Origin: a virus
IMG/VR virus record: IMGVR_UViG_3300020196_000044
Span: 1 to 56,295 of that record
Strand: one strand, 5' to 3'
DNA length: 56,295 nt
How positions within the stretch are numbered: the stretch's first letter is position 1; each line of letters starts with the position of its first letter. The translations under genes and the position numbers were made by a program. Positions 1 through 56,295 of the stretch are shown here, in pieces. A model generated the notes under the pieces. That model was given only the letters and a program-made list of their open reading frames with translations, was not told where the DNA came from and did not search any database.

Positions 1-122
1 CTGGTAAGGTTGGTGCTACTGTTGCTGCTGCAGAACGTGTTGGCGTTTATGGTGAATACTACTTCCTGACTGGTGATAAACTGACCAGTAATGTGAAGGC
101 AGGTGTGAAGTATTCCTTCTGA
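1..122 (+). CDS. C-terminal fragment of an unidentified protein, possibly beta-barrel-like
   Basis: Only the last 39 codons are inside the window; the reading frame begins at base 3 and stops with TGA at 120-122. The visible residues include VGVYGEYYFLTGDKLTSNVK and end in Tyr-Ser-Phe. Alternating polar and hydrophobic residues with a final aromatic residue resemble the last strand of an outer-membrane beta-barrel. This is a pattern-based inference from a short tail and no family can be named. The gene is followed at once by a strong intrinsic terminator, so it is the last gene of its transcript. Confidence 0.6.
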   Translation, partial: GKVGATVAAAERVGVYGEYYFLTGDKLTSNVKAGVKYSF

Positions 123-145
123 TAACCTAATTATAAGATGAGGGA

Positions 146-176
146 AACCACCCCTTTATGGGGCGGTTCTTTTTTT
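146..176 (+). terminator. Intrinsic terminator
   Basis: A nine-position stem, AACCACCCC with GGGGCGGTT and one A-C mismatch, closes a TTTAT loop and is followed by a C and a run of T. It lies 24 bases after the stop codon of the upstream gene. Confidence 0.9.
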
Positions 177-196
177 CTAAATACTTTATTTAATAG

Positions 197-224
197 GGAG
201 GTCTTGACAGACCTCCTTTTCTTT
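197..224 (+). terminator. Second hairpin with T-rich tail, overlapping the next promoter
   Basis: GGAGGTC (197-203) and GACCTCC (210-216) form a perfect 7-bp stem whose six-base loop is exactly TTGACA, followed by TTTTCTTT. It can act as a terminator for read-through from upstream while its loop is the -35 box of the downstream promoter. Confidence 0.7.
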
Positions 225-232
225 AGTACAAT
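204..232 (+). promoter_or_regulatory. Sigma-70-type promoter
   Basis: TTGACA at 204-209 and TACAAT at 227-232 are separated by 17 bp. It points into the small gene at 261 and the glutaredoxin block. The -35 box sits in the loop of a perfect hairpin. Confidence 0.85.
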
Positions 233-260
233 AGTTAGGTCCTCTGCTCCCCCATCTGTC

Positions 261-440
261 ATGACATCATCTAAAGATCAACTTATCAAAAAACTTTTGT
301 TTCATTTATTTGACGAATATGATCACGATCCGAATGTATTAGAACAAATGTACAACAGTGGGTTCTATAATAACCTTGCATATGATGACATATGGGATAA
401 ATTAAATATAATTGCGGGAGACGTTGTTTGTGACCATTAA
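261..440 (+). CDS. Hypothetical small acidic protein
   Basis: Encodes 59 aa starting MTSSKDQLIKKLLFHLFDEY. The frame is open further upstream to 138, but that extension would run through the terminator and promoter, so the ATG at 261, about 29 bases after the -10 box, is the credible start. The product is acidic, probably soluble and mostly helical, with no motif I recognise. It overlaps the start of the glutaredoxin gene by 11 bases, so the two are probably translationally coupled. Function unknown. Confidence 0.6.
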   Translation: MTSSKDQLIKKLLFHLFDEYDHDPNVLEQMYNSGFYNNLAYDDIWDKLNIIAGDVVCDH

Positions 441-675
441 TGCTGTAGTTTATTCAAAAAACAGTTGCCCCTACTGCGATAAAATAAAACAACTTTTTGA
501 TATGCTAGAAATTAATTATGTTTCTTATGTATTGGATGTGGATTTTGACAAACAACAATTCTATAAAGAGTTTGGAGAAGAATCAACATTTCCCAAAGTT
601 GTATTTAATGACAAATTAATTGGGGGTTGCATAGAAACAGTTCGTTATTTAAAAGAGAATGGATACCTCACCTAA
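430..675 (+). CDS. Glutaredoxin
   Basis: Encodes about 81 aa with a thioredoxin-fold glutaredoxin pattern: an N-terminal beta strand, then the redox motif CPYC (SKNSCPYCDKIKQLF), the cis-proline segment TFPKVV and a GGC glycine turn before the last helix. Family members reduce disulfides with glutathione; in T4-like phages they are thought to serve ribonucleotide reductase. I chose GTG at 430 because a GGGAG sequence lies about nine bases upstream and the protein then begins at the first beta strand; a TTG at 412 in the same frame is an alternative. Identification is secure; the phage substrate is inferred. Confidence 0.88.
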   Translation: MTINAVVYSKNSCPYCDKIKQLFDMLEINYVSYVLDVDFDKQQFYKEFGEESTFPKVVFNDKLIGGCIETVRYLKENGYLT

Positions 676-787
676 AGAAGATCAAGAAACTAAAATAAAT
701 AAAGGTGATGAGTTCATGACGTTAAGGAGGAAGAATAGAAATACTTTAACCGAAAATAAAGTCAATCTTCCAAAGGAGGGAGTAGTC

Positions 788-1051
788 ATGAATACCACTA
801 TAATCATTTATTTTACCACTTTAATTTCTATTGGTGGATTATTGATTGGATTTTTATTTGGTTGGTTTGCAAGTGAATATGTAGATACTTACCTTGAAAA
901 CAAAACACAAACCACATTGACTCCGCATCCTGAAATGTTAGATGAAGATGGAAACATGATTCCATTTCAAACAGCAAAACTAATTAGCGTACACTTTGAA
1001 CCATCTGATGACTTTGACACGGATCCTTTTGACGAATATGATGACACATGA
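788..1051 (+). CDS. Small single-pass membrane protein
   Basis: Encodes 87 aa. An AAAGGAGGG ribosome binding site lies seven to eight bases before the ATG. Residues about 4-28 are a hydrophobic helix (IIIYFTTLISIGGLLIGFLF); the rest is acidic, with the segment PEMLDEDGNMIPFQTAKLI and an Asp-rich end. The frame is open upstream to 659 with another ATG at 716, but those starts lack an equally good site. Small membrane proteins with a PEML(D/E)E(D/N)G segment are, from memory, common near redox genes in cyanophages. Role unknown. Confidence 0.7.
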   Translation: MNTTIIIYFTTLISIGGLLIGFLFGWFASEYVDTYLENKTQTTLTPHPEMLDEDGNMIPFQTAKLISVHFEPSDDFDTDPFDEYDDT

Positions 1052-1054
1052 CCC

Positions 1055-1083
1055 TTGCTTAAGTTAGCAAACTGTGCTATACT
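1055..1083 (+). promoter_or_regulatory. Sigma-70-type promoter
   Basis: TTGCTT (1055-1060) and TATACT (1078-1083) are 17 bp apart, 30 bases before the next start codon. The -35 box is part of the inverted repeat TTGCT-N6-AGCAA (1055-1070). Confidence 0.75.
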
Positions 1084-1112
1084 TAGGTTTATTATTACTT
1101 ACTGAGGAGCAA

Positions 1113-1553
1113 ATGAAATTATTGATTTCTGAGATTATAAAGAAAGCATCTAATGCTAAAACAAAAGCAGAAAAAATTAAAATTTTACGAGACAACAACA
1201 CTCAAGCACTTCGTTCAGTTCTGAAATGGAATTTTGATTCTAATATCATTTCAGATCTTCCAGAAGGTGATGTACCATTTAATAAAAATGATGCACCAAT
1301 TGGCACTGAGCATACAGTTCTTGAACGAGAAGTTAAAAATCTTTATAGATTTATCAAAGGTGCAAATACGCTAACTCGTTTTAAGAGAGAGCAACTTTTC
1401 ATTCAATTGCTTGAGGGTCTTCATGAATCTGAAGCAGAGATTATATGTCTTGTTAAAGATAAAAAGATTCAAGACAAATATCGTCTTACTTTTGCAGTAG
1501 TAAAAGAAGCATTTCCTGAAATTAAATGGTCTAATGATGCCGCTTCAAAATGA
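1113..1553 (+). CDS. DUF6433-like conserved cyanophage protein
   Basis: Encodes 146 aa beginning MKLLISEIIKKASNAKTKAE, with GAGGAG just upstream fixing the start; the frame extends to 1074 but that would overlap the -10 box. Recognisable conserved blocks are LRDNNTQALRSVLKWNF, GTEHTVLEREVKNLYRFIKG and QLLEGLHESEAEIICLVKDK. These match what I remember of the DUF6433 family found throughout T4-like cyanophages. The protein is predicted soluble and helical, and no biochemical role is known to me. It is the first gene after its own promoter and overlaps the next gene by four bases. Confidence 0.7.
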   Translation: MKLLISEIIKKASNAKTKAEKIKILRDNNTQALRSVLKWNFDSNIISDLPEGDVPFNKNDAPIGTEHTVLEREVKNLYRFIKGANTLTRFKREQLFIQLLEGLHESEAEIICLVKDKKIQDKYRLTFAVVKEAFPEIKWSNDAASK

Positions 1554-1720
1554 CACAAATTTTTTCCTTAAATAGTCAAATCAAATTAATCAAAAAAGCA
1601 CTTAAGCTTGATTATCTTTACAGTGATAGAGAACTTCGTCACATGAAAAAAGAATTGTCAGAAGCAAGAGAGTGTCTTGAAAGAGAACGTCGCCAACGAA
1701 ACAACGGATTTGGTTATTGA
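1550..1720 (+). CDS. Small basic helical protein
   Basis: Encodes 56 aa, MTQIFSLNSQIKLIKKALKL onward. The ATG overlaps the stop codon of the previous gene (ATGA) and the stop lies one base before the thyX start, so it fills the gap between two sure genes exactly. Lys/Arg/Glu-rich heptads in the second half (LRHMKKELSEARECLERERR) suggest a coiled coil. No family recognised; support is positional and by composition. Confidence 0.6.
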   Translation: MTQIFSLNSQIKLIKKALKLDYLYSDRELRHMKKELSEARECLERERRQRNNGFGY

Positions 1721-1721
1721 T

Positions 1722-2354
1722 ATGAGTGTAAAACTTATTAGCGTTACTCCCGATGCAGAAAAGACAATGGCGTATATTGCTAGAGTGTCTAACCCTAGTA
1801 ACCAAGATAACGAAAACTACGCAGGGCTATTACGTTATTGTATTAAGCATAATCACTGGTCTGTGTTTGAACAATCTACTATGAGTTTAGAGATTGAAAC
1901 TACTCGTGGTATCGCAGCGCAAATTTTGCGCCACCGTTCATTTACATTCCAAGAATTTTCACAACGATATGCCGATACCAATCTTCTTTCTCAGCATATT
2001 CCTATTCCTGAACTTCGTCGTCAGGATACAAAGAACCGTCAAAATTCTACCGATGACCTTGATGGTTATCTGAAACTTGTTCTTGAAACTGAAATTCAAG
2101 AACACTTTGCTAAAGCACAACAACTTTATAATCGTCTTCTGAATCAGGGAGTAGCAAAGGAATGTGCAAGGTTTGTGCTTCCGTTGGCAACTCCAACAAG
2201 AATCTATATGACAGGCTCGTGTAGGTCATGGATACATTATATCAATCTACGCTCAGCACACGGCACTCAGAAAGAACATATGGTCATCGCTGAGCAGTGT
2301 CGTGAAATATTTAAAGAACAGTTTCCAACAGTATCAGAAGCATTGGAGTGGTAA
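1722..2354 (+). CDS. thyX: Flavin-dependent thymidylate synthase ThyX
   Basis: Encodes 210 aa. Converts dUMP to dTMP using methylenetetrahydrofolate, with FAD and NADPH doing the reduction. The diagnostic RHRxxxxxxxS motif is present as RHRSFTFQEFSQRY near residue 70, and the C-terminal part has RFVLPLATPTRIYMTGSCRS with the conserved Arg/Ser pattern of the substrate site. Length is normal for the family. The start is the ATG before SVKLISVTPDAEKTM; an upstream in-frame ATG at 1677 would overlap the preceding gene. ThyX is the usual thymidylate synthase of cyanophages, serving nucleotide supply for replication. Confidence 0.96.
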   Translation: MSVKLISVTPDAEKTMAYIARVSNPSNQDNENYAGLLRYCIKHNHWSVFEQSTMSLEIETTRGIAAQILRHRSFTFQEFSQRYADTNLLSQHIPIPELRRQDTKNRQNSTDDLDGYLKLVLETEIQEHFAKAQQLYNRLLNQGVAKECARFVLPLATPTRIYMTGSCRSWIHYINLRSAHGTQKEHMVIAEQCREIFKEQFPTVSEALEW

Positions 2355-2585
2355 ATGCCAACGTATAATTTTAGAAATATCGAAACAGGTGAAGAGTTTG
2401 AGATCTTTATGAGTATACATGATCTTGATAAATATAAACAAGATCATCCAAACCTACAACAATTTCATAATAAATTTCCTGGAGTTGTGGGAGATGCAGG
2501 TATCAGGGATAAACGTCCTGATGGTTGGAAAGATGTTTTAAAAAGTATCAAAAAAGCAAACTACGGATCTACTATAGAAACTTAA
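2355..2585 (+). CDS. FmdB-like small protein lacking zinc cysteines
   Basis: Encodes 76 aa. The N-terminus MPTYNFRNIETGEEFE resembles the opening of FmdB-type zinc-ribbon proteins (MPxYxxxCxxCGxxFE), but both cysteines are replaced, so zinc binding is not expected. The C-terminal half has GWKDVLKSIKKAN, a segment I associate with the version of this protein that precedes phoH in T4-like cyanophages. It starts directly at the thyX stop codon (TAAATG), so it is co-translated with thyX. Role unknown; the FmdB relation is an inference from one motif. Confidence 0.65.
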   Translation: MPTYNFRNIETGEEFEIFMSIHDLDKYKQDHPNLQQFHNKFPGVVGDAGIRDKRPDGWKDVLKSIKKANYGSTIET

Positions 2586-2591
2586 ACTTAT

Positions 2592-3353
2592 ATGGCAAGA
2601 AGAAGAAAAGACACCAGTTTCGATTTTGTAAATAACACTCCAAAACAAATGAGAAGGAAAAAACCAATCAATATTGAACACTTAAAAGATATTGAACCTT
2701 TAACTGATAATCAAGAAAAAACATTTGAACAATATAATGAAGGTAAAAACCTTTTCCTCTATGGTTGTGCTGGTACTGGTAAGTCATTCGTAGCAATTTA
2801 TCTTGCATTAAAAGAAATTCTTTCTGGTAATTCTCCTTACGATAAACTTTATATTGTTCGTTCTCTTGTACCAACAAGAGAAATTGGATTTCTTCCAGGG
2901 GATCATGAAGATAAATCAAATCTTTATCAAATCCCATATAAGAACATGGTAAAATACATGTTCAAGATGCCTGACGATCCAGCATTTGACATGCTGTATG
3001 ATAATCTTAAGGCACAAAATACAATCTCCTTCTGGAGCACTTCGTTCCTTCGTGGAACTACTCTTGACAATGCAATCATATTAGTTGATGAATGCCAAAA
3101 CCTCAATTTCCACGAATTAGATTCTATTATTACCCGTGTAGGTACTGATACTAAAATTATTTTCTGTGGCGATGTTAAACAAACTGATCTTATCAAGACC
3201 AATGAAAAAAACGGTATCCTTGACTTTATGAGAATCCTTCAACTCATGGAAGAATTTGCCAGTGTAGAATTTGGAATTGAGGATATTGTACGTTCTGGTC
3301 TGATCAAGAGTTATCTTCTTAGTAAATTGCATTTAGGACTTGATGAACTTTAA
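2592..3353 (+). CDS. phoH: PhoH-like ATPase
   Basis: Encodes 253 aa. PhoH-family P-loop protein: Walker A GCAGTGKS (about residues 58-65), Walker B-type IILVDECQN (about 160-168) and the sensor-like stretch FCGDVKQTDL. The order and spacing match the PhoH domain, which is related to superfamily-1 helicase cores. The basic N-terminus (MARRRKDTSFDF) is typical of phage versions. phoH is widespread in marine phages; an RNA/DNA helicase or phosphate-starvation link has been proposed but its phage role is not settled. No Pho-box was sought beyond reading. It overlaps the following exonuclease gene by 11 bases. Confidence 0.93.
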   Translation: MARRRKDTSFDFVNNTPKQMRRKKPINIEHLKDIEPLTDNQEKTFEQYNEGKNLFLYGCAGTGKSFVAIYLALKEILSGNSPYDKLYIVRSLVPTREIGFLPGDHEDKSNLYQIPYKNMVKYMFKMPDDPAFDMLYDNLKAQNTISFWSTSFLRGTTLDNAIILVDECQNLNFHELDSIITRVGTDTKIIFCGDVKQTDLIKTNEKNGILDFMRILQLMEEFASVEFGIEDIVRSGLIKSYLLSKLHLGLDEL

Positions 3354-4029
3354 TCATGTAAAACTTTCTTTTGCCCTTAACGAAATGGTTGCTAAAACCA
3401 TTGAGGGGGAAAGGGTCTATCCTGTAGGTGAGGATAAATTTTATCCATCTATTTCTACAATTACTTCATATCGAAAGCGTCACACCATTAAAGAATGGAG
3501 ACAACGAGTAGGTGAACAAGAAGCAAATAAAATTTCAACCCAAGCAGCTTCTATAGGAACTTCTTTCCATAGTATGGCAGAAGATTATCTTAATAATAAT
3601 TTTAATATAGAAAAATATAAAGATAAATACATGGCAAAGGTTTTGTTTATTCAGGCAAAACCTATTTTAAATATGATTAATAATATTCATTTTCAAGAGG
3701 CACCTCTTTATAGTGATGAATTTCAAATTGCTGGTAGAGTTGATTGCATTGGAGAGTTTGATGGCAAACTTTCGGTAATTGATTTCAAATCATCAATTAA
3801 AGAAAAGAAAGAAGAATGGATTGAGAATTACTTTGTTCAAGAGACAGGGTATGCTAAAATGTATGAGGAACGGTCTGGAATTAAGGTCGATCAGATTGTC
3901 ACCATCATTGCTTGTCAGAGTGGAGAAACACAAATTTTTATTAAAAATCCATCTGACTATGTGCCTCTTTTGATAGATTATATTAAAGAGTACAGAGAAG
4001 GGAATGACAGATATAGACAAACTACTTGA
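3343..4029 (+). CDS. PD-(D/E)XK exonuclease (RecB/MGME1-like)
   Basis: Encodes 228 aa. Nuclease core residues can be read in order: GTSFHSMAED (helix with a His), FQIAGRVDCIGEFDGKLSVI (catalytic Asp), then VIDFKSS (D-x-K of the PD-(D/E)XK motif) and QETGYAKMYEE (the Q-x3-Y of RecB-type exonucleases). Length and arrangement resemble the mitochondrial MGME1-type single-strand exonuclease family often annotated in cyanophages. It lies between phoH and the gp33-gp59-gp32 block, which fits a role in recombination or replication. Start ATG at 3343 overlaps phoH; a TTG directly before it is in frame. Confidence 0.85.
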   Translation: MNFNHVKLSFALNEMVAKTIEGERVYPVGEDKFYPSISTITSYRKRHTIKEWRQRVGEQEANKISTQAASIGTSFHSMAEDYLNNNFNIEKYKDKYMAKVLFIQAKPILNMINNIHFQEAPLYSDEFQIAGRVDCIGEFDGKLSVIDFKSSIKEKKEEWIENYFVQETGYAKMYEERSGIKVDQIVTIIACQSGETQIFIKNPSDYVPLLIDYIKEYREGNDRYRQTT

Positions 4030-4261
4030 TGATAACTTTATGGATAAGAATAAGTTTTCGATGACAATCGAAACTATTGTGATGAACAGTAATAAATCAA
4101 TGAATTATATTGATGCTGTTGTACACTTCTGTGAAAATAAAGATATAGAAATAGAATCTGTTGCCAAACTTATTGGACCAACACTAAAAGAAAAGATCAA
4201 AGCAGAAGCATTAAAACTTAATTACATTAAAAAAACCACAAGAGGCATTTTGCCTTTTTAA
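4004..4261 (+). CDS. gp33: gp33-like late transcription coactivator
   Basis: Encodes 85 aa. The segment MNYIDAVVHFCENKDIEIES followed by VAKLIGPTLKEKIKAEALKL matches my memory of cyanophage gp33, the small protein that in T4 bridges the beta-flap of RNA polymerase and the sliding clamp to activate late promoters with gp55. The gene order gp33-gp59-gp32 is the T4 order, which supports the call. It overlaps the exonuclease gene by 26 bases. Overall similarity to T4 gp33 is low, so position carries part of the argument. Confidence 0.7.
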   Translation: MTDIDKLLDDNFMDKNKFSMTIETIVMNSNKSMNYIDAVVHFCENKDIEIESVAKLIGPTLKEKIKAEALKLNYIKKTTRGILPF

Positions 4262-4264
4262 ATT

Positions 4265-4840
4265 ATGAAAGCATTTGATACATATCAAGTGTATACTGCA
4301 ATTAAATTACACTTCAGTTCTAGTAGATACAATTACTTTGAATTTGCTGGTAAAACCAAAGTTTCTGTAGAAAAATTTTTACAAAGGAATGATCGGTATT
4401 TTTTTGAAAAGATTTCTAGCAAATACAACACAAATTGTGTAAAGGAATACTTTGTATCTAACTTCATTGCCAATTCTAATTTATGGATTGGTTCTATGTC
4501 AGACACCAACTATGTGGAATGGCAAAAAAAGATGCAGAGTATTTCTTATTTGTTTAAAAATGATCTTGAAAAGATTCTATTGGAGGTTCCTAACATCAAT
4601 GAAGCATTTAAATGTAAAAAAAATCAACATTCATTAATAATAAAAATGTTTATGGGTAGACATTTAATGCTTGAAACACTAGTTATTCTTAATAGATTAA
4701 CTAACTTTGTAAATAGATATGACATCATATTGAAAGATGATTGTATTTGGAATGAGATTTCTTTATTGATTAAAAAATACGATCCCTTCTTGAATTTTAA
4801 TATGAAATCATTGTCAACGATAGTAACACAAGTAATCTAA
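4265..4840 (+). CDS. gp59: gp59 helicase loader
   Basis: Encodes 191 aa. The N-terminal signature TYQVYTAIKLHFSSSRYNYF followed by FAGKTKV is the recognisable start of T4 gp59, the all-helical protein that binds fork DNA and gp32 and loads the gp41 replicative helicase. T4 gp59 is 217 aa, so this is a somewhat short but complete version. It is basic and largely helical throughout. It sits between gp33 and gp32 as in T4, and ends with a one-base overlap (TAATG) with the next gene. Confidence 0.88.
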   Translation: MKAFDTYQVYTAIKLHFSSSRYNYFEFAGKTKVSVEKFLQRNDRYFFEKISSKYNTNCVKEYFVSNFIANSNLWIGSMSDTNYVEWQKKMQSISYLFKNDLEKILLEVPNINEAFKCKKNQHSLIIKMFMGRHLMLETLVILNRLTNFVNRYDIILKDDCIWNEISLLIKKYDPFLNFNMKSLSTIVTQVI

Positions 4841-5196
4841 TGAGTTTCTTTTCATCCGAAATAGTACAAAGAGAAATGTTATATATGCAAAAACTCTATC
4901 AAGAGTTGAGTGCAAAGATGTATAGGTTTCCTTTTATGTCTAGAGAAGAAAGGGAAAAGATAGTGGATGATCTTGATCACTTAATTGATAAGCAGGAAAT
5001 TTTATACACAAGAGTTGCACTTTCAGATCAGGAAGATGCAGTTGAATTTAAAGAACAGTTTAGAATTGCTGCAAAACAAATGGGTATTCCTACTCATATC
5101 ATTGGGTCTGAAGTATTTAAAAATGCAAAACAATCACTTCAAATGATGAGAGATTCTTTGGATTATGATCCCCTAAATAAAGGGACCGACACTTGA
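4840..5196 (+). CDS. DUF1825-like protein
   Basis: Encodes 118 aa starting MSFFSSEIVQREMLYMQKLY. The FF-S-EIVQ opening, the KQEILYTRVALSDQEDAVEF middle and the QMGIPTHII segment resemble the cyanobacterial DUF1825 family, which is found in cyanobacteria and their phages, usually next to gp32. It is helical, with no known enzymatic residues and no assigned function. Its final codons run into the -35 box of the gp32 promoter: the stop TGA at 5194-5196 is inside TTGACA. Confidence 0.7.
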   Translation: MSFFSSEIVQREMLYMQKLYQELSAKMYRFPFMSREEREKIVDDLDHLIDKQEILYTRVALSDQEDAVEFKEQFRIAAKQMGIPTHIIGSEVFKNAKQSLQMMRDSLDYDPLNKGTDT

Positions 5197-5221
5197 CAGG
5201 TCCTCACCTTTCTGCTATGAT
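5193..5221 (+). promoter_or_regulatory. Promoter of gp32
   Basis: TTGACA (5193-5198) and TATGAT (5216-5221) with a 17-bp spacer, 49 bases before the gp32 ATG. The -35 box lies in the loop of an imperfect hairpin, GGACC (5183-5187) with GGTCC (5199-5203), and overlaps the stop codon of the upstream gene. Confidence 0.88.
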
Positions 5222-5269
5222 AATACAGTCAATACAACACTACACATTTAATACGGAGAATACAAACAC

Positions 5270-6163
5270 ATGTCTTTCGCAACACTTAAAAAGCAAGGTT
5301 CCCTTCTTGACAAACTTACTAAGGAAGTAGATAAACTCAACGAAGGTGGCAGTTACATTGATGAACGCATCTGGAAACCCCAGATGGATAAATCTGGAAA
5401 CGGATATGCAGTTATTCGATTCCTTCCTTCTAGGAGCCCTGAAGATCTTCCTTGGGCACAGGTTTGGTCTCATGCATTCCAAGGTCCTGGTGGTTGGTAC
5501 ATTGAAAACTCTTTGACTACAATAGGTAAGCAAGACCCTGTTGGAGAAATGAATCGCCAACTGTGGAATAGTGGTCTTGATTCTGATAAAGAAATTGCTC
5601 GTAAGCAAAAGCGTAAACTATCTTACTACAGCAACATCTATGTAATTTCTGATCCTGCAAATCCTGATAACGAAGGTAAGATCTTCATCTACAAGTATGG
5701 CAAAAAGATCCATGATAAGATCTGCGAAGCAATGAAACCTTCCTTTGCAGATGAAGAAGCAATTGATCCCTTTAATTTCTGGGAAGGTGCTGATTTTAAA
5801 TTGAAGATTACTAAGGTTGCTGGATATTGGAACTATGATAAATCTGAATTTGCTCGTCCTGCTACTCTTGGTAACTTTAGTGATGAGAAACTGGAAAAGA
5901 TCTACAATCAACTGTATGATTTGAATGAGTTCACCGCTGCAGACCAGTTCAAGAGTTATGATGAACTTCAGAACCGTTTTGATATTGTTCTTGGTAAGAA
6001 AGGAACTCCTCGTGTAGATAGGGAAACCTATGAAACCGAATTTATGGAAGAAGAAATGGGACGCTCTGCCGCTGATCTTCCTAATCTTTCTTCTAGTGCA
6101 TCTAGTTCTGACGATGAAGATAACTTCAGTTACTTCAATCGACTTGCTGATGAAGATTTCTAA
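5270..6163 (+). CDS. gp32: gp32 single-stranded DNA-binding protein
   Basis: Encodes 297 aa. Coats single-stranded DNA during replication, recombination and repair. The N-terminal basic region (LKKQGSLLDKLTKEVDKL) corresponds to the cooperativity domain; the core includes GYAVIRFLPSRSPEDLPWAQ, FQGPGGWYIENSLTT and RKQKRKLSYYSNIYVISDP; the C-terminus is Ser/Asp/Glu-rich (SSSASSSDDEDN), matching the acidic tail used to bind partner proteins. The zinc-binding Cys residues of T4 gp32 are absent from the core. It has its own promoter and terminator, so it can be expressed independently of gp59. Confidence 0.94.
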   Translation: MSFATLKKQGSLLDKLTKEVDKLNEGGSYIDERIWKPQMDKSGNGYAVIRFLPSRSPEDLPWAQVWSHAFQGPGGWYIENSLTTIGKQDPVGEMNRQLWNSGLDSDKEIARKQKRKLSYYSNIYVISDPANPDNEGKIFIYKYGKKIHDKICEAMKPSFADEEAIDPFNFWEGADFKLKITKVAGYWNYDKSEFARPATLGNFSDEKLEKIYNQLYDLNEFTAADQFKSYDELQNRFDIVLGKKGTPRVDRETYETEFMEEEMGRSAADLPNLSSSASSSDDEDNFSYFNRLADEDF

Positions 6164-6170
6164 ATCATTT

Positions 6171-6193
6171 GGGGAGCATTGCTCCCCTTTTTT
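6171..6193 (+). terminator. Strong intrinsic terminator after gp32
   Basis: GGGGAGC-ATT-GCTCCCC is a perfect 7-bp stem followed by TTTTTT. It lies between the convergent gp32 and gp53 genes. On the minus strand the stem is not followed by a comparable T run, so it mainly stops the plus-strand transcript. Confidence 0.93.
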
Positions 6194-6194
6194 A

Positions 6195-6812
6195 TTACTC
6201 TGAAGATTTTAAAGTTCTAGTAATGTATTCTGTGCTTGGAGTATATTGAATTATTTTTTGGAATATTTCTTCAAACTCTCCAAGGAATTCTGGTCTCAGT
6301 AATACAATATTTCTTTTTTTCTCATTGAGTTTTGATTCGTATTCATAGTTAGGGACACTAATTCTAGATTGTGATTTAGATAATAATTCTCCAGTAGGTA
6401 GTTTAAATCGAAATGATTCTTCAACAATTACACCTTCAGGCATAATAATATTATTTTTATATGAGATTGCTAATGTCTCATAGTGATGAACATCACTAAA
6501 GTTTTGATATTTTTTACTTAAGTATTGTTGAAATACCGCATCAGACATTGGCCAATCTGAATATAAATTAACTATGTTATTTAAAAGTATAATTACCCAA
6601 TCATACTTGGGATCTTGATACTTTTCCATAGCAATTGTATCTGGTCTTTCCCAGTCCTTAACAAAGTAATCTTCAAATAATGTTGCAGATGGTTTGATCG
6701 AATCAATCAGTTTAATCCTAGAGAATATATTTTTAATTAATATATACTCTCCATCAAATGGATTTTTATTATACTTTAGATATATAATTTCTGGTAACTT
6801 TGAAAAATACAT
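6195..6812 (-). CDS. gp53: gp53 baseplate wedge protein
   Basis: Encodes 205 aa starting MYFSKLPEIIYLKYNKNPFD. gp53 in T4 (196 aa) clamps baseplate wedges together; size, the opening MYFSxxPxI and the block KDWERPDTIAMEKYQDPKYD followed by WVIILLNNIVNLYSDWP are characteristic of the phage-wide gp53 family. It is the last gene of a four-gene minus-strand baseplate/head-completion group and ends a few bases from the gp32 terminator. Immediately upstream gp48 ends one base before its start codon region, so the two are coupled. Confidence 0.88.
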   Translation of the reverse strand: MYFSKLPEIIYLKYNKNPFDGEYILIKNIFSRIKLIDSIKPSATLFEDYFVKDWERPDTIAMEKYQDPKYDWVIILLNNIVNLYSDWPMSDAVFQQYLSKKYQNFSDVHHYETLAISYKNNIIMPEGVIVEESFRFKLPTGELLSKSQSRISVPNYEYESKLNEKKRNIVLLRPEFLGEFEEIFQKIIQYTPSTEYITRTLKSSE

Positions 6813-6813
6813 T

Positions 6814-7938
6814 TTAGTACTCGTCTGATAAAATATCTTCTTGCGTTAATGAAGTTAACTCTTCAAAATTTAAACTAATTCTAACCGTATGTACAAATGA
6901 TCCTGGGGTTGGATTGAATGAATTGTTAGGAGTGTAATCAACAGACATTCTAGTTAGAGCACAGTATTTAGTAACAGGTAAGTAATCTTTTAAATTATTA
7001 CCACCATGGGGAAGGATTCTAAAAACGTAAGGATAGTCAAGAAATAAACTGACATTGTTTCCAGATCTTCTAGCACCAGGATGCATTGCTAATTTAAATT
7101 TTTTAATAATATTTTTGATTTCACTTTCTTCTCCACGATTTCTTGCTAACATTATATAATCAAAATTAAATGATCGTGTATTCATACGATCAAATGTCTG
7201 TAAAGTATTATCATTGAAAGTTATTCCAAGAGAACCACCAAGTAGGGAATCTAATGATATACCTTCTGATTTAGGAATTGATCCTGCTTTTTCGAGAACT
7301 TGACCTACTGCACTACTAGTAACAGTACTTGCTGCAGTTGATATTGCAGCAGCAATATCAGCACCACCTTGACCTATAGCATTTCCCAAGGCACCAAAGG
7401 ATACTTTGTTCCAAGTAGCACCATAATTGTATTCTAATTTTGGTGGCAAATATAAAAATATAGACCCAATTGAAGAGTTTGCTGCTGGATCTGTACCTGA
7501 TGGTCCCGATAATCCTGTTTCACCTGAATCACTAGAAATTAAATTATTTAATCCACTTCCAAATAATCCTTCTAATCCACTAGCACCTTTTATTAATCCT
7601 TGTCTTATATCATTAACTGCTAATGCTTGAGCCGATTTGTAATTATAGATTGCAAATTGTAAGTAAAAATTATTTGGAGAGTTTAATGGATACTTTAAAT
7701 TTCCAGATACTATTGCAGATAATGATTTTTGTCTATTTTTAAATTTTATTTTTTCTGCTTCTGCTTGACTATTCCCATCACTATTATTTTTTGCTTGTGG
7801 GGGCGGTGGCACTGTACCACTGGGATTTCCTATTGTACGTTCCCCACCGACACCAGTAGCCGATCCACCTGGGGTTGTTGGAGGAAGAGCGAACTCTACA
7901 TTAGGTTTAAATGCAGCTGGGTTAAACGATGATGTCAT
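6814..7938 (-). CDS. gp48: gp48-like baseplate tail-tube cap
   Basis: Encodes 374 aa. A Pro/Gly-rich, low-complexity N-terminus (PPTTPGGSATGVGGERTIGN) precedes a region with FLYLPPKLEYNYGATW and a C-terminal tube-like domain with FDRMNTRSFNFDYIMLARNR, MHPGARRSGN and VTKYCALTRMSVDYTPNNSF. T4 gp48 (364 aa) caps the baseplate hub and nucleates tail-tube polymerisation with gp54; length and neighbours fit. The alternative is gp54, which shares the tail-tube fold. It overlaps the upstream gene by one base. Confidence 0.72.
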   Translation of the reverse strand: MTSSFNPAAFKPNVEFALPPTTPGGSATGVGGERTIGNPSGTVPPPPQAKNNSDGNSQAEAEKIKFKNRQKSLSAIVSGNLKYPLNSPNNFYLQFAIYNYKSAQALAVNDIRQGLIKGASGLEGLFGSGLNNLISSDSGETGLSGPSGTDPAANSSIGSIFLYLPPKLEYNYGATWNKVSFGALGNAIGQGGADIAAAISTAASTVTSSAVGQVLEKAGSIPKSEGISLDSLLGGSLGITFNDNTLQTFDRMNTRSFNFDYIMLARNRGEESEIKNIIKKFKLAMHPGARRSGNNVSLFLDYPYVFRILPHGGNNLKDYLPVTKYCALTRMSVDYTPNNSFNPTPGSFVHTVRISLNFEELTSLTQEDILSDEY

Positions 7939-8396
7939 TAGACCTTTTGTATTTTAATTGAACTCATAAATCTATTATTAGAATCATAAAATTGCTCTAT
8001 AGTCAAAGCAGCAAAATCAACAATGTCTTTATCTTCAACCTGAAAAAATATATTGTCAGCTTTTTCTGGTATATATCTATGAAGAAGATAATCCTTTATC
8101 TTTATATTTTTATTTAGATATGATTGAGCAAGCAATATTCTATTTTTTTGAGTTGTGTAGTGTAAATTTGCTCCAAGAATTCCATCAGTATATTTTTCAA
8201 GAACTAGTACATAGGGATACCTATCCCAATGTCTTAACTGTTTAAGATACTTTGGTTTGTATTCAAACAAATAGAACTTACCGATCTCAATGCCGCTATG
8301 TTCAACAGCGTTGTTAAACAAATAATTGAATGCAATTTTTCTTTGCTCGTTTCTATTTGATGCGTTTTCTTTTTTAATTTGATCTAATACGCTCAT
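7938..8396 (-). CDS. Conserved phage protein with LRHWDRYPYVL / GANLHY signature
   Basis: Encodes 152 aa. The centre reads FYLFEYKPKYLKQLRHWDRY, then PYVLVLEKYTDGILGANLHY. This combination (Y-x-PK, a Tyr/Asp pair before PxVL, and an invariant-looking GxNLHY) recurs, as far as I remember, in a protein of T4-like marine phages, but I cannot attach a proven function. The N-terminus is charged (DQIKKENASNRNEQRK). It lies between gp4 and gp48, overlapping both (ATGA with gp4, one base with gp48), so a role in head completion, DNA-end protection or neck assembly is plausible, though only inferred. Confidence 0.65.
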   Translation of the reverse strand: MSVLDQIKKENASNRNEQRKIAFNYLFNNAVEHSGIEIGKFYLFEYKPKYLKQLRHWDRYPYVLVLEKYTDGILGANLHYTTQKNRILLAQSYLNKNIKIKDYLLHRYIPEKADNIFFQVEDKDIVDFAALTIEQFYDSNNRFMSSIKIQKV

Positions 8397-8824
8397 AACT
8401 TTAGATCCTTTTCTGTTAGTACCTTAAATTCCCATTTTCTATCTGCACAATAATTTTTAGCAGCATCCCATTTAGCTTGATTGACTGCGTAGGTTACTAC
8501 CTCATTAATATACTTTTTAGTTTTTTTCTTTTGAACCTTAGGTTCTTCAACTTGCCTCAATGGTTTTATCTCAATGATATAATTTTTTATTCCAGAGTTG
8601 GATGTTGCTCTGACATAAAAATCTGGAAAGTACCTATGATATCTGCCATCAACAGGGGATACGTATGGTATAATTATTTCTTCTGATGCCCACTGTAGAA
8701 TATTCTCATTCAAATCACAGTACTTCATAAATTTTAATTCCCACAAACTGCGATAGATTATATTGGTGGGATCACCTTTGTACTTCTTAGGAAAGGATGG
8801 TCTAAATTTTCCAGAATATGCCAT
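8393..8824 (-). CDS. gp4: gp4 head completion protein
   Basis: Encodes 143 aa starting MAYSGKFRPSFPKKYKGDP. Strong family signs are IIYRSLWELKFMKYCDLNEN, QWASEEIIIPYVSPVDGRYH and RYFPDFYVRA, matching T4 gp4 (also called gp50/65), which is needed before tails join heads. The family has a TnsA-like nuclease fold: SEE, PDF and the later IEIKP segment are consistent with a PD-(D/E)XK core. An in-frame start 11 codons upstream exists, but MAYSGK is the conserved opening. It is the first gene of the minus-strand group. Confidence 0.9.
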   Translation of the reverse strand: MAYSGKFRPSFPKKYKGDPTNIIYRSLWELKFMKYCDLNENILQWASEEIIIPYVSPVDGRYHRYFPDFYVRATSNSGIKNYIIEIKPLRQVEEPKVQKKKTKKYINEVVTYAVNQAKWDAAKNYCADRKWEFKVLTEKDLKL

Positions 8825-8833
8825 TATATATAC

Positions 8834-8841
8834 GATAAATA
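8834..8841 (+). promoter_or_regulatory. T4-type late promoter
   Basis: GATAAATA matches the NATAAATA late-promoter consensus recognised through gp55/gp33 in T4-like phages. It lies 26 bases upstream of the tube-like gene and opens the tail operon. Confidence 0.7.
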
Positions 8842-8866
8842 TTAATAACTTCCCCAACTTATTTAG

Positions 8867-9538
8867 ATGAAAATTAGTACAATACTATCAAATGTTGTAG
8901 GTAATTATGGATTAGCCACATCTAATAAGTATCATGTTTCATTTACTAATATGAACGCAGCACTTGGTACTGCATTGGGGTTACAGAATATATCAGATCC
9001 ATCTTTATTTGAACTTGAATCTAGTGCTAACAAAGCAGCAACAAAACTTAGTTACCTTTGTGATGAATGTAACATACCAGGATTTAGTTTTGCAACTGGA
9101 GACGTGAAAGGATTACAACCTGGAATCAATATTCGTAATGCACATACTAAAATATTTAATGAATTGAATTTAACTTTCTTATTAGATTATTCACATACAA
9201 CGTATAATGTATTTCAAAGATGGTCTGATTTTATTTTTAATAAGCAAGGTATTCCAGGGTATGATATTAAATCATACTCTTTGATGAGATACTATGATGA
9301 TTACTGTGCAGATGTTGTAATACAAAAGTTAGAACCAAGTAGAAGGGATATAAATGTTCAATCATTCTTTGATCCTCTTGGTAATGCTACATCTAGGAAT
9401 ACTCATGTGGTGATGAATCAATTGGTAGCACATAAAGTATTTCCATATAGCATGAATAATATTTCATTTTCTAATGGACCAAATCAACCAGTAAGAGTTC
9501 AAGTATCCTTTTATTTTGAGTACCTAGATAAAGTATAA
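8867..9538 (+). CDS. Tail-tube-fold protein
   Basis: Encodes 223 aa. The layout is that of the T4 tail-tube family: NKYHVSFTN near the start, LCDECNIPGFSFATGDVKGL, FNELNLTFLLDYSHTTYNVF with a following QRWSDFIFN, and a beta-rich C-terminus ending VRVQVSFYFEYLDKV. T4 has three such proteins: gp19 (tube, 163 aa), gp48 and gp54 (tube cap and initiator). With gp48 already present nearby, this could be the gp54-like initiator or a tube paralogue; I cannot separate them. Its place right before the chaperone and tape-measure genes is where phages usually keep a tube gene. Confidence 0.75.
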   Translation: MKISTILSNVVGNYGLATSNKYHVSFTNMNAALGTALGLQNISDPSLFELESSANKAATKLSYLCDECNIPGFSFATGDVKGLQPGINIRNAHTKIFNELNLTFLLDYSHTTYNVFQRWSDFIFNKQGIPGYDIKSYSLMRYYDDYCADVVIQKLEPSRRDINVQSFFDPLGNATSRNTHVVMNQLVAHKVFPYSMNNISFSNGPNQPVRVQVSFYFEYLDKV

Positions 9539-9562
9539 GAATTGTATTTTTGGAGATAAACT

Positions 9563-10270
9563 ATGGCATTGCCAACTTTGAATAACCCTACTTATGAATT
9601 GGTTATTCCTTCAACTAAAAAGAAAATTAAGTACCGTCCATTCTTAGTTAAAGAAGAGAAGATTCTTCTCTTAGCACTTGAATCTGAAGATGAAGTGCAG
9701 ATTGCAAATTCAATGAAAGATATTATTTCTGCTTGTGTGCAGACAAAGGGAATTGATATTGATTTGCTTGCAACCTTTGATATTGAATATCTATTTTTAA
9801 ACATTAGAGGTAAATCTGTTGGGGAAAAAATTGAATTGCTTTTAAAATGTCCAGATGATAATGAAACTGAAGTTTTAGTGTCAATTAACATTGATGATAT
9901 TCAAGTTTATTTCCCAGAAGGACATGAGAATCAAATTAAAATCTCTGATGATTTGTGGGTTGAAATGAAATATCCTAATCTAGATTCATTTGCTCTCTTA
10001 GAGGATGCACAGAATCCAGATAACACATTTAAATTAGTTGCAAAATCAATTGCTAAAATTTATAATGAAGATGATGTTTGGGATAGTTCTACGACTACTG
10101 AAGATGAATTTATTTCATTTGTTGAATCAATGAACAATAAGCAATTCTCAAATATTCAAAAGTTTTTTGAATCAATGCCTTCATTGAAGCATACAATTAA
10201 GATTAAAAATCCTGTAACTAAAGTACAAAGTGATTATACTATTGAGGGTCTATCAAATTTTTTCGGATAG
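9563..10270 (+). CDS. gp26: gp26-like baseplate hub / tail assembly chaperone
   Basis: Encodes 235 aa. The opening (MALPTLNNPTYELVIPSTKK, then YRPFLVKEEKILLLALES) is the recognisable start of the T4 gp26 baseplate-hub family (T4_baseplate). IVKECVQ-like ISACVQTKGIDIDLLATFDI and FLNIRGKSVGE follow. T4 gp26 is 208 aa and is described as a hub assembly factor. Here it lies between a tube-fold gene and the tape measure, the position of tail assembly chaperone G in other phages. The last codons (TCA AAT TTT TTC GGA TAG) contain a slippery heptamer that could shift some ribosomes into the open -1 frame downstream. Confidence 0.82.
   Translation: MALPTLNNPTYELVIPSTKKKIKYRPFLVKEEKILLLALESEDEVQIANSMKDIISACVQTKGIDIDLLATFDIEYLFLNIRGKSVGEKIELLLKCPDDNETEVLVSINIDDIQVYFPEGHENQIKISDDLWVEMKYPNLDSFALLEDAQNPDNTFKLVAKSIAKIYNEDDVWDSSTTTEDEFISFVESMNNKQFSNIQKFFESMPSLKHTIKIKNPVTKVQSDYTIEGLSNFFG
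10255..10261 (+). promoter_or_regulatory. Candidate -1 ribosomal frameshift site
   Basis: A AAT TTT in the gp26 frame fits the X XXY YYZ slippery pattern and is followed, seven bases later, by the gp26 stop. Downstream, 10280-10299 is a perfect 20-base palindrome, ATAATTCTCTAGAGAATTAT, which can fold as an 8-bp hairpin. Its 18-base distance is longer than usual for a stimulator. Confidence 0.55.
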
Positions 10271-10455
10271 CCCTCTTCCATAATTCTCTAGAGAATTATT
10301 ATAGAACTAACTTTGGTTTGATGCAACATCACAAATATAGTTTAACTGAACTAGATAATATGATGCCTTGGGAAAGAGAAATCTATGTTGCTATGCTATT
10401 AAAATTCTTGGAAGAGGAAAAGGCAAGGATAGAAAAACAAAACTCTAGATCTTAA
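10261..10455 (+). CDS. -1 frame extension of gp26 (chaperone T part), or short separate gene
   Basis: The frame read after slippage is open for 64 codons: FRIALFHNSLENYYRTNFGL, then MQHHKYSLTELDNMMPWERE and IYVAMLLKFLEEEKARI. This looks like real protein and resembles the T half of tail assembly chaperones, where a His-rich turn precedes a (M/P)-x-WE-x-E helix. There is no good start before ATG 10321, which would give only 44 aa and cut the conserved-looking part, and no ribosome binding site is evident there. A frameshift fusion with gp26 (about 297 aa in total) therefore explains the region best. The stop overlaps the next ATG (TAATG). In T4 the neighbouring gene is gp51, so this could be its counterpart. 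Confidence 0.65.
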   Translation, partial: FRIALFHNSLENYYRTNFGLMQHHKYSLTELDNMMPWEREIYVAMLLKFLEEEKARIEKQNSRS

Positions 10456-12719
10456 TGGAATCATCACAACTAGGATTACATGACTACAATGACGCCATAC
10501 TATCTGTGTATGGCGCAAATCCTGTTGTGCAGATGGCAGCATCTCCATCGGAACAAGTTGATGTTGAAGAACCAACTGAACAACTTCCTACTAAAAAAGA
10601 AAAGAGAATAAAAAAAGGCACACTATTTACTGAAACTTTAAAGTTAAAGAAGGCTGCATTACTTAATTTATCTTTAGCAAAAAGAATATTTGATTATGAA
10701 CAATCCCGTCTTAGAGAATTAACCACTGAGATTGGTGAGTTACAACCATCAAGAACTAGAGCAGAATCTTATTCTGACAAAGAGAAAGAAGAGAAAGAAG
10801 AGAAATCAGGAATTGGTGGACTATTCTCTAGATTCTTTAGGAATTTATTTTCTAAACTTGGTAAAGTATTATCTTTAAAGTTCAGAAGAAGTATCGGCAG
10901 AAAGAATCGATTAAGATTAAAGAAGTTACAGAGGACATATAGGAAATCAAAAATTGTATCAAAGAGATTTGCTAGAAATTTAACTAAACCATTTAGGCAA
11001 ACATCAAGATTCTTTAAGTCACTTCCAAAAAAAGCATGGAAAGGAATTAAGGGACTTGCAAGCACAGCAAATCAAGTTAGAAAAGTTATTGGTGGGTCCA
11101 TTCAAATGGCAAAGGGACCTAAAGTATCAACGGCACCCAAACCCTCTGGATTAAAAATGCCACAAATGCCATCTGGAATAAGTAAAGGTGCATCTAATTT
11201 GATGAAAGGTGCAAAAAACTTTACTAGATCTGGTCCACTTGCTGCTTTATTTGCTGGATTTGAATTCGGAGGAAGGAAAGGAGCAGGACAAACAGACGCT
11301 CAGGCAGGCATAGGAACCGCTGCAAGCGTCGCTGGTGGTATTGCTGGAGCGAAGGGAGGCGCCGCTGCTGGTGCCGCTCTGGGGGCAACTATAGGACTTG
11401 CTTTTGGTGGTATTGGTGCCGCTCCTGGCGCTGCAATTGGTGCTATCATTGGTGGAATTGGTGGAGGTTTTGCAGGATCGTTTGGTGCAAGTAAACTTGC
11501 TGATGTTGCCACTGGTGTAGATGAGAAGCAGAAATATGCAGAAGGTGGTGTGGTAACTGGACCTCAACTTGCATTGATAGGAGAGGGGGGAGAGCCAGAA
11601 TTTGTGGTTCCTCAAAGTAAACTTGGTTATTTCTTATCGGGTAAAACTGGCATTGGGTTGGTAAATGCTGGAGCAAAAGTTATATTCAGTGGCGTAAGAA
11701 AGTTTGCAGATTCTATTGGACTTGATCCAAAAATACTCAGTTCAATTCCAGAACTTTCTTTAGAAAAAACATTACCCTCTAGTGATATAACTGTACCAGT
11801 AACAACAGACATAAGACAGACGCCAAAATTTAATTTGGGTAAAAATATATTTGATAAAATTATAGAGGGATTTAAAAATCTGTTAAGTGATTTGCCTAAT
11901 TTATTACCCGCTCCACTCAAAGCATTAATAAGTGGTGTACAGGGATTGACAAATGGAGTACAAAATTTTATTGGAGATTTAACTGGTGGATCTGCTGCTG
12001 ATTTGTCAGGTACAGGTGTTGTTAGAGAAGTTGATTTAAAGGCAAATACTCATAAAGACGTTGGACTTACAACTAAATTTGGGTATAGTGCTTTTCATGG
12101 TAGACATCATAATGGTGTTGATGTAGGTACATCTGGAAAGAGTGGTTTTCTTGTGGGGTTCAAAAAAACTGGTAAAGTTACTTTCTCTGGACCATCTGCT
12201 GGATATGGAAATCTTGTTATCATTAAAGATAATTCTGGAACTGAATACTATTTTGCCCATTTAAAAAATATAAATCCAGATTTATCGGTTGGGAAACCAT
12301 ACAATGGAGAAAGCATTGGTGAAATAGGAAACACTGGTCATAGTTCTGGAATTCATTTACACTTTGAGAAGAGACCAAAGGGATCTTCTGGGGTAGATCC
12401 AATGCCTGACGTTGGATTGCTTGATATAGGTAAAAAGAAACAAAAGATACCATCAAAAGTTTCTGATCCTGGTAGAACAGTTGAATTACCAACTAATCTT
12501 AATGCCCCTGCAAATCCATTGACTGTTTCTCCTGCTCTAAATATGATGGGAGGTAGTATAACGCCAACTCCTGAGGATCCATTTGCGATTGGTGGTACAA
12601 ATACTATTTTAACTAATGGTGGTGGAGTACAATATATTCCTTTTCCTATTCCAATAAAATCGAATCCAAATAAACCAAGTTCAATATACTCAACTTGGGG
12701 AACTACTCCTAATAAGTAA
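10455..12719 (+). CDS. Tape-measure-like protein with C-terminal M23 peptidase domain
   Basis: Encodes 754 aa. The N-terminal 210 residues are highly basic and helical (coiled-coil-like, with many Lys/Arg). Residues about 285-350 are a Gly/Ala-rich hydrophobic stretch, and YAEGGVVTGPQLALIGEGGE near 365-385 is a motif frequent in tape measures. From about 530 there is an M23 (LytM-like) zinc endopeptidase: HHNGVD (His551/552, Asp556) and IHLHFE (His634, His636) supply the usual metal and catalytic residues. It probably sets tail length or hub structure (gp29-like) and cuts peptide cross-links of the cell wall during DNA entry. It starts on the stop of the frameshifted chaperone. Confidence 0.8.
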   Translation: MESSQLGLHDYNDAILSVYGANPVVQMAASPSEQVDVEEPTEQLPTKKEKRIKKGTLFTETLKLKKAALLNLSLAKRIFDYEQSRLRELTTEIGELQPSRTRAESYSDKEKEEKEEKSGIGGLFSRFFRNLFSKLGKVLSLKFRRSIGRKNRLRLKKLQRTYRKSKIVSKRFARNLTKPFRQTSRFFKSLPKKAWKGIKGLASTANQVRKVIGGSIQMAKGPKVSTAPKPSGLKMPQMPSGISKGASNLMKGAKNFTRSGPLAALFAGFEFGGRKGAGQTDAQAGIGTAASVAGGIAGAKGGAAAGAALGATIGLAFGGIGAAPGAAIGAIIGGIGGGFAGSFGASKLADVATGVDEKQKYAEGGVVTGPQLALIGEGGEPEFVVPQSKLGYFLSGKTGIGLVNAGAKVIFSGVRKFADSIGLDPKILSSIPELSLEKTLPSSDITVPVTTDIRQTPKFNLGKNIFDKIIEGFKNLLSDLPNLLPAPLKALISGVQGLTNGVQNFIGDLTGGSAADLSGTGVVREVDLKANTHKDVGLTTKFGYSAFHGRHHNGVDVGTSGKSGFLVGFKKTGKVTFSGPSAGYGNLVIIKDNSGTEYYFAHLKNINPDLSVGKPYNGESIGEIGNTGHSSGIHLHFEKRPKGSSGVDPMPDVGLLDIGKKKQKIPSKVSDPGRTVELPTNLNAPANPLTVSPALNMMGGSITPTPEDPFAIGGTNTILTNGGGVQYIPFPIPIKSNPNKPSSIYSTWGTTPNK

Positions 12720-12725
12720 TAAGAA

Positions 12726-15071
12726 ATGGCAAATATTCCAAGTAAAGCAATAAAAAAATTTAAGAAGGATATTCATAGAGAGATTGCTGCTGGGATTCTT
12801 ATTGCTTATGGTTTGTTTCCACGTACCAATGAAGGTATCGCTAAAGCACAGCGTCTTATTGCAGGCAGAGAAACTTGGTTAGCACCTTCAGAACTACCAA
12901 ATTATTATGATAATATTGAAAGTGATTTGATGATAGGCAGGGAAACTGCTGGCATCGTTAACATCAGAATGATATTGAAAGAATTTTATGGACTTGATAA
13001 TAAACCAAGTGCAATTACAGTACCAAAATTAGATACAGGTAAAACAACTGTTTATAAACCAGAAGATAAATTTGTAGATGATATTACTGAACAACTTGAT
13101 AACAAGTTAGAAGAAACTTCCGACAATATTATGGATGCTGTTGATGCTTTAATTGAAAAGCAGAAAAAAGATTTTGAAGATTACAAAAAGAAACAAGAGG
13201 AAGAAAGGCAGCAAAAGAAAGCAGGAGAAGAACAGTATCCAACTCCAATTGGACCAGATCCAATGCAAGGTCCAGTGGAACCTCCTGTCCAAGGACCAAA
13301 AGAACCCCCAAAGAAAACAGTTGCTCCAGAAAAAGATGAGGATTGGCAATCTGAAGTACCAGATCAATTAGGTACAAAATTAGATGAACTCATTGAACAA
13401 GTAAAGAATGATCCTCTACCTAAACCTGCTGGAGATAATAGAAAAAGAACCAAAGGGAAGACAATTAAGAGAAGTAAACCACGATACAGTGAGATGCATG
13501 TGGGGTCTCCTCTTGCTGAGGTTATGGATAATGTTATTGAAACAAAGAATGCTTTATTAGATCTCTATAAAATTACAAAGAAACATTTTGAATTTAAAAA
13601 AGGCATTGATAAAACATTAACTCAAAGATTATCTGCTAAAAAGAGAGAACAACAGTTAGAAAAACCATCATCTCCTGATGGAGATACTAAAATAAAAGAT
13701 AAGGATAAAAAAGAAAGTTCACTTCAAAAATCATTAAAGAATGCATTAAGTCAGGGTCTTTTTACAGCAGCTATTGGAACGTTAACGCCAGTATTGTTAT
13801 CTTTGATGGCACCATTTTTAGGAAATCAAAATGATATTGAACCTGAACCTGAACCAGATATTAAACCAGATAAATCACCTTCAGATCAATCACAATTAGA
13901 ACCTCCACCAGCACCAGATCTTCCTCCACCAGAAACAGAATCTCCAAAATCTCCTAAACCATTAGTTGATGTTCCACCAGCACCAGTTTTGCCACCACCA
14001 ATAACTATTCAACCTGCTGCTGAAGGTAGAAAATTTGATAAAAAGAAATCTGAACCACTTAAACCTTTAAATATACCTGTGTCAAAAACTGGAAAGAATG
14101 AAGAACTATCAAAAGTAATTAAACCATTGATTGCTGCTGTACAACTTCCAGTTAAAGTTGGAGCGGGAGCAATGCTTTCTTTTGCACATTCAATTGTAAA
14201 TCCTTTTGCTATGTTTATGCCTCCTTTTGTAAAGGGATTTATTAATAATATTTTTAAAACAATATCAGATTCTGCTGGATTAACTGGTGTTAATTTTCAA
14301 CTATCTGGTGATAGTTTTGTTGATACATTAAAGAAAGCATTAGGAGGTGCATTTGGTGGCGGCGGCGGGGGCGGCGGCGGTGGCGGCGGCGGTGGCGGCG
14401 GAGGTGGAGGCGGCGCTGGAGGCGGCGATGGTGGTGGTGGTGGATTATCAACATCAGCTAGTAGTGCCGTTAAAGATCCAAATGTTAAAGCGTTTTTAGA
14501 TGTTCTTGCAAAACCAGAATCTGGAGGGAGATATAATGTTTCTGTTGGTGGAAAACTATTTTCAGATATGTCTAAGCATCCTGAAATGTATAATTCAGAG
14601 TTAAATTCTGATGCAGCAGGAAGATATCAATTTCTAAGCACGACATATAAACCAATTGCTAAAAGGTTAGGGTTGAAAGATTTTAGTCCTAGAAGTCAAG
14701 ACCTTGCTGCTGTTCAATATTTAAAAGATCTTGGAGTTCTTGATGAAATTCAAAGTGGAGATCCTAAGAAACTTGCAGATGTTAAACGTAGATTACAAGG
14801 AAGTACTTGGACTGGATTACAAAAATATACCGATGATTCTTACTTGAAAACGTTTAAAGATAGACAAAAATTTTATAATGATACTGCAAGACCAACAACA
14901 GCAGGAACTCCACCAATAACAGGAACACCCAAACAGCAACTTGAAGCACAGATAAACCAAATATTAGGCATACCTCCACAACCACCACAGGTGCCAACGA
15001 TGCCAAATTTATTTGAGGGAAGTTCTAGATCACCAACTGCTAATTTATTTACGTTACAACCAACTCCATAG
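12726..15071 (+). CDS. Tail protein with C-terminal lambda-R-like muramidase
   Basis: Encodes 781 aa. Residues 1-110 are a folded N-terminal part (FKKDIHREIAAGILIAYGLF). Long charged and Pro-rich linkers follow (EEERQQKKAGEEQYPTPIGP; PEPEPDIKPDKSPSDQSQLE), then a hydrophobic segment and a 30-codon glycine tract. Residues about 588-720 match the lambda endolysin R family (GH104 lytic transglycosylase): FLDVLAKPESGGRYNVSVGG with likely catalytic Glu598, AAGRYQFLSTTYKPIAKRLG, and LKDFSPRSQDLAAVQYLKDLG. It should cut glycan strands during infection, replacing the lysozyme domain carried by T4 gp5. A second tape-measure or hub role for the N-terminal part is inferred from position. Confidence 0.85.
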   Translation: MANIPSKAIKKFKKDIHREIAAGILIAYGLFPRTNEGIAKAQRLIAGRETWLAPSELPNYYDNIESDLMIGRETAGIVNIRMILKEFYGLDNKPSAITVPKLDTGKTTVYKPEDKFVDDITEQLDNKLEETSDNIMDAVDALIEKQKKDFEDYKKKQEEERQQKKAGEEQYPTPIGPDPMQGPVEPPVQGPKEPPKKTVAPEKDEDWQSEVPDQLGTKLDELIEQVKNDPLPKPAGDNRKRTKGKTIKRSKPRYSEMHVGSPLAEVMDNVIETKNALLDLYKITKKHFEFKKGIDKTLTQRLSAKKREQQLEKPSSPDGDTKIKDKDKKESSLQKSLKNALSQGLFTAAIGTLTPVLLSLMAPFLGNQNDIEPEPEPDIKPDKSPSDQSQLEPPPAPDLPPPETESPKSPKPLVDVPPAPVLPPPITIQPAAEGRKFDKKKSEPLKPLNIPVSKTGKNEELSKVIKPLIAAVQLPVKVGAGAMLSFAHSIVNPFAMFMPPFVKGFINNIFKTISDSAGLTGVNFQLSGDSFVDTLKKALGGAFGGGGGGGGGGGGGGGGGGGGAGGGDGGGGGLSTSASSAVKDPNVKAFLDVLAKPESGGRYNVSVGGKLFSDMSKHPEMYNSELNSDAAGRYQFLSTTYKPIAKRLGLKDFSPRSQDLAAVQYLKDLGVLDEIQSGDPKKLADVKRRLQGSTWTGLQKYTDDSYLKTFKDRQKFYNDTARPTTAGTPPITGTPKQQLEAQINQILGIPPQPPQVPTMPNLFEGSSRSPTANLFTLQPTP
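14355..14444 (+). repeat. GGC-rich polyglycine tract
   Basis: Thirty codons encode 20 Gly, Ala, 3 Gly, Asp, 5 Gly. Codons are mostly GGC/GGT, producing a very GC-rich island in an AT-rich genome. It separates the N-terminal part from the muramidase domain and is repeat-like enough to vary in length. Confidence 0.9.
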
Positions 15072-15073
15072 TT

Positions 15074-16345
15074 ATGTCTAATCCATTACTAATAAACAAT
15101 TTTACTATTAATAAGTTATCAATAACTCTTTCCAATGGAAAGAAACTTAAAATTGATAGTGGATCTGTAGCGTCATTGGAATATGCTGAGACAATGATGA
15201 GTAAGTATCTCACTATTACTTTAAAACTTATTGATACTACTTCTATATTATCTCAAGGAATATATGGTATGGAACCAGTAGAACTTGTCATGACTGATAA
15301 TGTCAATAAAGTTACCTACGAATTCACTGAAGGTTCTAATAATGGAATACTATACGTGTATGAAATACATGATAAAGAGATACTCGATAAGCAAAAAACA
15401 TTTACATTAGAATTGTGTAGAGGGGATGCTTTAGATAACTATAGTACTAGAGTATCCACTGCTTTCAAATCAACTACACCAACAAAACTAATCAATGATA
15501 TTATTGGTGGAGTTCTCAAAAGTAAAAAGACAATCAAGGTACAAGATTCTGTTAACAAATTATCTTTTGTTGCTCCAAATGCAAAACCGTATGAAGTATT
15601 GACTTGGGCAAGAAATAAATTTATTGGAATCAAAGATGGGAACAAAGGTGGTCAGTTTATTAGTGCTGGATACTTTTTCTTTGAAGATTATTATAACTAC
15701 AATTTCTTACCGATAGATAGTTTCTCTAGCAAAAAAGATGTAACATATTCTTTTGTTACTGGAAATAATACTGGGGGAACAGAACAAATAAGTACATTAA
15801 CTAACATTAAACAAACAAGTGGATTAAATTTGTTTAACAATTTTGAAAAAGGGTATTACTCTGGTCGAATTGATTTCTTTGACTTAGTAAACTGCGAAGT
15901 TATCACAAAAAAGTATAACATCAAAGATGATTATTCTAAATGGAGTAAACTTGGGTCTAATGACAAACTTCCAAAAATATATGATGAAGTTCTTTCTAAA
16001 ACACAAACAAGATTAATGACAGTCGTATATAATAATGATTTATTTTTAGAATCAGGTAAACTTGTTACTAAAAATAGAACTCCTTTTGAACAAATTGTAT
16101 CACAATCAATAACTAGATTTGGTACGTTCACTAGTCAAGTTGTTAGTGCTACTGCATATGGTAATCTTGGATTGAATGCTGGTGATTTGGTTACCATTGA
16201 TATGATTGATCCTGATACAAAAAGAGATGCTACATATAGTGGGAAGTATATTATCTTTGGTGTAGATCACATATTCACTAAGTCAGGTGGTGAAGGTCGA
16301 TTAAAAACAAAACTTACATTGGTAAGAGATTCATTCGGAGTTTAA
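15074..16345 (+). CDS. gp27: gp27-like baseplate hub protein
   Basis: Encodes 423 aa; T4 gp27 is 391 aa. gp27 forms the trimeric ring linking the tail tube to gp5. Supporting features are the all-beta tube-like N-terminus (SVASLEYAETMMSKYLTITL), the segment VEDYEI-like VYEIHDKEILDKQKTFTLEL, the middle PTKLINDIIGGVLKSKK and the ending GLNAGDLVTIDMIDPDT with GVDHIFTKSGGEGRLKTKLT, the arrangement seen in gp27/gpD-type hub proteins. Position between the muramidase protein and gp5 supports it. No single diagnostic residue is available, so confidence is moderate. Confidence 0.72.
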   Translation: MSNPLLINNFTINKLSITLSNGKKLKIDSGSVASLEYAETMMSKYLTITLKLIDTTSILSQGIYGMEPVELVMTDNVNKVTYEFTEGSNNGILYVYEIHDKEILDKQKTFTLELCRGDALDNYSTRVSTAFKSTTPTKLINDIIGGVLKSKKTIKVQDSVNKLSFVAPNAKPYEVLTWARNKFIGIKDGNKGGQFISAGYFFFEDYYNYNFLPIDSFSSKKDVTYSFVTGNNTGGTEQISTLTNIKQTSGLNLFNNFEKGYYSGRIDFFDLVNCEVITKKYNIKDDYSKWSKLGSNDKLPKIYDEVLSKTQTRLMTVVYNNDLFLESGKLVTKNRTPFEQIVSQSITRFGTFTSQVVSATAYGNLGLNAGDLVTIDMIDPDTKRDATYSGKYIIFGVDHIFTKSGGEGRLKTKLTLVRDSFGV

Positions 16346-16346
16346 A

Positions 16347-16559
16347 ATGAAAGACATTAGCACTCATATTGCATCTAATAGAAAAATTTTAGATGACCCA
16401 ACATCCTCTCCTCAATTAAGGAGGCACGTTGAAGAGGAACTTTATCAGTTAGAATATTATAAAGGAAAACATCCCGAAGAAAGTCATGATCCAAGTCCAT
16501 TAGAATTGTTTTGTGAATTAAATCCTGAAGCATTAGAGTGTAAGATGTACGATGATTGA
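16347..16559 (+). CDS. cp12: CP12-like peptide (C-terminal GAPDH-binding motif only)
   Basis: Encodes 70 aa. The last 21 residues, with LELFCELNPEALECKMYDD, match the C-terminal half of CP12, the cyanobacterial redox protein that clamps GAPDH and phosphoribulokinase and turns down the Calvin cycle. The paired cysteines (C-x8-C), the N-P and the final Y-D-D are all present. The N-terminal cysteine pair of host CP12 is missing; instead there is a charged helix (LRRHVEEELYQLEYYKGKHP). Short CP12 proteins are known in cyanophages and can divert reductant to nucleotide synthesis. It is embedded in the baseplate operon, overlapping gp5 by eight bases, so its expression would be late unless an internal promoter exists. 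Confidence 0.75.
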   Translation: MKDISTHIASNRKILDDPTSSPQLRRHVEEELYQLEYYKGKHPEESHDPSPLELFCELNPEALECKMYDD

Positions 16560-18681
16560 TACTGGTAAAACGACATTAGAATCTAACTATTGGATTGGCG
16601 CTCAAGGCGGAGGGTTTTGGATTGGGCAGGTTGAAGGTGATGGTGATATAACTATTTCTGGAGCATCATTACAAGATGTGTCTGCATCTAACAGAGTTAA
16701 AGTTAGAATTGTTGGATACCATTCCAGAGACAGGAAAGAATTGCCTCCACAGGATCTCCCTTGGGCTACTGTAATGATGCCTAACAATGCTCCAACTGTT
16801 AGAAATGCTGGAACTGTTCATGGATTAGAAAATGGTGCATGGGTTATTGGAACTTTTCTTGATGGTGAAAGTGCTCAGCAACCATTGGTAATGGGTTCTA
16901 TTGGCATTACCGAAAAGTCACAATCATATGAAGATAGATTAGTTAAACTTACAGAAGCGTTTGACAATAATTTTAAACCAAGAAGAGAGGAACTGAGAGA
17001 TAATAATAAACCAGGAGGAGTTGAGAATAACGGTCCATCTGGAAGAGGGCAGAACGCTGGTTCAAAATCTGCAAATGATAAAAATCAAAAACAAAATGAG
17101 AAGCAGATTTATGCTATTGCAAATGGTAAATGTGGTCCTAGACCAGAGGGTGAAGTTACTAGAATACTGAATGATTTATTCAGATTTGTAGATAAGAATG
17201 ATAAAGTAGGTAGTTTATTTGTAGACAAAGTAACTGGCAATGCAATTAAAAGTGTTAATTTAATTGGTAGTTATGTTAGTAGATTTGCCGCAGTTACTAA
17301 TGGATTATTGGGTGATATTAAAGCACTAATTTTATATGAAGTCAAGAAGTGGTTTCAAAAATATGTAATTACACCAGTCACTGCTGCACTTAGTTTGAGT
17401 AAAAATAAGAACCCTGAAGTAATTTGGGCTACTAATCAAGTTGGTGATACTATACTTGAAATTATTAAGTGTATCTTTAAAACTATTTTAGAAAAGTTGT
17501 TGAATTTTTTCTTAGATCTTGTGCTTGGTATACTTGAGGATCTTCTTAATTCTGCTTTTTGTTTAGTATCTAATATCTTGAGTGCAGTGGCATCTCAAAT
17601 CAACGGCGCAATAACTCAAGCACTATCTGCGGTCACCTCGGTAATCTCTATCGTCTCTGCAAAGGGAGATTACGGCGGGTCAATTATTAAGAAGATTGGA
17701 TCTTATATTGCACAGTTCTGTGATGGAAATCTTTCTTGTTTTCTTGGCATCGGAGAGTTTTCAACTAAAGAAGGAGAGAAAGAAGATAATAAAGTAGAAA
17801 GTTTCTTTAACAGAATGGATGTTCTTGGTAATGTATCTAAAGATCTTGAAATTGGATTGTATGGAAGTGATTCATTCTTAAGCACACTATCAAATACTAA
17901 AATTATTTCTAGTGATGGGAAAGTAATTAAAGGATCATTAGATTGTTCTAAAGCAACTCAAATTAAGTTACCTGCATTCCCAAGAATTTCTATCACAAGA
18001 GGTGATACAAATGATAACTACAGACCACCAAGTTTATCACCTGTTATTGATAGTTATGGGCAGGTTGTTGGTATCTATCCTAACGATCCTGGAAGTGGAT
18101 ACATTAGTGATCCTGATTTAAACCTCATAACTTATAATGATTATGGCGAAGATGGATCACTTGTTCCGTTATTAGATAGAGATGGTGGAATCATTGGAGC
18201 TGGTGTTGAAAATAGTGGCGGTGGATACCCATATTTTGATGGGTCAGTCACTAATAGTAAAGCTCCATTGGATTCAAATGGCAATTTAGATACTGACAAT
18301 TTGTATGGTGTTTATGCTGGCGATCCATTCTGGTTGGGAATTATATCAATTGATACTCCGCCAATTATTTTAAATACTGGTTCTAATTACGATGAGAATT
18401 GTAAAATTATTATTGAGTCCCCTGAAATTGAAACTGCAGAAGTTGTACACCCAATACTGCAACCAGAATTTGTTAATGGTAGATTGATATCTGTCAAAGT
18501 TTTGAAAGAGGGATTTGGATATACTACTTTGCCTAAAATATATGTTTCATGTGGAGGAACTGCTAAGATTGCACCAGTATTAAAATTTGTTCCAAGAAAA
18601 GATGCCAAGAAATATCTTAATACCTATGATAAATATGCTACAATTATCGATTGTGTTGGTCATCCAGGAGATGGAAAATGA
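16552..18681 (+). CDS. gp5: gp5-like baseplate hub protein without lysozyme domain
   Basis: Encodes 709 aa. Residues 10-125 look like the OB-fold of gp5/VgrG: WIGQVEGDGDITISGASLQD, RVKVRIVGYHSRDRKELPPQ, DLPWATVMMPNNAPT and WVIGTFLDGESAQQPLVMGS. A long central region follows with hydrophobic helices around residues 300-380. The C-terminal third holds two G-x-GY-type beta modules (NDPGSGYISDPDL; KEGFGYTTLPKIYV). No lysozyme motif was found; that activity seems to be carried by the upstream proteins. The next gene supplies the needle, so the T4 gp5 polypeptide appears divided among several genes. Confidence 0.82.
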   Translation: MIDTGKTTLESNYWIGAQGGGFWIGQVEGDGDITISGASLQDVSASNRVKVRIVGYHSRDRKELPPQDLPWATVMMPNNAPTVRNAGTVHGLENGAWVIGTFLDGESAQQPLVMGSIGITEKSQSYEDRLVKLTEAFDNNFKPRREELRDNNKPGGVENNGPSGRGQNAGSKSANDKNQKQNEKQIYAIANGKCGPRPEGEVTRILNDLFRFVDKNDKVGSLFVDKVTGNAIKSVNLIGSYVSRFAAVTNGLLGDIKALILYEVKKWFQKYVITPVTAALSLSKNKNPEVIWATNQVGDTILEIIKCIFKTILEKLLNFFLDLVLGILEDLLNSAFCLVSNILSAVASQINGAITQALSAVTSVISIVSAKGDYGGSIIKKIGSYIAQFCDGNLSCFLGIGEFSTKEGEKEDNKVESFFNRMDVLGNVSKDLEIGLYGSDSFLSTLSNTKIISSDGKVIKGSLDCSKATQIKLPAFPRISITRGDTNDNYRPPSLSPVIDSYGQVVGIYPNDPGSGYISDPDLNLITYNDYGEDGSLVPLLDRDGGIIGAGVENSGGGYPYFDGSVTNSKAPLDSNGNLDTDNLYGVYAGDPFWLGIISIDTPPIILNTGSNYDENCKIIIESPEIETAEVVHPILQPEFVNGRLISVKVLKEGFGYTTLPKIYVSCGGTAKIAPVLKFVPRKDAKKYLNTYDKYATIIDCVGHPGDGK

Positions 18682-19625
18682 GTTTTAATGCTAATATTCC
18701 AGGATTAGATGATCTTACTAATAAAATATTAAAAGATATTAATAACTTTAAAGAAAGTAAAGACATAAGATATCCACATGTTAAGTGTTTATCAAGTACG
18801 ATTGGACACAAGATTGAATTAAATGAAACTGAAGGAAATGAAAGTATAACAATTCGTCATGGTATAACTGGGGCATTTGTTAAGATGTTTGCCAATGGAG
18901 ATGTTGAATTGTATTCTCCAAGGGATATAAATGTTGCTGCCGCCAGACACGTCAACATTAAAAATGGAACCAAAGTTAATAAGAAAAAGCCAGATGATAA
19001 TGATAGGATGGTTATCACTGTCGCAGGAAATGCACATCTTCTTGTAGAAAATGATATGCATGTGCATGTCAAAGGAAATAAATATGAAAGAATTGATGGA
19101 GAATATCTTTTAAATGTTGGTGATAAATTTATCACTACAATGGGAGAAGGATTTCTTAGATCGGCTGGTTTGTATTCAATTGATGTAAGTAAATTTACTA
19201 CAAATGGATCTACAATTGAAAGAAATCTTAAAGAAGGTGGTACAATGAGAGATTCATTTGCTGGTACTTACATCATTGAGCAAACTTCTCCAGGTGGAGT
19301 ACTTAAGTTATCAAGTTTAGGTGACATTGAAGTGTTTGCTCTTGGAAGTATGCGTACTAATATTGTTGGTGATGCTGAGTATATTATTGGTGGTAAAGTA
19401 AACTATAATATTGCTGGATTGAGAACCATTGTTCCCACTGGCGTCAATGCTGGTCCTTTAGCACCAACTGAACCAGCATTTGCTATTAATATTGCTGCTG
19501 GAGCATACAGTTGTACAACTATCCTAGGTAATGTTGACATCACTGCCACTATCGGTATAATGGAGTTGTTTGCAGGGGGTCCTTACCTTGATGTGAACTG
19601 CCTCACTGGTGTCTACCTCAACTAA
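18678..19625 (+). CDS. Baseplate needle / gp5 C-terminal-like protein
   Basis: Encodes 315 aa, starting MSFNANIPGLDDLTNKILKD and overlapping the gp5 stop by four bases. The core is a succession of short beta strands with regularly placed Gly and Asn (FANGDVELYSPRDINVAAAR, HLLVENDMHVHVKGNKYERI, LSSLGDIEVFALGSMRTNIV), as in the triple-stranded beta-helix of the gp5 C-terminus and VgrG spikes. DMHVHVKGN resembles the repeated strand of phage spike proteins. It probably forms the membrane-piercing spike that sits on the gp5 hub. It is the last gene of the tail operon. Confidence 0.78.
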   Translation: MSFNANIPGLDDLTNKILKDINNFKESKDIRYPHVKCLSSTIGHKIELNETEGNESITIRHGITGAFVKMFANGDVELYSPRDINVAAARHVNIKNGTKVNKKKPDDNDRMVITVAGNAHLLVENDMHVHVKGNKYERIDGEYLLNVGDKFITTMGEGFLRSAGLYSIDVSKFTTNGSTIERNLKEGGTMRDSFAGTYIIEQTSPGGVLKLSSLGDIEVFALGSMRTNIVGDAEYIIGGKVNYNIAGLRTIVPTGVNAGPLAPTEPAFAINIAAGAYSCTTILGNVDITATIGIMELFAGGPYLDVNCLTGVYLN

Positions 19626-19630
19626 GGGGC

Positions 19631-19659
19631 TTGACAAGCAAAACCACGTGTGGTAGAAT
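19631..19659 (+). promoter_or_regulatory. Sigma-70-type promoter of the tRNA/accessory region
   Basis: TTGACA (19631-19636) and TAGAAT (19654-19659) with a 17-bp spacer, directly after the tail operon. The -35 box is inside GCTT-GAC-AAGC, and the spacer carries the inverted repeat ACCAC-GT-GTGGT (19643-19654), which touches the -10 box and could be an operator. Confidence 0.85.
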
Positions 19660-19677
19660 ATCTTTGTTGTAATTTGA

Positions 19678-19863
19678 ATGTTTATGATTGATGGTGCAGT
19701 CGTAGATCACGTTGAAGTAAACATCTTAAGTAGATTGTTTACTATCTATTCTAATGAAGGTGATGCTTTATCTATTCATTGTGAAACACCAAAACAATTT
19801 AATGATGTTTTAACTTTATGTAAATCAAGTTTATCTTCTGAGGATGTTAGATATGTATACTGA
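19678..19863 (+). CDS. Hypothetical small protein
   Basis: Encodes 61 aa beginning MFMIDGAVVDHVEVNILSRL, 18 bases after a clear -10 box; a second in-frame ATG at 19684 is equally possible. Strand/helix alternation (LFTIYSNEGDALSIHCETPK) suggests a compact alpha-beta fold. No family recognised. It overlaps the next gene by 11 bases and is the first gene of the accessory transcript that leads into the tRNAs. Confidence 0.6.
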   Translation: MFMIDGAVVDHVEVNILSRLFTIYSNEGDALSIHCETPKQFNDVLTLCKSSLSSEDVRYVY

Positions 19864-20059
19864 TCAGTTTCCTATAATTACAGTGAAGGAATTAAAAGAT
19901 AACTTTGACTTTGTTTATACTTTAGTTGTGCGTGAAAACGTTACTTTTAAAATTAAGTCAGACGATCAAACGGTTTTGTTTATGCCTGTAAAGGATTATG
20001 AAATGTTGATTGACGTTTTTAATACTGCCAAGTATAAAAAGGGGTTAACAACAGTTTAA
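19853..20059 (+). CDS. Phd/YefM antitoxin-like protein
   Basis: Encodes 68 aa. The pattern ITVKELKDNFDFVYTLVVRE, then VTFKIKSDDQTVLFMPVKDY and EML, follows the N-terminal fold of Phd/YefM antitoxins: a S/T-x-x-E-L opening, a helix, an I-x(T/K) strand, a turn, then a V-L-x-P-x-x-x-Y-E-x-L ending. In those systems the domain binds operator DNA. No toxin gene is recognisable beside it, so this would be an orphan regulator or anti-defence protein; both are inferences. The ATG at 19853 has GAGGA eight bases upstream and is preferred over the ATG at 19844. Confidence 0.6.
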   Translation: MYTDQFPIITVKELKDNFDFVYTLVVRENVTFKIKSDDQTVLFMPVKDYEMLIDVFNTAKYKKGLTTV

Positions 20060-20064
20060 TACGT

Positions 20065-20149
20065 GGGAGCGTGACGTAATCGGTAGCCGTATCGGACTTA
20101 AAATCCGCTGGATGTATAATCCGTGGGGGTTCGACTCCCCCCGCTCCTA
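20065..20149 (+). tRNA. tRNA-Leu (UAA)
   Basis: 85 nt. Acceptor GGGAGCG pairs with CGCTCCT (first pair G-U), discriminator A; anticodon loop CTTAAAA gives TAA; a long variable arm is present, as expected for leucine; T arm GGGGG-TTCGACT-CCCCC. CCA is not encoded. Confidence 0.93.
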
Positions 20150-20152
20150 CTC

Positions 20153-20422
20153 ATGTATAGATATCAATTAAGAAAAGAAATTTGTTATATAGAACACGTT
20201 GGAATTGCCGAGGTTTATTTCTTAAATGGAATGCCTTTTTTATATGATGAACTAGATGAATTACATCAATATGATTCTGGTTTAATGCGATTAGCAGAGA
20301 TGCATCCATTGATTACTATAGAAGAGTTGACATCCAACTCTGAATACCTTATAATGGAAGAAGCACATCCATTAATATTTGAAGTTCCTTGTGATGAAGA
20401 ATCTGTTTTTCCGCCCTTGTAG
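20153..20422 (+). CDS. Hypothetical acidic protein ending inside a tRNA gene
   Basis: Encodes 89 aa beginning MYRYQLRKEICYIEHVGIAE, three bases after tRNA-Leu. The body has several short acidic helices (FLYDELDELHQYDSG; EELTSNSEYLIMEEAHP) and no recognised motif. Its last 10 bases overlap tRNA-Thr and the TAG stop is bases 8-10 of that tRNA. The length and natural composition suggest a real protein, but the ribosome and tRNA processing would compete on the same transcript. Confidence 0.6.
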   Translation: MYRYQLRKEICYIEHVGIAEVYFLNGMPFLYDELDELHQYDSGLMRLAEMHPLITIEELTSNSEYLIMEEAHPLIFEVPCDEESVFPPL

Positions 20423-20484
20423 CTCAGTGGTAGAGCAACGGTTTTGTAAACCGTTGGTCGCTGGTTCAAATCCAGTCGGGGGCT
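20413..20484 (+). tRNA. tRNA-Thr (UGU)
   Basis: 72 nt. GCCCTTG pairs with CGGGGGC (two G-U pairs), anticodon stem ACGGT/ACCGT with loop TTTGTAA giving TGT, T arm GCTGG-TTCAAAT-CCAGT. CCA is not encoded. Confidence 0.93.
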
Positions 20485-20539
20485 TTGGATGGACTTCGGT
20501 TCTTCCATACGGGTCGGGACCATCATATCCGATCCACCT

Positions 20540-20612
20540 GGGGAATTAGCTCATTTGGTAGAGCACTGCTTTTGCACGGCAGGGGTGAGGGGTTCGAGTC
20601 CCCTATTCTCCA
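20540..20612 (+). tRNA. tRNA-Ala (UGC)
   Basis: 73 nt. GGGGAAT pairs with ATTCTCC, discriminator A; anticodon stem CTGCT/GGCAG with loop TTTGCAC giving TGC; T arm AGGGG-TTCGAGT-CCCCT. The third base pair, G-C in most tRNA-Ala, is G-U here; the alanine identity pair G3-U70 is therefore retained. Confidence 0.93.
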
Positions 20613-20630
20613 TGAGTTCTCTACTCCATT

Positions 20631-20785
20631 ATGTCTTTAATTTCTCAAACAGATCGTGCTATGGCAATTCAAGCAATTGAATTTTACATTTCTTCTTTGA
20701 AAACATATCACACTCCAAATCCAGAAAAGATTAGTCAATATAATACTCTTCTAAACTGGATCAAATTAGAATATCAAAAAAACAA

Positions 20786-20795
<10 letters not shown>
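20631..20795 (+). CDS. Hypothetical 54-aa protein between tRNAs
   Basis: Encodes 54 aa, MSLISQTDRAMAIQAIEFYI then SSLKTYHTPNPEKISQYNTL. The helical, amphipathic composition looks like a real small protein. Like the gene at 20153, it ends at a TAG that belongs to the following tRNA (bases 8-10 of tRNA-Asn). No ribosome binding site is obvious. Function unknown. Confidence 0.5.
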
Positions 20796-20857
<62 letters not shown>

Positions 20858-20946
20858 TTCTTAAAACGAAATTCATTTTTTGGTTACAAAAAAGTCGAGA
20901 AAAATATTTTGGCAAAAAATTGCTCAAAAGGGTCGATGGTAATTTC

Positions 20947-20961
20947 CACTATATAATAGTG
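20947..20961 (+). promoter_or_regulatory. Candidate -10 box inside an inverted repeat
   Basis: CACTAT-ATA-ATAGTG is a perfect inverted repeat that contains a consensus TATAAT (20952-20957), 18 bases before the next start. No convincing -35 box lies at the right distance, so the promoter may be activator-dependent and the repeat an operator. The rest of 20858-20946 is A/T-rich without genes. Confidence 0.45.
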
Positions 20962-20974
20962 AAGCAGTAAAACT

Positions 20975-21208
20975 ATGAACCCCAATAATGATAGGAGGAC
21001 TTTTTTTGTCCCTACTAGGGATCCCTGGAATCATCACATATATCAAATGTTAAAATATATTGATAAATTACAAGAATTTTATATTAAAAATAATGACCCC
21101 TTTTACGAAGAACAATCAAAAATCATTAGAGCAGCGGTTTGTCATTTAAAACATAAAATTAAATCATTGGAGGGGGATAATAGTAGAGTATGTCTAGAGG
21201 AAGAATGA
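20975..21208 (+). CDS. Hypothetical protein
   Basis: Encodes 77 aa starting MNPNNDRRTFFVPTRDPWNH. Two amphipathic helices can be read (IYQMLKYIDKLQEFYIK and QSKIIRAAVCHLKHKIKSLE), suggesting a helical hairpin. It is the first gene after the 20952 -10 box, and its stop overlaps the next ATG (ATGA). No family recognised. Confidence 0.65.
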   Translation: MNPNNDRRTFFVPTRDPWNHHIYQMLKYIDKLQEFYIKNNDPFYEEQSKIIRAAVCHLKHKIKSLEGDNSRVCLEEE

Positions 21209-21354
21209 GTAAAGTTGATATTATTGCCAGAATTTATAAAATGAAGACAGAATTGTATAATGGAGTTTATCCAGAAAAAAGTGCGGACTGGCACGATGGA
21301 GCACAAGACACCTTAAATAAAATTATCAGCATAATCAACGAATATAATTCATGA
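21205..21354 (+). CDS. Hypothetical 49-aa protein
   Basis: Encodes 49 aa: MSKVDIIARIYKMKTELYNG, then VYPEKSADWHDGAQDTLNKI. The first start codon overlaps the previous stop and its own stop overlaps the next ATG, so it sits exactly within a chain of coupled small genes. The GAQDTLNKII helix preceded by W-H-D recalls small cyanophage proteins with a WHDGAxxxLxxI segment. Function unknown. Confidence 0.6.
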   Translation: MSKVDIIARIYKMKTELYNGVYPEKSADWHDGAQDTLNKIISIINEYNS

Positions 21355-21545
21355 ACCAATCATCTCTCATACTAATATTATGTCTTTCTCCATTAGCAGT
21401 AATTTTTATTGCAATGAAGATGGTACTTTGGTTAGGAGAAACAGCAGAATTTGTTGCTAAAACTAAAGAACTTGAGAGAATGCAACATGGTCCTTACATA
21501 GTTTGGAATGAAGAAGAAGAAGAGGAGGAAGATGAATGGACCTAG
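21351..21545 (+). CDS. Small membrane protein with acidic tail
   Basis: Encodes 64 aa. Residues about 5-28 form one transmembrane helix (SLILILCLSPLAVIFIAMKM); the C-terminal third is strongly acidic, with eight Glu/Asp in a row interrupted only by the end (NEEEEEEEDEW). Overlaps both neighbours by a few bases. No known family. Confidence 0.65.
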   Translation: MNQSSLILILCLSPLAVIFIAMKMVLWLGETAEFVAKTKELERMQHGPYIVWNEEEEEEEDEWT

Positions 21546-21706
21546 GTAAACTTTATAACAGAATTGCTAAAGTAAAGAATGATCTTTTGATGGAAGAACC
21601 TTGTCCAATTTATGAACCACAATGGGAAGAACTATATGGCACACAGAATGAACCAAATACAACCAGAACACCTAGTCACTCACAAAGAGTGTCAGGAGAT
21701 GATTGA
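21536..21706 (+). CDS. Hypothetical 56-aa protein
   Basis: Encodes 56 aa, MDLGKLYNRIAKVKNDLLME followed by EPCPIYEPQWEELYG. A GAGGAGGAAG run directly upstream, the codons for the Glu stretch of the previous gene, doubles as its ribosome binding site. The last 24 codons overlap the next gene in another frame, and this C-terminal part (NTTRTPSHSQRVSGDD) looks less protein-like. The overlap suggests the reading frame end is not strongly constrained. Confidence 0.55.
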   Translation: MDLGKLYNRIAKVKNDLLMEEPCPIYEPQWEELYGTQNEPNTTRTPSHSQRVSGDD

Positions 21707-21854
21707 TGCTGCTATACGAAGGCACAATAGAAATGCTTCCATTATTTCTATGTTTGTTGGTTGGTTTGTCCTCGCTTTATTTGCTGAGGGATTATTGAGA
21801 TTGATTGGCGTTATCCCACCAGTACTACCATGGCTAAACATTACCCTGAAATAA
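21636..21854 (+). CDS. Small membrane protein
   Basis: Encodes 72 aa starting MAHRMNQIQPEHLVTHKECQ; GGGAAG lies about seven bases before this ATG, so I prefer it to the ATG at 21612. Residues about 38-60 are a transmembrane helix (SIISMFVGWFVLALFAEGLL) after a basic segment (AAIRRHNRN), so the N-terminus is probably cytoplasmic. It overlaps the previous gene by 71 bases in a different frame and the next by 25. No known family. Confidence 0.65.
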   Translation: MAHRMNQIQPEHLVTHKECQEMIDAAIRRHNRNASIISMFVGWFVLALFAEGLLRLIGVIPPVLPWLNITLK

Positions 21855-22009
21855 TAAGCATAGTTCTATTATTGGTATTTGCTGCCACGATGTTTTATCA
21901 AGGCACATGTATCTTGAGAAATAAACGTGGGTATTCTCTACGAGATTACATGAGGTATGATAGTGAAAATATGAGACGCAGGATAGAGGAAATACTTAAT
22001 GATAAATAA
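21830..22009 (+). CDS. Small membrane protein with basic tail
   Basis: Encodes 59 aa, MAKHYPEIISIVLLLVFAAT then MFYQGTCILRNKRGYSLRDY. One N-terminal membrane helix is followed by a positively charged tail ending in RRRIEEILNDK. The start lies in the end of the previous gene. The next sequence is a promoter, so this gene closes the group that began at 20975. Confidence 0.6.
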   Translation: MAKHYPEIISIVLLLVFAATMFYQGTCILRNKRGYSLRDYMRYDSENMRRRIEEILNDK

Positions 22010-22025
22010 CCAGTAGCTTGGGAAG

Positions 22026-22054
22026 TTGACATATGATGAATTGTATGCTAAACT
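22026..22054 (+). promoter_or_regulatory. Sigma-70-type promoter
   Basis: TTGACA (22026-22031) and TAAACT (22049-22054) with a 17-bp spacer. Transcription would begin near 22061 and meet a terminator within about 55 bases. Confidence 0.75.
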
Positions 22055-22060
22055 GTGATT

Positions 22061-22117
22061 TCCGTGTGAAGGATTCCGCTGTATACCTTTAGGGGGGTTT
22101 ACTCCCCCATTTTTTTA
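22061..22117 (+). ncRNA. Probable short leader or small RNA
   Basis: The stretch between the 22026 promoter and the terminator at 22092-22117 has no open reading frame. It would give a transcript of about 57 nt. GTATACC (22081-22087) can pair imperfectly with GGTTTAC (22096-22102), an alternative to the terminator stem, so an attenuator for the following membrane-protein gene is also possible. Confidence 0.4.
22092..22117 (+). terminator. Intrinsic terminator
   Basis: GGGGG pairs with CCCCC across a loop of about seven bases and is followed by A and eight T. It lies just ahead of the gene at 22127. Confidence 0.85.
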
Positions 22118-22126
22118 AGAGGTTTT

Positions 22127-22342
22127 ATGTATTACTACTATACGTTATTGCTCATATTTGTAATAATTGCTTATATGATTTCTGTGGATCAAAATATGGC
22201 AGCTTATATTGTATTACTTTATAAGTTGTTAAAAATTAATATACAAAGGTTATTGTTTATGGCAAAAATGTACCCACGGTTGTTTTTGGATTTTTGGATG
22301 ATGAAGAGGCGACTTGACAGATCCCGTAAAGATGACCTATGA
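22127..22342 (+). CDS. Membrane-anchored small protein
   Basis: Encodes 71 aa: MYYYYTLLLIFVIIAYMISV forms one membrane helix, and a second hydrophobic stretch (AAYIVLLYKLLKINIQRLLF) follows, ending in a basic tail (KRRLDRSRKDDL). AAGAGG lies upstream of the ATG. Its expression depends on read-through of the preceding terminator or on initiation upstream. The stop codon lies within the -10 box of the next promoter. Function unknown. Confidence 0.55.
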   Translation: MYYYYTLLLIFVIIAYMISVDQNMAAYIVLLYKLLKINIQRLLFMAKMYPRLFLDFWMMKRRLDRSRKDDL

Positions 22343-22343
22343 T
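22314..22343 (+). promoter_or_regulatory. Sigma-70-type promoter
   Basis: TTGACA (22314-22319) and TATGAT (22338-22343), spacer 18 bp, overlapping the end of the upstream gene and 41 bases before the next start. Confidence 0.8.
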
Positions 22344-22384
22344 GGATGAGTGCTTAATTTTAGAATCTCGCATGGAGAAGTAAA

Positions 22385-22780
22385 ATGGGAATGTTCGACT
22401 ATTTCCGTTCATCGTATGATTTGGGTGAGCAATTTACAAATACAGTGTGTCAAACCAAAGACATTGAAGATGGTATTGGTGGCACAATGACTGACTACTG
22501 GTTAGACCCCAGTGGTCAGTTGTGGAAACCATCTTATCTTGGAACACATGACTTCTGTGAAATCACAGAGGATGATGACCGATATGATGAGAAGCGTAAG
22601 TTTCTCAATTTTGAATGGATTCCTACTGGTGTTCATGGTAAGTATCAACCATATGATATCACAAAGTATATTGAAATCTATCCTGCTGAATGGAAAGGAA
22701 AGTGGGAAGATTGGCCCCGCTTGCGCTTACACTTCAGATATGGTATACTACAAGAGCACATAGACATGACAGGACGATGA
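22385..22780 (+). CDS. Conserved cyanophage hypothetical protein (MGMFDYFRSSYDL type)
   Basis: Encodes 131 aa. The opening MGMFDYFRSSYDLGEQFTNT, CQTKDIEDGIGGTMTDYWLD and the end WEDWPRLRLHFRYGIL match a protein I remember from many T4-like cyanophages, with no assigned function. It is rich in aromatic residues and probably a small beta-rich fold. It has its own promoter and starts the chain of small genes that runs to 24393; its stop overlaps the next ATG (ATGA). Confidence 0.78.
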   Translation: MGMFDYFRSSYDLGEQFTNTVCQTKDIEDGIGGTMTDYWLDPSGQLWKPSYLGTHDFCEITEDDDRYDEKRKFLNFEWIPTGVHGKYQPYDITKYIEIYPAEWKGKWEDWPRLRLHFRYGILQEHIDMTGR

Positions 22781-22971
22781 CCCATTATGATAAGTTAATT
22801 GACGCTTTGGTCCAGCACCTTTATGATGCATGGGAGCACAAACATTGGGATGAGCAGCTAGCAAAAAGAAAAGCACATGAGATTCTAACAACTGTAGAAG
22901 CATTTCAACAAAATCGTCTCTTATCAACTACAGACACATCTGTATATACACAATGGAGGGCATCTGACTGA
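22777..22971 (+). CDS. Hypothetical helical protein
   Basis: Encodes 64 aa from MTHYDKLIDALVQHLYDAWE. Start ATG overlaps the preceding stop; the frame extends upstream to 22690 but within the previous gene. The first 40 residues form an amphipathic helix rich in His and Trp (HKHWDEQLAKRKAHEILTTV). The stop shares a base with the next ATG (TGATG). No family recognised. Confidence 0.62.
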   Translation: MTHYDKLIDALVQHLYDAWEHKHWDEQLAKRKAHEILTTVEAFQQNRLLSTTDTSVYTQWRASD

Positions 22972-23141
22972 TGAGTAAATTTAACATTTATGACGAATCT
23001 ACAGGTGAACATTTTAATCTTTTTCAGTATATTGAATCTCTTGAAGAAAGAATTAAAATACTGGAAGAAGAAAATATTGAGACAACTAACGTACTTTACG
23101 AACTTCATAATAGGATTGACACGCTATGTATGAAACCCTGA
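22971..23141 (+). CDS. Coiled-coil small protein
   Basis: Encodes 56 aa, MSKFNIYDESTGEHFNLFQY then IESLEERIKILEEENIETTN. Leu/Ile heptads from residue 18 on indicate a coiled coil. It directly follows the previous stop and overlaps the next gene by 16 bases. Function unknown. Confidence 0.58.
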   Translation: MSKFNIYDESTGEHFNLFQYIESLEERIKILEEENIETTNVLYELHNRIDTLCMKP

Positions 23142-23320
23142 CTGAGTTTGAACGAGCACTTGCTCGATTTGGTGATAAAGTCCAATATATAGTTGGTCTT
23201 GAAATTGGTGATAAAATAAGTCCTGAAGTTGCATATCAAGAAATCAAAAATATGATTAAGGAACTTAAAAAACTTCGTAAAAAAGAAAAATCTGATTGGA
23301 TTACAACGGAGGAACAATGA
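23126..23320 (+). CDS. Hypothetical basic helical protein
   Basis: Encodes 64 aa: MYETLTEFERALARFGDKVQ, then YIVGLEIGDKISPEVAYQEI and a Lys-rich helix (IKELKKLRKKEK). The regular GDK-x-SPE-x-A-Y-x-E-I arrangement looks conserved and recalls small proteins of other cyanophages, but no function is known to me. It overlaps the previous gene by 16 and the next by four bases. Confidence 0.62.
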   Translation: MYETLTEFERALARFGDKVQYIVGLEIGDKISPEVAYQEIKNMIKELKKLRKKEKSDWITTEEQ

Positions 23321-23499
23321 AAGATTCTCTTAAAATAACAGAAACTGAAAATGGATTTGAAATTCAGTGGGATCCTGAAGATCCTAAATGGTCATTTCTT
23401 AATTATATGTCAGAAGAGGAAGTAAACCTACTATTAAAAGAAGCACTAGAAAACTCCTTACCAGAACGCGAAGAGTTTATTTCAAATTATCATGATTGA
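23317..23499 (+). CDS. Hypothetical acidic protein
   Basis: Encodes 60 aa starting MKDSLKITETENGFEIQWDP, with a perfect GGAGGA site before the ATG. EIQWDPEDPKWSFLNYMSEE then EVNLLLKEALE suggests a beta hairpin followed by a helix. The pattern F-x-I-x-W-D-P-x-D-P-x-W is typical of small conserved cyanophage proteins whose function has not been worked out. Confidence 0.65.
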   Translation: MKDSLKITETENGFEIQWDPEDPKWSFLNYMSEEEVNLLLKEALENSLPEREEFISNYHD

Positions 23500-23818
23500 G
23501 TTTAAAAGTATTTGGAGATCGTGGGCACTTGCACTTGGAGAAAAGGCACATAAAAAAGATCAAGAAGCAGATAAGGTTGCAATTATACGCACTTTTATCT
23601 TTGCTACATATCTTGTCACCAACGCATTTATTATTGCTGGTGTGATAAGACACTGGAATGATCAACAACCTATTCACATTGAAATCTATGAAAATTCAAA
23701 CTATTCCGAAAAGTTACACTCAGAAAGACGGCACAATTTGGGAGTGGATGGAAACATCAGCATTGAGGGCGTATATCGCTCAGGAACAATCAAAAATCGC
23801 ACTGGGGAATTTGAATGA
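23492..23818 (+). CDS. Single-pass membrane protein
   Basis: Encodes 108 aa. Residues about 30-52 are a membrane helix (IIRTFIFATYLVTNAFIIAG) after a charged N-terminal segment (EKAHKKDQEADK). The C-terminal 45 residues, from about position 66, overlap a second frame (the gene at 23688) and are less regular, so one of the two frames probably tolerates change. Overlaps the preceding gene by eight bases. No family. Confidence 0.6.
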   Translation: MIEFKSIWRSWALALGEKAHKKDQEADKVAIIRTFIFATYLVTNAFIIAGVIRHWNDQQPIHIEIYENSNYSEKLHSERRHNLGVDGNISIEGVYRSGTIKNRTGEFE

Positions 23819-23840
23819 GCGCCCAAAACGAGTATCCTAA
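23688..23840 (+). CDS. Small protein in an overlapping frame
   Basis: Encodes 50 aa, MKIQTIPKSYTQKDGTIWEW then METSALRAYIAQEQSK. The beginning (K-x-I/V-P-K-x-x-x-QKDGT-x-W-x-W) recalls a short protein I have seen next to other small cyanophage genes. Almost all of it lies within the 3' end of the gene at 23492 in a different frame. It looks more constrained than the host frame at this point, which is why I report it. Confidence 0.45.
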   Translation: MKIQTIPKSYTQKDGTIWEWMETSALRAYIAQEQSKIALGNLNERPKRVS

Positions 23841-23896
23841 GATTGAAAATGAACACAGCTACAAATTACATACGAAAGTGTCGTAAACGGAAAACT

Positions 23897-24094
23897 ATGA
23901 TAAAACCTACAGGAACATGGGCAGAACTTATTGGCACTTTTGTCGCTATTGTGATCTTTGCTCTACTTGCTTTATCATTTCAGGCATGGTTATTAGGATT
24001 GGTTTTTTCTTGGTTTAACGTAATTCTTTCTTTCTGGCAATGTGTTGGAATTATTGTATTACTTAATGGTATTCTTTCTGCAGCAAAATCATGA
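23897..24094 (+). CDS. Two-helix membrane protein
   Basis: Encodes 65 aa starting MIKPTGTWAELIGTFVAIVI. Two membrane helices are visible (LIGTFVAIVIFALLALSFQA and VILSFWQCVGIIVLLNGIL). The frame is open to 23843 with an ATG at 23849, which would add a short basic leader (RKCRKRK); the later ATG has GG about nine bases before it and is preferred. The stop overlaps the next ATG. Function unknown. Confidence 0.6.
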   Translation: MIKPTGTWAELIGTFVAIVIFALLALSFQAWLLGLVFSWFNVILSFWQCVGIIVLLNGILSAAKS

Positions 24095-24393
24095 AACTTT
24101 TAAAGACGCACAAAACTTATGATTTTGGACATGACCTGTACATACAACTAATTAATACTGGTCGTCATTATCCAAAATTCTTAAAAAATAAATCCTTAAT
24201 TCAATTTACATTTAGTTGGGGTGATTTTCCAAGTTGGCCATATCTTCAGGTAGCGGTTGGTAGTGGTCGTTTGCTTGGTATTATATTTTGGTTATATAAA
24301 TTTGGATTTGATCTTGATATTTTTTCAAATACTTGGAACTGGGACTACTTAATTGAAGATAAAATAGAGGACCAAACAAAGGACGAGTTATAA
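24091..24393 (+). CDS. Hypothetical aromatic-rich protein
   Basis: Encodes 100 aa beginning MKLLKTHKTYDFGHDLYIQL. It is rich in Trp, Phe and Gly (FTFSWGDFPSWPYLQVAVGS, LLGIIFWLYKFGFDLDIFSN), with one weak hydrophobic helix, and may be membrane-associated. No family recognised. Its stop codon overlaps the late promoter of the fibre genes, marking the end of the accessory strip. Confidence 0.62.
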   Translation: MKLLKTHKTYDFGHDLYIQLINTGRHYPKFLKNKSLIQFTFSWGDFPSWPYLQVAVGSGRLLGIIFWLYKFGFDLDIFSNTWNWDYLIEDKIEDQTKDEL

Positions 24394-24396
24394 ATA
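24389..24396 (+). promoter_or_regulatory. T4-type late promoter of the fibre operon
   Basis: TATAAATA is the exact T4 late-promoter consensus. It lies 39 bases upstream of the first giant structural gene and overlaps the preceding stop codon. Confidence 0.82.
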
Positions 24397-24434
24397 AAAG
24401 CAAGAACTATAATCTTGTCATATAGGGTAGATTA

Positions 24435-27400
24435 ATGGCATTAACACGTCTTCAGAACATCATTTCGTCAGTAGAAGGAAGAATATTATATGTAAATCCT
24501 GATGACTTTGATGCAACTGATGCTATTGACAATAAAGGTAATTCTCCAGTAAGACCCTTTAAAACAATCGCAAGAGCGATGCTTGAAGTTGCTAGATATT
24601 CATATGTAAGTGCTGGAAATGCTGATGATAAGTTTGACCAATTTACAATTCTTCTTTATCCTGGCGAACACATAGTTGATAATCGTCCAGGATTTTTTGC
24701 ATATAAATTAGAAAATAATAATTACGTTGCAAATATTACACCATTTTCACCAACAGCAGTCAACGGCGAATATGGATGGAGTAATACTACAAAACAATAC
24801 GCAGATTTATATAAAATTACCAACTCAATTAGAGGTGGTTTAATTATTCCAAGGGGAACCTCTATCATTGGTCTTGATTTAAGAAAAACTAAAATCATAC
24901 CAAAATATGTTCCATATGGTGGTAATAATACAGCACCAATTACAACTACAGTAAGTTGGACAGCAAATGTTAATACAAAAAGACAATTAACAATCACTGC
25001 TGTTGCTGGTGGAAATATCAATAATCTGGTAATTGGATCATATTTTGAGAAAGATATTACTTCTGGAACTACAGTTTTAATACCTGCTGGAACTACAATT
25101 ACAGGTATTGATTGCAATTTCAATGGAAGTTCTGCAACAGTAACAATATCAAGAGATCATGCTTATACTGGAACATCTGATGGTGGAACTGGTGCTGTTA
25201 AAGTTCCATATGAAGATGATAATAGTAGAGCAGCACTGTTTAGAATAACTGGTGGATGCTATTTTTGGCAATTTTCTATTTTTGATGGGGACCCAACAGG
25301 AATTTACACTTCTGCACAAGTAGATCCATCAGTAACTCCAACACTGACTACTAGTAGCACTGCTTTAAAGTTATCAGAATTTAGTCATAGTAAACTGACT
25401 GTATTTGAGTATGCATCTATTCATGATCTGAATACATTCTACAGAAAAGTATCTGATGCAATTTCAGTAATCAACTGTCTTAAAATTGAAACCAAAATTC
25501 AAGAAAACAGAATTGTTGGTCCTCTTTCTGATAGCGTTAGCATAACAAAAGTTGTAAGAAATCAATCTCAAGTTGCAGTAACCTTAAATCAAGAATTAGA
25601 TTTGACTGCTGGCAACTTTGTGTCTATTGTTGGTGATGGCAACTTTATTACTAATAATTCTCAAACTAATTCATATTACGCTGGATCTAAAAAGATTTCA
25701 TCTGTAATCAGTAGAAGTGAATTTGTATTTACATTAACTACTACTGAAGTTAGTACACTGAATGCTCTAGAAACAGATGCTGATTTGGCAATCACAGGAA
25801 CACAAATTCAATATACTCCGTCTGGTAGTGCAAAGGTTGAAATTGAGATTGATACGGTAGAATCTGCTTCTCCATACATCTTTAATATTTCTCTTCGTTC
25901 AACATGGGGTATTTGCGGTATGCACGCAGATGGTTCTCGTGCAACTGGATTTAAATCAATGGTTGTTGCACAATATACTGGCATCTCACTTCAAAAGGAT
26001 GATGGGGCATTCTTTGAATATGATACTAATACTAGCACATATGTAAATATTGCTGGCAAATTGTATCATAAAGATATCAATGCCATTTATAAACCAGCCC
26101 AAAGAAGTTATCACATTAAGGCATCTAATCGTGCAGTAATTCAGGCAGTATCTGTGTTTGCTGTTGGATATGCTGATCATTTCATTGCTCTTGATGGTGG
26201 TGATATGTCTATTACCAACTCAAACTCAAACTTTGGATCAAATGCAATGAGATCCATTGGATATAGTGATACTGCATTTAAGAAAGATTCGCTTGGTACA
26301 ATTACCCATATTATTCCACCAAGAAATGTAGAATCTACAGATTCTAATGTCTATTGGGAATCAATTGATACGATAAAAACAGCAACAAATATAGATCCAA
26401 CAAGGAGAGTTTATTTGAAAGATAGAACTACTTTCTTACAAATTGATTCTCCTGGAAGTGGATTTAATGTATCTACTAGAGCAATTCAAGATCCATCTGG
26501 AGTGCAAAAAACACTTAACTTAACTTTAACTAACGGTACAATAACTGGAGTATCATTTTTAGGAAATGATTTTGGTACATTCCAACCAGGAAGTCAAATT
26601 CATTTAGCATCAGATTCTACAACTGGTCTTCCATGTGAAATTACGGTTGGTGGAACTTTAACCTCAGAAGTTAATAGATACAAAATTGGTGGAAGAACTT
26701 TAAACCCAAATGGAACAGCATTTGTAGATAAAATATTTGTTCCACTTTATAATTCAGGTCAGAATTTCACTACAGAAAAATCATCAGATATTCAAAAACA
26801 AAGTAATGGTAATGTTTTTGGATATGATTTTGTCTTAAACAATTGGTTTGTTTATGTAAATCCATCCACAAATAATATTCGAGCGACAATTGATGGAAAT
26901 ACCTCAAAATATGGAGTTGGTAAAATTGAATCAACACCTACATCTTATCTTAAGAGAATCAAAGATGAAAGAACTCCAAATGATAAAATTTATAGATTGC
27001 GATATGTAACTAAGAGAAGTAGTGATGGCACTCTTCCTTCATATCCACAACCAGGATATGTATGTCAACAGAAAAAAGGAATAGTACCTGGAAAGGGGGA
27101 TAGATGGGCAGATGCTCATGATTTAATTTTAATTAATAAAGAATTCATTGCTAGAGAAGCATATGCTAGAGTAAATCCAACTATGCCATCTAATACAACA
27201 TCTCAAGATTGTATTGATGATGTTATTGATATAATGGAAGCACTTGCATATAATGTAAAATTTGGTGGCACTGATCAAATTTATGATGCATCGAATTTAT
27301 ATGTAACTGGAAATCATGTTGATGGAGAGCAACTAGCAACTATTAGTATTTTTAATCAAGCGAAGGAAATTGCAAAACAAGTTATTAATAATACTAATGT

Positions 27401-29471
27401 AACTATACAGGGCACCCATGGATTGTTACAGAAAAAGACCAATACCCAACCACAAGTAATCGCTGTTGGTGGTGGATGTACTGATGTTGTATCTGCAATT
27501 GAAACATTGATGACAATTGTTACTACAGCAGTTCAAAATGATAACATGAATCATGCATCAAGAACTGTCCCTTCTGCTACTTACAGTAGATCATCTGGTC
27601 ATGAATATGATGAAGTTTATTATATCTACGAAGTTGAAGAAGTACAGAAATATAGTTTTGATGGCATTACTGAAGTTGAAGGTATATATTACTTAACTAT
27701 ATTGAGGGGTTCTGTAGAAATTAATGGATCGAGAGCAATTAGTGCCTCAGTTCTTCCTGGAAATACATTTAAATTTAGTCAAAACACTGATGACTTATAT
27801 CCAAATATTGATATCGATAATATTGTAAGTGATCCAATAATTGCTAAAAGTATTGCTGATCCAGTTGTTATTGGTAAGGTCAAGACAACAAGTGGATTTA
27901 CTAATTCATTCTTAGATCCAATCAATACTGCATGTAGTGTCACTAAGGAATCTATTGCATATTTCTTAGATGAATATTTGAATAATCAATTACAGTGGGA
28001 TTGGACTGATAAGCAAACATCAAATAGTTTAGTATCGCATGAATTATTCAGTCCAGCATCAATTTTACAATTAAAATCTGGAACTGGATCTTCTGAAGTT
28101 AGAAGAGTTTCAATTAGACCAGATATTCCGACTCTTGGTATTGCTGTAGAACTTCGTAGACCATCTACAATTAGATCAGGTAACCATACATTTGAGTATG
28201 TTGGATTTGGTCCTGGTAACTACTCAACTGCATTCCCAATTCGTCAAACAAAAGTTCTCACTCAAGAAGAGCAGAAATATTCACAATCATTGAAGGAGCA
28301 AGGTGGTATTGCTTTCTATTCTGGATTGAACTCAAACGGAGACCTTTATATTGGCAATACTGTTATTAACGCAGTTACTGGTAAAACGTCTGAGAACCAG
28401 ATTACAGAATTAACTGAATTGACAATCACTGATAACCTAAATGTTCTTGGTGGATCTGGAAATACTTTAGCAACTAATTTCCAAGGACCAGTTAATTTCT
28501 TAAACAACCTTGTTGCTGATGGTGATAGCATCATTTCAAGATTAAAATTGAGAAATGCTGATGGTATTATTAGCACTATTACTAATAAAGATACGTCACC
28601 AAGTACTGGTGCTCAAGGTGATTTTGTATTTAATACTCAACCTACAGAAGGATCTAACATTGGGTGGATGTATACTGATAAGAATGAATGGAGACCAGTT
28701 GGATTAATTGGTGCAGAAAAAATTCATGCATATAAGAGTGGATCTAATTATGTTTTAAATGTTGGTCAAGATTTAATTAATATTGATTCAAATACAACTG
28801 TAAATGTAAATTATGATCTTGATGTAACAAATAGACAGAGAATTGGAACTCATCTTGATATTGGTACTGGTGCAACCTCAGTGATAACATCCAATAGTTC
28901 AACAAAACAGACAAGATTGTATCTTGAGCAGTCATGGACTTCAAACGGTATTGAATATAAACCAATATTAATTAAGTTGACAACTGATACTGGTGCTAAT
29001 GTTGAAAATAAAGTTATGGACGTAAGAGATGCATCTGACATATCGGTATTTAATATTGATAAAAATGGTAATGTAAAACTTAAGCAAGGTTCTTCTTATG
29101 GTATTTCTGATTCTGCATTTGGAACTGTACTGACTGTAAAGGCAAACTCAAACGTTGCAAATGGAGAAATAAAAGTTGAATCATTAATTACTCCAATTAC
29201 ATTCTTAGTCGCTGATTACACTGGATCTACAGCAGGAGCTAATCCTGTGTCATATGAGTATGGATTTAAAACTGAAGCAAATATTAACACATACAAATTC
29301 CAAGGATCTCCAAACTTTATTTCTCAATTTAATACAAGATCAATTCTGTTGTTTATAAATGGTGCATTGCAAACTCCATTTATAAATTATTTCTTCAATG
29401 GTCAATTCTTCTATTTTGCTTCTGCTGTACCTGATGATGCCAAAATTGACATTCGTTGTCTTGCAAACTAA
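24435..29471 (+). CDS. Giant virion structural protein, fibre or baseplate-associated
   Basis: Encodes 1678 aa. The N-terminus (MALTRLQNIISSVEGRILYV, DDFDATDAIDNKGNSPVRPF, KTIARAMLEVARYS) is a conserved opening of cyanophage structural proteins, and FKTI-x-x-A followed by ILLYPGEHIVDNRPG recalls the first turn of a pectate-lyase-like beta-helix. The long middle is beta-rich with Gly/Asn turns and G-x-GF modules (DSPGSGFNVSTRA). The C-terminal 300 residues have SPSTGAQGDFVFNTQP and LFINGALQTPFINYFF, resembling fibre tips or attachment modules. It leads the six-gene fibre operon. Exact place in the virion cannot be read from sequence. Confidence 0.78.
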   Translation: MALTRLQNIISSVEGRILYVNPDDFDATDAIDNKGNSPVRPFKTIARAMLEVARYSYVSAGNADDKFDQFTILLYPGEHIVDNRPGFFAYKLENNNYVANITPFSPTAVNGEYGWSNTTKQYADLYKITNSIRGGLIIPRGTSIIGLDLRKTKIIPKYVPYGGNNTAPITTTVSWTANVNTKRQLTITAVAGGNINNLVIGSYFEKDITSGTTVLIPAGTTITGIDCNFNGSSATVTISRDHAYTGTSDGGTGAVKVPYEDDNSRAALFRITGGCYFWQFSIFDGDPTGIYTSAQVDPSVTPTLTTSSTALKLSEFSHSKLTVFEYASIHDLNTFYRKVSDAISVINCLKIETKIQENRIVGPLSDSVSITKVVRNQSQVAVTLNQELDLTAGNFVSIVGDGNFITNNSQTNSYYAGSKKISSVISRSEFVFTLTTTEVSTLNALETDADLAITGTQIQYTPSGSAKVEIEIDTVESASPYIFNISLRSTWGICGMHADGSRATGFKSMVVAQYTGISLQKDDGAFFEYDTNTSTYVNIAGKLYHKDINAIYKPAQRSYHIKASNRAVIQAVSVFAVGYADHFIALDGGDMSITNSNSNFGSNAMRSIGYSDTAFKKDSLGTITHIIPPRNVESTDSNVYWESIDTIKTATNIDPTRRVYLKDRTTFLQIDSPGSGFNVSTRAIQDPSGVQKTLNLTLTNGTITGVSFLGNDFGTFQPGSQIHLASDSTTGLPCEITVGGTLTSEVNRYKIGGRTLNPNGTAFVDKIFVPLYNSGQNFTTEKSSDIQKQSNGNVFGYDFVLNNWFVYVNPSTNNIRATIDGNTSKYGVGKIESTPTSYLKRIKDERTPNDKIYRLRYVTKRSSDGTLPSYPQPGYVCQQKKGIVPGKGDRWADAHDLILINKEFIAREAYARVNPTMPSNTTSQDCIDDVIDIMEALAYNVKFGGTDQIYDASNLYVTGNHVDGEQLATISIFNQAKEIAKQVINNTNVTIQGTHGLLQKKTNTQPQVIAVGGGCTDVVSAIETLMTIVTTAVQNDNMNHASRTVPSATYSRSSGHEYDEVYYIYEVEEVQKYSFDGITEVEGIYYLTILRGSVEINGSRAISASVLPGNTFKFSQNTDDLYPNIDIDNIVSDPIIAKSIADPVVIGKVKTTSGFTNSFLDPINTACSVTKESIAYFLDEYLNNQLQWDWTDKQTSNSLVSHELFSPASILQLKSGTGSSEVRRVSIRPDIPTLGIAVELRRPSTIRSGNHTFEYVGFGPGNYSTAFPIRQTKVLTQEEQKYSQSLKEQGGIAFYSGLNSNGDLYIGNTVINAVTGKTSENQITELTELTITDNLNVLGGSGNTLATNFQGPVNFLNNLVADGDSIISRLKLRNADGIISTITNKDTSPSTGAQGDFVFNTQPTEGSNIGWMYTDKNEWRPVGLIGAEKIHAYKSGSNYVLNVGQDLINIDSNTTVNVNYDLDVTNRQRIGTHLDIGTGATSVITSNSSTKQTRLYLEQSWTSNGIEYKPILIKLTTDTGANVENKVMDVRDASDISVFNIDKNGNVKLKQGSSYGISDSAFGTVLTVKANSNVANGEIKVESLITPITFLVADYTGSTAGANPVSYEYGFKTEANINTYKFQGSPNFISQFNTRSILLFINGALQTPFINYFFNGQFFYFASAVPDDAKIDIRCLAN

Positions 29472-29477
29472 TAAATA
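29470..29477 (+). promoter_or_regulatory. Candidate late promoter
   Basis: AATAAATA fits NATAAATA, overlaps the stop codon of the first giant gene and lies 25 bases before the next start. Confidence 0.55.
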
Positions 29478-29501
29478 CTAACATAGGAAATCAATAAGTA
29501 A

Positions 29502-32500
29502 ATGGCACTTACTAGGATTACATCCACTGTAATTAAAGATTCGACAATTACTGAGGGTAAATTTGATAAACCGTATCTTGATTCTAGCAACGCTGATATT
29601 GCTACACAATCAATCACTTTCCAATCTAGTGTAAACATTAGAGTTGGAACTGGTTCTAACTATTTTACTGCAAACAATAACTTAGTTACTATATCAGCAC
29701 CTGCTGCCGCTGATACGGCATTAAATATTTCTCTTGGTAATTTACTTTTATCGCAAGGTAATCTAAATGTAAGTAATGGTAATGTTGCTACTCAAACATT
29801 AAAAGTAAAATTAGGTAGTCAAGGTGCGCCTTCAATTTATTTTGGGGAAGATTCTTCAACTGGTATATTCTCAAGTTCAGGAGTTATTAATTTTTCTGTT
29901 AGTGGTGTTCCTAAGTTACAAATTACTAGTGGTGACGGAATAAGATTATCTACCAATAAATTGTTGTTATCAACAATTGGAACATCTTTTGATAGAATTG
30001 CTGAATACGTCACTGGAACAGTTGGAGAACTTAGATTCGGTGGAGTAACCGATAGGTTAACTTTAAGTGTAAATGATGAAAGGGTAGTTTATGTTAGTGC
30101 TGTAGATGATACAAATGGTGAATATCCAAACAGCGAAAATAGAGTAGGTATTAATAAGAATAATCCACAATCTGCTTTAGATGTAAATGGTATTATTACT
30201 GCAGATGGGTATTCTGGAATTCAATTATCAAACTTACCAGTAATTGATCCCACAAGAGGTGGTACAGGTCTTACTTCTATTGGATCTCCTGGACAATTAG
30301 TAAGAGTCAAGTCAACTGGTGATGGATATGAATTTTTCACATTAAATACTGGTGACGTTAATAACCTTGCTTCATTCTTAGTTTCTGGTAATGGGTCATT
30401 ATTCAAAATTGAAGCAAGATTGACTGGAGATGGAGGTAGATTTAAGTTTGATCTTGGTATAGGTAAAGCTGCATCATTTTTACCTACACAAAGAATAAAG
30501 ATATTTGGTATTAATACATTAAACATCAGCTCATATAATAAAAATGATGTAACTCAGAACATTTATAAGAATTGGGCATCTAGTATTGATAATGATCCAA
30601 GTTTTGTTTCTGCACAGGGATCACTTGGTGGTGGAACTAGATATACCTATTACGCAGCATTAATTAACTTTAATACTGGAGTAGTTTCTTCATTAAAACA
30701 GTTAAAACATAGTACAACTGGAACTCCAACGTATGTAACCAACTTTGATTTGAGTGCATTTAATGAAAATATTTACAACAGTGTATCGATAAGAAGACCA
30801 GATTCTTCACATGGTATACTGCTTTACAGGTATCAAAATACAGCAGCAGTAGTTAAAGATAGAGGTGGTAATATTATTCTTAATCACACTGATAAATTAA
30901 ATCTCATTGCAATTCTTGGTCAAAGGGATATTGGATCTGCAACTACAACTCTGTTCACATATAATGATTATGGTCCTTATAATAGAGTAACTTGGGGAGA
31001 TGCAAATAGTGATGGAAGTTTAAATTCAAAATACCTTGAAATTAAAACAATACCATCTTCTGTAGCGCAGGGGGATATTGATACATTTGGTCCATATCCT
31101 GGATGGTCAGAGAGGACTGTTTATGCAGTCGAAACGGGAAGATATATAACAATTAATGAACCAGTTCCAGCAGATGTTAACTTTGATGCAACAGATAAAG
31201 CTTCAAGTTTCTTAAGTAATTCTACAATTCAAATATGTCACGATGATACAAAAGCACTTGAAGATGCAATTGCTAGTGTAATCGAAAAGGGTTTCAATTC
31301 CCTATTTTTAACTGGTGGCACATACTTAGTTAAGAGATTAGCAATACCATCTAAATTTGCACTGTATGGATCTGGGAAATCTACTATAATTAAGAAACAG
31401 TATTTTGATACTTCATATAATAGAACATCAAGTCCTGAGTTTAGTAGATTGTATGCTCCAATGTGGTTAAGAAACCCAGTAAAATTGAATTTAGACGGAA
31501 CAACTACTCCATCAGAATCTCAATCACAACCAGTTTCAAACATTACGTTAAGAGATTTTGTTGTTGATGGTAATTATAATAATAATATGAGATTAGGGGA
31601 TAGTACTTCTCCTGCATCTAACTGTTTATTATATGCAGAGGCATCTGATAATTGCTCGTTTATTAATTTAGACATTAAAAATTCAATTGGAGATGGAATA
31701 TTTGCTCCAAATTCTAATAAGTTATCAATGCAGAATACAGCAGTATTTGATAATTCTATAACTTATGGAACGTTTGATAATCCTTTTAATGCTGTTGATT
31801 GTACTGTATTGAAAGTATCTGATTGTAGTTTCTTAAGTAATCCTGGACCAGTTGATATTACAACTTCAGAGGTTGTGGCATTTAACTCATGTATCATTAG
31901 AAACTCTGGCACTGGTCTTAGAATTTATGGTGCAAGAAGCATCAATGTTGAAAACAATCTTATTCTTGGTCCAGATGATGAATGGATTCCAACCACAGAT
32001 CTTTATGATAGTGATTATAATTCAGTTAATATTACCTGCTATAAATCAACTGGTGCTGGAACTCAAGGTCCAATTAAATTCACTTATCTTGAGGAAGGAA
32101 TTGCTAAAAACCTTACCAATACTATATTATCAACTTATGTTTATCAGGTTAATGTTGATATCAATGGAAATGAAAATCTGTCAACAACTCCATTGACTTA
32201 CATACCAAATGGGGCAACTCAAACAATTTCAATTCTTCAAACAAGCATTTATGATATTAATAATGGTGGAGTTCAAATTGAAATTCCAGGTACTGCAGGC
32301 ATTATACCTGCGCCATCTGGCACTGCATTAGCAGCAATTCCATTCAGAAAAACAGCAGGTTCTGTTGGATTAAATTATAATTATCTTGTTTATTTTGTAA
32401 ATGGACTGGAACAAACACCAGTCGGAGATCCAGATAACTACATTGTCACTGGTGTTGAATCATATAACGTTACGACGCAAACATATAGCATTAAGATAGA

Positions 32501-32786
32501 TGATCAATATGTTTCTGAATTTAAGGTAGAAGATGTTGTAACTCTACTTGAGCATGATACTGTCAGTGGGTATAGCACCCCAGGGGATATGATCATTGCA
32601 CAAATAAGATTTGTCAATCAAGCATTCGTTCTAGATTTATATAAACCAAACTTTAATCAATATAACATTGATAATGGTCAAAATTCCACCCCTTCAGGGA
32701 ACTTAAATATTGACCCTAACGCAAAAGGATATATAAAGAAGAAGAGATCATTTACTATTGCTAAAGGAATCATCGGAGTAATTTAA
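29502..32786 (+). CDS. Beta-helix tail fibre / tailspike-like protein
   Basis: Encodes 1094 aa starting MALTRITSTVIKDSTITEGK. Residues about 60-260 carry fibre shaft strands with SIYFGEDSSTGIFSSSG and the hallmark RVGINKNNPQSALDVNGIIT, then GGTGLTSIGSPGQLV, all frequent in phage fibres. Residues about 580-820 look like a right-handed beta-helix of the pectate-lyase type: GFNSLFLTGGTYLVKRLAIP, LRDFVVDGNYNNN, CSFINLDIKNSIGDGIFAPN and RSINVENNLILGPDDEW. Such domains bind or cleave surface polysaccharide. No catalytic residues can be assigned. The C-terminus has another FVNGLEQTPVGDPDNY module like that ending the previous gene. Confidence 0.8.
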   Translation: MALTRITSTVIKDSTITEGKFDKPYLDSSNADIATQSITFQSSVNIRVGTGSNYFTANNNLVTISAPAAADTALNISLGNLLLSQGNLNVSNGNVATQTLKVKLGSQGAPSIYFGEDSSTGIFSSSGVINFSVSGVPKLQITSGDGIRLSTNKLLLSTIGTSFDRIAEYVTGTVGELRFGGVTDRLTLSVNDERVVYVSAVDDTNGEYPNSENRVGINKNNPQSALDVNGIITADGYSGIQLSNLPVIDPTRGGTGLTSIGSPGQLVRVKSTGDGYEFFTLNTGDVNNLASFLVSGNGSLFKIEARLTGDGGRFKFDLGIGKAASFLPTQRIKIFGINTLNISSYNKNDVTQNIYKNWASSIDNDPSFVSAQGSLGGGTRYTYYAALINFNTGVVSSLKQLKHSTTGTPTYVTNFDLSAFNENIYNSVSIRRPDSSHGILLYRYQNTAAVVKDRGGNIILNHTDKLNLIAILGQRDIGSATTTLFTYNDYGPYNRVTWGDANSDGSLNSKYLEIKTIPSSVAQGDIDTFGPYPGWSERTVYAVETGRYITINEPVPADVNFDATDKASSFLSNSTIQICHDDTKALEDAIASVIEKGFNSLFLTGGTYLVKRLAIPSKFALYGSGKSTIIKKQYFDTSYNRTSSPEFSRLYAPMWLRNPVKLNLDGTTTPSESQSQPVSNITLRDFVVDGNYNNNMRLGDSTSPASNCLLYAEASDNCSFINLDIKNSIGDGIFAPNSNKLSMQNTAVFDNSITYGTFDNPFNAVDCTVLKVSDCSFLSNPGPVDITTSEVVAFNSCIIRNSGTGLRIYGARSINVENNLILGPDDEWIPTTDLYDSDYNSVNITCYKSTGAGTQGPIKFTYLEEGIAKNLTNTILSTYVYQVNVDINGNENLSTTPLTYIPNGATQTISILQTSIYDINNGGVQIEIPGTAGIIPAPSGTALAAIPFRKTAGSVGLNYNYLVYFVNGLEQTPVGDPDNYIVTGVESYNVTTQTYSIKIDDQYVSEFKVEDVVTLLEHDTVSGYSTPGDMIIAQIRFVNQAFVLDLYKPNFNQYNIDNGQNSTPSGNLNIDPNAKGYIKKKRSFTIAKGIIGVI

Positions 32787-32790
32787 ACCA

Positions 32791-35700
32791 ATGGCAGAAA
32801 ATACTAATGTAAACAATAATGCTTCTGTTGTCGTAGTAGGAAGAACTGCACCAGTTCCTACTGGACAACAGACAGCAGAGAAGTCAATTCCAGTTGTTAT
32901 AGCAAGTGACCAAGAGGCGATTCCTGTTGAAGAACAGAATAAACAGCAATCAGAAGTTGCACTATCTCTTCTTGGAATACCAAGATCAGAAGTTGCATTA
33001 GGTATTTTTGCTGACGTTAATACTTATGATGTAAACCCATCAGAATGGACTGCTACTCCTGTACAGTTAACAACACTTCTCACCACTGATAAAGTAGAAT
33101 ATACAGGAATCCAAGGGCAGCAAGATTGGGGTCTTTCTCACGTAGCATCTGAAGCTGGAGCACATGTTGAAGCACCTGCCAATGAAAATGCTATTTTAAC
33201 TTCAAAACGTTTCTTTAGATATCAGCCTGGTCGTGTATCTGCTGGTACTTTTGGTGTTAAGTTTAGTAGAGCACCATACACATTCCTTTCTGCTGGAGAT
33301 ACGATCTTAACAGATGCCACAAAACAACATGCGGCAGCAACATGTCAAGTAAGAAATCCATCTATTAAAAAATATGGAGTATTTGATAAGTATGATGGTT
33401 ATTATTATGAAAGTATTAATGAAGGTCGTGGTGATAATTTCTGCTGTGTTAGAAGAACTCAATCTTTAATTCAGCAAAAATCAGAAGATTTCTTTTTCTC
33501 TACTGCAAATCCATCAGCAAATCCAAGACAATTTGATGGATCTAAAAACTCTACTGATTATGGGAATATGGAATTTGGTGGAGGACCAAAAAGATATGGT
33601 GGAAACGCTGTAATTTTAAGAGATGGTTTAATAAACATCCATGCTGGACTATTTGATCAATCATTACTTAAAGAAAAAAAAGAGATTCCAATCGTCAGCA
33701 CTTCTGGAACATCTTTAACAGTTGCTCCAATTGAAATTCCAGTTAGTGGATTTACATATAATAATGTAACAAGAAAAGCAACAGTAACAACTTCTGTAAG
33801 TCATAATTTGAATGAAGGTGATAGCGTATCTCTTAGAGATCTTTTAGTATCTTGTAATACTGGATCTAAATTATATCCAAACATGTATGCACAGGATACA
33901 TTTAGAATTGCTTCAGCCAACTCAAATGTAATCACAGTATTCATTGGTAAATCATTGTATGATAATGTTTTTAATCAAAGTTATGTAAGCGGGGGAACAT
34001 TATCTAAAGTTGCCTCTGCTAGTTTGACAGGTGCTTTTACTAATATAAGTTCATTTGTATATAATGGAACTTCTGGTGTTGCAAAAATCAAAACAACAAA
34101 TGCTACAACACCTCATGGTCTTCAGGAAGGGGACAAAGTACAAATTCAAGGAATTGCATTAAATGGTGGAATAACTTTTCCACAAACAAATAATCCTGAT
34201 ATTTACTATGTCAGAAGAGTCGTATCATTAGTTGAATTTGAAATTGGAATAGGAAAAGAAGCAGTATCTGGATTAGTACAAAATACTAATACCTATTCTT
34301 CTGGTGGTTCATTTAGAAAGTTAACTCCAACATTTGAAACTTCAAAATCAGTTACTGGATTTGATTATGATGAAGCAAACGGAACAGTACAAATTACTTC
34401 ATCTAATCACGGATATTCAAGTGGAGACAGGATTAAAATTGCAGACATTCTTACACTATGCACATATGGTCCAAAGACATATCCTGCTAAAAATGATTTA
34501 GATGTGTTTCCAATTTATGATGTAACTAGTAATCAGTTTTCATTCTACTTAGATACATCAACCATTGTTCACACTTATGTAAGTGGAGGAAGAGTAGTTG
34601 TTCAGGGACTAAGACCTGGATCTTCAATTTATGTTTACAAAAATGGTAAAACGATTAATAATACAGTAGATGGTGGAATTTATTTTGTTAAGAGTGTTGA
34701 TGGAAATAAAATTAGTTTAACTCAAGAACCATCCAATGGAGAAGATGCTTCAAATACATTTGGAGTTCAAAAAGTTACAGAATTGAATTTTGGAACAAAT
34801 GATTATAGAATGACTCCAACTGCAGCAGCATATAATCCAACTACTGGTATTATGACACTGACTGTAAATGGTCATGGAATGCAAACTGGAGATACAATTA
34901 AAATTGAAGATTATTCATTAGGATTTACTTGTGCTCTTGATAACTATCTAACGACAAAATATTATCCAAGACCTTCAAATTCATCTCCAGCAAATGGATA
35001 TCCAAGTTCTGATCCAGTAAGTGGTGACTTCATACCCATCACTAAAGTAAACGATAATCAGTTTACTGTTCAGGTATTATCGATAGTACCATCTAGTGAT
35101 ACTTCTGCACATACTTTTGTATCTGCATTGCCAAATTGTATTCTTAGAGGTGCTTCTGCTGGTCCACACATTGTAACTCCAGCACCATTTATTCTTCCTG
35201 GAACTGTAAAACATCAGTATAGAGGAACTGTTAATAGTTCTGATAAAGATATTGTTGAGACGTTGAATCCATATGGATGTTTCCCATATCGTTACATTTA
35301 TGGTCAAACTGATGATGATATTGTTGGATATATTTCTACTGATGTTAAGTTGACTACTTCTTCTGGTGCAGCAACAATTAAAGATGGAATTGATTATGTT
35401 AATAACAAACTTTTGAAAGATTGGATATACAACCATGTCCAACCAAGATATTGGAGTGTTTATGAGTATAGAGTTCCAAGATCTAGATTTAGTGGCGAGA
35501 AAGTAGACGGTCAAACGGAAAGAGATATTTTATATTCTGATGTTGTTTACAGTGAGGGTAAGAACCATTTCCCTGGTGAAGTTGTTGAAGATGCACAAAC
35601 TGGTGGTACAGAAGTAAGAACTTCCAATTGGAATCTTGAACCAGCAAACGTAACCATGTATAAGATTGAATACTCATGGTACGGTGCTGTTGGTGCATTG

Positions 35701-37050
35701 TTCCTTGCTTATGTTCCCCTTGATTCTGGTGAAGCAAGATGGGTACGTGTACATCATCTTAGAGCATCTAATCAGTTAAAAGTTGCTGCACTTGGCAATC
35801 CAACTCTTCCAATCACTTACATGGTATATGGAGGAGGAACAAACTTCTGTTATGGATATAAGAATGAAAGTAGGCAAATTAATTATATTGCTAATTCCAG
35901 TTCTTATTCAGAATTTATTGTTAAGTATGGTGCTTCTTACTACATTGATGGTGGAGATCGTGGCACTGTAAGATTATTCAATTATGGTGCTCCAGATGCC
36001 ACTAATGTATATGGATCTAAATCTTCATATACAATATTATCTTCTGCAAATAAAGGAGATGGAGGTGATGCTTTAGATCCATATCCATACATTGATCTGA
36101 CAGGTGCAACTGGTGTCAATGCACCAGCACTTGGAGGTGATCTTTCTTACTATATTAATGCATCTCTCGTTACTCCTTCTAGAGAACCAGGAGTAAAAGT
36201 AATTTGGGTTGATAATGCTCAAGAAAGAATTTACTTTAACAAACCAATTACTGTACAAGCAGGAACATATAAAATTATTGCGGATAGACCTAAGATTCTT
36301 CTGGGATTTGCATGTAGGGAGCAAATTAATGGGGTTAGAAATAGAGTTCAGATCTACCCAACAAAACTATCAATTGGGTCATCGGCAGTTACTACTATTA
36401 AATTAGTTAAAACTCCTATCTTCCAAACTAAAGATTCATTCTCTGGTGTGTTCAACACAACTTATACAATAGGTGCATCATTAGATATTGGAAGTATTGC
36501 AAAACCAACAAAATTAGACAGTGCTAAACTTTCAAATACTAGTCATCTTGCTGATGGTGCTAAAATTTATGGATATTTTAGAGGATTCTATGAAGGCAAT
36601 TCTGGAGCAGTAATTACTGTTCTTGGATTGCTTCAGAACATTGGTGGAAGTTATTTCTTCAATGCGTTGTCAAAAACTAACTTATCAATTAGTATTTTTG
36701 GTAACTTCTTGAGAGCAAATGAGTTCTATGAACCAAACCCAACATCAATTAATGCTTCCAGTTTCAATCCTTCATCGAGTCCATTAGCAGCATTATCTGC
36801 TATTGAAATCAGCGATGAGCAAAGAACTCCAATTCCTGGAACTGGAGTTCAGATTACAACATTGTTTGCTCCAGCATCTGGAGAACAATATGATCTTTCG
36901 CAATTCTTTGATTATAATAAAGATTACCTCTCCTTCCCATTAACTGACTTAGTAGACACATTGTATATTGTAGCAGAAACAAGTTCTGAGTATAACTCAA
37001 GTTCACCACATTCATTAATGTCTGCAGCACTTACCTGGGAGGAGCAGTGA
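32791..37050 (+). CDS. Giant virion structural protein with tandem HG-x-x-x-GD modules
   Basis: Encodes 1419 aa. Residues 1-180 hold QNKQQSEVALSLLGIPRSEV and RFFRYQPGRVSAGTFGVKF. Between about 330 and 790 there are four related beta modules, each beginning H-(N/G)-(L/Y/M)-x-x-G-D (SHNLNEGD, PHGLQEGD, NHGYSSGD, GHGMQTGD) and ending in a Y-V-S/T-GG turn. Around residues 950-1070 is a domain (TMYKIEYSWYGAVGALFLAY, GEARWVRVHHLRASNQLKVA, YYIDGGDRGTVRLFNYG) that is repeated in the next gene. A structural role is clear from context; the exact part (baseplate periphery or fibre) is not. Confidence 0.78.
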   Translation: MAENTNVNNNASVVVVGRTAPVPTGQQTAEKSIPVVIASDQEAIPVEEQNKQQSEVALSLLGIPRSEVALGIFADVNTYDVNPSEWTATPVQLTTLLTTDKVEYTGIQGQQDWGLSHVASEAGAHVEAPANENAILTSKRFFRYQPGRVSAGTFGVKFSRAPYTFLSAGDTILTDATKQHAAATCQVRNPSIKKYGVFDKYDGYYYESINEGRGDNFCCVRRTQSLIQQKSEDFFFSTANPSANPRQFDGSKNSTDYGNMEFGGGPKRYGGNAVILRDGLINIHAGLFDQSLLKEKKEIPIVSTSGTSLTVAPIEIPVSGFTYNNVTRKATVTTSVSHNLNEGDSVSLRDLLVSCNTGSKLYPNMYAQDTFRIASANSNVITVFIGKSLYDNVFNQSYVSGGTLSKVASASLTGAFTNISSFVYNGTSGVAKIKTTNATTPHGLQEGDKVQIQGIALNGGITFPQTNNPDIYYVRRVVSLVEFEIGIGKEAVSGLVQNTNTYSSGGSFRKLTPTFETSKSVTGFDYDEANGTVQITSSNHGYSSGDRIKIADILTLCTYGPKTYPAKNDLDVFPIYDVTSNQFSFYLDTSTIVHTYVSGGRVVVQGLRPGSSIYVYKNGKTINNTVDGGIYFVKSVDGNKISLTQEPSNGEDASNTFGVQKVTELNFGTNDYRMTPTAAAYNPTTGIMTLTVNGHGMQTGDTIKIEDYSLGFTCALDNYLTTKYYPRPSNSSPANGYPSSDPVSGDFIPITKVNDNQFTVQVLSIVPSSDTSAHTFVSALPNCILRGASAGPHIVTPAPFILPGTVKHQYRGTVNSSDKDIVETLNPYGCFPYRYIYGQTDDDIVGYISTDVKLTTSSGAATIKDGIDYVNNKLLKDWIYNHVQPRYWSVYEYRVPRSRFSGEKVDGQTERDILYSDVVYSEGKNHFPGEVVEDAQTGGTEVRTSNWNLEPANVTMYKIEYSWYGAVGALFLAYVPLDSGEARWVRVHHLRASNQLKVAALGNPTLPITYMVYGGGTNFCYGYKNESRQINYIANSSSYSEFIVKYGASYYIDGGDRGTVRLFNYGAPDATNVYGSKSSYTILSSANKGDGGDALDPYPYIDLTGATGVNAPALGGDLSYYINASLVTPSREPGVKVIWVDNAQERIYFNKPITVQAGTYKIIADRPKILLGFACREQINGVRNRVQIYPTKLSIGSSAVTTIKLVKTPIFQTKDSFSGVFNTTYTIGASLDIGSIAKPTKLDSAKLSNTSHLADGAKIYGYFRGFYEGNSGAVITVLGLLQNIGGSYFFNALSKTNLSISIFGNFLRANEFYEPNPTSINASSFNPSSSPLAALSAIEISDEQRTPIPGTGVQITTLFAPASGEQYDLSQFFDYNKDYLSFPLTDLVDTLYIVAETSSEYNSSSPHSLMSAALTWEEQ

Positions 37051-37053
37051 TCT

Positions 37054-40000
37054 ATGTCTTTTGATGTAAAGATTGGATACAATAGAAGAGCCGCATCTAA
37101 AATTGATCAAGTTGTCGTTCTTCAAGATGTTGAGGGACGCGAACTTACTGATGATGCAGGAGCGGAATTAATTACAACTGAGGAAGGATTTCTTTCTTCA
37201 GAATTAACAGCAAGCAAGGCATTATCGGTCGGTTTACCAGTTACTAAAAGAGAAGTCAACAAATTTTTTACTATTCTTTTTGGTGAAAAGTTTGAAGTTA
37301 AAAAAGTTGATACTAGTATTGGTGGAGATCCAAGTGTAAAGGTGATAGCACCAGAAGGTGCATACAAATACATAAGAGTTGGATCTACCATAGAAATTTC
37401 TACTGGAGAACCAATTACCATTAATGGTCAAAATGATGGTAATAGATTTGAATCATTTTTCGTTGATGCAGTAAAAGAAATTCCTTCAAACAGTTCTTCA
37501 AGTGGTAAACTTGAAGTTGTTTATACATTGAACACTGCTCCTACTTATGAAAGAGAAATCACTTATTTGAAAAGAGTTGTTACTAAAGAAAGAAGTGGTA
37601 TTCTGTTAGTTGAGGAACAATTTAGAACAACTAGTGAAGTTAGTACCAGTTTACTTGGAATTGATAGAGCAGAAAAGCAATTAGGATTATTTTCTAATGT
37701 ATCTACCTATGGATTAAATACTGATGATTTTGTTTTTTATCAAGATAATCCAAACACAGGACCAGGAGAGTGGTCAAATAGAATTACTGAATCTGGATTT
37801 AGACATGAACCAGCTACAGTAGAGCATATTAAAAATGAGGGAGCGTTGAGGGTTATATCTTTCCCTGTTCCATACAATTATCCATATCCTCCATTAACTC
37901 AAGATATTGTAGATGGTGTAGATGTTGCAGGTTACTATAGTGAAGAGGGATGGAGAAGATGGCAGAACTGGTTAAGTTTAGGTAAAGGTTTATATGAATA
38001 TTATCGTGCTAAAAGAAATGATCAGCAATTTTCTTCTGAGTTCAATTCAAACTATCAAAGATATGATAGATTTTTAACTAGATTTATTCCTTCTTTAAAT
38101 TTATATGATGATAATACGAATTATAGTGGAGTAAATTATAACAATTCTACCGAAAATTACTACACACGCATATCAGTTTGGACAGATACCTGGCATCAAA
38201 TTGTTGATGGATCAACTCTTAAAGATCCAGTTAATGATAATTACATTTCGTTTTCTTTTTTATCAAGTGAAGGTGGATCTGGTGCATTTATTTTAAGAGG
38301 AACAGGTACTTATATTGATTTGGGTGCTGGATCTGTAGATAATGAATCTGGATTGCCATTACCTGGAAATCCTTTATATGGAAAAATTGTTTTAAATCCA
38401 TATGAAGAAGATTGGAGAAACAGATCTTGGATTTCTGCAGATCCAGGTGGCGCTCCATCTCTTGAAGATTTCAGACCTGGATATGCACCAACTGGTGGGC
38501 AATTTGCTCTACTACAATCCAGACAAGCATTCAGGTATCAACCTGGACGTATCAGCGGATATACCTTTGGGACCAGAGCAATCATGGATAAAACCGAAGG
38601 TGCAAACTATGCTGAATGGGGAATCTTTAATGATTTTGATGAATATGTATTTAGAAGAGAGGGCGCAAACTTCTTCATTATTAGAAGAAGTACAATTAAA
38701 TACGAGCAGGGTAAAGGATCATACTTACAAGAACTTGGATTGACTGATGATAATGGTAACCAAGATACCAACTTTGTAACCTATTATAATAAAGAAATTG
38801 GTGGAAAAATCTATCAGTTCCAACAGATAAAACTTGGTAAAGAGAAGTTTAATGGTGATAGTTTAGATGGTAATGGACCATCTGGATATTTACTGACTAC
38901 TGATCAAATTACCATGTATAAGATTGAATTTGGTTGGTATGGTGCTATTGGTCTTAGATTATATGCATATATTCCTGTTGCTAATGGTGAAGCAAGATGG
39001 GTTGTAATTCATACATTTGTCATTGAAAACAAGTTGAATATCCCATCAATGGGAGATCCATTTTTTAAATTTAAATATGAAATGAGAATTGGTGGGGGGC
39101 AAGCACCTGATCTCACTCAACCACAGGTTCTTTATAAGTATGGTACATCAATGTATATTGATGGTGGAGATGAAGGAACTGTTAGTGTCTATTCTCAAAC
39201 ATGTGATGAGAAGTTGTTACCATCTAATGGTAGTGCAATAACTTTATTTGGTATATACCCAAAAAGTACAATTACAAGTGGAGACGGAACAAAGATTCCA
39301 AATAAAAAAATTATTATTCCAAGACAAATATCTATTACATCAAATGGATTTGCAGAATTGAGTGTTGTTAAATGTACTGCATGTAAAGGAAGTGGATTTT
39401 TATATCTTCCTAATATTACTGCTGGATTAAATGGTGATGTTAGAAAGATGAATAAAGTTGATGGTGTTTCTAATACATTAACTCTCGCACCAATTGAGAT
39501 AAACTTAAAAAATACTATCACTGCTAGTAAGTTAATCACGACAAATGATACAGATATTCAATACTTACGTATCGGTGATTATCTTTTAGATACTGATATA
39601 AATGGAAATATTATTACTGGAGTAACATCATCCAAAATAAAAAATATTTCTTTAGTTGGATCTGATTATGTTATTGAAGTTGATGATAATCAAACAGTTA
39701 GTGGTCCTTCTCCAAAAGTAGTATTTCAACCTAGATTTGTATTAGAATCTGAAAGATTGAGTTTAGGTTTATCTTATTCTGATGAATTTTCTAAAGTCAT
39801 TGCACCTAGAATTTACAATGCTTATCTTGGGAAGACAATAACTGGATCTAAACAAGAAACTATTAATTTACTTCAATATATTCCAAATGATTATCATAAA
39901 TTAGATTATGAAAGAGAATTTGATCCAGAAAAAATTACAGTAAGTAATACTGATTTAACTCCTGCATATTTCTTTGGATCTACTGGAACATTTGACGTTA

Positions 40001-41430
40001 GATTATCACAACTAACCAATGTTGCAGCATCTCCAAATGCAATTAATGGTCCAGAATCAACAATCAATTGGTTAAATACTTATAATTATGAATCTACAGG
40101 TCAAGTTGCAGATTTTGCAATTGGATTTACACCAAACAAACCATTATTTGATGTTGCTGGAGAATTGACTGGGTGGGAAAGACCAGATGGATCGGTTATA
40201 AGTGAATCTTTAAATGGGGTTCAAACTAATGTTACAATATTACCAAAAAGTGAAATGGTGTATCTTGAACAGCATCCATATGGAAAAGATGTTACTCTTG
40301 AAGGATTGGAAGCTGGGGAAAGTTGGTTATCTAGAGTATTACCATTTACTCAAGATTTTAGAATAGGTAGTCCAGCTGGAAGTTATAGTGGTGGATGTGC
40401 AGAAACTCGTCTCGCTAAAAATCCATCAACAGAAGTTGCAGTAGATGAAGTACAATCAACTGATTTGAATTCTATTCCGTTTAATGATTGGCAAGGATTT
40501 AATAATAATAACGAAAGATTGCTATATTTAGCATCTTCCTCATTATTCGTTAGATCTACCACTCCAATTATTTCTGGAACAGGAGATCCTGTCGGTGGAC
40601 AAGTTGGAGTAAGAGTAGGAACTGTATATATTCAAACTTTTTATGACAACAATGGAGTAAGTTATAAAGTTAGATTTACTACTAATCAAAAGAGTTATAA
40701 AACAGTTATTAATGGGCAGCTAACTACAATTTATGTTATTGGTATAAGTAATACATTAAAAAATGCAAAAACTGATAGTGGTCAAGCATTGATTACAACT
40801 AATGATTTTTTACTTGCCTACAATAGTGTAAGATTAAGAGCTCATTTTAGTGGTGATAAGTATGATGTACCAAATTCATATGATGTTGGTCCTGGTAGTG
40901 ATGGTATATTTGAATTTAATGCATTCCCATTATATCCTGTTGTGTTGATGAGAGATGGGACAAGTTTAAATTCTGCACAAGTCACTGATATTGATCCAGT
41001 TGGAAACGTAAAAGCATTTAATCCTCAGTGGAAAGTTAATTATAAGAGTGGTTTACCAAGAATACAATATGATGCTGGTCAAAATAATCAAACTGGTGAA
41101 ATTAATGCTCAGGGAGTGGGAAATAGAACAGAAACTCCACAAGGAGTTGATAGTTTAATACCATCTGCATTTCAACAAGCAGATAGATTATCTTCATCTC
41201 AAATTGATAGACAAGGTGATTCTTTATTGAGACCAGGCAGTACTTTGACGACCCTATATATTAATAACCAGACAAAAACATTTGATTTAACTGATATTTT
41301 TAACTTTGATAGAAAGGTAATTACTCCAGATATCGTGAATACTGAGGCGATATATTTTGTTGGTAAAGTATTAGATAATGCACCAAATGTTACGATACAG
41401 GCAAACATTACTTACGTAGAACAGTTGTAA
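37054..41430 (+). CDS. Giant virion structural protein, paralogous to the previous gene
   Basis: Encodes 1458 aa beginning MSFDVKIGYNRRAASKIDQV. It shares with the preceding protein the blocks EVSTSLLGIDRAEKQLGLFS, AFRYQPGRISGYTFGTR, TMYKIEFGWYGAIGLRLYAY, GEARWVVIHTFVIENKLNIP and MYIDGGDEGTVSVYS, so one arose from the other by duplication or both carry a mobile structural domain. The rest is beta-rich. The C-terminus (TKTFDLTDIFNFDRKVITPD) parallels the previous gene's YDLSQFFDYNKDYLSFPLTD, which suggests the last domain is homologous too. Four bases separate the two genes. Confidence 0.78.
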   Translation: MSFDVKIGYNRRAASKIDQVVVLQDVEGRELTDDAGAELITTEEGFLSSELTASKALSVGLPVTKREVNKFFTILFGEKFEVKKVDTSIGGDPSVKVIAPEGAYKYIRVGSTIEISTGEPITINGQNDGNRFESFFVDAVKEIPSNSSSSGKLEVVYTLNTAPTYEREITYLKRVVTKERSGILLVEEQFRTTSEVSTSLLGIDRAEKQLGLFSNVSTYGLNTDDFVFYQDNPNTGPGEWSNRITESGFRHEPATVEHIKNEGALRVISFPVPYNYPYPPLTQDIVDGVDVAGYYSEEGWRRWQNWLSLGKGLYEYYRAKRNDQQFSSEFNSNYQRYDRFLTRFIPSLNLYDDNTNYSGVNYNNSTENYYTRISVWTDTWHQIVDGSTLKDPVNDNYISFSFLSSEGGSGAFILRGTGTYIDLGAGSVDNESGLPLPGNPLYGKIVLNPYEEDWRNRSWISADPGGAPSLEDFRPGYAPTGGQFALLQSRQAFRYQPGRISGYTFGTRAIMDKTEGANYAEWGIFNDFDEYVFRREGANFFIIRRSTIKYEQGKGSYLQELGLTDDNGNQDTNFVTYYNKEIGGKIYQFQQIKLGKEKFNGDSLDGNGPSGYLLTTDQITMYKIEFGWYGAIGLRLYAYIPVANGEARWVVIHTFVIENKLNIPSMGDPFFKFKYEMRIGGGQAPDLTQPQVLYKYGTSMYIDGGDEGTVSVYSQTCDEKLLPSNGSAITLFGIYPKSTITSGDGTKIPNKKIIIPRQISITSNGFAELSVVKCTACKGSGFLYLPNITAGLNGDVRKMNKVDGVSNTLTLAPIEINLKNTITASKLITTNDTDIQYLRIGDYLLDTDINGNIITGVTSSKIKNISLVGSDYVIEVDDNQTVSGPSPKVVFQPRFVLESERLSLGLSYSDEFSKVIAPRIYNAYLGKTITGSKQETINLLQYIPNDYHKLDYEREFDPEKITVSNTDLTPAYFFGSTGTFDVRLSQLTNVAASPNAINGPESTINWLNTYNYESTGQVADFAIGFTPNKPLFDVAGELTGWERPDGSVISESLNGVQTNVTILPKSEMVYLEQHPYGKDVTLEGLEAGESWLSRVLPFTQDFRIGSPAGSYSGGCAETRLAKNPSTEVAVDEVQSTDLNSIPFNDWQGFNNNNERLLYLASSSLFVRSTTPIISGTGDPVGGQVGVRVGTVYIQTFYDNNGVSYKVRFTTNQKSYKTVINGQLTTIYVIGISNTLKNAKTDSGQALITTNDFLLAYNSVRLRAHFSGDKYDVPNSYDVGPGSDGIFEFNAFPLYPVVLMRDGTSLNSAQVTDIDPVGNVKAFNPQWKVNYKSGLPRIQYDAGQNNQTGEINAQGVGNRTETPQGVDSLIPSAFQQADRLSSSQIDRQGDSLLRPGSTLTTLYINNQTKTFDLTDIFNFDRKVITPDIVNTEAIYFVGKVLDNAPNVTIQANITYVEQL

Positions 41431-41434
41431 TAAG

Positions 41435-44400
41435 ATGGCAATTAGAAATAAAGTTTTATTCGGATTAAAAGTTGATTTTAATTTTTCCGATGCCGAATCA
41501 AAACTAACTGCTCTGTCTAATCTTGGTCTTGATTATAGAGATCTTGAAGTAATTAGAGGAGTATCTGATGAAATATCAGATGTTGATTTACAAAATGTAT
41601 CTGGATTGGATGTAAATATTTACAGATATTTGGACAGATTGCAATCTGATACTTCTTTATATAACGGAATTGTTAATAAAAATTCTGGATATTTTTATTC
41701 AACAAAAGGAAATCTTGAAGCATATGGTCCGCTATCTGGTGGAGCAGTTAGATTTAAATTTATTCCAAATGATAAGGGATCTGGATTAACTCAATCTAGT
41801 TTGAAATTTGGAGATATTTCTACTTCTCGTGTTAGTTCATGGAGTAGTGCCACTTCAGATGAAACTGATTTAGAGCAAGCAATCTCTTATGGAGCATCAG
41901 TTCAATGTAAGGGCACTTTAAAAGTTGGACAAAAGTTGTCGTTTACACCTGCTGCTGGACAGCAACTTATAAACATTAATGATACTCCAGAACCTATTAG
42001 ATTTGCTACTGAAGTTCCAACTGATATGATTGAATTGAATATCAATGGAACTACTCAATTCATTTATGCTATGCGTGGTATACCAATCATTTTTACTACT
42101 GCTTTTAGAAATTTGAGTGCAGATTTTGAGATAATTCCATTTGGTACATTGAGTCCAATTTTTACAATTCAAGCGACAGATTTTAGTGAAGGTGAAATAC
42201 AATCTACACCAACTGTAGCATCAAATATATCTCGTTTGAGATATAATGCACAATCATATAAAGAAAGATTTATTAAATTATATTATCCCCCAGCAAATAT
42301 TAAAGCAATTGCTGCGCCGTCTTTGAATATTAGGTATGTTCCAAAAGTAAAATTATTAAATTTAGAATCAGTTAATTATGGCAATAATTTGATTGGAGAA
42401 ATGCCTGATTGGCAAACTATCACTTACACCTCTATTCCAGCAAATAATTTATTTGCAACTCCAGATTCAAAATTAAAAACAATCAGTATAAACGACAATC
42501 CACTTTATGAATCTCCAGATGAAACTGCGAGAACATTTGGATCAAATACTATTAAAAAATTGCCAAAAACATTGACTTATTTAAACTTTAGTGGAACATA
42601 TTATGGAAGTAGTGAGATATTATCACCTACAAAAACTGCAGTTATTTTTGCTACACTTAATGAATATAATCTTGTTAAAGTAAATAGAACTTCTGTTCAA
42701 ACTTTTACTTTTGATGCAGGAACTTCTCATCAAATTAGTGGAGTATATTATGACAAATATACATTTGATGGAAAATATTATGTGTATGTCGATTCTCCTT
42801 CTGGAGACATTATTACTATGGGAAATGCCAATCCAGCAAAAATATCCAATTTGGATATGTCAACTAGAACACCTGGATTAAGGAATTTTATTAGTAATAG
42901 TTCTTCTGGAAGATATTATTATAATACTGTAGCATCAAAAAATTATTCTCCAGATTGGAAAACAGAAGTTTCTGGTGAATGGACTCCAAAGGTCAATATT
43001 AAAGAAATACAAAATTATAATATTTATAATAATGATTTTAGATATCTATCTGACGTATTTGTAAACCCATCTGCATATCTTTCTGTCAATGAAGTTAGTG
43101 CGTTATCATCATTTAATGTTGCGAGTAATTATTACTTAACTACTTCTGGTGGTAGTATAGATTTTACCAAAATGACCAGCATTAGTAGTATTGCTATTGG
43201 GTCTACTGCATTGCCAATTCCAACTGGATTGCAAAATAAAAGTACGTTGTCTTCAGTTGACTGTACTTACACTAGGTTCCCTTCAAGAAATGTTGCGGCA
43301 AATAAAGATACCTCAACTGGTGATGGTAATTGGAGTAATGCAAACAATCATTTTTTTACTGATAAGAACCCATCAACTTCTGGTCAATATGTATTTCAGA
43401 ACTGCTCCAATTTGACATCATTGAGTTTTTATTCTTCTTATCTTGATGGATTTATACCAAAATTTGTTGGTAATTCAAGTTTAACATCAATTGATTTTAG
43501 ATATACTAACATTGAAGGAGGTAGACCCCCTGGAAATGAAAATCAAGGACAACATGGCAGAAGGTATATCATGTGGGATGATACTTTTGCAGACAGTCAA
43601 TATATAACCACAATACAAATAAGAAGTCAAAATTTGGGAAGAAATATTGGTGTATATAGTTCATTAAATGGTGGAACATTTACTAATGCAGCATTTCAAG
43701 CAAATACTTTTGCACTTCCCCTATTAACTTACTTAGAAATTGTTAGCATTGGTCAATATATTAGGGGACCATTTTTCAATACAGCATCTGCACCATCATT
43801 GAAGTATCTAATATCTCCAAGCACAGGATGGGGTCAGGATTTAACTGGAGGGACCAATTTGCCAACTTTTGCAGGCAATCCAAATATCTATTATGTAGAT
43901 CTTTCAGGCAATAAATTTACTGGTAATGTTCAATTTTCTAATTTACCTAATTTCTATGAGTGTTATATTTCATCAAATAATTTGACAGGTATAACTTCAT
44001 TTACTGGATTGTCAAACTTAGATAAATTTATTGCTGGAAACAATCCAAATTTAACGGGAGCAGTTCCTAATTTTTCTGTAGGTTCTCCAAGAGTTAGATA
44101 TATTTCGCTCAATAACTGTAAATTAAATTCCTATTCTGCAGGAAGATTAAATAATGCTACTAGATTAGTTAGTTTGGATTTTTCAAATAACTTGTTAAGC
44201 ACAAGTAATATTGATCAGATTTTAACTGATTTACTTGCAAACTATAATAATGCTCCAAGATCTGGAGTTCAAATCAATCTACTTGGAAATGCTGCACCAT
44301 CTAGAGTGGTGACAAATGTTCCAACTCAAACAATTGCATCTCAAACTGAAAATAAGACAGTAGCGCATCAACAACCAACTCCAAACTTTGGACCACAGCC

Positions 44401-45025
44401 ACAAAGAACGATTACTTTAACTGGAACACCAGTCAATATTGTTGCAGGTAAATATTTAAAACAAGCATCTACAAATGCATATGCTAAAATTGTTGGTGTT
44501 AGTGGAACAAGTGTAATTTTAAACAATACAGATACTAGTGCAAATACAACTAAATTTACAAATTCAAACACTTTACACGTCGTAGATAGTGCTGGAAATG
44601 CAACTAATTCTTCTAATTTAGTTGTAGATAGTTCTGGAACTAGTTTATTGTTATCTGGAACTGATCCTGGCATAACCAATGATTATATTGTTAGTTACAC
44701 ATCATATGATCCAGATTATTCATTTACATTTTCTGGATCTGGTGCAGGAGATCTTAGAACAGGTACAGTGGGAAATCAAGCATTTACTACTGAAATCTTG
44801 CAAAATCAAGTTGATATTACAAATATTGTAAATATTAATTATGCAACAAATACAATTACATATCCTGGTAACTCAACAGGAAATGTCACTAATTATCCTC
44901 CAAATGGAGCAATATTGACTGCAAAAGTTACTACTACAACTTTCGGTACTAGACAAGAAATTAGTGGTGGCGTGACATTGGTTACTAATTTACAAAGAAA
45001 AGGTTGGATTGTAAGAACAGAGTAA
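41435..45025 (+). CDS. Virion structural protein with leucine-rich repeats
   Basis: Encodes 1196 aa starting MAIRNKVLFGLKVDFNFSDA. The middle (about residues 578-952) contains leucine-rich repeats: NCSNLTSLSFYSSYLDGFIP, NSSLTSIDFRYTNIEG, NIYYVDLSGNKFTGNVQFSN, YECYISSNNLTGITSFTGLS, RYISLNNCKL and RLVSLDFSNNLLST. The L-x-L-(S)-x-N-x-(L/F)-x-G pattern is close to the class found in plant-type and bacterial surface LRR proteins, which bind proteins or glycans. The C-terminal 250 residues are a beta-rich G-T-S-V-I-L-N module. An adhesive role is inferred. Five bases follow the previous gene. Confidence 0.8.
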   Translation: MAIRNKVLFGLKVDFNFSDAESKLTALSNLGLDYRDLEVIRGVSDEISDVDLQNVSGLDVNIYRYLDRLQSDTSLYNGIVNKNSGYFYSTKGNLEAYGPLSGGAVRFKFIPNDKGSGLTQSSLKFGDISTSRVSSWSSATSDETDLEQAISYGASVQCKGTLKVGQKLSFTPAAGQQLININDTPEPIRFATEVPTDMIELNINGTTQFIYAMRGIPIIFTTAFRNLSADFEIIPFGTLSPIFTIQATDFSEGEIQSTPTVASNISRLRYNAQSYKERFIKLYYPPANIKAIAAPSLNIRYVPKVKLLNLESVNYGNNLIGEMPDWQTITYTSIPANNLFATPDSKLKTISINDNPLYESPDETARTFGSNTIKKLPKTLTYLNFSGTYYGSSEILSPTKTAVIFATLNEYNLVKVNRTSVQTFTFDAGTSHQISGVYYDKYTFDGKYYVYVDSPSGDIITMGNANPAKISNLDMSTRTPGLRNFISNSSSGRYYYNTVASKNYSPDWKTEVSGEWTPKVNIKEIQNYNIYNNDFRYLSDVFVNPSAYLSVNEVSALSSFNVASNYYLTTSGGSIDFTKMTSISSIAIGSTALPIPTGLQNKSTLSSVDCTYTRFPSRNVAANKDTSTGDGNWSNANNHFFTDKNPSTSGQYVFQNCSNLTSLSFYSSYLDGFIPKFVGNSSLTSIDFRYTNIEGGRPPGNENQGQHGRRYIMWDDTFADSQYITTIQIRSQNLGRNIGVYSSLNGGTFTNAAFQANTFALPLLTYLEIVSIGQYIRGPFFNTASAPSLKYLISPSTGWGQDLTGGTNLPTFAGNPNIYYVDLSGNKFTGNVQFSNLPNFYECYISSNNLTGITSFTGLSNLDKFIAGNNPNLTGAVPNFSVGSPRVRYISLNNCKLNSYSAGRLNNATRLVSLDFSNNLLSTSNIDQILTDLLANYNNAPRSGVQINLLGNAAPSRVVTNVPTQTIASQTENKTVAHQQPTPNFGPQPQRTITLTGTPVNIVAGKYLKQASTNAYAKIVGVSGTSVILNNTDTSANTTKFTNSNTLHVVDSAGNATNSSNLVVDSSGTSLLLSGTDPGITNDYIVSYTSYDPDYSFTFSGSGAGDLRTGTVGNQAFTTEILQNQVDITNIVNINYATNTITYPGNSTGNVTNYPPNGAILTAKVTTTTFGTRQEISGGVTLVTNLQRKGWIVRTE

Positions 45026-45026
45026 A

Positions 45027-47366
45027 ATGGCAAATCAAGGTTTTGTACAAAATTTAAATTTATCAGAAGTTACAAATGGTGCTCAAGTATTTCAAAACTT
45101 GGTTGGTGGCACTATTGATGAAGATCTAAGATTATTTGCTGGTCTTTCATCAGAAAGATCAAAATTATTTTGGGAAAAATTTAGAAGTTCAACTTTTACT
45201 TCAGAATCGTTATCTTTACTGCAAAATGGCAGTAAGTTTAAGTTTAATACTCTGTTTACTTATACTGCTGATGATTATGTTTATGTACAACCAATAAACT
45301 TGATCAAAGATTTTGCATTTCAATATGTGGGGTTTTCTGCAGATGGTGCACTAACACAACCACTTTCTGGAATTGATATTGTATATGATCCTGGAATTGA
45401 TTACACTCCTAATGTAACTTATACTGATGTTCTTCTTGAAGGTGGCAGTGGAACAGGAGCAAAAGCAACAATAATAGTTGGAGCAGAGGGGAAAGTTACC
45501 TCAGTAACTATAACAAATAATGGGAGCAATTATCAACAAAAAGATGTATTGCAATATAGTGCAATGACTGGTGGTAATGGATTTAGCATTACTATTGTTG
45601 GATTTCCATATAGATGTGTTGTTGTTGGTAATTATGCATGGAATCCTGCAGATCTTGATACAAATAATTTATCAATTTCTTTGTTCAATACCACTCCAAA
45701 TCTTAATGGAACATATTCAATTAAGAAACTCAATTCAGGTAAAAACGGATGGTTACAGGACCAATCACCAACATTAGATCAACATGAAATAAATGTGAGA
45801 ATACGTGCAAACACAGTTATAACATCTAATATAAACTTGTTTGATATAGATGGAGATGGAAAATTCACCTCTGCTGATGTAGATTTGATTGAAGCATATT
45901 TTATTAACAATGCAAATGAAACAACATTGAATACAATTGTTACCACTGCAAATATGGGTGGAATTAGAGGCACTGGTTCAAAAGTATTTAATTATTTAAA
46001 GGGAATCGATAAAACCTTATTTGATGTAGATGGAAATGAAGTAATTGATGCTACAGATATTTTATTGATGGATACTTATGTAAGTAATGCTCCAGGAGGA
46101 CAGGCAACAGCATTAAATCCTGGGTCTTGTTATACAAGAAAAACAGCATCTCAATTTATATCTTTGACTGAAACAGATGCTTCCACAGTAGGAAAGCACG
46201 TTATTTCTATAACTTTTAGAGTTGGTAAGAATCCAGGTTATACAATACCAGTGGATTTAAATGCGATTTATGAAAAACCATATTTTATCTTGTATACAGA
46301 TACTGGTAATTACTTTGATATATTCTCAACATTTGGAACTAAGCAAAGAATAACTGTTGAATCGGAAGAGTATATTGCAAGATCAATTGGACAAGATTTT
46401 CAACATGATGGAAAACAATTTATTTTATTTGCAAAGTCAAGTAGTGATAATACTTACTATTTTGATATTATTTGTGATGGGACAGGATTTACTAATTCAA
46501 ATTTACCAGAAAATTATATTAGTGTGCTATCAAGTAAACCTATATTTTCAACTAGTAGTGAGTATGGAGTATTTGATTCAAATGGTGTTGATGAATTTTT
46601 CCTTATCACAAATCCAAGAAGCACCATTGAATCAATTAAAGAATTGATTATTCTTGCTCCAAAAGTACCAATTAGTAGTGCATCATATTCTAGTTTGCCA
46701 ACTAAAACTATGATTCCTGATATGGTATTTTTGAGAGACGATAGTTTAAAAACTGATAACATCAAAAATCTTGAACAACCTACTGTAACTGATGATGGTA
46801 TTGGTAGTGATGTTGGAACTTTTACTTATAATGTTAGCAATTTTAATACAAGTATTGGTACAGTTCAAGATAATGTTGATGAAGCATTATATCTAAGAGG
46901 TAGTAAATATAGAACAAATGCTAATAATTTCTTTGACAAAGATATTAATGTTGAGGGATTATTAACTTCTTATGATCCTGATCAACTAAATTTACTTCAA
47001 ACTGATTTGGTTAAAAGTAATTCCCCAGGAATATACATTTCTAGTTCTTTAGCACAAATTACAAATACATTAGCTGCAGATTATGCTATCAAAACTAGAT
47101 CATTTTCAAGTGATTATAATCCTTGGCAAGCAGATACTTCAAACTTACAATTAAAAACAGAATCTTTGAATGTTACCATTGCAGATTTAGTATTTACTAC
47201 TGAAATATCTTTAAATATTGGTAACAATTCTAGATATGCTGGAACAGCATTAAATCAAACTCTCAATGATAACTTTAATGAAACATTGAGAGCAAACGGA
47301 AAGAGTTTCAAACTCAGAGCAGAAATTAATGGTGAAGAATACTATTTGATGATGAGAAAACCTTAA
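45027..47366 (+). CDS. Virion structural protein with dockerin-like calcium loops
   Basis: Encodes 779 aa. The N-terminus (SEVTNGAQVFQNLVGGTIDE) is followed by a GGSGTGAKATIIVGAEGKVT then NNGSNYQ module (about 135-185), a common structural repeat of cyanophages. Two EF-hand-type loops, DIDGDGKFTSAD (about 271-282) and DVDGNEVIDATD (about 333-344), each followed by a hydrophobic helix (VDLIEAYFIN; ILLMDTYVSN), look like the two halves of a type I dockerin with an enlarged linker. The C-terminus contains SEVAEALYLRG-like VQDNVDEALYLRGSKYRTN. Its stop overlaps the stop of the convergent adhesin gene. Confidence 0.78.
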   Translation: MANQGFVQNLNLSEVTNGAQVFQNLVGGTIDEDLRLFAGLSSERSKLFWEKFRSSTFTSESLSLLQNGSKFKFNTLFTYTADDYVYVQPINLIKDFAFQYVGFSADGALTQPLSGIDIVYDPGIDYTPNVTYTDVLLEGGSGTGAKATIIVGAEGKVTSVTITNNGSNYQQKDVLQYSAMTGGNGFSITIVGFPYRCVVVGNYAWNPADLDTNNLSISLFNTTPNLNGTYSIKKLNSGKNGWLQDQSPTLDQHEINVRIRANTVITSNINLFDIDGDGKFTSADVDLIEAYFINNANETTLNTIVTTANMGGIRGTGSKVFNYLKGIDKTLFDVDGNEVIDATDILLMDTYVSNAPGGQATALNPGSCYTRKTASQFISLTETDASTVGKHVISITFRVGKNPGYTIPVDLNAIYEKPYFILYTDTGNYFDIFSTFGTKQRITVESEEYIARSIGQDFQHDGKQFILFAKSSSDNTYYFDIICDGTGFTNSNLPENYISVLSSKPIFSTSSEYGVFDSNGVDEFFLITNPRSTIESIKELIILAPKVPISSASYSSLPTKTMIPDMVFLRDDSLKTDNIKNLEQPTVTDDGIGSDVGTFTYNVSNFNTSIGTVQDNVDEALYLRGSKYRTNANNFFDKDINVEGLLTSYDPDQLNLLQTDLVKSNSPGIYISSSLAQITNTLAADYAIKTRSFSSDYNPWQADTSNLQLKTESLNVTIADLVFTTEISLNIGNNSRYAGTALNQTLNDNFNETLRANGKSFKLRAEINGEEYYLMMRKP

Positions 47367-50300
47367 AATGGTTTCGTATCTGCAATCAAAAGATCGTAAG
47401 AAGTACCACCAAAATTAATCTTTAATTTTTTATCAACTTTTAAACTAGTTAATGATTGAGTGCTTGGAATGTTATGTATCTTTGTGTCTGGATGAGTGCC
47501 ACTTAAAGTTCTAATATTCACCAATCCACCAATAGAAATATTTGGTTCACTTGATGTACTTGATAATCCAATTGCTGAAGTATCAAATGGAGGTGAAGTA
47601 TCAAGTGGCGGACAACATAATTCTTTATTATCTAAATTATTTGAAAATGTAAAAACAGATAATTTATTGACAGTATTTGCTAAGAATTGTGTTACATCTG
47701 TTGTTTGTGAATTTGAATTTAATGCTCTAATACCAGGGAATCTATTTTCAATGAATATTGGCATTGGAAGCACTTCATATTGCTTCCTTCTATAATGCAT
47801 ATATCTAAATTGTTGTGTTTGCCAAGTATCACTAGTAATTTTTACTGGTCCATCTGTTTGATAGATATTGATTGAATTTTGAGTTCTTCTTGAAATTGGA
47901 AGTTGAGATGGTGTCTGTATCGAAGGTTCAAAAGGATATGCATAAAGTGAATGAGTATGTTGAAGATCTTCAAAATTAGCAAACCAAACTAATAATCCAG
48001 TGGTAGATAATGTTTTATAATAACTTCCTGCTGGTAATACCCATTCTGTTTGCAATGTATTTGAATTATACCTGGCAAAACTAGTTTGATTCTGGAAATA
48101 TGCACGTTGAGCAGTAGTTAATGTAATATCAGCAGTAATTCTATGAATTCTATCGTAATAAATTGCTTGAGTTTTATTATCAAAATAAGTTTGGCGAGCT
48201 GTATCCAACTGTGTTCCTGTACTAATATTTCTTATTGAAGTTAATGCCAATTGAAGCATAATGCTTGCATTAGGTGCAAATCCAAAATATTCAAGATCAA
48301 AATCAGATGATGGATATCTTGTGAAATCCACTATTTTACCTCTTTGACCACCATCTGCAAAAGTATCAAAATCAGTATATGATTGCCAACGATTTGCAAG
48401 ACGAATAATAAAGTAGTATCTCTTTTGATCATTTCCAGATACAGTTGTACCAGTCCAAATACTATTATCAACACGAATCATTCCTTCAATAAAACCAATA
48501 GGAACATAATCTGTTGTCAAATTAGTATGACCTTCTTGTTGTAAAGACGCTGCTATTTTTGTACCAGTTAATTTTGCAAAAATACAATTACTTGCATATC
48601 TTTTACCACCATCAAATTGTGCTTCACTGTGATTTTCAAAATTTTGATTTGGGAATGCTTCAGACCACCAAGCAACTGATGCTGTACCATTAATTAAAAT
48701 ATCTCTTGCTGGATTATTACCATTGTTTAGATATGGATCAAAACTTCCAGTACTAGAAGATTCTGTCCATCTAACATTGTTTCCTGGAACATCACCATTA
48801 TCTATTTCGGTAATAATATATTTTGTTTTAACTCTATCAGCAGCAACATCATAATTATTTTGAGCACAACCACTATTCAAACAGAAATATTGAAGTGGTT
48901 TTGTAATATCACATCCTCTATCATGATAGAATGCAACTGCTGCTCTTTGATTTACAAAATTATTTTGTTGGAAAAATGTTGGTTCTTTGTCTAAAGTTAC
49001 ATCATAAACACTAACAATTATACCAGTAGATGCAGTTTGAGTTGCACCTGCTAATTTTATTCTAAAAGATCCAGGATTTCCAACACTTCCAGTTGCATTT
49101 CCACCACCAGAACTATTATTAGAACTAAATGCTCCAGTATTTGCAACAATTGAATTTCCTAATCTTCCAGAACCTCCTCCTCCACCACCATCATTTGATT
49201 GTCCTGATAAAGGAGATCCAGTTACAAATCCTCTTCCTGCTCCACCACCATAATAACCACCACCGCCACCACCGCCAGCAGTAAATGAAACTAATTGTCC
49301 GTTAACCGTTCCTGTAACTGTTTGTGCGCTTCCTCCTTGGAATTGACTACCTGCTTGTCCTGTAATACCTCCACTACTTCCTCCAGCACCTCCAGCAGAT
49401 TGAGTACCTCCTCTTCCTCCTCGGATTCCAGTTATTGGAGTTGCAGTACCACCATTGGTATTGCCGCCAGCACCTCCAACACTTGGATCATTTCCACCAC
49501 CTCCTCCACCACCAGCGAGTAAAATTGTACTAGCAGCAGTCCAGTTACCAGTAGTACGATCACCAGAGAATATTGCGGTAAATCCTCCTCCACCACCACC
49601 TTTTGTACTTCCAAGGTAATTACCACCAGTGCCACCACCAGGATATCCAGGTAAATAACTATTAGTTCCAGTTCCTACAACCACAGTATATGTCGTATTT
49701 GCTTGGAAATTAATATTTCCTTGTGCTGCTCCACCATTACCACCTTTAACATTATTTCCAGAAGGTCCACCTCCAGCACCGATACAATAAACTGTTGCCG
49801 TAAAATTATTTTGTGGTATTAATTTATATAATACTCCTGGAGTAAACGTATCGAAGAATGCTATTTGAGATAAATCAATTGTTTGAGTAAGACCATTTGC
49901 TTCAATAGTTACAACAGCAGGCGCAATTAAACTATTGTCCAGTGCACGTTGTTCTTTATATTTTACTGAAGTTAATCGTATGTAAGTTGATTCTGATGGA
50001 GAATTTGGGAAAATTAAAGTTTTTCCTATAGATAATCCTTCTCCATTACCTAAGAATTCGTATTTAAATGGAGCAGTAGTATTATTTTTAACTAAGATCC
50101 CTGAAGTAATATATCCATTGTGATCCAAGAAATTGACTGAAATAGAACTGCTACCACTAGTTAATTTTTTGCTAGTGATTGCACCAGCACCTAACAATAC
50201 TTCAGTAACTCTGGTTCCAAGTGGAATGTATTTTGGAGCAGCAAATGCATCTCCCTGAGCAGTTCCGTTTCCTAAACCAGATTCAATAATGTAATTTCCA

Positions 50301-52327
50301 ATCTCAACATCTGATGTATCTCCAAATGATATTAATCTAGAATCAGCTGCCATTGAAGTAGTTTTTGCAACTGCTATTTTATTCCAATTTTCTTTTGGAG
50401 TATAGTTTGATACTAAACGACGTAATGTATATAATCCCTTATACTTATCACTTTTATTAACTAATTTTCTACCACCAATAACTCTTTGTTCAATACCTTC
50501 TTCAATAGAAGTTCCACCAGCTGGAACAGTATTATCAATAAATTGTTTGAAGTCCCCAATTTTATAGAATTCATAATCTTGTTCATAAAGATATTTGTAA
50601 TTTAAGTAAGTATATGATGTTTGTACTTCATTTCTCCATAGAATAATCCAACTTTTATTTGCATTAGATGCGGAAACATCTTCATCTTTTGTAAAATAGA
50701 ACCAATCTATTTTGTATTCATTATAAGCTTCTAAGAAATGGTCAATTGTGATATCTTTATATCTAAGTTCTTGTTCACCAATACGTGCAACAAAATACAA
50801 TGATTGTGTCGTTGGACCATCTTGTATTTGTCCAGATGATCCTGTTTGAGTAATTTGAGTGTACCCAAAACTTGAATCAAATACTATAACATTACCAGAA
50901 AAATATGCAACTTGATCATTATTATTTCCTGGAGTTATTGTATACGTTGTGTCTAATTCTACTGTAACTGTTTTAGTAGTATCATTTAAAGCAATAACTT
51001 TGTATCTTCTTGCTAATCTATTTGGATCACCAGAGTAAACCCTGTAATCATAAATGTAATCATTAATCATAAAATTTTTATATAACCATTCATCGGTAAT
51101 TGTTAGGGTATTGCCAGATACTGTATATCCACCACCTTGAATAGTTCTACGATGATAAATTGTATTTAAATATTTTGTTGTTGATCTATTTGCCCAGGGA
51201 ATGTATCTAACGACGCATCTATAACCAGAATTTATAACAACATTTGCAGTTGGGAAAGTGAGTGTATTTTGCTCTAATATATTCATATCACGAGTTACAT
51301 TGATATAGAAGGAAGTTACTGTCCCTGTTGTATTTGCTGCAAATACTTTATATTGTCTAGATTTTACTGGTCCCTCATCAACTTGTAAATAGACAAAATC
51401 ACCTGTTTTGAGGTTTACTGCAGTATCTAATTGAATTAATACAAATTGACTATCTGCCCCTTCAGCATTCATTTCTGTTATAGCATATGGAGCATTTCCT
51501 GGATTCCCATAAAATGCTTTAACGTAAGAAGGTGAAGTTTTTGATTGGAATGAAAACTCACATAACCCAGAAGTATTAATTCTAAAGAAATGAGTACCAT
51601 TCTCTGTTGGTTTGTAGTAACCTTGCCAGTTTACACCACCAAATAAAGATAAGAAAGTATTTTGAACTTTATTACCATAAATGAATCTTCCACGTTCCCA
51701 AAAATTATCTGTATATGTTATATCTTCTTCAGTTAATGGGTCATAAATTCTATTCAAATAAAGTAATTTTTCATCATAATTTCTAATAAATGTCCAATTA
51801 TTTACAGTTCCTGATGTATGTGATGGTGCAGTGGATGTGGAAACATTATTTGCATCCATGCTATAAAGTTTATTATTTGCAAGCACAACTTCAGCATATG
51901 CATACAATTGATTAGCAACAAATAGTTGTGGTTCTCTAATAATTTGATCAGAATCATAATATGTTGCTTTTGGACCATCACCACCAAGGAAAAATGGTTC
52001 TCCAGTGCTAAAATATGCACTATCTAATCTATTCTTAATTTTAATGATTGGTTTGTAAATTGTTGGGTTGCTATTATTTTGAATTACTCCGTTTGCAACA
52101 ACAGTAAATAGAACAGTAACACCATTCAAACTTGCAAATGTGGATGTAGTGATGTTAGTTGTATAAATTTGACGAATAGGTTCTAAGTCAAGAGTAGTAA
52201 ATGACGACTTTGCACCTAACATACTAGGTGTCTTTAATAAATTATTAAGTGCAGTTGTTGGACTTGGGAGATCACTCAAATTACGATCTCTTCTTAAACC
52301 AAATCTGTTAAATGCTTTTGATGCCAT
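47363..52327 (-). CDS. Giant glycine-rich adhesin candidate with PA14-like parts
   Basis: Encodes 1654 aa starting MASKAFNRFGLRRDRNLSDL. Residues about 228-262 (FGGVNWQGYYKPTENGTHFF, RINTSGLCEFSFQ) and about 555-590 (AYNEYKIDWFYFTKDEDVSA, WIILWRN) resemble the two ends of a PA14 carbohydrate-binding domain, possibly split by insertions. Residues about 850-1090 are a glycine-rich domain with repeated runs of four to eight Gly (GGGGGGFTAIFSGDRTTGNW; AGGGGGGGYYGGGAGRG), like the polyglycine-II sandwich of S16-type gp38 adhesins. The C-terminal 550 residues are beta-rich. It is transcribed towards the other fibre genes from its own late promoter and is the best receptor-binding candidate here. 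Confidence 0.8.
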   Translation of the reverse strand: MASKAFNRFGLRRDRNLSDLPSPTTALNNLLKTPSMLGAKSSFTTLDLEPIRQIYTTNITTSTFASLNGVTVLFTVVANGVIQNNSNPTIYKPIIKIKNRLDSAYFSTGEPFFLGGDGPKATYYDSDQIIREPQLFVANQLYAYAEVVLANNKLYSMDANNVSTSTAPSHTSGTVNNWTFIRNYDEKLLYLNRIYDPLTEEDITYTDNFWERGRFIYGNKVQNTFLSLFGGVNWQGYYKPTENGTHFFRINTSGLCEFSFQSKTSPSYVKAFYGNPGNAPYAITEMNAEGADSQFVLIQLDTAVNLKTGDFVYLQVDEGPVKSRQYKVFAANTTGTVTSFYINVTRDMNILEQNTLTFPTANVVINSGYRCVVRYIPWANRSTTKYLNTIYHRRTIQGGGYTVSGNTLTITDEWLYKNFMINDYIYDYRVYSGDPNRLARRYKVIALNDTTKTVTVELDTTYTITPGNNNDQVAYFSGNVIVFDSSFGYTQITQTGSSGQIQDGPTTQSLYFVARIGEQELRYKDITIDHFLEAYNEYKIDWFYFTKDEDVSASNANKSWIILWRNEVQTSYTYLNYKYLYEQDYEFYKIGDFKQFIDNTVPAGGTSIEEGIEQRVIGGRKLVNKSDKYKGLYTLRRLVSNYTPKENWNKIAVAKTTSMAADSRLISFGDTSDVEIGNYIIESGLGNGTAQGDAFAAPKYIPLGTRVTEVLLGAGAITSKKLTSGSSSISVNFLDHNGYITSGILVKNNTTAPFKYEFLGNGEGLSIGKTLIFPNSPSESTYIRLTSVKYKEQRALDNSLIAPAVVTIEANGLTQTIDLSQIAFFDTFTPGVLYKLIPQNNFTATVYCIGAGGGPSGNNVKGGNGGAAQGNINFQANTTYTVVVGTGTNSYLPGYPGGGTGGNYLGSTKGGGGGGFTAIFSGDRTTGNWTAASTILLAGGGGGGGNDPSVGGAGGNTNGGTATPITGIRGGRGGTQSAGGAGGSSGGITGQAGSQFQGGSAQTVTGTVNGQLVSFTAGGGGGGGYYGGGAGRGFVTGSPLSGQSNDGGGGGGSGRLGNSIVANTGAFSSNNSSGGGNATGSVGNPGSFRIKLAGATQTASTGIIVSVYDVTLDKEPTFFQQNNFVNQRAAVAFYHDRGCDITKPLQYFCLNSGCAQNNYDVAADRVKTKYIITEIDNGDVPGNNVRWTESSSTGSFDPYLNNGNNPARDILINGTASVAWWSEAFPNQNFENHSEAQFDGGKRYASNCIFAKLTGTKIAASLQQEGHTNLTTDYVPIGFIEGMIRVDNSIWTGTTVSGNDQKRYYFIIRLANRWQSYTDFDTFADGGQRGKIVDFTRYPSSDFDLEYFGFAPNASIMLQLALTSIRNISTGTQLDTARQTYFDNKTQAIYYDRIHRITADITLTTAQRAYFQNQTSFARYNSNTLQTEWVLPAGSYYKTLSTTGLLVWFANFEDLQHTHSLYAYPFEPSIQTPSQLPISRRTQNSINIYQTDGPVKITSDTWQTQQFRYMHYRRKQYEVLPMPIFIENRFPGIRALNSNSQTTDVTQFLANTVNKLSVFTFSNNLDNKELCCPPLDTSPPFDTSAIGLSSTSSEPNISIGGLVNIRTLSGTHPDTKIHNIPSTQSLTSLKVDKKLKINFGGTSYDLLIADTKPF

Positions 52328-52336
52328 GCTTAGGTC

Positions 52337-52364
52337 TTGACTTTTAAAGTATTTATGGTATGAT
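52337..52364 (+). promoter_or_regulatory. Sigma-70-type promoter
   Basis: TTGACT (52337-52342) and TATGAT (52359-52364) with a 16-bp spacer, 20 bases before the coiled-coil gene. The opposite-strand late promoter at 52350-52357 lies within its spacer. Confidence 0.72.
52350..52357 (-). promoter_or_regulatory. T4-type late promoter of the adhesin gene
   Basis: Read on the minus strand, CATAAATA fits NATAAATA and lies 23 bases upstream of the adhesin start codon at 52327. Confidence 0.68.
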
Positions 52365-52383
52365 ATTTAAAAACGGAGTATTT

Positions 52384-52602
52384 ATGGATTTAGAAAAGTA
52401 TTGTTCAAACATTGAAAATCAAATTAAAGAAGTTAAATATGACATCATGATTAAGGAAGAGGAATTGAATAAGTTGAAGGATTTTGCTTCCAGATTAACT
52501 GGTGGTCTTGAAGTTCTTACGCAATTAAAGAAAGAAAATCCAGCAGAAACTTTGAAAAGGGAAATACAACAGACAGTTGATGAACTGGCACAGGACTCTT
52601 GA
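52384..52602 (+). CDS. Coiled-coil small protein
   Basis: Encodes 72 aa, MDLEKYCSNIENQIKEVKYD onward, with ACGGAG before the ATG. Heptad-like hydrophobic spacing runs through IKEEELNKLKDFASRLTGGL and LTQLKKENPAETLKREIQQT. It is first in the right-hand early group; the stop lies in the -35 box of the next promoter. Function unknown. Confidence 0.68.
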   Translation: MDLEKYCSNIENQIKEVKYDIMIKEEELNKLKDFASRLTGGLEVLTQLKKENPAETLKREIQQTVDELAQDS

Positions 52603-52627
52603 CGCGAACATTCAGGTGCTCTATATT
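52599..52627 (+). promoter_or_regulatory. Sigma-70-type promoter
   Basis: TTGACG (52599-52604) and TATATT (52622-52627), spacer 17 bp, 24 bases upstream of the next ATG. The -35 box overlaps the stop codon of the previous gene. Confidence 0.78.
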
Positions 52628-52651
52628 GAATGAGTTCAAGGGAAACACCCA

Positions 52652-53086
52652 ATGCAATTCACCGACTTCCTCGCCCACCAACAGAACACCACCCTCATCG
52701 CTGAGAAGGTTGAGGACTATGCACTGATGCTGTGTGATGCTCTGTACATGAATCTCAAGAACCAGCAGATTCGCTCTCACGAGCGTTCTATTCGTGAAGA
52801 GATCAACATGGACTACCACCAGTCAAAGATTGAGCACATTAAGAACCACGGTCCTGATGTAGAATTCTACTGCAAACGTGGTCGTAAGTATCTTAAACTG
52901 ATCATGCGTGATGCTGGTGGTCAGCAGCATGTTCATGCTTTCATTGATCGCAGCAACGGTGAGGTGTTCAAACCAGCATCGTGGCAAGCACCTGCTAAAG
53001 GTGTTCGTTTCAATCTTCTTCTTGATCAATCACGTGAGTGGTTGTATGAGCACGCTGATTGGGCAGGCGGTTATCTTTACAAGTGA
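52652..53086 (+). CDS. Conserved hypothetical protein with GC-richer codons
   Basis: Encodes 144 aa starting MQFTDFLAHQQNTTLIAEKV. The middle (EFYCKRGRKYLKLIMRDAGG, QQHVHAFIDRSNGEVFKPAS, WQAPAKGVRFNLLLDQSREW) is a compact beta-rich segment with a GEVFKPASW block, conserved in small cyanophage proteins as far as I recall. Codon choice (many C- and G-ending codons such as GAC, ACC, CTC) differs visibly from the fibre genes. The stop overlaps the next ATG (TGATG). No enzymatic motif. Confidence 0.7.
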   Translation: MQFTDFLAHQQNTTLIAEKVEDYALMLCDALYMNLKNQQIRSHERSIREEINMDYHQSKIEHIKNHGPDVEFYCKRGRKYLKLIMRDAGGQQHVHAFIDRSNGEVFKPASWQAPAKGVRFNLLLDQSREWLYEHADWAGGYLYK

Positions 53087-53529
53087 TGAGAGAACGCAAC
53101 CTCGACAATATCCCTCAGGGCACCTGTGTGTGCTCTGAGTGTGGTCAAGAGAAAGATAACACTGAATACCAGTGGTACAGTAACAGGTTTACTAAAGATG
53201 GTTATCGTCTCAGGGTCAATACCTATTGTCGTACTTGCTCAACTAGAATCACTAAAGACCTGTCTGCTATTAAACGTAAAGTAAAGCATCAACATCCACA
53301 ACCTGCATATGGAGAACCATGTGCAATTTGCAAGAAACCAGTATATAAACATAAAAGTGAGGTTCCTGCTGGTGTGGATGGTACTTGGGGTTGGCAATGC
53401 GATCACGACCATGAGACCAATGAGTTTCGTGGTTGGTTGTGTAAGAAATGCAATACTGGATTGGGTGCATTGGGAGATAATTTAGAATCACTATTACGAG
53501 CGGTAGAATATCTTAATGGCAAAACGTAA
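53086..53529 (+). CDS. Endonuclease VII / HNH-like nuclease
   Basis: Encodes 147 aa from MRERNLDNIPQGTCVCSECG. Four Cys-x2-Cys pairs can be read: CSECG, CRTCS, CAICK and CKKC, suggesting zinc binding. The core CDHDHETNEFRGWLCKKCNT then GLGALGDNLESLLRAVEYL is the signature of the recombination endonuclease VII family (T4 gp49-like, His-Me finger), where DHDH carries the active histidine. It could resolve branched DNA before packaging or be a stand-alone homing-type nuclease; T4 gp49 is 157 aa, which favours the former on size. The in-frame upstream extension to 53059 overlaps the previous gene and is rejected. Confidence 0.82.
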   Translation: MRERNLDNIPQGTCVCSECGQEKDNTEYQWYSNRFTKDGYRLRVNTYCRTCSTRITKDLSAIKRKVKHQHPQPAYGEPCAICKKPVYKHKSEVPAGVDGTWGWQCDHDHETNEFRGWLCKKCNTGLGALGDNLESLLRAVEYLNGKT

Positions 53530-53725
53530 AACACCTATTGATTATGGAGATAACCCATATATCCTAGAGGATGAAATACCGCCTCTAGGATTTACTTGTT
53601 TAGATGGTAAAGTGGCAGCAATACCATTTGGTGATAATCAATATATGATTATCATTAATGGTCAACAAGTAAAAGTATGCAGATCTAGAGAATCTGCCAT
53701 TAAATTATTGGAGAATCAAAAATGA
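53516..53725 (+). CDS. Hypothetical small protein
   Basis: Encodes 69 aa, MAKRKTPIDYGDNPYILEDE then IPPLGFTCLDGKVAAIPFGD. The C-terminal half reads as a short beta-sheet (YMIIINGQQVKVCRSRESAI). Overlaps the nuclease gene by 14 bases and the next by four. No family recognised; translational coupling with the nuclease is the only contextual hint. Confidence 0.65.
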   Translation: MAKRKTPIDYGDNPYILEDEIPPLGFTCLDGKVAAIPFGDNQYMIIINGQQVKVCRSRESAIKLLENQK

Positions 53726-53964
53726 ATCCAAACATGCAAGCACATTTCACATATGCCTATGGTGTTGATGGTACATTGTTTGTTACTATCAGACCAGAAT
53801 TCTTAAACCAAATTAAGTGGTGGGACACTACATCTGGTGGTGTTCCACTTGAACTGTCATTTGGTGGCATCACCAAGATGAATGACTGGGGTAACAATGT
53901 CAACCTGACCATCCAGCGTGTGCCAGTTAAGCAAGTGTCCACTGATCTGCCACAGACCCTCTAA
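53722..53964 (+). CDS. Hypothetical small protein
   Basis: Encodes 80 aa starting MNPNMQAHFTYAYGVDGTLF. Mostly beta strands (LFVTIRPEF, LELSFGGITK, VNLTIQRVPV) with a WWD turn; it probably forms a small barrel. No family. A weak -10-like TATATT at 53971 lies after its stop, but I see no matching -35 box. Confidence 0.65.
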   Translation: MNPNMQAHFTYAYGVDGTLFVTIRPEFLNQIKWWDTTSGGVPLELSFGGITKMNDWGNNVNLTIQRVPVKQVSTDLPQTL

Positions 53965-54020
53965 ACCGTGTATATTAATGGAGTCGGGGGCAAACCGACA
54001 CCACACATCACTTTCTGATT

Positions 54021-54410
54021 ATGGCAACCCGCTCTTTCATTGCTCTTAAGCACCTTGACGACACCTTCAGCGGCGTCTACTGCCATTGGGATGGGTATCC
54101 TGAGTACAATGGCAAAATTCTGCGTGATGACTACACTGACCGTAACAAGATCGTTGATCTGCTTGACGGTGGTGACATCTCTTCTCTAAAAACTGATCAT
54201 GATTGGGATCGCAACCCTATGCCTACTGGTGTTCTATACTATGCTGATCGTGGAGATGATGCAGCAGTTCAGCACTTTCAATCTGTTGTTGATCTTGAAG
54301 ATACTGCTCGTGGCATGGGATGTGATTATCTCTATGTTTATGATGAGAGCAAGTGGATCTGTGAAGATCTGAGCAACAGTGATTTCATCCCTCTTGCTAC
54401 TGTTGCTTAA
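54021..54410 (+). CDS. Phage-wide conserved protein (MATRS...YCHWDGYP type)
   Basis: Encodes 129 aa. MATRSFIALKHLDDTFSGVY, CHWDGYPEYNGKILRDDYTD and KIVDLLDGGDISSL belong to a family found in many unrelated phages and prophages, recognisable by MATRS-x-I, the C-H-W-DGYP block and L-x-x-GD-x-SSL. No function is established. The less AT-rich codon use groups it with its right-hand neighbours. It is preceded by a 56-base gap holding a possible weak promoter. Confidence 0.8.
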   Translation: MATRSFIALKHLDDTFSGVYCHWDGYPEYNGKILRDDYTDRNKIVDLLDGGDISSLKTDHDWDRNPMPTGVLYYADRGDDAAVQHFQSVVDLEDTARGMGCDYLYVYDESKWICEDLSNSDFIPLATVA

Positions 54411-54411
54411 A

Positions 54412-54561
54412 TTGACTTACCAAGAACTTCTCGACTTTTGCAAGTTCTTTTCTGAACGAGATCCTGATATAGTAAAGGATCTCGTTCCTTTCAACCTTAC
54501 TAAAACCACTAAAACCACTACAACTACTAAAACTACTGAGGAATTTGATTATGCCTGCTAA
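54412..54561 (+). CDS. Possible small protein with Thr/Lys repeat, TTG start
   Basis: Encodes 49 aa if started at TTG 54412: (M)TYQELLDFCKFFSERDPDI then VKDLVPFNLTKTTKTTTTT. An ATG at 54379 in the same frame lies inside the preceding gene. The acidic helix followed by a TTK repeat, encoded by repeated ACT/AAA/ACC codons, looks protein-like, but the DNA also forms two perfect hairpins, so part of its regularity may reflect RNA structure. Confidence 0.45.
   Translation: MTYQELLDFCKFFSERDPDIVKDLVPFNLTKTTKTTTTTKTTEEFDYAC
54422..54487 (+). repeat. Two consecutive perfect inverted repeats
   Basis: AAGAACTT (54422-54429) with AAGTTCTT (54442-54449), and GAACGAGATCC (54454-54464) with GGATCTCGTTC (54477-54487). 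Loops are 12 bases each. Both fall within the possible 49-aa gene, and the second is followed by CTTTC rather than a T run. Confidence 0.7.
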
Positions 54562-54733
54562 TTTGATGATCACCATGCTCCGTAAGGGCAAAACTGGTTT
54601 TGAGATTATGAACATTCTTGATGCAATCACTGGTAGTAGCAATGATGATGCTGCTGGATATGATTATGTTGAATCTCCTATGATTGAATCTGTTCTTGGT
54701 ATTCAACCTACTCTGGAACCTGTTGAGTTCTGA
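54551..54733 (+). CDS. Hypothetical small acidic protein
   Basis: Encodes 60 aa, MPANLMITMLRKGKTGFEIM then NILDAITGSSNDDAAGYDYV. A Lys-Gly-Lys segment is followed by a helix and an acidic, Pro-containing end (SPMIESVLGIQPTLEPVEF). Similar short proteins with a G-x-E-I/L-L-x-x-L-D pattern occur in cyanophages. Its stop shares a base with the next ATG. Confidence 0.65.
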   Translation: MPANLMITMLRKGKTGFEIMNILDAITGSSNDDAAGYDYVESPMIESVLGIQPTLEPVEF

Positions 54734-54858
54734 TGCCTAACACTTACACTTTTACTGGCGATGCTGTTACCTTCCTTGGTTTGGTTGGTGTTGCTTCAAC
54801 GTTTCTTATTATTGTTACTGCCTTCCGTCGTTACCACAATTCTCCTCTTCGTAAATAA
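54733..54858 (+). CDS. 41-aa membrane peptide
   Basis: Encodes MPNTYTFTGDAVTFLGLVGV followed by ASTFLIIVTAFRRYHNSPLR and Lys. One membrane helix (about 12-31) is followed by a basic tail, so the C-terminus is probably cytoplasmic. The size is like small thylakoid peptides, but no photosystem family can be recognised. The start overlaps the previous stop; a terminator follows 22 bases after its end. Confidence 0.55.
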   Translation: MPNTYTFTGDAVTFLGLVGVASTFLIIVTAFRRYHNSPLRK

Positions 54859-54879
54859 TAAGTAACGCTTATCAATCAA

Positions 54880-54902
54880 GGGGTTGCCAAGGCACCCCTT
54901 TT
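54880..54902 (+). terminator. Intrinsic terminator overlapping a promoter
   Basis: GGGG-T-TGCC pairs with GGCA-CCCC (one bulged T), loop AA, with flanking AA/TT pairs, followed by TTTT. TTGCCA inside the stem serves as the -35 box of the next promoter. Confidence 0.75.
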
Positions 54903-54912
54903 CTAGTATGAT
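54884..54912 (+). promoter_or_regulatory. Sigma-70-type promoter
   Basis: TTGCCA (54884-54889) and TATGAT (54907-54912) with a 17-bp spacer, 23 bases before the next start. Confidence 0.75.
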
Positions 54913-54935
54913 TACAAGGTAATCAAGAAACCCCC

Positions 54936-55199
54936 ATGACTGACTTCCCCACCCTGCAATCCAAGGACGGCACGATGCTGGTTGGATTTTACCCCGTGCA
55001 GACGCCTTTCGGTGACATCTCTGAAGAATGGTGTCTACAGGTGCTCTCCTGGAAAGGTGTTGATCAGATCTCCAAGAAGTATCTGAATCGTGTTGAGAAA
55101 GCCTGTGCGATTCGTGATCGCCTGGCTTATGATTATGTGGTGACAGGTGACAACCAGGACCTGCCTCAACTTGGTAATCCTTTCTATGGTACTTGCTGA
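54936..55199 (+). CDS. Hypothetical protein
   Basis: Encodes 87 aa starting MTDFPTLQSKDGTMLVGFYP. The body (FGDISEEWCLQVLSWKGVDQ, ISKKYLNRVEKACAIRDRLA) suggests a beta hairpin then a helix. It is expressed from its own promoter and its codons are among the most GC-rich of the window. No family recognised. The 65 bases after it contain the palindrome GAGTTAACTC (near 55255-55264) just before the next ATG. Confidence 0.68.
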   Translation: MTDFPTLQSKDGTMLVGFYPVQTPFGDISEEWCLQVLSWKGVDQISKKYLNRVEKACAIRDRLAYDYVVTGDNQDLPQLGNPFYGTC

Positions 55200-55264
55200 T
55201 GGCACTTTTCTGACAACAGGAAATCAGATATAGATAGTAACTGCCCATTGCATGAGTTAACTCA

Positions 55265-55588
55265 ATGAGTTGGATTGAATACTATTTCCAGCATGTCATC
55301 CCTACGGGGTTCAGGACCCTCTCCAGCGCCTTTGAGATCTGGGGTGACCTGATGACTGGAAACTACCAGGGATACGCCCTCCTGGACGACGACGACCCCT
55401 TCCAGTGCTGTTATGAATGGTTCTGGGTAAGCTTGGGGGAGGACAATGTATATGAAAAAGAGTTTTTAGAATATTTGTTAAAACTTGCTGATGATATTGA
55501 CAAAGGCATCACGCCAGTGTATCCTATAGATGACCAGTTAACCCGAATCAATGAATTACTCAACAATGTTAAAATTGACGAAGAATGA
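55265..55588 (+). CDS. Hypothetical acidic protein
   Basis: Encodes 107 aa: MSWIEYYFQHVIPTGFRTLS, then FEIWGDLMTGNYQGYALLDD and FLEYLLKLADDIDKGITPVY. The protein is acidic and rich in aromatic residues. Codon use changes within the gene, GC-rich up to about 55435 and AT-rich after, which may mark a recombination joint. Overlaps the next small gene by 23 bases. Function unknown. Confidence 0.62.
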   Translation: MSWIEYYFQHVIPTGFRTLSSAFEIWGDLMTGNYQGYALLDDDDPFQCCYEWFWVSLGEDNVYEKEFLEYLLKLADDIDKGITPVYPIDDQLTRINELLNNVKIDEE

Positions 55589-55712
55589 ACTTAGTATTCT
55601 GCTTTCCACCATGCAGATTTTAAACTCTAAAGATCAAAAGAAATTAGAAACCACATATGGTTCTATCTCTGCTCTTTACAATAAACTGTATACTGTTTCT
55701 GAACAACTTTAA
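55566..55712 (+). CDS. 48-aa helical protein
   Basis: Encodes MLKLTKNELSILLSTMQILN then SKDQKKLETTYGSISALYNK. The L-x-x-x-E-L-x-x-L-x-x-x-M helix and the final KLYTVSEQL look like a small helical hairpin. It sits between two larger genes and overlaps the upstream one by 23 bases. No family recognised. Confidence 0.52.
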   Translation: MLKLTKNELSILLSTMQILNSKDQKKLETTYGSISALYNKLYTVSEQL

Positions 55713-55717
55713 ACTAA

Positions 55718-56083
55718 ATGAAAAAACTACTGATCATCTGCTCTGTTTTATTCGCTCTTCCTGCAGGTGCATTTCCTGTATTCAAATATCAAACCCCTTG
55801 CCATCTTGAAAGGAAAGAATTAAACCAATATCTTAAAGATGTATGCACTGTAGTTGAAACTCGTGAAAAAGGCGGTGCTCTTCGTACTCGTAACATTTAC
55901 TCTAATAAATTTGGTTTGACTATCAAAGGACGATTTGTTCAAGGCAAAGGTTACATGACATGGGATTCTCATAACAAATATGAATACAAATGGGATTATA
56001 TTATCGGTAGGGTTGCAGGAGATACTCAACCCCATACCTATGTAATGCCAGGTATTTTGCTAGAAAACATTTCTTGGGATTGA
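55718..56083 (+). CDS. Exported protein with signal peptide
   Basis: Encodes 121 aa. MKKLLIICSVLFALPAGAFP is a classical Sec signal peptide (Lys-Lys, hydrophobic core, A-x-A near residue 18). The mature part has two Cys (TPCHLERKELN, KDVCTVVETR) that could form a disulfide, and GYMTWDSHNKYEYKWDYIIG with a beta-rich look. It is probably periplasmic or thylakoid-lumenal in the infected cell. No family recognised; such small exported proteins occur in many cyanophages. Confidence 0.72.
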   Translation: MKKLLIICSVLFALPAGAFPVFKYQTPCHLERKELNQYLKDVCTVVETREKGGALRTRNIYSNKFGLTIKGRFVQGKGYMTWDSHNKYEYKWDYIIGRVAGDTQPHTYVMPGILLENISWD

Positions 56084-56089
56084 GGAAGT

Positions 56090-56295
56090 ATGAATAATGA
56101 TATGCCCTGGGTTGATCTCACACAAGAAGAGATCGATCAACTTCGTCAACAAAAACAACACCTCACAGAATATGGACAACAGAAACTACGAGAACGCATT
56201 ACTGCCAACATGGATGGTGGTGTCGGTGGATCATGGAAGGTACACAAAATGAGTCGATTTGAAAAGAATCCAGACGAAATTGTGCTGGAAGATGT
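56090..56295 (+). CDS. N-terminal part of a hypothetical protein, cut by the window end
   Basis: The first 68 codons are visible: MNNDMPWVDLTQEEIDQLRQ, QKQHLTEYGQQKLRERITAN, then DGGVGGSWKVHKMSRFEKNP. GAGGAAG before the ATG is a good ribosome binding site. Gln-rich helical start, then a Gly turn. No family recognised. Confidence 0.6.
   Translation, partial: MNNDMPWVDLTQEEIDQLRQQKQHLTEYGQQKLRERITANMDGGVGGSWKVHKMSRFEKNPDEIVLED

Follow-up and report, generated by a model that had tools for sequence, protein, structure and literature searches.

Our analysis indicates that gp26 of this T4-like cyanophage and an out-of-frame extension at its 3' end very probably constitute a tail assembly chaperone pair which would be expressed by -1 programmed ribosomal frameshifting, similar to gpG and gpGT of phage lambda. 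The DNA that was analysed, hereafter referred to as the window, is the complete stretch of 56,295 nucleotides of the IMG/VR virus record IMGVR_UViG_3300020196_000044, and the features discussed here are compiled in Table 1. A -1 frameshift joining gp26 to the extension had already been proposed in the first-pass annotation of this DNA, and the proposal is supported by the relatives of the phage, in which both a slippery heptamer and the open -1 frame are retained. Slippage itself, its efficiency and the chaperone function are what we infer from the conservation of the locus, the selection acting upon it, the homology of its products and the fold similarity of gp26. According to the proposed mechanism, most ribosomes would stop at the TAG at position 10268 and release the short form of 235 aa, while a minority would slip back by one base with tRNA-Phe in both the P and the A site on U UUU UUC (10258-10264) and read 63 more codons, so that a fused product about 297 aa in length would result (...LSNFF-RIALFHNSLENYY...). 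A Shine-Dalgarno (SD)-like GAGG located 10 nt 5' of the heptamer would probably promote the slip, and in many relatives a hairpin immediately 3' of it would probably do so as well. Coating of the tape measure protein would be the task of the short form, and the extension would serve to recruit subunits of the tail tube.

Table 1. Positions of gp26, the putative recoding site and the neighbouring genes in the window.
Feature	Position	Strand	Basis or remark
Tail-tube-fold protein 5' of gp26 (lambda V position)	8867..9538	+	PHROG 45, PF23849
gp26, 235 aa, putative short tail assembly chaperone form (TAC-N, lambda gpG-like action)	9563..10270	+	PF12322, PHROG 150, AlphaFold model
SD-like GAGGG, candidate upstream stimulator	10244..10248	+	GAGG 10 nt before the heptamer; codon bias, spacing
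Putative slippery heptamer T TTT TTC (Phe-Phe, tandem -1 slip)	10258..10264	+	present in 187/187 loci
-1 frame extension (TAC-C; annotated elsewhere as gp51)	10258..10455	+	PHROG 634, PHROG 150, pN/pS
gp26 0-frame stop TAG	10268..10270	+	1-3 codons past the heptamer in all relatives
Perfect 20-nt palindrome, potential 8-bp RNA hairpin	10280..10299	+	weak, poorly conserved in the clade
First possible starts of a free gp51, TTG 10318 and ATG 10321	10318..10323	+	would omit about 18-19 conserved residues
Tape-measure-like protein with Peptidase_M23 domain	10455..12719	+	PHROG 167, PF01551

The product of gp26 matches the T4_baseplate family PF12322 with an E-value of 6.7e-68 and a score of 229 bits, which is above the curated cut-off of 24.5, and it also matches PHROG 150. 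The protein encoded upstream of gp26 matches the tail tube family PHROG 45 (E = 4e-30) and PF23849, Phage_TTP_2 (E = 2e-18), while the downstream product matches the tail length tape measure family PHROG 167 (E = 1.5e-18), mostly across the region of an M23 peptidase domain (PF01551, E = 2e-15). The start of this downstream gene overlaps the stop of the -1 extension in the sequence TAATG. Thus, with a PHROG 45 gene on one side and a gene with a tape measure match on the other, the V-G-GT-H order that had been recognized in the first-pass annotation, i.e. tail tube, G, T and tape measure, holds, with the tape-measure call resting in part on the M23 domain. The open reading frame that adjoins the tape-measure-like gene (12726-15071) encodes an extended stretch of poly-glycine and, at its C-terminus, a domain similar to endolysins or tail lysozymes (PHROG 90 and 17230).

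The last codons of gp26 read TCA AAT TTT TTC GGA TAG (10253-10270). The heptamer A AAT TTT, which had originally been regarded as the slippery sequence, is indeed present at 10255-10261, but it is conserved in only 3 of 112 relatives and was rejected as the slip site; what is kept instead is T TTT TTC, which overlaps it and lies three bases further downstream. For this comparison, 187 gp26 ends were assembled from IMG/VR contigs, cyanophages, the Vibrio phages KVP40 and EniLVp02, the Sinorhizobium phage phiM12 and the Caulobacter phage Cr30, and an identity cut of 90% left 112 non-redundant loci. An in-frame NNT TTT TTC occurs in 184 of the 187 loci and NNT TTT TTT in the other three, the heptamer being present in all 112 non-redundant loci; in every one of the 187 it is located one to three codons from the gp26 stop, and it occurs in phages of the Kyanoviridae, Vibrio Straboviridae and phages of Sinorhizobium and Caulobacter. 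Given the encoded amino acids and the codon usage of gp26, this conservation in the 112 loci corresponds to a log10 P of about -42, a value that ignores shared descent. In the AT-rich window the bare motif TTTTTTC is not enriched (24 copies versus 33 expected). Five in-frame NNT TTT TTY sites are found in window reading frames of at least 100 aa, and that of gp26 is the only one which is near its stop and the only one whose -1 frame stays open over a longer distance (65 codons versus 2-10). It is the conservation in relatives that lifts the site beyond chance, the heptamer alone being insufficient.

Since the two frames encode one domain pair that is fused in T4, it might be argued that a frameshift mutation or a sequencing error has broken a once continuous gene; however, this explanation is refuted by the recurrence of the break at one and the same heptamer in 187 loci, which come from many datasets and hosts. 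It is also extremely unlikely that RNA polymerase rather than the ribosome changes the frame by slipping on the T run. A homopolymer of six T, extended to seven in two lineages, might suggest such transcriptional slippage, but 110 of 112 loci keep a run of exactly six T followed by C, which is short for polymerase slippage, and the fixed codon phase, the SD-like element and the downstream hairpin are features of ribosomal frameshifting. With respect to variation at the site, the gp26 genes of S-N03-like cyanophages (loci L087 and L098-L109) end in GAT TTT TTC TAG or TAA, no codon intervening between the slip site and the stop. In several of these loci, a -1 frame stop immediately precedes the slip site, so that the open frame of the extension begins precisely with the heptamer. 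The most divergent signal was found in phiM12 (locus L083, 1798-1816), in which the slip site is T TTT TTT and is followed by two more sense codons before the stop.

From position 10258 the -1 frame of the window is open for 65 codons (FFRIALFHNSLENYYRTNFGLMQHHKYSLTELDNMMPWERE...NSRS) up to the TAA at 10453-10455, and the encoded peptide matches PHROG 634 (gp51, baseplate hub assembly catalyst; E = 9e-30) and also PHROG 150 (positions 231-278). The earlier impression of a long open frame that looks like real protein is corroborated by this match and by the pattern of substitutions. In the ungapped group of 106 loci, pN/pS is 0.34 in the -1 frame versus about 1.0-1.3 in the other frames. In sixteen of the 112 loci, including that of this phage, extension codons 1-11 do not include an ATG, the first one being located near codon 20-21; across codons 5-19 of these sixteen loci the -1 frame contains no stops and has a pN/pS of 0.36 (bootstrap 0.23-0.49), compared to 1.04 and 1.23 in the other frames. 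Hence, selection at the protein level already acts on the -1 frame of these loci in codons that precede any ATG. Of the 112 loci, 94 encode Arg as the first -1 residue past the two Phe, whereas the 0-frame residue at this position varies (A, G, V, stop and others). No start codon in the -1 frame was found upstream of the heptamer in any of the 112 non-redundant loci, and in 13 of them neither ATG, GTG nor TTG occurs before extension residue 19. That the extension of the window has no good start of its own was likewise confirmed, as its first potential starts are TTG 10318 and ATG 10321 and no Shine-Dalgarno-like sequence was detected before them.

These observations bear on the question of whether gp51 might be a separate small protein for which ribosomes re-initiate at an ATG close to the end of gp26, with no frameshift product being formed. 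The gene is annotated in this way in P-SSM2, KVP40, Cr30 and S-PM2, an ATG is located at or just after the gp26 stop in many relatives, and cyanophage and vibriophage gp51 has been described as lacking its first ~200 residues, the short cyanophage form being treated as a reduced gene (Sullivan et al. 2010, PMC3037559). We nevertheless consider this explanation very unlikely, as in the window and in 15 other lineages no ATG stands ahead of the conserved residues, as the -1 frame encodes a conserved Arg ahead of the ATG, and as T4 holds both parts in one reading frame; moreover, it would leave unexplained both the heptamer and the codon bias towards GAGG, located 24-30 nt ahead of the ATGs. Under the frameshift reading, gp51 would have looked ~200 residues short because gp26 supplies the missing part through the frameshift. 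In 96 of the 112 relatives, an ATG does occur within the first 11 extension codons alongside the invariant heptamer, and a separate gp51 could therefore also be made there. Thus, it might be speculated that the fusion is produced everywhere and that a free extension arises in addition by re-initiation where an ATG is nearby, which would not be the main route in the window. We regard such a dual output as unlikely, since the Met position may be kept merely as protein or hairpin sequence, and since there is no known need for the free form, without which 16 lineages manage.

Frameshifting of gp26 may further be promoted by elements on either side of the heptamer. A conserved Glu-Gly pair occupies the fifth and fourth codons before the slip; the ratio of GAG to GAA at this Glu is 77:26 as compared to 847:1789 elsewhere in gp26 (p = 5e-18), and GGG and GGA are enriched at the pair. 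Accordingly, 77 loci carry GAGG or GGAGG 10 nt ahead of the heptamer, and most others have a similarly placed AAGG or AGGA, with a nearly fixed spacing of 9-10 nt between the SD-like element and the heptamer. This spacing is right for a stimulator of the dnaX type. As the element resides 24-30 nt before the ATGs that are annotated as gp51 starts, it is too distant from them to serve in initiation. On the 3' side, folding just downstream of the heptamer compared to synonymous shuffles yielded a mean z of -2.7 for 112 loci and of -3.1 for a half sample, figures which overstate the certainty because related sequences are not independent, versus 0 to -1.0 for segments away from the heptamer. A downstream hairpin is thus a strong feature of the family, starting at about +5 to +8 nt after the heptamer in most relatives, and within one hairpin class GCTCA/TGAGT is exchanged for GCACA/TGTGT, a two-sided Watson-Crick swap by which pairing is kept. 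As the stems vary from lineage to lineage, no usable common structure emerged when whole groups were folded to a consensus.

In the window itself, the palindrome at 10280-10299 (ATAATTCTCTAGAGAATTAT), which the first-pass annotation had put forward as a potential hairpin, is exact and would form an AT-rich 8-bp stem 15 nt past the heptamer. Its perfect symmetry stands, but as a stimulator it is a weak candidate: the hairpin folds no better than dinucleotide shuffles (z = -0.46), and the palindrome is broken or absent in some sister lineages. A role as the main stimulator is therefore unsupported, and neither a terminator nor a promoter was found at the site. It might be hypothesized, with the arguments for and against in rough balance, that T4-like phages share a three-part recoding signal consisting of an SD-like GAGG at -10, the invariant U UUU UUC and a hairpin about 5-8 nt downstream which is rebuilt with a different sequence in each lineage, and that the clade of the window keeps the first two parts with the hairpin weakened or moved. 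If this is true, the levels of the fusion should differ between clades. In the literature searched, in which the work of Vladimirov and coworkers from 2022 was covered via citing papers, no SD-like element, lineage-rebuilt hairpin or deep invariance of T TTT TTC was found.

In T4, the genes for gp26 and gp51 are located on opposite strands. PF12322 matches both proteins (T4 gp26 1-206 and T4 gp51 1-201, the latter with E = 4e-52), and PHROG 634 matches residues 147-246 of T4 gp51 (E = 1e-23). A profile of the frameshift fusions aligns with residues 16-246 of T4 gp51 in one stretch which runs through the junction (FF-R...LENYY region; positions 24-284 of 298 of the profile), compared to E-values of 0.5 or worse for decoy T4 proteins. 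The end of T4 gene 26, GAG TTC TTT GAG TTA CTA TAA, has lost the heptamer. Judged by these alignments, T4 gp51 is collinear with the whole fusion, that is, with gp26 of the window plus its extension, and T4 gp26 is its short paralogue without the heptamer. A gene pair would thus have replaced frameshifting in T4, with the duplicated fused copy standing in for recoding. In contrast to the window, T4 has two genes on opposite strands, no heptamer and a long form that is a permanent in-frame copy; in other Kyanoviridae, as in the window, the extension adjoins gp26 in a different frame. The earlier statement that genes 26 and 51 of T4 are separate is correct insofar as there are two genes, but T4 gp51 already represents a fused copy of full length. 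Two paralogues are also present in Aeromonas phage 31 and RB43. Thus, the Straboviridae comprise a KVP40 type, which would have kept the frameshift, and a T4 type with a short and a fused gene. The gp26 of Aeromonas phage 31 (locus L092, 1837-2451) has a divergent C-terminus that ends in GALGVK and lacks the FF motif, as if freed from the constraint of frameshifting.

The likeness to lambda gpG/gpGT consists in a short chaperone with a -1 extension, a slippery heptamer just before the stop and a position flanked by the genes for the tail tube and the tape measure; unlike in lambda, the signal here is T TTT TTC with an SD-like element, and the protein families differ by sequence. In a recoding review from 2016, G-T frameshifting was described as conserved in long-tailed phages 'except T4' (PMC5009743). 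According to two citing papers (PMC10885494, PMC12846349), Vladimirov, Gautam & Davidson (2022, Virology 566:9-15) dealt with the tail chaperone genes of T4-like phages, i.e. the same genes as here, with their poly-T frameshift signals and with the short-plus-fused gene pair as the alternative. The cyanophage gp26/gp51 frameshift is thus well supported and, as far as these citing papers convey, of a kind already described for T4-like phages in 2022. The first-pass suggestion that a fused form would be a new link between the two systems has to be abandoned, given that T4 gp51 is already fused and that, by the same accounts, frameshifted chaperones of T4-like phages are in the literature. A frameshift in the chaperone genes of Vandenendeviridae and Andersonviridae (GTTTTT; PMC12846349) similarly involves a T-rich -1 site and a conserved -1 frame formerly annotated as a separate gene or as intergenic, but concerns other phage families and another motif than in the window.

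Structural modeling of gp26 using AlphaFold resulted in a model with a mean pLDDT of 87. A Foldseek search of the PDB with this model gave no significant match, and a profile search of PDB sequences with gp26 revealed no relative. A second structural aligner, applied to gp26 residues 1-96, placed 3fgx, the HK97 tail assembly chaperone 2ob9 and YqbN (3klu), a member of the XkdN-like phage tail chaperones, on top with Z-scores of 7.9, 7.8 and 7.2, all below the caution line of Z 8, followed by the phage-satellite protein 5ir0 at Z 4.9 and by unrelated rows at 2.8 or less. With its top scores below 8, this ranking agrees with a chaperone role, short of proof, and the predicted resemblance of the N-terminal domain of gp26 to 2ob9 may add to the likeness to systems of the lambda type. 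The frameshift reading, in turn, supports gp26 and gp51 as tail assembly chaperones and not as hub components. In hundreds of records, gp51 is listed as a separate gene or omitted. The alignment with 5ir0, a protein of a PICI-like element of Vibrio cholerae, covers residues 6-92 of the gp26 model, and 5ir0 could be a satellite copy or a mimic of a tail chaperone.
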